From positions 1 through 25,291 of the IMG/VR virus record IMGVR_UViG_3300030102_001455: a DNA stretch of 25,291 nucleotides, one strand, 5' to 3'. The notes under the pieces are model-generated. The model searched no databases, was not told where the DNA came from, and saw only the letters and a list, made by a program, of their open reading frames with translations. Shown here piece after piece: positions 1 to 25,291 of this stretch. The stretch comes from a virus. How positions within the stretch are numbered: position 1 is the first letter of the stretch; each line of letters opens with the position of its first letter. The position numbers and the translations under genes were made by a program.

Positions 1-33
1 TTATAAAGTTAAGTTGCATTTTAAAATTGCCAT

Positions 34-1173
34 TTATATATTAAGATCCAAATCATCTAAGTCTACTTGCTTACTCTTACGTCTTTGACGTCCTCGTGCG
101 CTTTTAACTCTTTCTTCATTTCTAGATATTCTATCTCGTAATGACTTAGCATTTGATGTTCTAGCTTTTGTTTCTACCAATTTTGATAAATCAAAACCTT
201 TGAACATTAAATAATCAATAGCGAGCTTAGTTTCCATCTCTGCTTCAGAGTGATCTAAATCTCGTTGTGTGCGACCATCTCTAGTCACAGGATTTGAGAT
301 ATAGTCAAAAAACTTTGACTTCTCTCTATTTGGAATAGAAATACCTGCAAAATCATCAGTACTATCGATGGCTTCATACACACCATTCCAAAATTCTTCT
401 TGCTGTTCTTCCATTTGAGCTCTTTGTTGTTTCTGCTGTTCAACCAGTTGACTTCTGGATTGTTCTTGCATCTTACCTAGAGCTGTTCTAGCAGCTTCAG
501 CTTTCTGGTATAATTTACCAGTATCTTCATAGTCAGTCAGTAGCTCATTTATAAAGTTCTGATCATGCCCTTTTGTTGCAAAGTAATCAGATAAAATAGC
601 TTTTTGACTTCTTGTGTCATCTTCTTCAAAACTTACCTGGTTGTAATCTAACTGTGGATCATATGCTTGCATAAAATCTCTAGACTCACCACCATTAAGA
701 ACGTATTCTAGATGTCTTTGTACTAATGGGAAGTTCTCAAATAAATTATTTAGTTGATCTTCCGCTATCTGTTGTCCGACATCTTGTGTCATTGCTAAGA
801 GACCTTCTTCAGTGTCATCATACTCATCGTCAGTCTCAAAGCCTAACTTGTCTAGTATTGAAGAAACTACTGTAGAAGCAACAGGTTCTCTGTCATCATC
901 TTCTTCTTCATCATCATCTTCATACTCTTCGTCTTCCTCGTAGTCCTCATCTTCCTCGTCTTCATATTCCTCTTCTTCTTCTTCAACTTCTTCTACGTCT
1001 TCAGACTCTTCTAACTCTTCTGCATCCGCGTCAAGCTCTTCAGCTTCTGCACTTGGTTTTTCTATTGCAAGATCTTCTGCTACTTCTGAGCTTTCTGATC
1101 CGCCACCTGTAATTACATCGTCAAATGAAATATCATCCAAACCGATGCCTTCTTCTTCTCCTGGTTCTATCAT
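34..1173 (-). CDS. Acidic helical protein, putative capsid scaffold
   Basis: A 379-residue protein, the last gene of the minus-strand head operon within the window. Residues of about 40-97 are almost entirely Glu/Asp with some Tyr. The middle is predicted helical, with a Gln/Glu-rich coiled-coil-like stretch around residues 225-265. The C-terminal 45 residues are Arg/Lys-rich and end in a short acidic tail (DLDDLDLNI). An acidic helical body with a basic C-terminal helix, and a place after the portal gene and probably just before the major capsid gene, fits an assembly scaffold. No family signature is recognised, so the role is inferred from position and composition. An internal virion protein is the main alternative. 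The ATG at 1171-1173 lies 88 nt after the upstream gene, the largest gap in this part of the operon. Confidence 0.6.
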   Translation of the reverse strand: MIEPGEEEGIGLDDISFDDVITGGGSESSEVAEDLAIEKPSAEAEELDADAEELEESEDVEEVEEEEEEYEDEEDEDYEEDEEYEDDDEEEDDDREPVASTVVSSILDKLGFETDDEYDDTEEGLLAMTQDVGQQIAEDQLNNLFENFPLVQRHLEYVLNGGESRDFMQAYDPQLDYNQVSFEEDDTRSQKAILSDYFATKGHDQNFINELLTDYEDTGKLYQKAEAARTALGKMQEQSRSQLVEQQKQQRAQMEEQQEEFWNGVYEAIDSTDDFAGISIPNREKSKFFDYISNPVTRDGRTQRDLDHSEAEMETKLAIDYLMFKGFDLSKLVETKARTSNAKSLRDRISRNEERVKSARGRQRRKSKQVDLDDLDLNI

Positions 1174-1194
1174 AATCTATATATTAATTTTTTA

Positions 1195-1202
1195 CAAAAA
1201 TA
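1195..1202 (-). promoter_or_regulatory. Candidate -7 promoter box before the scaffold-like gene
   Basis: On the minus strand this reads TATTTTTG, an exact match to the Bacteroidota -7 consensus TAnnTTTG. It lies 21 nt before the ATG of the acidic protein, in an otherwise A/T-rich 88-nt gap. A TTG occurs upstream, but its spacing is shorter than usual for a -33 box. It could allow separate expression of the scaffold-like and capsid genes. Confidence 0.35.
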
Positions 1203-1261
1203 ATTAAATATGCAAGTAATATCACATACATATAAGTTTTTGGATATGTCTTTATTATATA

Positions 1262-4090
1262 TCACTTACGTTTCTTTTTTCTAAATTTCTTTCTATACCC
1301 TCCATATCTATTTCCGGCAATAAGCCCATCTTTACGTACAAATTGTTTATCTTTCTCCATGAAAGGAGTTAGTGCCTCTTTAAGCGTACTCATTCCTTTC
1401 TTAGTAGTCTCTGGCGCAGATTCAAGTATGTTAGTGTCTGTAGCTTTATTAAGAAGTTTAGTCCCATATTTAAGTAAAGGATTTTTATCACCCGCCAAAG
1501 CTAAAGTTCTTAAAGCCGCACTATCATAATCTTTATCATATAAGTCTTTACCTATCTTAAATGAGTCTTTAACAATTGCTAGTTGAGGAGCAATATCTGT
1601 AGTTTTCTTTATAGCTTGAAGTCTGTTGTCAATATTCCCTTCACCTTTAGATTCAGTAATTACTTGTTTACCTAGAGTTTGATATACTTGTGGAACTGCT
1701 ATACCTTTCATTGTATTATATGTTCCTGATAATAAACTCCCTGTTTTTGATTTAGCAGTTTGCATTAAAGTTTGACCAGCAGGAGATTTACTCATAAGAT
1801 TAGTAAAATCTGTTGCAGCCTTGGTTCCATACCTTTTCATAGGAGCTATTAACTTTTGGGCAGTCGGTTTTAATATATTTGTATAAGCAGATTGTGAACC
1901 TGATCTTACTAACTGTTGACCTGCATATCCTAGCCCTAACTCTGCCCCTACAATTCCAGCAGTCGGTAACCCTAAAGTTGCTAAAGCAACCTTTTCTCTA
2001 CCGCTCTGTTGAACACCTCGTATTACAGGATTAACTTCTTGTGAATATGCTGCGGATTCTAAGGTAGAAGGACCTGAGCCTCTCTCTGCTTCAATCTCTA
2101 CCTCTGGAAGCATTTGCGCATGAAAAGTTACATCTCCCTGATCGTCATATGAAGTAGTAGCTACCTTACCTTGTTTATATGCTTTGTTATATTCTTTAGT
2201 TCCATATGTAACATAATCCATGTCTAATGGAGTAACTTTGTCATTACCACCTTCTTGAAACTTCTGTGGATATTGCTTAGATCTATATCCGCCTTTTTGT
2301 TTTATTGTATTATCGTAAGGGTCATCTGTTTTATCTTTATCGTTGTAGTATACTCTACCGTATACTTCTGGCGCATCCATTCCAAAAAATCCTAAAGTTT
2401 TTTCATAAGCTTTCTTTAAACTTTTCTGTGTCTTTCCTGAAGGAAGATAGTCAAAAGGATTAAAATCCCATTTATCATAGTATGAAACATATTTACCTTT
2501 TTCATCTTCACCCTTCGACAATGTATATTGTCCTAAAACGCCACCCCTCCCACGAGGTATCATCTTCTCATCTCCAAAATATTTCTTATCTATCTCGGAA
2601 ACAGTACGCCACTTCAAATCTTTTTTTATTAGCTCTTCAGTTTCTGGTGAAGTATAATAAGTTACATCATCATCTTTAGCTATTGAAGGCTTATATTTAG
2701 ATTCTGGTACGCTATTATATTTTTGATCTTGTCCCATGTGCAGTTGTAACAAGTCTGTTCTTTCTTGCAAATATTCAGGATCTTCTTTAGTAAATGTTCT
2801 TTCATCACGTTCCTCCCTTTTACCTCGTACAGCGTTTATTATCCTGGACACCCCACCCTGATAAGAAAAGGGATATAGGTTATCAGCTATTTTTTTTCTA
2901 AAAGGAGCTGATACAGTTTCTGCAGCATATCCCGATGCAGTCTTTAATTTTTCAAGTGGAGATGCTGATAAAAACTGTAAAGTGCCTCCATCTTGAAACT
3001 TTTGTGGGTATTTTGGCTTGTACCCACCATCTTTAAAGTTTACAAAATATTTTAATGTCTTTTTAGTTAGACTAGTCAAACCTTTTACAAATTTATTAGC
3101 GTCTTCAGGAGGCTGTATAAGATCTAATACATCTTCTTTAGTAAGACCCATCTTTTCTCTATACTTTTTTATTCCAGAAAGATCTTGCTTAGAAAGAATT
3201 TTAAGAGCATCGGTAGCCCCAAAATCTTCATTCTCAGACATTGCTTCTGTATATGGAGAGCTTAAGGTATTTATAAGTCGTGTAAACTCTTGGACTTCTG
3301 CATCAGTAAGAGTGTCTAATTTAGGAAGTATCTTATCCATAGCCTTATATAACGGGGCATAATCAGACTGTCTTTGGTTTTCATATCTGTAATCTTTGCT
3401 TTGCTTATCTTTAAAATCTTCGTATCTTGATATAACATCTTTACCTATAAAGTCTTCTTGATCAAGATTACGATAATCTAACATACTATCTAAAAAGTAT
3501 TGCCTTAAAGGTTTTCCGTCCATTTTAGCATCTCCATAGTCCTCAGTTAAATATCTCTCTAAATCACTTTTGTATACCAACTTACCATCATACTCTACAT
3601 ACTCTTCGGGATCTGCGTCACTATAATCATAAAATCTGTTAACGTTGTAAGAATCTTTTACTACATCTAGATTTTTGAAAGCATCAAAAGTTCTTTTGGA
3701 TACAACTGCTTCTTCGTCTTTACCTGTAGGCTGCTCGACATTCTCAAGACTATATTCTCTAGGATTAGGATCTTTAGTACCACCTGTTTCCATCTTCTGT
3801 ATAAGCATACCTTCTGCTGGTCCTGATGGTAAGTTTCTCAAACCAGGAGCTGCACTTTGATAAGATTGTACTAGGTGTTCTTGATTATTTTGCACAGGAG
3901 GTTGTGCGCTTGCAGGGTTTATTCGTGGGGGAGCTGCTGGGGGTACAGGCATTTCAGGCATCTGCTGCTGCATATCCACACCTTCAGGACCTTGTGGTTG
4001 CTGTTGAGGTTGTAGAAGTTCAGTAAGACTGCCTTTGTAATTTGACTTGATAGCCTCTTTCAAGACCTGCATCTGCTCTTCGTTCGTCAT
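1262..4090 (-). CDS. Large structural protein with Gly-Gly motifs, probably virion-associated
   Basis: A 942-residue protein of unrecognised family between portal and the scaffold-like gene. Its ATG shares one base with the portal stop (TAATG), so the two are probably translationally coupled. The N-terminal 80 residues are rich in Gln, Pro and Met. A motif of the form YPQKFQ(D/E)GG occurs twice, near residues 360 and 612, each preceded by GGY and basic residues. A shorter METGG lies near residue 103, and the protein ends in GGYRKKFRKKKRK. A Gly/Ala-rich hydrophobic stretch lies around residues 695-735 (LGLPTAGIVGAELGLGYAG). Position in the head operon and size suggest a structural or injected virion protein. 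The hydrophobic segment would fit membrane interaction during ejection. The function is inference. Confidence 0.7.
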   Translation of the reverse strand: MTNEEQMQVLKEAIKSNYKGSLTELLQPQQQPQGPEGVDMQQQMPEMPVPPAAPPRINPASAQPPVQNNQEHLVQSYQSAAPGLRNLPSGPAEGMLIQKMETGGTKDPNPREYSLENVEQPTGKDEEAVVSKRTFDAFKNLDVVKDSYNVNRFYDYSDADPEEYVEYDGKLVYKSDLERYLTEDYGDAKMDGKPLRQYFLDSMLDYRNLDQEDFIGKDVISRYEDFKDKQSKDYRYENQRQSDYAPLYKAMDKILPKLDTLTDAEVQEFTRLINTLSSPYTEAMSENEDFGATDALKILSKQDLSGIKKYREKMGLTKEDVLDLIQPPEDANKFVKGLTSLTKKTLKYFVNFKDGGYKPKYPQKFQDGGTLQFLSASPLEKLKTASGYAAETVSAPFRKKIADNLYPFSYQGGVSRIINAVRGKREERDERTFTKEDPEYLQERTDLLQLHMGQDQKYNSVPESKYKPSIAKDDDVTYYTSPETEELIKKDLKWRTVSEIDKKYFGDEKMIPRGRGGVLGQYTLSKGEDEKGKYVSYYDKWDFNPFDYLPSGKTQKSLKKAYEKTLGFFGMDAPEVYGRVYYNDKDKTDDPYDNTIKQKGGYRSKQYPQKFQEGGNDKVTPLDMDYVTYGTKEYNKAYKQGKVATTSYDDQGDVTFHAQMLPEVEIEAERGSGPSTLESAAYSQEVNPVIRGVQQSGREKVALATLGLPTAGIVGAELGLGYAGQQLVRSGSQSAYTNILKPTAQKLIAPMKRYGTKAATDFTNLMSKSPAGQTLMQTAKSKTGSLLSGTYNTMKGIAVPQVYQTLGKQVITESKGEGNIDNRLQAIKKTTDIAPQLAIVKDSFKIGKDLYDKDYDSAALRTLALAGDKNPLLKYGTKLLNKATDTNILESAPETTKKGMSTLKEALTPFMEKDKQFVRKDGLIAGNRYGGYRKKFRKKKRK

Positions 4091-6363
4091 TAACTCTTAC
4101 GATTCTTGTTTGCTTCCCTTTTTATTTCTTCATTAGCTCTGTTAGATCTAGCGTCCTCATCTGCTTCTTTTGCCTTAATTGCAATCTCTTGCGACTTAGT
4201 TTCTTGATCCATCATAGCTTTCTCTAGATTAAACTTGCCAGCATTTTCAGCCATACCAGCTTGTATCATTGCAATATCAAGCTTGTTCTTTCTATCAAGC
4301 TCGTTGTTTTGATTTGCATTATCTAGTTCTTGCTGTTTCATCTGAGCTTGTAGTTGTTCTGACTGTTGTTTAGCTTGCATTTCTGCTTGCTGTTGCTGCT
4401 GCTGTAATTCTTGCATAGACTTCTCAGCTTCTTTCAGTTTACTCTTAATCTCAGTAAAACTTTCTTGTTCTAGTAGGTCTGCCATAGCAGATGCTGGCAT
4501 TCCATTTTGTATCATAGACTGAGCCATTTGTCTAATAGTATCTATCTTCTCTTTCTCTTTACCAGCATTAGTTACAAATATCCCATAGTCTGCCTCTAAG
4601 TGTGATAGCGGATCTACAGTTAAATACTCTACAGTTCCATCAGGCATCACATATGCTCCACTCTTACCTGTCAACCAAGCTTCTTTAGAGTAGTCAAGTA
4701 ATGCTTGTAAGTCTCTTTGCTCTAAGTGTTCAAACTTTCTAAACATATCTTCTGTGATATGTGAAGATTGTACAATAGCTTGCTGTGTAGATCCTTTACC
4801 TTCGTATTGCCCTACAGAGCCTTGCCTTTGTCTGTTTACACCAGATAGTTTTTCCCATTCGTTTAGTATAGACTCTAATAAAGTGATGTATTGAGATATA
4901 GTCTTAATTGACATATCTAGTACAGACTGATGCTGTGGATTTAGTGCAATACCCTCTTTGTTGTAATCTACCCACGCTATACCTGTACCTTCTACATAGT
5001 ACATAAACTTATCCATGTCCCACTTCTTTGGTATCATGTTAATGTCAAACTGGGCTATAATATCTTTTGATCTTGCAATAGCTAGCTCTAGCCTATACTT
5101 GTAGATGTTGTAGTTCAACTGGTAAGGTATACCTAGTGATACTAGAGATATGTTCTTTGCATTTATATCTGAATATCTTCTACCATTTATAGGCAACTTA
5201 CAAACAGATGGGTCATTCATTGTGTTTCTCTGATTAGCTACAGGATGTATATCTACATACATTCTACCATCTATTCTTGTACCTTGCCATACTTCGTTTA
5301 CCCAAGTGTACTTTATTTTAGCACCCATGGCTTTCATCTCTGCAGGCATTCTAAAACCTTCGTCAACAATCTCTTCTTCTATTGTGCCAGTCATTGGATC
5401 TGGGTATGTCAAAAATCCTATACGCTTTCTTGATTTCCAATATACTGTAACAACTTCTATCAATCTATTTCTATATGCATTCTCATCCTTAGATGTCTCA
5501 GCTCGTCTAAATAGTAAGTATGAATCAATGTCTGATTGTCTAGGCTGTTCTAGCTCTAGTATTTGTTCAGGTGTTAGTAGGTCATAGAAGTGATCAACTA
5601 CTGTTGACACGTGCACATACTTACGAACTAGTGCCCAGTCCCCATCTTCTACAAACTCTAGATCTGGATCTTTGTCATAGTCTACGTCAAGAGGATTAAG
5701 TATATCGTAAAAAGGCTCTCCATTACGAACACCTCTCTCTGTATACACTTCTCCAGATATTAGATAGTGAAACCAGCCTTTTTGTAGTTTATCATATACC
5801 TCTGCATTTTGCATTATATAATTCATAGACTTCTGGCCTATGATAGCCCTGTTATCTACGTAACTTCTTTCAAAAGACTTTAATAAATCTTCGGGTAGCT
5901 GTATTCCCTGCTCTTGCATTTGTTCAGGAGCAATACCCATTTGTATCATCTTATTAGCAAACTGTGCTTGCATATTCTGCATAAACACCATCTGCTTTGC
6001 TTTTTCTTTTTCAGATACAACATCTTCGTTAAGGACTGCTACGGTATAATTGAGAGGTCGTTTAGACTTCTCACCTAATAGAAGATCAATGATAGGCTTG
6101 ATAATAGGATAGTTACGCATTTTAGAGGGGAAATTGTTTCGGGACTTGCCGTAAGGGGCAAGAACGTAACGATAGTCTTCCTCTTCAATTATACCATTGT
6201 AGTAGTCATATAATGTTCTGATGTAATCTCTTCTCTTAGATACACCTTGATTAGATAAGTCGATAAAAGCTTCAACACAAGCCTCTCTCCACTTTTTATT
6301 TTTCTTTGATAAAGGCAGCTTTTGCTGCGGTATTTTTTCTCCCCCTAGATACATATCCTGCAA
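4090..6363 (-). CDS. Portal protein
   Basis: A 757-residue protein directly after TerL, where the portal lies in crAss-like and related Bacteroidota phages. The N-terminal part has features I associate with these portals: a helical segment with YDYYNG, then NNFPSKMRNYPIIKPIIDLL and a basic loop (GEKSKRPLNY). The middle holds the expected mix of helices and strands, including long helices around residues 480-560. The C-terminal 130 residues are a Gln/Glu/Lys-rich coiled-coil-like region, probably the crown or barrel part. The dodecameric portal forms the unique vertex through which TerL pumps DNA. A 68-nt gap with a hairpin separates it from TerL. The identification is by sequence feel and synteny, not by a catalytic motif. 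Confidence 0.88.
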   Translation of the reverse strand: MQDMYLGGEKIPQQKLPLSKKNKKWREACVEAFIDLSNQGVSKRRDYIRTLYDYYNGIIEEEDYRYVLAPYGKSRNNFPSKMRNYPIIKPIIDLLLGEKSKRPLNYTVAVLNEDVVSEKEKAKQMVFMQNMQAQFANKMIQMGIAPEQMQEQGIQLPEDLLKSFERSYVDNRAIIGQKSMNYIMQNAEVYDKLQKGWFHYLISGEVYTERGVRNGEPFYDILNPLDVDYDKDPDLEFVEDGDWALVRKYVHVSTVVDHFYDLLTPEQILELEQPRQSDIDSYLLFRRAETSKDENAYRNRLIEVVTVYWKSRKRIGFLTYPDPMTGTIEEEIVDEGFRMPAEMKAMGAKIKYTWVNEVWQGTRIDGRMYVDIHPVANQRNTMNDPSVCKLPINGRRYSDINAKNISLVSLGIPYQLNYNIYKYRLELAIARSKDIIAQFDINMIPKKWDMDKFMYYVEGTGIAWVDYNKEGIALNPQHQSVLDMSIKTISQYITLLESILNEWEKLSGVNRQRQGSVGQYEGKGSTQQAIVQSSHITEDMFRKFEHLEQRDLQALLDYSKEAWLTGKSGAYVMPDGTVEYLTVDPLSHLEADYGIFVTNAGKEKEKIDTIRQMAQSMIQNGMPASAMADLLEQESFTEIKSKLKEAEKSMQELQQQQQQAEMQAKQQSEQLQAQMKQQELDNANQNNELDRKNKLDIAMIQAGMAENAGKFNLEKAMMDQETKSQEIAIKAKEADEDARSNRANEEIKREANKNRKS

Positions 6364-6381
6364 AATTAATATTTTTTATAC

Positions 6382-6398
6382 ACACCTTTACAAGGTGT
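6382..6398. other. Hairpin between terL and portal
   Basis: A perfect 7-bp inverted repeat (ACACCTT, 3-nt loop, AAGGTGT) lies in the 68-nt gap between terL and portal, the only sizeable gap in this part of the operon. Neither strand has a proper U-run after the stem, so it does not look like a strong intrinsic terminator. It may be an RNA processing or stability element. Confidence 0.5.
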
Positions 6399-6431
6399 AT
6401 ACATTTTAAACTATTATTTATATATATAACA

Positions 6432-8423
6432 CTAACTATAATTTCTATCAAACCAATCGTTTGATGCATTATCCTCTAATATCTCCTTAACCTCAGCATT
6501 GTATAATTCTCGTGTATGATACATGCCCACCATAAGTGCCATTACACGGTCAAAGTTACCCTTGTGGTTAAATTTTATTAACTCTTGTAAAAGAGCTAAG
6601 TCATATATCTTATGTAAGTTTAATACCGTGCTACCTTCATCCTCAGATCTTACAGCATTCAACCAGTCTCTTATATATAACTCACCTTGTCTTTTTCTAG
6701 CTTCTGTAGTATGCATACCATAATTACGTTTTACATTTCTAGATCTTAACTCCTTCTTGTCTAACATCTCAAACTCTTCTTGTAATTTATGTAACTTCCT
6801 ATGTTGTTTAGCGTATTGTATTACAGCGCCACGATCATTCTCAAATCCTATTTTTGCATTGTAATAATCTGCTAACATAAATAAATTTTTGTTATATTCG
6901 TCTTGCGTGTGTGGCCTACCTACGTAACTAGCAACGATTAAATCATCAGGCTTTGATATATTATTTATTCTCTTTATCACATACGCAGCACCAAGAGAGC
7001 TGGAGTCTGCTGATTGGTTTTGTCCATACGGGTCATGGCAAACTAGATATAGGTTATGCGGAGTTTGTCCCTCCTGGTTCCTATAAGGACCTTCGTAGAG
7101 AACAATGGCTCCTTCCAGATTATCTTCTTTACGATGTGGAAATCGAAGGATTGGCCTAGCATCACCATCAGGCTCAAACTTTATCTTATTATCTTTAGCA
7201 TAGTACAATCTACCAGCTGTACCTATAGCATGTAGTTTATTAGCCTTTACTTTATTATACTGCTCTTGCAATGATGATATATCAAATAGATTTGATGATA
7301 CTTGTAGTGTAGCTTCTGCTGGACACACAGGATGTTCTGCTATATACTGGTCGTATGCTTTTGGATCATTAGTACCTTTCTTTTTGTTTCTATTAGCCTG
7401 TTCAAACTCTTTGGCTTCTTCTATCTTAGAATTACCATCATCATCAATAAATCCTTCTAAGTTCTCAAAGATTGGTACAAAGTATCCGCACTCTGTGCCC
7501 ATAGCACCATCATCCCACTCGTTTGCAAAAGATAAGCAGTCATATGACTCTGGATTGTAGAATAGTTCTTCCATACCTGCAAAGTCTACACCCTGTGTAC
7601 CGCCTGTACCAAAGGCAATCATAGTACCTAGTGTCTTACTACCCTGACGCATAGTTGGCATGGCTACTTCCCAAGCTTTTAGTAGTCCTGGAAATGATCC
7701 TGCCTCTTCAAAAAAGATAAGTTCACCTGCCTTACCACGTACTTTGTCTGGATCGTCTTTTAGTGACACACCAATAATCTGTGACTTCATGCCCATCTCA
7801 ACAAGAGCACCATTTACATTTTTCTTGTACCCAGATTGCTTGTGCATTTCTCTATCTCGTAGTCTTGGCTGCGTCCATGCTGTATTGTCATCTACAAATG
7901 ACATAATATCCCAAGCTTTAGAAAGTAGACCATCCCCAATTAGGTATTCTTTCTGTCCTGCAAAAACGTAGTTCTTACTATTACGCATGTGAAAGTAGTT
8001 ACGTACAAGCATAGCAGCAGCTTTGTAAGAAAATCCTTTACGACGCGCTTTTAACACTGTCATATGCTTGTTTTCCTTCCTACATCTGTCTACTGCAGTA
8101 AAATATTTCCAATCTCCGTCGTAAAATGCTGGGAATGTACGCTCTCTTCGCGCTATAATTGTACCGTCTGGTAGTTCTTCATCAACAGATCTGTCAATGG
8201 GGCAGTAGTTTAGATAAAAATAGTGATTACCTGTTATGGTTACACCATTGTAAGTGTATCCATACAGACATCTATGTCTCTCTTCATCCCAATACTCAAA
8301 GTAAGGCTTTGTTCCTGGTAATGCATCTGTATAGTAACCATTTTTTAAGTATCTATTTGCAGCAGGTGTTAATCCTCCGGTGCGTTTAAATACTTTTTCT
8401 TCAAATTTAATAACTCCTGACAT
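6432..8423 (-). CDS. terL: Terminase large subunit (TerL)
   Basis: A 663-residue packaging motor with an ATPase and a nuclease domain. The N-terminal ATPase shows a deviant Walker A, KARRKGFSYK (about residues 125-134), an adenine/coupling region FAGQKEYL, and a Walker B with catalytic Glu, ELIFFEEAG (about 234-242). The C-terminal RNase H-fold nuclease shows LVCHDPYG (Asp near 464), a second acidic site in the IGFENDRG region, and FDRVMALM (Asp near 625). It cuts concatemeric DNA and translocates it into the prohead through the portal encoded next. The start overlaps the preceding small gene by 55 nt. Length and motif order are normal for crAss-like TerL proteins. Confidence 0.95.
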   Translation of the reverse strand: MSGVIKFEEKVFKRTGGLTPAANRYLKNGYYTDALPGTKPYFEYWDEERHRCLYGYTYNGVTITGNHYFYLNYCPIDRSVDEELPDGTIIARRERTFPAFYDGDWKYFTAVDRCRKENKHMTVLKARRKGFSYKAAAMLVRNYFHMRNSKNYVFAGQKEYLIGDGLLSKAWDIMSFVDDNTAWTQPRLRDREMHKQSGYKKNVNGALVEMGMKSQIIGVSLKDDPDKVRGKAGELIFFEEAGSFPGLLKAWEVAMPTMRQGSKTLGTMIAFGTGGTQGVDFAGMEELFYNPESYDCLSFANEWDDGAMGTECGYFVPIFENLEGFIDDDGNSKIEEAKEFEQANRNKKKGTNDPKAYDQYIAEHPVCPAEATLQVSSNLFDISSLQEQYNKVKANKLHAIGTAGRLYYAKDNKIKFEPDGDARPILRFPHRKEDNLEGAIVLYEGPYRNQEGQTPHNLYLVCHDPYGQNQSADSSSLGAAYVIKRINNISKPDDLIVASYVGRPHTQDEYNKNLFMLADYYNAKIGFENDRGAVIQYAKQHRKLHKLQEEFEMLDKKELRSRNVKRNYGMHTTEARKRQGELYIRDWLNAVRSEDEGSTVLNLHKIYDLALLQELIKFNHKGNFDRVMALMVGMYHTRELYNAEVKEILEDNASNDWFDRNYS

Positions 8424-8647
8424 TTCTCGTACTCTTCTGTTTCTATAAAGTATTCTATCAACAGATCTAAAGTAGCTTCATCTCTGCCGTCACTACTTAT
8501 AGGATCAAATGGTAGATAGAAGTCCTCCATTCTACCAGATTTTTCTGCTTGTTCAAATATATCGTCAAGTGTTATTCTTTTAGTTACAAAATCATACGCA
8601 TTACTCATTGAATCGTGGTAATCTTGCATGTCATCTAAAAAATCCAT
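8369..8647 (-). CDS. Small acidic protein upstream of TerL
   Basis: A 92-residue, strongly acidic, helical protein of unknown family. Its 3' end overlaps terL by 55 nt, and it follows the putative small terminase by 9 nt, so it is embedded in the packaging cluster. The C-terminal half (EEYEKCQELLNLKKKYLNA) looks like a short helical hairpin. A packaging accessory role is possible, but nothing in the sequence shows one. Confidence 0.7.
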   Translation of the reverse strand: MDFLDDMQDYHDSMSNAYDFVTKRITLDDIFEQAEKSGRMEDFYLPFDPISSDGRDEATLDLLIEYFIETEEYEKCQELLNLKKKYLNAPED

Positions 8648-8656
8648 AACCCAAAT

Positions 8657-9160
8657 CTACGAACTATATTTGTTAACTACAACACCGCCACGTGTATTTG
8701 TATTAATTTGCTCTTGTTTAGCAACTTGCTCCTCTAGTTTGGATAAACCGTTAACAACATCTCCCATCTTAGATAAGTTTGCAACTAAGTCTTTTGCATG
8801 GAATATAGGCCTACCATTATCGTCCATAAGAGTAAGATCTACAGTTTCAAAGTACTTTTGTAGTTTTATTACAGACGATCTAGCAGCATTCAGCAGTTTT
8901 ACTGCAGATGTTTCTTTTAGTTTTCTATATGTAACGCAAGCTGCTTGCACTTTTGTAGATGCTTTACTTTCTTTGCCATATATGCCCAGCATTACTTCAT
9001 TATGTCTAGACCCTGTGTCATATACAGCATATGGAGATTTATGATCGCACATAAAGTACACATATGCAAGTTCTTTTGCATTCAAGCTCTTGAACTCCAA
9101 TATACTTTTAGCATATGGAGAAGGCACTGCTACATTATCAACTATCTCTAGTAATTCCAT
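8657..9160 (-). CDS. Putative small terminase subunit
   Basis: A 167-residue protein two genes before TerL. It has an N-terminal helical region with a conserved-looking stretch (LNAKELAYVYFMCDHKSPYA), a middle rich in Lys and Ala, and a C-terminal coiled-coil-like tail (LSKLEEQVAKQEQINTN). Size, helical content and position fit a DNA-recognising small terminase that oligomerises, and comparable proteins precede TerL in many Bacteroidota phages. No decisive helix-turn-helix motif is visible, so the call rests mainly on context. It overlaps the HU-like gene by 23 nt. Confidence 0.55.
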   Translation of the reverse strand: MELLEIVDNVAVPSPYAKSILEFKSLNAKELAYVYFMCDHKSPYAVYDTGSRHNEVMLGIYGKESKASTKVQAACVTYRKLKETSAVKLLNAARSSVIKLQKYFETVDLTLMDDNGRPIFHAKDLVANLSKMGDVVNGLSKLEEQVAKQEQINTNTRGGVVVNKYSS

Positions 9161-9353
9161 TTATTATATCTCTTCTTTCTTTTTTTGAGTGAAACTTACC
9201 AAAGTATGGTAGCCTAACAGAGTCAAAATTACCTTTGGACATAATCTTAGCTACATACTTAAACTGACTATTCACAATCTTTTCTACCTTTTCTAAAGGC
9301 AAGTTATACTTTGTTGCTAGAGTCTGTATTATCTCCTTTTTTGACTTTACCAT
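9138..9353 (-). CDS. HU/IHF-like DNA-binding protein
   Basis: A 71-residue protein that matches the N-terminal part and central strand of the HU/IHF family. A helical start (KSKKEIIQTLATKYNLPLEK) and second helix are followed by VRLPYFGKFHSKKER, the phage equivalent of the family's 'v.l.gFGtF..r.R' signature. It lacks most of the DNA-clamping arm of bacterial HU, which is about 90 residues long. Short IHF-like proteins near the packaging genes are a known feature of crAss-like phages. It may bend DNA during packaging or head filling. It overlaps both neighbours, indicating coupled translation. Confidence 0.75.
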   Translation of the reverse strand: MVKSKKEIIQTLATKYNLPLEKVEKIVNSQFKYVAKIMSKGNFDSVRLPYFGKFHSKKERRDIINGITRDS

Positions 9354-9603
9354 TGTCTTGGGGCTTCCATTTATTTATAGGACATGTGGTTGTTTTCCAT
9401 TTTGCTTTATGTTCTATCAAACATCCGCACTTACCACATCGCATTCTTTCTCTTATTATATGCTCACAACTATTACAGTCAGAAAGTCTAGCTGTATAAT
9501 CTTCAGGGCTTACATTTGGGGCACCTTCAGATATGTATTTAGTAAGATCTTTACTAAAACTCTTAGTCATTTGCCAAATGCTAGGCAGCTTATCCTTACT
9601 CAT
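9304..9603 (-). CDS. Zinc-ribbon protein
   Basis: A 99-residue protein with two Cys pairs, CNSC and CGKCGC, followed by CPINKW. This gives the pattern C-x2-C-x8-C-x2-C-x-C with a later CP, expected to bind one or two zinc ions. Small proteins with CGC and a terminal CPxxKW occur near head genes in many phages, but their function is not established to my knowledge. The N-terminus (residues 1-40) is helical and basic. It overlaps the HU-like gene by 50 nt and the winged-helix gene by 8 nt. It could bind DNA or act as a late regulator; both ideas are speculative. Confidence 0.7.
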   Translation of the reverse strand: MSKDKLPSIWQMTKSFSKDLTKYISEGAPNVSPEDYTARLSDCNSCEHIIRERMRCGKCGCLIEHKAKWKTTTCPINKWKPQDNGKVKKGDNTDSSNKV

Positions 9604-9928
9604 TCCAGTTAATATTTACTTCTACTTTTTTAGTGTTTAAATTTAAAAGTCTGTTTAGTGTATAGTTTTTGCCGTCCTTACGTATAGCCTTCTTATCTTT
9701 CATCTTCTTTACATAGTTGTTCAAAGTGTTAAAGTCTGACAACCCTAATACCTTTGCAGACGCTTTCTTAACTTTTGCAGAACATATGTTTGAATCTTCT
9801 AATACACCAGCAGCATCAACAAGTGCTGATAAAACTCTTAGCTCTGTAGATGTAAGATTGAACACACCGTTCCAAAACTGTAGATATTTAAGTGTAGAGT
9901 TTACGTTAATCGTTATCTTCTGTTCCAT
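9596..9928 (-). CDS. Winged-helix DNA-binding protein candidate
   Basis: A 110-residue protein with the layout of a winged helix. A helix around LTSTELRVLSALVDAAG is followed by a putative recognition segment (SAKVLGLSDFNTLNNYVKKM) and a wing-like end (KKAIRKDGKNYTLNRLL). The phrase 'LKxKxxIxKxxxxYxLN' resembles replication-initiator or regulator winged helices. A sequence-specific DNA-binding role, either regulating the head operon or recognising a packaging site, is inferred. It is not clearly assigned to a known family. Confidence 0.65.
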   Translation of the reverse strand: MEQKITINVNSTLKYLQFWNGVFNLTSTELRVLSALVDAAGVLEDSNICSAKVKKASAKVLGLSDFNTLNNYVKKMKDKKAIRKDGKNYTLNRLLNLNTKKVEVNINWNE

Positions 9929-10088
9929 TCTCTTGTTCTTTTTCCTGTAGGTAGGCAGAAAGGATGGCTTCGTACTGCTCTATCTTTAATTTTTGGTTTT
10001 CTAGTAATTCATACACAGCATATTCTACTTTCATAGGCTGACCATCTATGTATATTCTACGTTTATTCTTCTTCTTTGCTGCTTTCAT
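9906..10088 (-). CDS. Small basic/acidic helical protein
   Basis: A 60-residue protein with a very basic N-terminus (KAAKKKNKRRIYIDGQP), a middle helix (VEYAVYELLENQKLKIEQYE) and an acidic C-terminus. No family is recognised. It is accepted as real because its ends overlap both neighbours by a few codons, as is usual in this operon, and because no better frame exists here. Confidence 0.6.
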   Translation of the reverse strand: MKAAKKKNKRRIYIDGQPMKVEYAVYELLENQKLKIEQYEAILSAYLQEKEQENGTEDND

Positions 10089-10254
10089 CTATTACTGTTA
10101 CTATCAGTGTATACTCATGGTCACCTATAAGAACCTGTATGTCCCATGTACAATTAATATTTTTTTCTGACCACATATCTAACTTTGTTTCAAATTCATC
10201 GTACAATCTAAAGAGCTCTTCCCAGCTACTCGTCTGAAATTTTGTCTTTATCAT
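10063..10254 (-). CDS. Small hypothetical protein
   Basis: A 63-residue protein of unknown function. It combines an N-terminal helix (SSWEELFRLYDEFETKLDMW) with beta-like strands (WDIQVLIGDHEYTLIVTVID) and an acidic tail. It overlaps the upstream gene by 29 nt and the downstream gene by 26 nt, consistent with translational coupling in the head operon. Confidence 0.6.
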   Translation of the reverse strand: MIKTKFQTSSWEELFRLYDEFETKLDMWSEKNINCTWDIQVLIGDHEYTLIVTVIDESSKEEE

Positions 10255-10492
10255 TTTTAAATTCTATTGTAGCTCGACCATCTTCCACAACTATCTGTGC
10301 TGTTTTAGACTGTCTATTAAATTCATCTATATAGGTAGCCACATCATTTCTTGTACACAAGAATGATAAAAATACTGACATTTCTTTAGCTGCCCTGGCT
10401 GTACTTTCTCTTAATTCTTGCGTCTTATGAGTATGCTCTACCAGTTCTAAGTAGTCGTCTAGGTTTATTGTGACTGTTCCTGGCACTTTCAT
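10226..10492 (-). CDS. Small hypothetical protein
   Basis: An 88-residue protein with no recognised family. It contains a helical middle (residues 12-60) and a short beta region followed by a charged tail (EFKNDKDKISDE). Its ATG shares one base with the stop of the GroES-like gene, so it is probably co-translated with it. Two cysteines are absent and no membrane segment is seen. Confidence 0.65.
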   Translation of the reverse strand: MKVPGTVTINLDDYLELVEHTHKTQELRESTARAAKEMSVFLSFLCTRNDVATYIDEFNRQSKTAQIVVEDGRATIEFKNDKDKISDE

Positions 10493-10767
10493 TAGAACTT
10501 ACCTAATACTTGAAACTCATTAACAAACAAGTACTGTACTTCATCAATATGAATCAACATTGCCTCTGTATTTGGATCTACCATTATCTTGTCACCTACA
10601 GTACACTGCGTAACTTGCGGTCCTACCGCCAATACTTCTACTATGTTTGTTTGTAATTGTCTTGCAGTTGAGTCATCTAGAATGATGCCTGCGTCTGTCT
10701 TCTTTTTATCAGGTCTTGGTACTACTATCCATGCACCAAATGGTTTAAATGTGAATTCTTTTGCCAT
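10492..10767 (-). CDS. groES: GroES-like co-chaperonin
   Basis: A 91-residue cpn10-type protein. It follows the GroES pattern throughout: FKPFGAWIVVPRP at the start, a mobile loop with the GroEL-binding hydrophobic tripeptide in AGIILDDS (residues 26-33), a VEVLAVGP strand (family 'V.AVG.G'), VGDKIMVDP (family 'VGD.V'), and a C-terminal strand FQVLGKF. It is about the length of bacterial GroES (about 97). As the first gene of the head operon it would cap host GroEL so that capsid proteins fold in an enlarged or altered chamber, as T4 gp31 does. The promoter lies 25-60 nt upstream. Confidence 0.88.
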   Translation of the reverse strand: MAKEFTFKPFGAWIVVPRPDKKKTDAGIILDDSTARQLQTNIVEVLAVGPQVTQCTVGDKIMVDPNTEAMLIHIDEVQYLFVNEFQVLGKF

Positions 10768-10792
10768 TTTTATCTATAATTAGTTATAAATG

Positions 10793-10825
10793 CAAAGTTA
10801 TAACAAAATTATTTACAAATCCAAA
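10793..10825 (-). promoter_or_regulatory. Candidate promoter of the head operon
   Basis: On the minus strand, TTTG (10822-10825) is followed after 21 nt by TAACTTTG (10793-10800), an exact match to the Bacteroidota -33/-7 pattern TTTG...TAnnTTTG. A second -7-like box, TAATTTTG, lies at 10804-10811. Transcription would start about 20 nt before the GroES-like ATG and could run through the whole minus-strand operon. Confidence 0.6.
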
Positions 10826-10854
10826 TACATTTTATAAAATTTGTGGAATAGATA

Positions 10855-10983
10855 CAGGTTCCCCCTTGAAGATCACGATTTCAGTTGGAACTTTACCTGC
10901 AGCAGTGCTGTCATTTTACTGACGACCCAAGGACACTAAGACTGGTGTTTATTCACCGCACCTACCTGTGTGCAATGTGTCCT
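10855..10983. ncRNA. Structured RNA candidate in the strand-switch region
   Basis: Consecutive stems are visible. CAGG (10855-10858) pairs with CCTG (10896-10899), enclosing TTCC/GGAA and TTGAA/TTCAG. CAGC/GCTG follows at 10900-10910. Then AGGACAC (10930-10936) pairs with GTGTCCT (10977-10983) and encloses two hairpins, GGTG/CACC (10944-10957) and GCAC/GTGC (10958-10973), giving a three-way junction. The transcribed strand cannot be decided by eye. No known RNA family is recognised. Confidence 0.4.
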
Positions 10984-11210
10984 AACTAACGGCTATATCC
11001 GCCTTTTTAGAAGCTATTGGAGAAAACTCTAGTCTTTATTTAAGACCTACAATCCAACTTCTGACCCCATAACTACCTCTCGGCCCTCTGGGGTGATACA
11101 CATATTGTGTGCTTCTGAATGCAAAACTACTAAAAAATTTTTAACCACCAAAATTTTTGAGAGCGTAGGGGTATTATGAAACACACCCCAACTTAATTAG
11201 AACATTAACA

Positions 11211-11224
11211 GTACCCCCGGGTAC
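11211..11224. promoter_or_regulatory. Palindrome next to first rightward gene, possible operator
   Basis: GTACCC and GGGTAC form a perfect 6-bp inverted repeat with a 2-nt centre, ending 8 nt before the ATG at 11233. The short centre fits a protein-binding DNA site better than an RNA hairpin. No matching second copy was found. Confidence 0.35.
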
Positions 11225-11232
11225 ACAAAACT

Positions 11233-11538
11233 ATGATTATGCTAGAGAACATAGCAGGTGTAGTAGTAGGTAGCGTAGCTCGTACCTATGAAGGCGACAC
11301 ATACTACAGAGCTACAGCAAAGACAGCAGAAGGACTGATTTCTTTTAAAATGGCAGAGCGTCCAGCTTCAGGACAAAATGTATTGCTAGACATTTACAAG
11401 AAAGGAACCAAGCTACCATTTGGCGACGGTTCTATTCTTGAGAAAGACTTGGCAGTATGTAAGCTAGATAACTTCGACATAGAGGTTGTTAAGACAGCAG
11501 ACGCTTTGTTAAAAGAGCTAGAGGGTATTACATTGTAA
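11233..11538 (+). CDS. Hypothetical protein, first rightward gene
   Basis: A 101-residue protein, apparently beta-rich with alternating short strands, a GDG turn and an acidic helical C-terminus (KTADALLKELEGITL). No family is recognised. ATG codons at 11233 and 11239 are both possible; neither has a Shine-Dalgarno sequence. It is the first gene after the strand switch and has its own structured 3' region, so it is probably an early gene expressed as a short unit. Confidence 0.75.
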   Translation: MIMLENIAGVVVGSVARTYEGDTYYRATAKTAEGLISFKMAERPASGQNVLLDIYKKGTKLPFGDGSILEKDLAVCKLDNFDIEVVKTADALLKELEGITL

Positions 11539-11554
11539 TACTCTTTATCTATCA

Positions 11555-11597
11555 ACACAACATTAGTGTGTGAATGCGTCAACTAGACTGTATTCAC
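11555..11597 (+). other. Two hairpins after the first rightward gene
   Basis: ACAC (11555-11558) pairs with GTGT (11566-11569). Immediately after, GTGAAT (11570-11575) pairs with ATTCAC (11592-11597) with an inner GTC/GAC stem. There is no strong U-run, only CACTTTTG downstream. A weak terminator or an mRNA 3' stability element would fit. The 9-mer TTAGTGTGT here (11563-11571) recurs in the ribozyme at 11899-11907. Confidence 0.45.
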
Positions 11598-11655
11598 CAC
11601 TTTTGTCTATCTTTTACCAATCAATAGATTTATTCCTATTACATTATATATCATT

Positions 11656-11865
11656 ATGGACATTCAGAAAGAATTAAAAAAGGCTCAATTAGATAAAGAT
11701 TGGAGCAGCATCAAAAGAATACTTGATAAGCTAGACAACATCTGCAAAGAAGAAGCAGACATGAATTTACGTGAGTTCTTGCAGTATAGAGATGATACTT
11801 CAGAACTTTGTAGATATTATTCTATGACCTCTAAAACTGAGATAGGTCCATATAAATCTAAATAG
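11656..11865 (+). CDS. Small hypothetical protein upstream of the ribozyme
   Basis: A 69-residue charged, helical protein (KELKKAQLDKDWSSIKRILD, then DNICKEEADMNLREFLQY). No family is recognised. It starts at ATG 11656 after an A/T-rich leader. It ends with TAG, whose last base is the first base of the hammerhead ribozyme's inner stem I. Ribozyme cleavage would therefore cut the mRNA 43 nt after this stop codon. Confidence 0.7.
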   Translation: MDIQKELKKAQLDKDWSSIKRILDKLDNICKEEADMNLREFLQYRDDTSELCRYYSMTSKTEIGPYKSK

Positions 11866-11928
11866 ATATACTGATGAGTCTTCAATAGACGAAACACCTT
11901 AGTGTGTCTATATCAATCAATGTTATAT
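11850..11928 (+). ncRNA. Type I hammerhead ribozyme
   Basis: All conserved core elements are present and in order. Inner stem I is GATATA (11865-11870) with TATATC (11909-11914). CTGATGA lies at 11871-11877. Stem II is GTC/GAC (11878-11890) with a 7-nt loop. GAAA lies at 11891-11894. Stem III is ACAC/GTGT (11894-11897 with 11904-11907) with a 6-nt loop, and the cleavage-site C is 11908 in GTC. An outer stem I, ATATAA/TTATAT (11850-11855 with 11923-11928), leaves an internal loop of 9 and 8 nt, as expected for a loop-loop contact with stem II. Stem I is the open stem, so this is type I. Cleavage is predicted between 11908 and 11909, separating the genes on either side. Confidence 0.9.
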
Positions 11929-11931
11929 ATT

Positions 11932-12162
11932 ATGACTTATTATACTATGAGCAGACTAAAGTTCTGCTATGACTTATTATCTTGTACTGCAGGTATTGCA
12001 TCTATAATATTTATAATACTTGCACTTGTTAATGTTACAGTTCTGTATGGCTGTGCGGCAGCTGTTACAGTACTATTAACTGCATTGTTCATCAAAAGAT
12101 CTGAGATGTATCGGACTAAGATGGACAACTGGAGTTACAAACACTATTTAGACAATGAATAG
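11932..12162 (+). CDS. Small membrane protein with two helices
   Basis: A protein of about 76 residues from ATG 11932. ATGs at 11920 and 11947 and a GTG at 11902 are in the same frame, but the first and last of these (11920 and 11902) lie within the ribozyme, so 11932 is preferred. Two hydrophobic segments are clear: about 20 residues around LLSCTAGIASIIFIILALVN, and a second ending in AAAVTVLLTALFI. A charged C-terminal tail follows. The short hairpin topology is compatible with a holin-like or superinfection-immunity protein, but no family is recognised. The gene overlaps the lipoprotein gene by 8 nt, suggesting that they work together at the host envelope. Confidence 0.75.
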   Translation: MTYYTMSRLKFCYDLLSCTAGIASIIFIILALVNVTVLYGCAAAVTVLLTALFIKRSEMYRTKMDNWSYKHYLDNE

Positions 12163-12658
12163 TAATTATACCCTCAAGGACTTAGCAGTACTAGTTGTAC
12201 TGTTTGTCCTTGCGGTGTGGTTAACATCGTGCGATAAAAGAGAAGATGAGTATAACGATATGATGTCAACAGCTACTGTTGCTGTCATGGAAGATAACTC
12301 TTACACTTCGTTTGTTACATATAGCTGCGATGATACAGTAAACACATACATTGTAGAAGATGTACAGTTTGGTGTAGCATATGTAGTTAACCTAGCTCGT
12401 ATACCATTTATCAATGATATAAATGACGAGTTTGAGTTTTATGCTATGAAAGATGGCATAAAGTATACAGGAGATGATGTACTACAACGCTTAGTACCAC
12501 CACCTGGTCTTAGTATTATCAATGTTCTTGTTGATGCTGAAATACCATATAACAAAAAGATTAGTGTGTATGTATTAAAAGAACATATTCACAACTACGA
12601 ATATTTTATCCAGAAAGGATCTAATGTAGTTCAACTACAGATAGATTGGATATACTAA
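12155..12658 (+). CDS. Probable surface lipoprotein
   Basis: A 167-residue protein with a type II signal peptide. A short N-region with Lys8 leads into the hydrophobic stretch AVLVVLFVLAVW and lipobox LTSC, with Cys26 as the predicted lipidated residue. The following residues, DKREDEYND, are acidic with a Lys, resembling lipoprotein export signals that send Bacteroidota lipoproteins to the outer-membrane surface. The remainder appears beta-rich and contains no recognised domain. A phage-encoded surface lipoprotein next to a small membrane protein suggests blocking of receptor or DNA entry for other phages, as the T5 lipoprotein Llp does. That role is inferred. Confidence 0.8.
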   Translation: MNSNYTLKDLAVLVVLFVLAVWLTSCDKREDEYNDMMSTATVAVMEDNSYTSFVTYSCDDTVNTYIVEDVQFGVAYVVNLARIPFINDINDEFEFYAMKDGIKYTGDDVLQRLVPPPGLSIINVLVDAEIPYNKKISVYVLKEHIHNYEYFIQKGSNVVQLQIDWIY

Positions 12659-12668
12659 ACTTATAAAT

Positions 12669-12911
12669 ATGGAAGAAAAAGAGTATGCATCTGACTTTCA
12701 CAGGTCAATAGAATACAAAGAGATCATAGGTAAATGGTTATTAGAAACAAGGGGTTGGGAGAGTCATTTCTCTTCCCCTTATTATTCTCCTTTTGGAGAT
12801 CTATTAGTCAGAATGGACAAACAACACTTGATAGAAACGATCTATCACTGTATAAACACAATTAAAGTATTAGAAAAGAAAATAGAAGATGGAAAATCAA
12901 ATAGTAAATAG
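12669..12911 (+). CDS. Small hypothetical protein
   Basis: An 80-residue protein with no recognised family. It has an aromatic-rich central segment (WESHFSSPYYSPFGDLLVRM) and a helical, Lys-rich C-terminus. It begins 10 nt after the lipoprotein gene and overlaps the next gene by 23 nt, so all three are probably on one transcript. Confidence 0.7.
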   Translation: MEEKEYASDFHRSIEYKEIIGKWLLETRGWESHFSSPYYSPFGDLLVRMDKQHLIETIYHCINTIKVLEKKIEDGKSNSK

Positions 12912-13374
12912 ATTAAAAAGCGCAGAAGAACTAGAATATCATCACAAGACGCTTGATGTTGCACATCAGTATCATTACGGTGGACGGGAAGACATAAAAA
13001 TTGATTTTGAAATGATGACTTTAAGTAAGATGACAGCTAACTTTTTTAAGTTTGACGATCTTAAGTGGACATTAGTCTATTCAGATAATGAAGATGGACG
13101 TGCACTTGATCGTTATGCAAGAGCGACTGTTAACTTTACTAATGGATATTATATATCTATTATAAATGGCATGTATTCACAAGGTGATGTAGATGAGTAT
13201 GAAATTGCTCTCTTAAATAGAGATGGTATATGTTATGATACACCACTAGCTGATGATGTTGTAGGCTTTCTTACTATGGAAGATATAGAACAGTTTGTGC
13301 GTGATGTATCTAAATTACCTGATTGCGGGACAAGAATGAAAGGAATATTAGAAGAAGAAGACGATCTAAGCTAA
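12889..13374 (+). CDS. Hypothetical protein
   Basis: A 161-residue acidic protein of unknown family. It appears to be alpha/beta, with strands around LKWTLVYSDNEDG and ATVNFTNGYYISIING, and an acidic C-terminus (EEEDDLS). Its TAA stop lies inside the left copy of the 8-bp direct repeat that bounds the structured element at 13376-13813. The coding sequence ends exactly where the element begins. Confidence 0.75.
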   Translation: MENQIVNRLKSAEELEYHHKTLDVAHQYHYGGREDIKIDFEMMTLSKMTANFFKFDDLKWTLVYSDNEDGRALDRYARATVNFTNGYYISIINGMYSQGDVDEYEIALLNRDGICYDTPLADDVVGFLTMEDIEQFVRDVSKLPDCGTRMKGILEEEDDLS

Positions 13375-13375
13375 C
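13368..13375 (+). repeat. Left direct repeat AAGCTAAC
   Basis: An 8-bp sequence covering the final Ser codon and stop of the preceding gene. The identical sequence occurs at 13814-13821. Together they bound the structured segment with no nucleotide to spare, as a target-site duplication would. A chance match of this length within short flanks is possible. Confidence 0.5.
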
Positions 13376-13813
13376 AAAACCCTGATGTATAGCATTGTTT
13401 TCAGAGGAGTTAAACGGGGTCTCCTTGATTTTTGCGGACAGTAAATAAGGACCATAAGCCAGTCAAAACGCGCGGGCGCCATGGCTAGATATGAGTATGA
13501 AAGAGAACATAAATGCATTTATTCCGCAATTTCCTCTACTTATATTGCAAGACAAAGTGGTGCACACTTTTAGATTATTTCAGGAGTAATCGAACTATTA
13601 TTAACTAATTCCAGAAGCGAACTGGTCCTGCCAAACTGCGGTTTGAAAAGTAAACTATGTAAACTAAGTAAGATAATAACTTATGCCGTGGTTTGGCGAA
13701 GCTACTGCGAAAGCGAAACGGTAGCAAAGGACCAGTTGATGCTAGGCAAGAGAGGACGCTCTGGATAGCATAAGTAATTATCCAATAACAGAGGACACTG
13801 CTGAAAGTGTGTC
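13376..13813 (+). ncRNA. Large structured non-coding RNA element
   Basis: A 438-nt segment without a normal gene, full of paired segments. They are AAAAC/GTTTT (13376-13401), AGGAG/CTCCT (13405-13425), GCAAT/ATTGC (13526-13548), GATTA/TAATC (13573-13591), AACTGGTCC/GGACCAGTT (13620-13628 with 13729-13737), GCCAAAC/GTTTGGC (13630-13636 with 13691-13697), GCTAC/GTAGC with a GC-GAAA-GC tip (13701-13725), ATGCTA/TAGCAT enclosing AGAG/CTCT (13739-13771), and GACAC/GTGTC (13794-13813). ATAATAACTTATGC (13673-13686) can also pair with 13768-13781 with one mismatch, crossing the 9-bp stem. A locally GC-rich patch (CGCGCGGGCGCC) is unlike its surroundings. No known RNA class is identified; large phage RNAs such as GOLLD or ROOL are candidates I cannot confirm. 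Confidence 0.6.
13481..13573 (+). CDS. Possible 30-residue peptide inside the structured element
   Basis: An ATG-to-TAG frame of 30 codons beginning MARYEYEREHK and ending ARQSGAHF. It lies within the structured element and spans its 14-bp palindrome ATAAATGCATTTAT (13509-13522). There is no supporting Shine-Dalgarno sequence or homology. It could be a real leader-like peptide, a gene remnant or chance. Confidence 0.15.
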   Translation: MARYEYEREHKCIYSAISSTYIARQSGAHF

Positions 13814-13821
13814 AAGCTAAC
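13814..13821 (+). repeat. Right direct repeat AAGCTAAC
   Basis: The second copy of the 8-bp repeat at 13368-13375, directly after the last stem of the structured element. Removing one copy plus the element would leave a gap of only about 40 nt between the flanking genes, the size usual in this region. Confidence 0.5.
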
Positions 13822-13859
13822 CACAATATATAATTACTAATTTATTAAATCTAAAAAAA

Positions 13860-14102
13860 GTGAAAGAAAATGACAGACTAATTTGGACAGTAACTTACAG
13901 TTGCGATGAATCGGGTGACACTACAGTGCCACTAAACTATCACACTTGCCAAAGAACATCAGTTTTTGGTAGTAGTGAAGAAGCTCACGACTTTTATTCT
14001 CAATGTATTGGACAGAGAGATATTAGACAAGTGGCTATATCTTATGATGACCTATGTCGTGCAAAATACGACGTTATAGACATAGACAAACTTAATTATT
14101 AA
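13860..14102 (+). CDS. Small hypothetical protein, GTG start
   Basis: An 80-residue acidic protein with four cysteines and no recognised family. Residues 8-30 look like a beta hairpin; the middle (SSEEAHDFYSQCIGQRDIRQ) looks helical. The frame starts with GTG at 13860 after an A-rich stretch, typical of starts here; the nearest ATG is in a different frame and stops at once. It is the first gene after the structured element. Confidence 0.65.
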   Translation: MKENDRLIWTVTYSCDESGDTTVPLNYHTCQRTSVFGSSEEAHDFYSQCIGQRDIRQVAISYDDLCRAKYDVIDIDKLNY

Positions 14103-14118
14103 TTTTAATCCATTAGAA

Positions 14119-14757
14119 ATGACAAATGCGATGAACAGTGGCAGTATCCCCACTCTAAATGAGAATGATACACTATTGTACAGAATCTGGTCTACAAGCT
14201 CAGACAAAGTACAACTAGAATTTATTGAAAATGTAAACAATCCATACAGAAGTGGTGGTGGTGCAGGTATAAACTTATTATATCTTGCTAACAAGTCAGA
14301 TGTTAGATTTACTCGTAGAGGTTATCGTGCATGGTTGACTGGTACACCTGAAGATGTTTACCCATTATTCAACATTGATCCTAACCATGTAGCTAATAGC
14401 TGGCAACATGATGCTGAAAGAGATAAGAATTATGTTGAACTAAATATTGTTAATCCAACTGTTGTTGGTGTAGCTAGCCCTGATGGTGAAGTTGTTCGTG
14501 CTAGAGTTCAGATTACTGAATCTACAGAACCTAATTCTTGGCAAGCTGAAGATCCAGAGAACCGTTGCAAGCGCAAAGGTAAGGATGGTGATGTTATGTT
14601 ACACAATGGACAAAAGATATTCATGAATGCACAAGTTGTATCATGTTACGGCGATGTAGCTGCAGAGCAAACATTCTTGAAGCCAGACACTAGTGCTGTA
14701 CAGAATGTAGATGCTCTAGATAAGTTTGCAGATGTCGCAGGTCTAAACCTAGGATAA
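14119..14757 (+). CDS. Hypothetical protein, likely abundant
   Basis: A 212-residue soluble protein of unrecognised family. It contains a Gly-rich loop (YRSGGGAGINLLYLANKSDV), a basic-aromatic segment (RFTRRGYRAWLTG) and a mostly beta C-terminal half with VVRARVQITE. The beta content and basic patch could suit nucleic-acid binding, but this is weak. It is flanked by short A/T-rich gaps and followed by a 14-bp hairpin, so it may be transcribed as a discrete unit at a high level. Confidence 0.75.
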   Translation: MTNAMNSGSIPTLNENDTLLYRIWSTSSDKVQLEFIENVNNPYRSGGGAGINLLYLANKSDVRFTRRGYRAWLTGTPEDVYPLFNIDPNHVANSWQHDAERDKNYVELNIVNPTVVGVASPDGEVVRARVQITESTEPNSWQAEDPENRCKRKGKDGDVMLHNGQKIFMNAQVVSCYGDVAAEQTFLKPDTSAVQNVDALDKFADVAGLNLG

Positions 14758-14764
14758 TATAAAT

Positions 14765-14800
14765 AATTTAGGTATATCATTTGTTTGGTATATCTAAATT
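14765..14800 (+). terminator. Hairpin after the 212-residue gene
   Basis: AATTTAGGTATATC (14765-14778) pairs with GGTATATCTAAATT (14787-14800), giving 14 bp with two G-U pairs and an 8-nt loop. It starts 8 nt after the stop codon. The stem is long but A/T-rich and lacks a clear U-run, so it may be a weak terminator or a 3' stabiliser. Confidence 0.5.
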
Positions 14801-14811
14801 TACTATATTTG
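14780..14811 (+). promoter_or_regulatory. Candidate promoter of the AT-hook gene
   Basis: TATATTTG (14804-14811) matches the Bacteroidota -7 box TAnnTTTG. TTTG at 14780-14783 lies 20 nt upstream, in the loop of the preceding hairpin. The next gene starts at 14860, leaving a leader of about 45 nt. Confidence 0.5.
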
Positions 14812-14859
14812 TAAAGTTTTATAAAGAATATTTATACATAATTATCTAAATCATTGAAA

Positions 14860-15051
14860 ATGAATACATTAATTAAAAGCGCAGGTAAGGTAGTAGCTAC
14901 AGTATCTGCATCCCACAATGTCACAGTAACTGAAAAAACTATTACTATTGACTTGTTCAATACCACGACTAAAACCAAAACCAAAAGACGTGGCAGACCT
15001 GTAGGGTCTAAAGCTAAGAAGTCTACTAAGACTACTAAGAAGACAGCCTAA
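14860..15051 (+). CDS. Small basic AT-hook-like protein
   Basis: A 63-residue protein starting at ATG 14860. The N-terminal half is a short beta-like region (KVVATVSASHNVTVTEKTIT). The C-terminal 27 residues are Lys/Thr-rich and contain RRGRPVGSKAKK, matching the AT-hook core R-G-R-P with flanking basic residues. AT-hooks bind the minor groove of A/T-rich DNA, so this is probably a DNA-coating or regulatory protein. It sits alone between a promoter-like sequence and a strong terminator, which suggests independent and perhaps abundant expression. Confidence 0.75.
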   Translation: MNTLIKSAGKVVATVSASHNVTVTEKTITIDLFNTTTKTKTKRRGRPVGSKAKKSTKTTKKTA

Positions 15052-15081
15052 TCAATAGACTGTTAATGTTAATTGATAATG

Positions 15082-15101
15082 AAGGGGCCTTGTGCCCCTT
15101 T
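15082..15101 (+). terminator. Intrinsic terminator after the AT-hook gene
   Basis: AAGGGGC (15082-15088) pairs with GCCCCTT (15094-15100) around a 5-nt loop, followed by TTTGTTGT. A compact G/C-rich stem with a short U-rich tail, 31 nt after the stop codon, is a good rho-independent terminator. Confidence 0.75.
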
Positions 15102-15121
15102 GTTGTCTAATCCTATTTACC

Positions 15122-15319
15122 ATGCATAATACTACTTTAACTAGAGGAGAAGTATCTCTTCTTATACATAGCGTACAACGCACTTTAATTAATCTAGAAC
15201 AACATGACTCTAGTAGTGAGTTAGTTAGGAAGCACAGGCTTCTTATAAAAACATTACTAGATATAGAGAAAGAGTTACACAAAGTAATAAAAAGAGAACC
15301 AATAGAAATATATAAATAA
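15122..15319 (+). CDS. Small helical hypothetical protein
   Basis: A 65-residue protein starting at ATG 15122; an upstream GTG in frame lies in the terminator and is rejected. It is predicted to be a helical hairpin (TRGEVSLLIHSVQRTLINLE, then a second helix ending EKELHKVIKRE). Its stop shares one base with the next ATG (TAATG). No family is recognised. Confidence 0.65.
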   Translation: MHNTTLTRGEVSLLIHSVQRTLINLEQHDSSSELVRKHRLLIKTLLDIEKELHKVIKREPIEIYK

Positions 15320-15549
15320 TGGGAAAGATGAAAGAATTATGGGCAATGGCACAAGATAGCTATTACCATGACTTAAAACACGCATATGTAAAAGCAGTTC
15401 AAGCTAATAGTAATACTGTATTTTTCAATGGAAGAGAAATATCTAAGGCATATGCAGAGTATTTACTACACTTTGAACACACCTTTCTAAAAGATTTACG
15501 AGATGATTACACTGGTGACACAAACGACGAGTCTGAGCGACTCGTATAA
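15319..15549 (+). CDS. Small hypothetical protein before the polymerase
   Basis: A 76-residue protein of unknown function, mostly helical with an acidic C-terminus (DYTGDTNDESERLV). It is coupled to its upstream neighbour by a TAATG overlap. It overlaps the annotated start of the polymerase gene by 47 nt, so it is probably co-translated with it. Confidence 0.65.
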   Translation: MGKMKELWAMAQDSYYHDLKHAYVKAVQANSNTVFFNGREISKAYAEYLLHFEHTFLKDLRDDYTGDTNDESERLV

Positions 15550-17392
15550 ACTAGGCACTATCCAAGATGTGGTAGATTATTGCCACAACAAGGAGGTTCT
15601 AGGTGTTGATACAGAAACTGAAGGCTTTGATTTTACATGCAAGAAGATGATTATGTTCCAGATTGGGGATGAGCATCAGCAGTTTGTCATAGATACTAGG
15701 TTTATTGATATTACACCTTTAAAAAATATACTAGAATCACCAGCTATAATAAAGATATTTCACAATGCTAAGTTTGACTACAAATTTATTAAGAAGTGGT
15801 CAGGCATAGAATGTGATGGAGTTTACGATACTTTTTTGGTTGAAAGAATACTATCTTGTGGTCGTCACATAGGTTATGGACTGAAAGACCTCTGTAAGCG
15901 CTACTTAAATGTAGAGCTAAATAAAGAAATCAGAAACCAATTTATAGGGTTATCCGGCCAAGCCTATCGTGATGACCAGATAGTATACGGTGCTAAAGAC
16001 GTAGAGTATCTATGTAAGCTACGTAAGCTACAATTGCCTAAGATACAAGATTTTAAACTACAGCATATAGTAGAACTTGAAAATCGTGCAGTGTTAGCAT
16101 TCTCTGATATTGAATACAATGGTATTGATATTGATAAGGATGCTTGGGAGGTCATTGCACGTGCAAGCGAACAAGAAGCTTTGAATATGAGAGAAGAATT
16201 AGACAACATGGTATTAATCGTCCCACAGTTGTCAGACTTTGTGTTATCTCATGTTCAAGGTGACTTGTTTACTCCACAAGAAGAGCTACGAAAAGTTGGG
16301 ATCAAGTGGACTAGTCCTACACAAGTGCTTAAAGTATTTCAAAAACTAGTCCCTGATCTAGAAGACGTTAATGGTAAGAAAATGTACAAGTACAGACGCC
16401 AGCACAAGATTATTGATTTGTATGTTAAGTACAAAGAAAAGATGAAGCTGGCTACTTCTTATGGTAATGACTTCTTTAAATTTGTTTCAAGCGATGGTAA
16501 GATACATACGCAATTCAATCAAATACTTGACACTGGACGCGTCGCATCCAAGAAGCCGAACATGCAACAGATACCTGCGGATAATAAGTTCCGTAATTGT
16601 TTTCTGGCTCCTGATGGTTGGTGCTTTGTTAGCAGTGACTATTCTTCTCAAGAACTTAATGTAATTGCATTTGGCTCTAGCGATCCTGTATGGATTAAAG
16701 CTCTTCAAAAAGGACAAGACTTACACAGTGTATGTGCAGATCTTGTATATGGACAAGAGTGGATAGATGCAGCTGAAGATGATTGTAGTTACATGAAAGA
16801 TAAGAGTAAATGTAAGTGTCCCAAGCATGGTAAGCTTCGTACAAATGTTAAGACAATTAACTTTGGACTAGCTTATGGTATGGGCCCACACAAGCTTGCT
16901 GATACTCTTGATATAAGCACAAAGGCAGCTGAAGCTTTGATTAACAAATACTTTGATGCCTTCCCATCTATTGGTGGCTTCCTAGATAAACTAGGTAGTT
17001 TTGGCAAAAAGTATGGTTATATTAAAACGTTTCCACCTTACAATAGACGTCGTTGGTTTCCTACATGGTATCCCCGCATCTACAAAGACAAGAGTCAAGC
17101 TTTTGAACTTGGTAGTATAGAGCGTGCTAGTAAGAACACACCTATACAAGGTGCGTCAGCTGACATGACTAAAAAGGCTTTGATTCTTATCAGAGATTTT
17201 ATCAGACTGTATGATTTGCCTGTAAAGATAGTTATGACGGTACATGACCAGGTAGATACTATATGTAGAGAAGACTATGCAGAAGAATGGGTAGTTGAAA
17301 TGACAAGACTGATGGAGCAAGCTGCTCTTGAAGTAGTTACAAACGGTCTGTTGAAAGCAGACACAAATATTAGTAAATCATGGCAAAAATAA
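15503..17392 (+). CDS. polA: Family A DNA polymerase with 3'-5' exonuclease
   Basis: A 629-residue replicative polymerase without a 5' nuclease domain. The exonuclease carries Exo I VDTETEG (D36, E38), Exo II FHNAKFDY (D92) and Exo III YGAKDVEYL (Y162, D166). The polymerase carries motif A SSDYSSQELN (D379), motif B RTNVKTINFGLAYG (R446, K450, Y458) and motif C VHDQV (H581, D582). Motif C has Gln583 where most family members have Glu. A Cys/His insertion before motif B (C428, C437, C439, H442) could bind zinc; similar insertions occur in other phage polymerases. ATG 15503 is used; GTG 15515 is an alternative. It leads the replication cluster. Confidence 0.95.
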   Translation: MITLVTQTTSLSDSYKLGTIQDVVDYCHNKEVLGVDTETEGFDFTCKKMIMFQIGDEHQQFVIDTRFIDITPLKNILESPAIIKIFHNAKFDYKFIKKWSGIECDGVYDTFLVERILSCGRHIGYGLKDLCKRYLNVELNKEIRNQFIGLSGQAYRDDQIVYGAKDVEYLCKLRKLQLPKIQDFKLQHIVELENRAVLAFSDIEYNGIDIDKDAWEVIARASEQEALNMREELDNMVLIVPQLSDFVLSHVQGDLFTPQEELRKVGIKWTSPTQVLKVFQKLVPDLEDVNGKKMYKYRRQHKIIDLYVKYKEKMKLATSYGNDFFKFVSSDGKIHTQFNQILDTGRVASKKPNMQQIPADNKFRNCFLAPDGWCFVSSDYSSQELNVIAFGSSDPVWIKALQKGQDLHSVCADLVYGQEWIDAAEDDCSYMKDKSKCKCPKHGKLRTNVKTINFGLAYGMGPHKLADTLDISTKAAEALINKYFDAFPSIGGFLDKLGSFGKKYGYIKTFPPYNRRRWFPTWYPRIYKDKSQAFELGSIERASKNTPIQGASADMTKKALILIRDFIRLYDLPVKIVMTVHDQVDTICREDYAEEWVVEMTRLMEQAALEVVTNGLLKADTNISKSWQK

Positions 17393-17817
17393 AATTGTAC
17401 AAACTAGATTCAAATGTTGCTCGTATAATTGCAACTGTGTCTAGATTGACAGAAATACCTATTAGTAAGATAAGGGGTAGGACAAGACATAGCGAAGTTG
17501 TTACGGCTAGACGCATATGCATGGTCTTGATTAATGATAAACTGCACTATAGTACAGTAGTAAATGCTTCTATATTTCATAGAGATCATGCTACAGTATT
17601 ACATGCATTCAAGGTACATTCTGATCTTATGGATGTAGATAAATCATATCAAGAATTTTATAACATATGTGCCACAGCTGTAGGCATCCAAGGAATGGGT
17701 GATTGTAATGATAAAGATGATATGATTGCAAAGTTTGCTGCTCGTGTAGAGCATCTTGAATATGAGAATGAAGAATTAAAAGAACAGATTAGTAAAATAA
17801 CAGAATTATTATCATGA
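17380..17817 (+). CDS. DnaA domain IV-like DNA-binding protein
   Basis: A 145-residue protein whose residues of about 10-85 resemble the C-terminal DNA-binding domain of bacterial DnaA: TARRICMVLINDKL matches the helix preceding the motif, and FHRDHATVLHAFK (about 66-78) matches the signature 'GgRDHTTVlHA.rk'. Ala71 replaces the first Thr of DHTT. The AAA+ domain is absent. The C-terminal 35 residues form a coiled coil (RVEHLEYENEELKEQISKI). It probably recognises origin or regulatory DNA and recruits a partner through the coiled coil, or competes with host DnaA. It overlaps polA by 13 nt and the next gene by 4 nt. Confidence 0.8.
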   Translation: MAKIKLYKLDSNVARIIATVSRLTEIPISKIRGRTRHSEVVTARRICMVLINDKLHYSTVVNASIFHRDHATVLHAFKVHSDLMDVDKSYQEFYNICATAVGIQGMGDCNDKDDMIAKFAARVEHLEYENEELKEQISKITELLS

Positions 17818-18107
17818 GTTTATATACATTAGAACTAGAAAGTGGATACAATGTTCAGGTTGAATACGAATACAATGAACCTGAGCTAGGATATGATGGT
17901 ACTGGCTATAGAGGCGGTGTCAATGTCCATGCTGTATGGGCACACTTAAAAGACAAGAACGAAAAATTAATAACCGTAGATGTGTTACACTTCTTAAATA
18001 GTATATCAGAAGAGTTTGATATACAAGATCTAGAAGAGCACATTGAGCAAGAATTAAAAGATGGCAGTAACGAACCAGACCCAGATAGATTTAGGGACGA
18101 TGTCTAA
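17814..18107 (+). CDS. Hypothetical protein between DnaA-like and helicase genes
   Basis: A 97-residue acidic protein. The N-terminal half is beta-rich with Tyr and Gly (VEYEYNEPELGYDGTGYRGG); the C-terminal half is helical and ends in a charged tail. It starts in an ATGA overlap with the DnaA-like gene and overlaps the helicase gene by up to 47 nt, so it is part of the replication operon. No family is recognised. Confidence 0.7.
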   Translation: MSLYTLELESGYNVQVEYEYNEPELGYDGTGYRGGVNVHAVWAHLKDKNEKLITVDVLHFLNSISEEFDIQDLEEHIEQELKDGSNEPDPDRFRDDV

Positions 18108-19272
18108 ATTAATAAAAGTAAAAGATGAAGAGCAAAAGAAAGCACTTAATAACTGGGCTAAACATAAGTTTAGTGGCAGCATTATTGCTGGTACCGGTTT
18201 TGGTAAGTCTAGATGTGGAGTTATCGCCGTTGGTAAAACTTTGGATAGTATTGAGTCTGGCAAGGGTCTTGTGCTAGTTCCAACTAATCAACTACAAGAA
18301 CAGTTTAAACAAGAGTTTATTAAGTGGGGCTATGAGCATGTGCTAGATCATGTAGATATACTTTGCTATGCATCTGCTTATAAACTTGAAGACAATCATT
18401 ACAGCGTTGTAGTGTGTGATGAGATACACCTTGGTCTATCTCCTGAGTATCGCAAGTTCTTTGAGAACAACACTTGGGACAGGCTGTTATGTATGACTGC
18501 TACATTACCAGAAGACTATGAATATAAAGAGCTACTGAACAAGATAGCTCCTGTAGCATACAGGATAAGTCTTGATAAATGTGTAGAGCTTGGTCTTGTT
18601 TCTCCTTATCAGATAGTTTGTATACCTATAAAACTAACAGATGCTGAAGAAAAAGAGTACAAGAAAGCAAACAATACCTTTGTATATGCTAAGTATTGTC
18701 TTGGACAGTTTGGTGCGTTTGACAGAGCTAAACATATTATGGGCGCTGGTAAACATACTGCTAGTCCTGAAGACAAAGCTGCTGCTGCACAGTTCTATCG
18801 CTCAATCAGAGCACGTAAGGCTGTTGTAGACCATGCCGATGGTAAAATTTCAGAGCTGCAAAAAATTGTTATTAAGAACATAGGTGAAAAGATACTTGTG
18901 TTTGGTGGTAGTAATGAATTTACTAACAAACTTGCAGATGCAACAGAGACTTTTTCTACTGTATACCATAGTGGCAAGACTAAGAAACAAAAAGAACAAG
19001 CGCTGAAAGACTTCAGATCAGGTGATAGGCCTGTGCTGTGTTCTACAAAAGCTTTAAACCAAGGCTTCGACGTGGCTGATGCTACGATGGCTGTTATATG
19101 CGGCCTGACTAGCAAATCTTTGACCATGATACAGCGTGTGGGTAGAATTATACGCTATCAAGAGGGCAAGATAGGCAAGATAAATATCTTGTATGTCAAG
19201 GATAGTCAAGAAGAAAAATGGTTGAAAAGTAGTGTTAAAAATCTAGATAATGTGACCTGGTTACCTTGCTAA
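18061..19272 (+). CDS. Superfamily 2 DEIH-box helicase
   Basis: A 403-residue ATP-dependent helicase with the full SF2 motif series: I AGTGFGKS (K49), Ia LVLVPTNQ, II VVCDEIHLG (D120-H123), III MTATLP, IV/V LCSTKALNQGFDVADATMA and VI QRVGRIIR (358-365). The lack of extra domains and the DEIH/QRVGRIIR pair place it near the UvsW/XPB/RadD-like group rather than DEAD-box RNA helicases. It may remodel replication or recombination intermediates. ATG 18100 (residue 14) would reduce the overlap with the upstream gene to 8 nt and is a serious alternative start. A hairpin overlaps its stop codon. Confidence 0.92.
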   Translation: MAVTNQTQIDLGTMSKLIKVKDEEQKKALNNWAKHKFSGSIIAGTGFGKSRCGVIAVGKTLDSIESGKGLVLVPTNQLQEQFKQEFIKWGYEHVLDHVDILCYASAYKLEDNHYSVVVCDEIHLGLSPEYRKFFENNTWDRLLCMTATLPEDYEYKELLNKIAPVAYRISLDKCVELGLVSPYQIVCIPIKLTDAEEKEYKKANNTFVYAKYCLGQFGAFDRAKHIMGAGKHTASPEDKAAAAQFYRSIRARKAVVDHADGKISELQKIVIKNIGEKILVFGGSNEFTNKLADATETFSTVYHSGKTKKQKEQALKDFRSGDRPVLCSTKALNQGFDVADATMAVICGLTSKSLTMIQRVGRIIRYQEGKIGKINILYVKDSQEEKWLKSSVKNLDNVTWLPC

Positions 19273-19286
19273 TCAGGCACATTTTT
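19256..19286 (+). terminator. Terminator hairpin overlapping the helicase stop
   Basis: CCTGGTTA (19256-19263) pairs with TAATCAGG (19270-19277), 8 bp with one G-U pair and a 6-nt loop; the right arm begins with the TAA stop codon. CACATTTTT follows. The stem plus T-run fits an intrinsic terminator built into the end of the gene. Confidence 0.65.
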
Positions 19287-19287
19287 C

Positions 19288-19306
19288 GTAAATTTATAAG
19301 CTTATG
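19288..19306 (+). promoter_or_regulatory. Start-proximal box GTAAATTnnnAAnCTTATG
   Basis: GTAAATTTATAAGCTTATG ends in the start codon of the next gene. The same layout recurs at 22703-22721, also after a terminator. TAAATTTA matches 6-7 of the 8 positions of the Bacteroidota -7 box, so transcripts would start only a few bases before the ATG. Confidence 0.5.
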
Positions 19307-19849
19307 CAATTAGAAATTGACATTAATTTATTAACTGAAAATCAGATAAGTGCTGATGATTATCTTGCTTTGTATGCTATATACAGAAAAGGATTTAAGA
19401 CACTGTCTGAACTAAAACTAAACCCCAACTGGAATGAGTTACAAGAAAAAGGATTCGTTAAGATCGGTCCTGAAGGCTATGACACATACATTGTTAGGCA
19501 AAAGTTTATTGATTTGTTTGCTTCTGATTTTGATCAGATGTTTGCTCAGCTTCTGGCTACGTACCCCATGAAGGTTAGAACATCTAATGGTATTAGGGTG
19601 CTGCATGCTGCAGATCCTGACGCCAAGTCAAACTTCAAGGCTAAAGAAAGATATAGAAAGATTGTTTTAGATAGAAGACATGTGCATGATCGTATCATGA
19701 AGCTCCTGCACGTGCAATTAAAAACAGAGAAACAAAGATTAGAATATTTACAGAATCTTGAGGTGTGGATAAACAATCATACTTGGGAAAAATACACAAA
19801 CATAGACGACGATGCAGGAGAAACAGAAAGAATCACAAGAAGGCTCTAG
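19304..19849 (+). CDS. Putative helicase loader / replisome organiser
   Basis: A 181-residue protein directly before, and overlapping by 38 nt, the DnaB-like helicase gene. Residues 1-70 resemble a winged helix (ISADDYLALYAIYRKG, then LQEKGFVKIG). The C-terminal half has the arrangement F..LLATYPMKV...KERYRKIV and ends with LEVWINNHTWEKY. The pattern 'YPxK ... Wxnn.tWe.y' recurs in phage replication-initiation and helicase-loading proteins. Loading the neighbouring helicase is therefore a reasonable inference. No catalytic motif exists to confirm it. Confidence 0.65.
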   Translation: MQLEIDINLLTENQISADDYLALYAIYRKGFKTLSELKLNPNWNELQEKGFVKIGPEGYDTYIVRQKFIDLFASDFDQMFAQLLATYPMKVRTSNGIRVLHAADPDAKSNFKAKERYRKIVLDRRHVHDRIMKLLHVQLKTEKQRLEYLQNLEVWINNHTWEKYTNIDDDAGETERITRRL

Positions 19850-20759
19850 CGTATTTCAAACTAGAGGATTCCAAAAAATAGATAAGGCAGTTAATCAATC
19901 TGTTGCTGTAGTCAAGCAGGCTAAGCAAGGGCAACGGAATGTATTGGCCACGTCTTGGAAAAGACTTAATAGGAATCTTCTAGGTGGATTGCAAAAGGGC
20001 AAAATGTATGTAGTTGCTGGTCGCCCTGGTGTTGGTAAGTCAGCATTCAGTAATCAGCTAATCTTTGATGTGCTAGATACCAACAGGCACAAGAAAATAA
20101 TTGTATTGTATTGGACCTTTGAGATGCCCGGTTACCAACAGGTGATGCGGTCGGCGTCAAAGGACGTTCAAAAACAAATGGCTGAGCTATTGTCTGTAGA
20201 TAATACATTGTCTGACAAAGACTTTGGTATCTATGCGGCAAAGGTTCAGAAGTATAAGAACTATCCTATATACTTTAACAATGTTCCTCGTAGTATGGAA
20301 TATATAATGACTACTAACGAAGAACTATTTAGTCAGCACCCTGAACACACAGTGATCAACTTATTTGACCACTCGCGTTTGATACGTGGTAATGAAGAAA
20401 CAGAACTGCGCAGACTAAACACAGTATCCAAGGGTTGCATGTGGATGCAATCAAAACTTGGAGTTATAAATATATTATTATCACAGCTTAATCGTAATAT
20501 AGAACAAGAGCATCGTGCTAAGAATCAGTATCAACCACTGCTAACAGATTTGTTTGGTGGTGACAGTATTGGTCAAGATGCACATGTAGTTATGATTCTT
20601 AATCGTCCTTATGACTTGTATGGTATCACAGATACATACTGTGGTGAGAACCCGCAAGGACTGCTTGCATGTCACATGGAAAAGAATCGTGATGGCTTGC
20701 TTGGTATGATTGGCTATGAAGCAGACATGAGTACATTTAATATTAAAGAAAGAAAATGA
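19812..20759 (+). CDS. DnaB-like replicative helicase, RecA-fold ATPase
   Basis: A 315-residue DnaB/gp4-type ATPase without the usual DnaB N-terminal domain. It shows Walker A AGRPGVGKS (residues 69-77), a catalytic Glu in WTFEMP (E104), Walker B VINLFDHSRL (D186), and the sensor motif LLSQLNRNIE (SQLNR 224-228). The C-terminal part contains the DSIGQDAHVVMILNRP and HMEKNRDG segments typical of DnaB. DnaB-type rings unwind the fork on the lagging strand. Short DnaB-like proteins are known in crAss-like phages. It overlaps the putative loader upstream and the Sak4-like gene downstream (ATGATG at the stop), indicating one operon. Confidence 0.9.
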   Translation: MQEKQKESQEGSSVFQTRGFQKIDKAVNQSVAVVKQAKQGQRNVLATSWKRLNRNLLGGLQKGKMYVVAGRPGVGKSAFSNQLIFDVLDTNRHKKIIVLYWTFEMPGYQQVMRSASKDVQKQMAELLSVDNTLSDKDFGIYAAKVQKYKNYPIYFNNVPRSMEYIMTTNEELFSQHPEHTVINLFDHSRLIRGNEETELRRLNTVSKGCMWMQSKLGVINILLSQLNRNIEQEHRAKNQYQPLLTDLFGGDSIGQDAHVVMILNRPYDLYGITDTYCGENPQGLLACHMEKNRDGLLGMIGYEADMSTFNIKERK

Positions 20760-21457
20760 TGGAGTTACCAAAAACCGTGGTTAAGGCGAGCCGTAAGTCG
20801 CCTAAGAATATGATAATCTATGGTCCACCTAAGATAGGTAAGACTACAGTATTGTCACAGCTAAAAGACTGTCTAATCATTGACCTTGAAGAAGGTTCAG
20901 ATATGGTTGACGCCTTAAAGATTAAAGTTAACAGCTTGAAAGAACTTGCTGAAGTTGGTAAAGCTATTGTAAAAGATGGCAAACCATACAAGTATGTGGC
21001 TATTGACACTATCTCCAAGTTGGAAGAATGGTGTGAAGCTGAAGCTAAAACTATATACATGCAAACCCCTATGGGTAAAAACTTTGAACAGAAAAACCCT
21101 GGCGCATCAGTCCTATCATTGCCTAATGGCGCTGGCTATTTATACTTACGTATAGCCTACAAGAAATGGATAGACAGACTGAACAAGCTAGCGGATCATG
21201 TGATTCTAGTTGGACACCTAAAGGACAAGATGCTTGAGAAGAAAGGTAAAGAGGTTGCTGTAAAGGACCTTGACTTGACTGGTAAGATCAAGCAGATAAC
21301 ATGTGCCAACGCTGATGCTGTTGGTTATATCTATAGAGAAGACGATGAGACTATGATTTCATTTAATTCTTTGGATGATGTGACTGCAGGTTCACGTTGC
21401 AACCACTTGAAAGGTAAGACCATTCCTTTAAATTGGTCAGAAATATTTATTGACTAA
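20756..21457 (+). CDS. Sak4-type RecA-fold ATPase, single-strand annealing
   Basis: A 233-residue ATPase of the phage nucleotide-binding (AAA_24/Sak4-like) type. Walker A is IYGPPKIGKTT (22-31), Walker B is YVAIDTISKLEEW (D84), and VILVGHLKD is the conserved strand with the sensor. The sequence FEQKNPGASVLSLPNGAGY lies between them as in Sak4 proteins. Such proteins promote annealing of single strands with the help of the phage SSB, here two genes downstream. Two adjacent ATG codons (20756, 20759) could start it. A 7-bp hairpin overlaps the stop codon. Confidence 0.85.
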   Translation: MMELPKTVVKASRKSPKNMIIYGPPKIGKTTVLSQLKDCLIIDLEEGSDMVDALKIKVNSLKELAEVGKAIVKDGKPYKYVAIDTISKLEEWCEAEAKTIYMQTPMGKNFEQKNPGASVLSLPNGAGYLYLRIAYKKWIDRLNKLADHVILVGHLKDKMLEKKGKEVAVKDLDLTGKIKQITCANADAVGYIYREDDETMISFNSLDDVTAGSRCNHLKGKTIPLNWSEIFID

Positions 21458-21479
21458 CCGCGTAAAATTTTAAATCATG
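21433..21479 (+). promoter_or_regulatory. Stop-codon hairpin plus GTAAA box
   Basis: TTGGTCA (21433-21439) pairs with TGACTAA (21451-21457), the last containing the TAA stop. GTAAAATTTTAAATCATG (21462-21479) then leads into the next start codon. The design resembles the junctions at 19256-19306 and 22672-22721, but lacks a T-run and is one base shorter, so it is the weakest of the three. Confidence 0.35.
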
Positions 21480-21878
21480 ATTGAAGCACGCACAAACAAT
21501 CCTGGCGAGGTCACGCAGAAAAACGAAACACCAAACACTATCACAGTATCTATGATCTTGGAAGACTTGGATAACGGTATTGACCGTCCAGGTATCCAGG
21601 AGAAGTATGGTCTAGAGAAGTGGGAAGTAACACAGATGTTCCAGCACCCAACATTGAAGGGTAAGAAAGCTAGAAAGATCCGTAAGTTATCTTTCAACTT
21701 TGTAGATGATACAGCTGTAGATCCTAACCAGACTAGCATTCCTGTAGAAGATGTACATACAGAGGCATCTATGGTTGTGGAGGCTACGCCTGAGTTATCA
21801 GACAAGATCTTTATGGTAGAAGAAGATGAAGAAGATCCTCTTATAGGTGAGTATGGTGAAGATGAAGATGAATTTTAA
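21477..21878 (+). CDS. Helix-turn-helix-like protein with acidic tail
   Basis: A 133-residue protein of unknown family. Residues 25-65 (ILEDLDNGIDRPGIQEKYGL then EVTQMFQHPTLKGKKARK) look like a small helix-turn-helix, with 'GxxRxxIxxKYxLxxWxVxxMFxHPxLKGKK' arranged like phage regulator or transcription-related proteins. The last 25 residues are strongly acidic (EDEEDPLIGEYGEDEDEF). It precedes the SSB-like gene by 18 nt. A role with SSB or as a DNA-mimicking competitor is possible. It has no catalytic motif. Confidence 0.65.
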   Translation: MIEARTNNPGEVTQKNETPNTITVSMILEDLDNGIDRPGIQEKYGLEKWEVTQMFQHPTLKGKKARKIRKLSFNFVDDTAVDPNQTSIPVEDVHTEASMVVEATPELSDKIFMVEEDEEDPLIGEYGEDEDEF

Positions 21879-21896
21879 TTATTAAACTAGTTTATT

Positions 21897-22646
21897 ATGG
21901 CAATTAAAAGCAATGACAGTAATGTCGAAGTTGCAGGTGGAGGTATTAAATTATACTCTGGACTTGGCAACTTTAAAGTAATTGCAGTGAATCCTACAAT
22001 GGCTGAGCTGCATGAGATGGGTATTATGGTAAAACAAGACCCAAACTATTTCGTTGAACTAAACGGAACTGAGTATTTCAAACTAACTTTCTGGATTAAG
22101 AATGCAGATCTTACTACAAGATTTGATATTCTTATGAACGGATCAGAGCGTGTATCTCAGACAGGTAAGAACCAGTGGATTAATGCTATTGGTCAGTCTA
22201 CTTGGTCTGATGGTGAGCCTGAGTATGATTGGTTTAAGAAAGAAGGCTTGCGTAAAGCATTGACCGGTGAAGAAACTCTTATCAACTTTGTTAAGCAGTG
22301 GGCTAACGTTGCTAACGGCGACGAAGTTTACTTTGACAGCATAGCTAAGATTGTTAAGGGTGATGTAACTGAAGTTAAAGCTTTGGTTAAGCTTCTAGAA
22401 AACAATGAAGTTAGACTATTAATTGGTGTTAAAGATGGTAAGTATCAGACTGTGTACACAAAAGTATTTGGCCGTGTGAAGCCACAGCGTGATGACTTAT
22501 TTGTCAAGAACCTAAATGATGACTATGGCACATTCAATGCTGAGTTTGATACTACTCTTTCTTGGGGTGTATTTACTCCTGAACTAGCTGTAGTTACTCC
22601 AGATGCTGATTCTGACAATGTCTCAGAAGACGAGGACTGGGTCTAA
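21897..22646 (+). CDS. Putative single-stranded DNA-binding protein
   Basis: A 249-residue beta-rich protein ending in an acidic tail with a C-terminal aromatic region (SDNVSEDEDWV), the classic arrangement by which phage SSBs such as T7 gp2.5 contact partner proteins. The body has repeated strand-rich segments, including YFKLTFWIKNADLTTRFDIL and VRLLIGVKDGKYQTV, compatible with an OB fold. It sits between the Sak4-type ATPase and primase genes, where an SSB is expected. The palindrome AAACTAGTTT (21884-21893) lies just before the ATG and could be a regulatory site. A strong terminator follows the gene. Confidence 0.75.
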   Translation: MAIKSNDSNVEVAGGGIKLYSGLGNFKVIAVNPTMAELHEMGIMVKQDPNYFVELNGTEYFKLTFWIKNADLTTRFDILMNGSERVSQTGKNQWINAIGQSTWSDGEPEYDWFKKEGLRKALTGEETLINFVKQWANVANGDEVYFDSIAKIVKGDVTEVKALVKLLENNEVRLLIGVKDGKYQTVYTKVFGRVKPQRDDLFVKNLNDDYGTFNAEFDTTLSWGVFTPELAVVTPDADSDNVSEDEDWV

Positions 22647-22671
22647 TATAGTAGTAATTTGGCCATAAGAT

Positions 22672-22700
22672 ATGGGGAGTGTAAAAGCTCCCCATTTTTT
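22672..22700 (+). terminator. Strong intrinsic terminator after the SSB-like gene
   Basis: ATGGGGAG (22672-22679) pairs perfectly with CTCCCCAT (22688-22695) around an 8-nt loop, followed by a run of T (22695-22700). It begins 26 nt after the stop codon and ends the transcript of the SSB-like gene. Confidence 0.9.
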
Positions 22701-22702
22701 AT

Positions 22703-22721
22703 GTAAATTCGCAAACTTATG
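22703..22721 (+). promoter_or_regulatory. Start-proximal box, second copy
   Basis: GTAAATTCGCAAACTTATG directly follows the terminator and ends in the primase start codon. It matches the copy at 19288-19306 at 14 of 19 positions, with identical spacing to the ATG. TAAATTCG resembles the TAnnTTTG -7 box, predicting a leaderless or nearly leaderless primase transcript. Confidence 0.55.
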
Positions 22722-23711
22722 ATTAAAAGTAGAAGCAGTGAAGATGTTTTGACAGTTGAAAGAATACTGTCAAAGATAAGTGAGGTTGATATATTTGCTT
22801 ACTACTGTAATTCGTTTAAAGAACTTGGTAGACCCTTTTGCAGTGAACTTAGACAGGATAAGAAACCAGGTGTTAGTATTATACTTTGGAAAGGTAAACT
22901 TTTATACAAGGATTTTGCTCACCCTGATCATACATTTGATTGCTTTGCCTATGTTATGGCAGCATACAATGTTTCTTTTTATTCTGCTCTACGCATAATT
23001 GATAATGACTTTGGTCTAAACCTTGCATCACGTAAAGAGGAGATGGATTTTACACGTGGCTATCTTGGATACCGCTCTAATATTAAAGTGGAGGACAAGA
23101 AAGTAACAATCATTAAGAAGAAATCTAGGCCTTGGAAGCGTAAAGATGCAGATTTTTGGTCTCAGTACTTGATTAGTAAGAAAACTTTGACTAAGTTTGC
23201 AGTTAGCCCTATCTCACACTACTGGATTAATGACAGTAGATTTACATGTAAGCTTAGCTATGCATATAAAATAGGTAGGAAATATAAAATCTATTCACCT
23301 TACGAAGAAGTAAAGTGGATGAGCAATACTAACTCTAAACAAATTCAAGGATATGATCAATTACCTAAAAGCGGCGATCTCTGTATTATTACATCAAGTC
23401 TCAAAGACGTTATGTGTCTCTTCGAGATGGGTATCCCCGCTATCGCCATGCAATCAGAACTGCAGCTGCCAGGACGGCAAGTCATAACTGAACTTAAAGA
23501 AAGGTTCAAACAACTTGCAGTCTTCTATGATAACGATTTTACTAATCCAAGCAATCCTGGCCAGACCGTGGCTGCTAAAATATGTAAAGAATATTATCCT
23601 ATGAAGAACATTCTCATACCTGATGAGTATCAGCTGAAAGATCCGTCAGATTATGTGGCACACTTTAAACGAACAGAGGGATTACAAACATTGATAGACA
23701 TACAATTGTGA
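22719..23711 (+). CDS. DnaG-like primase with degenerate zinc finger
   Basis: A 330-residue primase-like protein. The N-terminal 95 residues follow the CHC2 zinc-domain outline, with FCSELRQDKKPGVSI in place of 'CPFHdDktPSfsi' and LYKDFAHPDHTFDCFAYVM in place of the 'DFg.GgDaidFv' part, but only isolated cysteines remain. The TOPRIM domain follows with CIITSSLKDVM (around 222-232), where the usual catalytic Glu is replaced by a Ser-rich segment as in other phage primase-like proteins, and YDNDFTNPSNPG (D271, D273). It probably makes primers at the fork in association with the DnaB-like helicase. GTGA overlaps the next gene. Confidence 0.82.
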   Translation: MIKSRSSEDVLTVERILSKISEVDIFAYYCNSFKELGRPFCSELRQDKKPGVSIILWKGKLLYKDFAHPDHTFDCFAYVMAAYNVSFYSALRIIDNDFGLNLASRKEEMDFTRGYLGYRSNIKVEDKKVTIIKKKSRPWKRKDADFWSQYLISKKTLTKFAVSPISHYWINDSRFTCKLSYAYKIGRKYKIYSPYEEVKWMSNTNSKQIQGYDQLPKSGDLCIITSSLKDVMCLFEMGIPAIAMQSELQLPGRQVITELKERFKQLAVFYDNDFTNPSNPGQTVAAKICKEYYPMKNILIPDEYQLKDPSDYVAHFKRTEGLQTLIDIQL

Positions 23712-24151
23712 AGCGACGCACAAGAAAACCAAAAAATAAAAAAGTAAGAAACGCTACCGCTAAGGTTTACAAAGGTATTAAGTTCAGGTCTAAGCTTGAA
23801 CTTTTTACGTATAAGAAACTAGAGGATGCAGGGATTAAATCTCTGTATGAAAAAAAGAAGTACGTCTTACAACAAGGTTTTCATTACGAAGCACAATGCT
23901 ACGAGCCTCACAAAACAAAAGGTTATATTGATAGTGGATATAAAGTTAGAGATATTACATATACTCCTGACTTTGTAGATCCTAATGGTAAATGGATTAT
24001 AGAAGTAAAAGGTTTTGCAAATGATGTCTTCCCTTTAAAATGGAAGATGTTCAAGAAACACCTCATGGAGCTGGAGAATCCTCCAGTATTATACCTGCCT
24101 AAGAATCAAGGTCAGGTACTACAAACAATAGAATTAATTAAACAACTTTAA
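23708..24151 (+). CDS. PD-(D/E)XK nuclease
   Basis: A 147-residue DUF1064-like endonuclease. After a very basic N-terminus (KRRTRKPKNKKVRNA), FRSKLELFTYKKLE supplies Glu31. YTPDFVDP supplies Asp88. KWIIEVKGF supplies Glu99 and Lys101, completing the E...PD...ExK catalytic core. The C-terminus holds a helix and the strand PPVLYLPKN. Proteins of this type act on branched or replication intermediates, or process DNA ends. It starts with GTG overlapping the primase stop, so the two are translated together. Confidence 0.85.
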   Translation: MKRRTRKPKNKKVRNATAKVYKGIKFRSKLELFTYKKLEDAGIKSLYEKKKYVLQQGFHYEAQCYEPHKTKGYIDSGYKVRDITYTPDFVDPNGKWIIEVKGFANDVFPLKWKMFKKHLMELENPPVLYLPKNQGQVLQTIELIKQL

Positions 24152-24154
24152 TTT

Positions 24155-24466
24155 ATGGAATACACAGAAGATTTGATCATCCGTTTGGATGGTCTTGGGA
24201 TTGATATGTCTACTGGTCCCGTAGACACACTTCGTCAGCTAGATAAGCTGTATGAAAGTACAAGGTACAATACATTTGGATACCTTGAAGACTTGGAAAA
24301 GTTTGATAGAATCTTTGAACCAGTATATGGTTTGGAGTTTTTTATACTAGTCAGAGATGTACAACAACAGTTCTTTAAAGAAACTAAATATGCTGAGTTA
24401 GCTGCTGAATTAAATGAAATACACGAACAAAGTAAAATAAATAGACATGAGTATAAAAACGATTGA
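24155..24466 (+). CDS. Hypothetical protein upstream of rIIA
   Basis: A 103-residue helical acidic protein with no recognised family (segments RLDGLGIDMSTGPVDTLRQL and EDLEKFDRIFEPVYG). It lies 3 nt after the nuclease gene and overlaps the rIIA-like gene by 20 nt. Its function is unknown. Confidence 0.7.
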   Translation: MEYTEDLIIRLDGLGIDMSTGPVDTLRQLDKLYESTRYNTFGYLEDLEKFDRIFEPVYGLEFFILVRDVQQQFFKETKYAELAAELNEIHEQSKINRHEYKND

Positions 24467-25291
24467 CAAACAGATTAGAGGATCTGAAGGCCTTGCTAAG
24501 AAGATTAACAAGGGCGCAGAGAAGATGGTCTTTGACATCTTGCAGTCCACACAGTACTCTACACCTATCCCGTCTACTATACGCGAGTTGGCTACCAATG
24601 GTGCCGACGCTCAGCGTGAGAAAGAGATAGCTATAGAGATACTAACTGGTCAAGCAAAGGCTGAAGACTATTATATTGAACGCCACGGCGAACAATACAG
24701 TGACAGTAACTTTGATATAAGTTACTACGATCTAGATCACCTAGATACAGAGAACAATACTGTACAAATTACATACAAAGAGAATGAAGGAACAGGATAC
24801 TGCGATGTAGTTACCATAAAAGATTATGGTGTTGGTATTGGTGAACGCCGTTTGGAGGGTGTGCTTGAGCTTGGCTATTCAACTAAGCGTAACACAGCTG
24901 AGAACTTTGGTGCATTTGGCCTTGGTGCTAAAGTTGCATTGTCCACTGGTGTAGACTTCTACACTATAGAGACTGTGCACAATGGTAAAAGGTTTAAAAT
25001 GAACTGTTACAACTACAAAACAGACTTTATCATACCTGCGTTTAACCCGGGACTAGGCCAGCCTAATCCGCACATTACACTTAGTAATGGTACAAAGGTA
25101 TACTATGAACATGCTAAAGCAAAGAATCAGACTATAGTGTCGTTTGGTGTAAAGAAACACAACAGGCGTGACTATCGTGATGCGGTTGAAGAGCAGCTGA
25201 TGTATATGCCTAGTATTAAGTTCAAGCGTATTGCAGAGGACGGCTATGAAAGGGAAGAGAATATTCACCCAACAATTATGCATAACTCTGA
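24447..25291 (+). CDS. rIIA: rIIA-like GHKL ATPase (cut by the right edge)
   Basis: The first 281 codons of a longer protein, starting at ATG 24447. It has the GHKL ATP-binding boxes: N-box STIRELATNGADA (E47, N51, D54), G1 box KDYGVGIG (125-132) and G2 box FGAFGLGAK (154-162). This matches phage rIIA-like protectors, which occur in crAss-like genomes together with rIIB and in T4 protect against exclusion by a resident prophage. A gyrase-B or MutL-type ATPase is less likely given the context. The C-terminal part, and any rIIB, lie outside the window. It follows and overlaps the replication operon. Confidence 0.88.
   Translation, partial: MSIKTIDKQIRGSEGLAKKINKGAEKMVFDILQSTQYSTPIPSTIRELATNGADAQREKEIAIEILTGQAKAEDYYIERHGEQYSDSNFDISYYDLDHLDTENNTVQITYKENEGTGYCDVVTIKDYGVGIGERRLEGVLELGYSTKRNTAENFGAFGLGAKVALSTGVDFYTIETVHNGKRFKMNCYNYKTDFIIPAFNPGLGQPNPHITLSNGTKVYYEHAKAKNQTIVSFGVKKHNRRDYRDAVEEQLMYMPSIKFKRIAEDGYEREENIHPTIMHNS

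Follow-up and report, generated by a model that had tools for sequence, protein, structure and literature searches.

A Hammerhead Ribozyme Between Two Phage Genes

Does a self-cleaving RNA lie between two genes of this phage and, if so, what might it do for the gene behind it? The window (the whole stretch of DNA analyzed, 25,291 bases out of an uncultured virus record of 26,689) carries on its plus strand a 69-aa ORF (11656..11865) and, behind it, a gene for a 76-aa small membrane protein (11932..12162). A sequence-only reading had described a type I hammerhead ribozyme between them. We place this element at 11864..11915 (plus strand) on the basis of a covariance model (R1), of orthologues with paired stems and of covariation in a wider set of sequences, and it is almost certainly a type I hammerhead.

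The core motifs CTGATGA, GAAA and GTC were found as described earlier, coordinates included. On the plus strand, stem I (GATATA/TATATC, 6 bp, 11865-11870/11909-11914) encloses the CTGATGA core (11871-11877), stem II (GTCT/AGAC, 4 bp, 11878-11881/11887-11890) with its loop TCAAT (11882-11886), GAA (11891-11893; the GAAA motif spans 11891-11894), stem III (ACAC/GTGT, 4 bp with a 6-nt loop, 11894-11897/11904-11907) and GTC (11906-11908), whose last base, 11908, is C17. The invariant type I core (C3UGANGA9, G12AA14, A15.1-U16.1 and H17) is thus complete at 11871-11877, 11891-11893, A11894-U11907 and C11908, and the three helices can form with 6, 4 and 4 bp, stems II and III being closed by loops and stem I open. 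As regards a possible tertiary contact of loop II with the sequence beyond stem I, a conserved A flanks the window hammerhead on each side; both are present in 67 of 108 phage hammerheads. The predicted cleavage point (11908..11909, plus strand), already given by the sequence-only reading, follows model position 17, which is C here and in 99 of the 108 distinct sequences. Cleavage after C11908 would leave a 2',3'-cyclic phosphate on 11908 and a 5'-OH on 11909.

Two further details of that reading held. The TAG of the upstream ORF and stem I have one base in common, G11865, the last of the stop codon and the first of the stem, and the ATG at 11932 lies 23 nt past the predicted cleavage point, which would give the downstream mRNA a 23-nt leader (11909..11931, plus strand). 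We accept this start because relatives that lack the hammerhead begin the membrane protein at the same ATG, behind a short AT-rich leader. The proposed outer stem I (11850-11855/11923-11928) had to be given up, as it was neither predicted nor conserved: its upstream 5' half is not complementary in the related contigs L306, L002 and L003, and its 3' half, TTATAT, is conserved leader sequence of the next gene.

The phage itself is crAss-like (Crassvirales) as judged by TerL similarity, its TerL being nearest to those of crAss-like phages (145 records with at least 80% coverage, the top one with 40.6% to a Suoliviridae genome). No DNA-level match to the window was found among annotated phages. 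Hammerheads were found in none of eight named genomes, seven of which are related by TerL (crAss001, DAC15, phi4:1, Fpv2, FPSV-S29, cr114_1 and Carjivirus communis), the eighth being the crAss-like phi14:2; the cultured phages among them are therefore unsuited as a ready model. The literature that we searched, with incomplete coverage, contained no report of hammerheads in crAss-like phages, which can now be added to the hammerhead hosts.

Model Scores and Covariation

The training set of the model R1 comprised 13 hammerheads from other phages and excluded the window and its relatives. R1 scored 61.9 bits (E 2.1e-15) at 11864-11915, whereas the next best place in the window reached 9.4 bits; the match to a covariance model that the sequence-only reading had asked for thus came from a model independent of the window. 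With the Rfam hammerhead models, which it had also proposed, the outcome was mixed. Matches were detected, but below the curated gathering scores, which are database cut-offs and no biochemical feature: 20 bits against 34 for RF00163 (E 4.8e-4, whole record) and 22.8 bits against 56.3 for RF03152 (RAGATH-1 hammerhead). The case shows that the Rfam cut-offs overlook AT-rich phage hammerheads. These missed cut-offs are what would favor a chance match to the hammerhead consensus. However, the element is well beyond chance: a descriptor scan on 40 shuffled loci gave 1 match, and the E value of the independent model, together with a conserved position at which the changes are compensatory, already refutes this explanation, and its probability is practically nil.

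The conservation was analyzed in relatives that were gathered via DNA polymerase and terminase and scanned with the descriptor. The scan placed a hammerhead at the same junction in L002 and in a set of near-identical contigs (the L003 group, with L004, L006 and others); L032 has one in the same region, and L306 was added through a search with the downstream membrane protein. The hammerheads of L002, L306 and the L003 group are upstream of the same gene as in the window, and those of L032 and L280 are upstream of another gene. The search of related genomes suggested by the sequence-only reading therefore recovered the element at the same junction, with stems that were changed but still paired: stem I has GATATA, GATAAT or GTTACA, stem II is GTCT/AGAC or GCTT/AAGC, and stem III occurs in several paired versions.

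In an alignment of 108 distinct phage hammerheads, which was fitted to the structure, 98.6% of cells pair (64% in shuffles) and 503 double-sided changes were counted (123 in shuffles). Most of this set was fetched by a pattern in which the core and some of stem II were fixed, and the conservation of these parts therefore reflects data selection; stems I and III lay outside the pattern, and both showed strong covariation.

Hammerheads were missing from most of the records of 49 relatives, many of which are fragments. They are patchy in this lineage, an optional device, and since close relatives with other cargo have none, the hammerhead is dispensable. The window record (26.7 kb) has one hammerhead, and L003 and L004 each have two, about 325 nt apart. 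Larger numbers were seen in other phages, with nine hammerheads in ~4.3 kb of one 51-kb phage contig (L174, record G051:4447-8719) and five each in the records of L241, L278, L193 and L198. Phage hammerhead arrays look far commoner than the Rfam thresholds suggest.

The Hypervariable Slot

The block upstream of the slot ends with a 101-aa ORF (11233..11538, plus strand; 92-96% identity in the closest relatives). It is followed by a plus-strand hairpin, GTGAAT...ATTCAC (11570..11597), which is nearly identical in L306, L002 and L003 and was not classed as a terminator by a simple scanner, and by an AT-rich leader, ATTCCTATTACATTATATATCATT (11632..11655, plus strand), directly before the ATG of the 69-aa cargo ORF. 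This leader also opens the slot in L306, L002 and L003 (3' part). In L315 and L098, a close variant of it is followed immediately by the membrane gene, and the slot there is minimal: a hairpin, a leader ending in ...CCTATTACATTATATAACATT and then the membrane gene, with no cargo and no ribozyme. On the other side, the membrane gene is conserved with and without the hammerhead, and its end is overlapped by a 167-aa lipoprotein-like gene (12155..12658, plus strand) taken from the ORF list, which has a lipobox-like WLTSC and is 75-98% identical in several relatives. The two were earlier called an envelope pair; they are real ORFs, a membrane-protein gene and a lipoprotein-like gene, but no family could be assigned, as neither protein (11932-12658) gave a Pfam family above the cut-off or a functional PHROG assignment.

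In the same slot, L280 has a distant homologue of the window's cargo ORF (36%, E 2e-4); L306 lacks this ORF, and a search with it as query reached no relatives. The slot contents of other genomes include small ORFs, a tRNA and unclassified structured RNAs: a 52-aa ORF, RNA modules and a hammerhead in L002; a 20-codon ORF that ends at a first hammerhead, RNA modules and a second hammerhead in the L003 group; the module M1 in L085 and L014; M3 with M1 in L314; an ORF with M3 in L312; and M5 in L082 and L088. L043 has a tRNA-Met whose distance from the polymerase gene is similar. L085, L312 and L314 have cargo and no ribozyme. In L306 (852-867), the cargo is cut to ATG GCT ATT AAA TAG, five codons including the stop, before the hammerhead, and this TAG overlaps stem I exactly as that of the window does.

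From these comparisons, the hammerhead borders a hypervariable slot on its 3' (downstream) side. Where hammerheads are present, no other element separates the one closest to the next gene from the leader of that gene, and in L306 it is kept with the cargo nearly gone, which argues that it belongs with the downstream gene and not with the cargo. These relatives form a natural series at one locus: bare (L098, L315), ribozyme with five codons (L306), cargo with ribozyme (window), noncoding RNA cargo with one or two ribozymes (L002, L003) and cargo alone (L085, L312, L314). With such a series, the function of phage hammerheads, which has long been an open question, becomes directly testable.

Several of the RNA modules in the slot are conserved. 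M1 is a noncoding module, AGCCTCACTC.TAAGACGGAAGGGA...GATGAC...GACGCAGAGTCTGGGCTTGTT, found in L003 (5234-5305), L085 (minus strand, about 3770-3840), L100, L027 and L314, and it matched no Rfam family in L003 or in the stretches of L085 and L100 that were tested. M2, also noncoding (L003:5099-5226, L032:647-783, L023:4947-5033), is 96-97% identical between phages whose proteins differ much more; with a GGAGC...GCTCC closing stem and two hairpins it has a tRNA-like outline, and it was not called as a tRNA. M3 is an unclassified structured RNA made up of AAGG, a variable hairpin with a covarying base (GACGT/ACGTC, GCTGT/ACAGC or GTCG/CGAC) and CGTATTCCTAAGCAAGAANNNAAACTGCTT; it occurs in L002 (4397-4462), L003 (5050-5095), L314 (2358-2403) and L335-L361, adjoins a tRNA-Lys in L342 and gave no Rfam family where tested. 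The pattern of its 3' core was found in 29 IMG/VR stretches, often between genes, several of which share the 3' core only. No Rfam family was obtained for the slot RNAs where tested, and the idea that they are intron-split tRNAs was dropped, as ARAGORN run with introns gave only implausible calls. In L003 (4996-5358; also in L004 and L300), two hammerheads ~325 nt apart flank RNA modules only (M3, M2 and M1), so double cleavage would free a defined noncoding RNA.

Placement of Phage Hammerheads

We surveyed the placement of 75 phage hammerheads, 71 of which have an upstream ORF end in range. In 55 of these 71, the upstream stop lies -10 to +25 nt from stem I, compared with 14.5% for random positions. 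An ATG (counted for ORFs of at least 40 aa) follows within 40 nt of the cleavage point in 44 of the 75, compared with 21.6% at random, with a peak at 20-29 nt. Stem I abutting a stop and an ATG ~25 nt past cleavage are therefore typical of phage hammerheads, and the placement in the window, which had been thought distinctive, conforms to this pattern. Clustered hammerheads that flank genes in prophages were reported by Perreault et al. (2011; PMC3088659), who proposed that these divide long phage transcripts into mRNAs of gene length; three arrays of these tandem hammerheads were cleaved in vitro and one in E. coli. That cleavage would release the downstream mRNA, as the sequence-only reading held, is supported as regards the expected product, but the idea of mRNA processing had already been published in that study.

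A Competing Fold Predicted for the Window Copy

The window copy has lost the fifth pair at the apex of stem III (11898..11903, plus strand), where C11898 faces T11903 and the alignment (A7) shows C-G in L002 and L306. The altered base also completes a competing helix (11864-11874/11899-11909, within 11864..11909 of the plus strand), which appears in the minimum-energy fold and would mask the cleavage base along with some of the core. For the 52-mer, the best fold (-13.0 kcal/mol) is well below the hammerhead fold (-7.7 kcal/mol); it lacks stems I and III, and the gap in matched contexts is 5.3-7.3 kcal/mol. The comparison used natural relatives. In L002, L306, L003 and L032 the competing helix is not the best fold, and the 49-54 nt cores of L002, L003a, L003b and L032 fold as hammerheads; in the longer matched context the gap is 5.5-7.3 kcal/mol for the window and 0-3.7 for relatives. 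When 112 other phage hammerheads were compared, the gap was at most 0.5 kcal/mol for 92% of them and 3.4 at its largest, which leaves the window copy, with 5.3, as the worst. In prefix folds, the competing helix wins once the transcript reaches 11908, at a point where the 3' strand of stem I is still missing. Having the hammerhead as preferred fold is a property of a copy and no family-defining feature, and the window copy is not predicted to have it.

Since the lost stem III pair favors the competing helix, the window copy is probably weakened; these energies describe secondary structure only and omit tertiary contacts, and a lower activity is therefore predicted rather than observed. We put the chances that this copy retains useful activity at about even. 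It might also be a decaying or inactive hammerhead, with its core intact and its fold trapped, that cleaves little or not at all. The exceptional size of the gap, the early appearance of the competing helix in the prefix folds and the patchy presence of hammerheads in the lineage are consistent with decay, but the copy has a fully intact core and both flanking A's, tertiary contacts outside the energy model stabilize natural hammerheads, and relatives in the longer context also show some gap; we regard decay as unlikely, if still a serious alternative. The hammerhead fold and the competing helix are mutually exclusive, as they would be in a two-state switch whose regulated OFF state is the competing helix and whose cleavage is set by temperature, ions, a ligand or transcription speed. 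However, relatives lack the base on which the helix depends, none of the four named above has the helix as its best fold and no ligand-binding domain was seen, which makes a switch very improbable.

A selfish or passenger RNA cassette, which came with swapped slot modules and plays no role in expression of the next gene, is improbable as well. The slot does swap ORFs and RNA modules freely, and the hammerheads of the window and L032 are upstream of two different genes, but many unrelated phages have this precise geometry from stop to start, and L306 retains the ribozyme without cargo, both of which favor a function at the junction. A broader proposal is that the slot is a swap site for junction RNAs, in which M1, M2, M3 and M5 would do the job of the hammerhead, at least one of them would represent an undescribed class of self-cleaving or processed RNA, and the hammerhead pair of L003 would excise a ~325-nt mosaic RNA; we consider this a long shot.

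Proposed Role and Comparison with Known Systems

Given the observed hammerhead structure, the compensatory changes with which it is conserved and the geometry from stop through ribozyme and leader to ATG, we favor a leader-trimming insulator upstream of the membrane gene at the slot edge, the copy in the window being a probably weakened one, and give this reading a probability of about 0.58. The transcript would be cut after C11908, and the membrane-protein mRNA would always open with one and the same short leader bearing a 5'-OH, irrespective of the ORF or RNA before it; in this way the hammerhead would free that mRNA from the occupant of the slot. Such an insulator is favored over a device of the cargo ORF because the hammerhead goes with the downstream gene. 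The non-hammerhead fold predicted for the window copy (5.3-7.3 kcal/mol) and the close relatives that have other cargo and no hammerhead count against it. For the lineage as a whole, a role as an mRNA-processing insulator is somewhat better than an even bet.

An analogous arrangement is RiboJ, an insulator part used in synthetic biology, with a hammerhead in the 5' UTR that standardizes the mRNA leader, as may be the case in the window; RiboJ is engineered, and the natural equivalence of the window hammerhead is our extrapolation. RiboJ was derived from the sTRSV hammerhead. The RAGATH-1 hammerhead (RF03152) has the same catalytic core as the window copy, which lacks its extra 5' helix. Like type I hammerheads of RF00163, the window copy has the core CTGATGA...GAAA...UC, three stems, an open stem I and a C at the cleavage site; it differs from that consensus in its AT-rich stems and weak stem III (20 bits versus 34). 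The window hammerhead is thus a new example of an already known type of element. The clustered prophage hammerheads (PMC3088659) are likewise intergenic between phage genes, with a proposed role in processing of polycistronic mRNA, and their tandem pairs recur in the L003 group, whereas the window has a single copy, and its host, unlike theirs, is an uncultured crAss-like phage.
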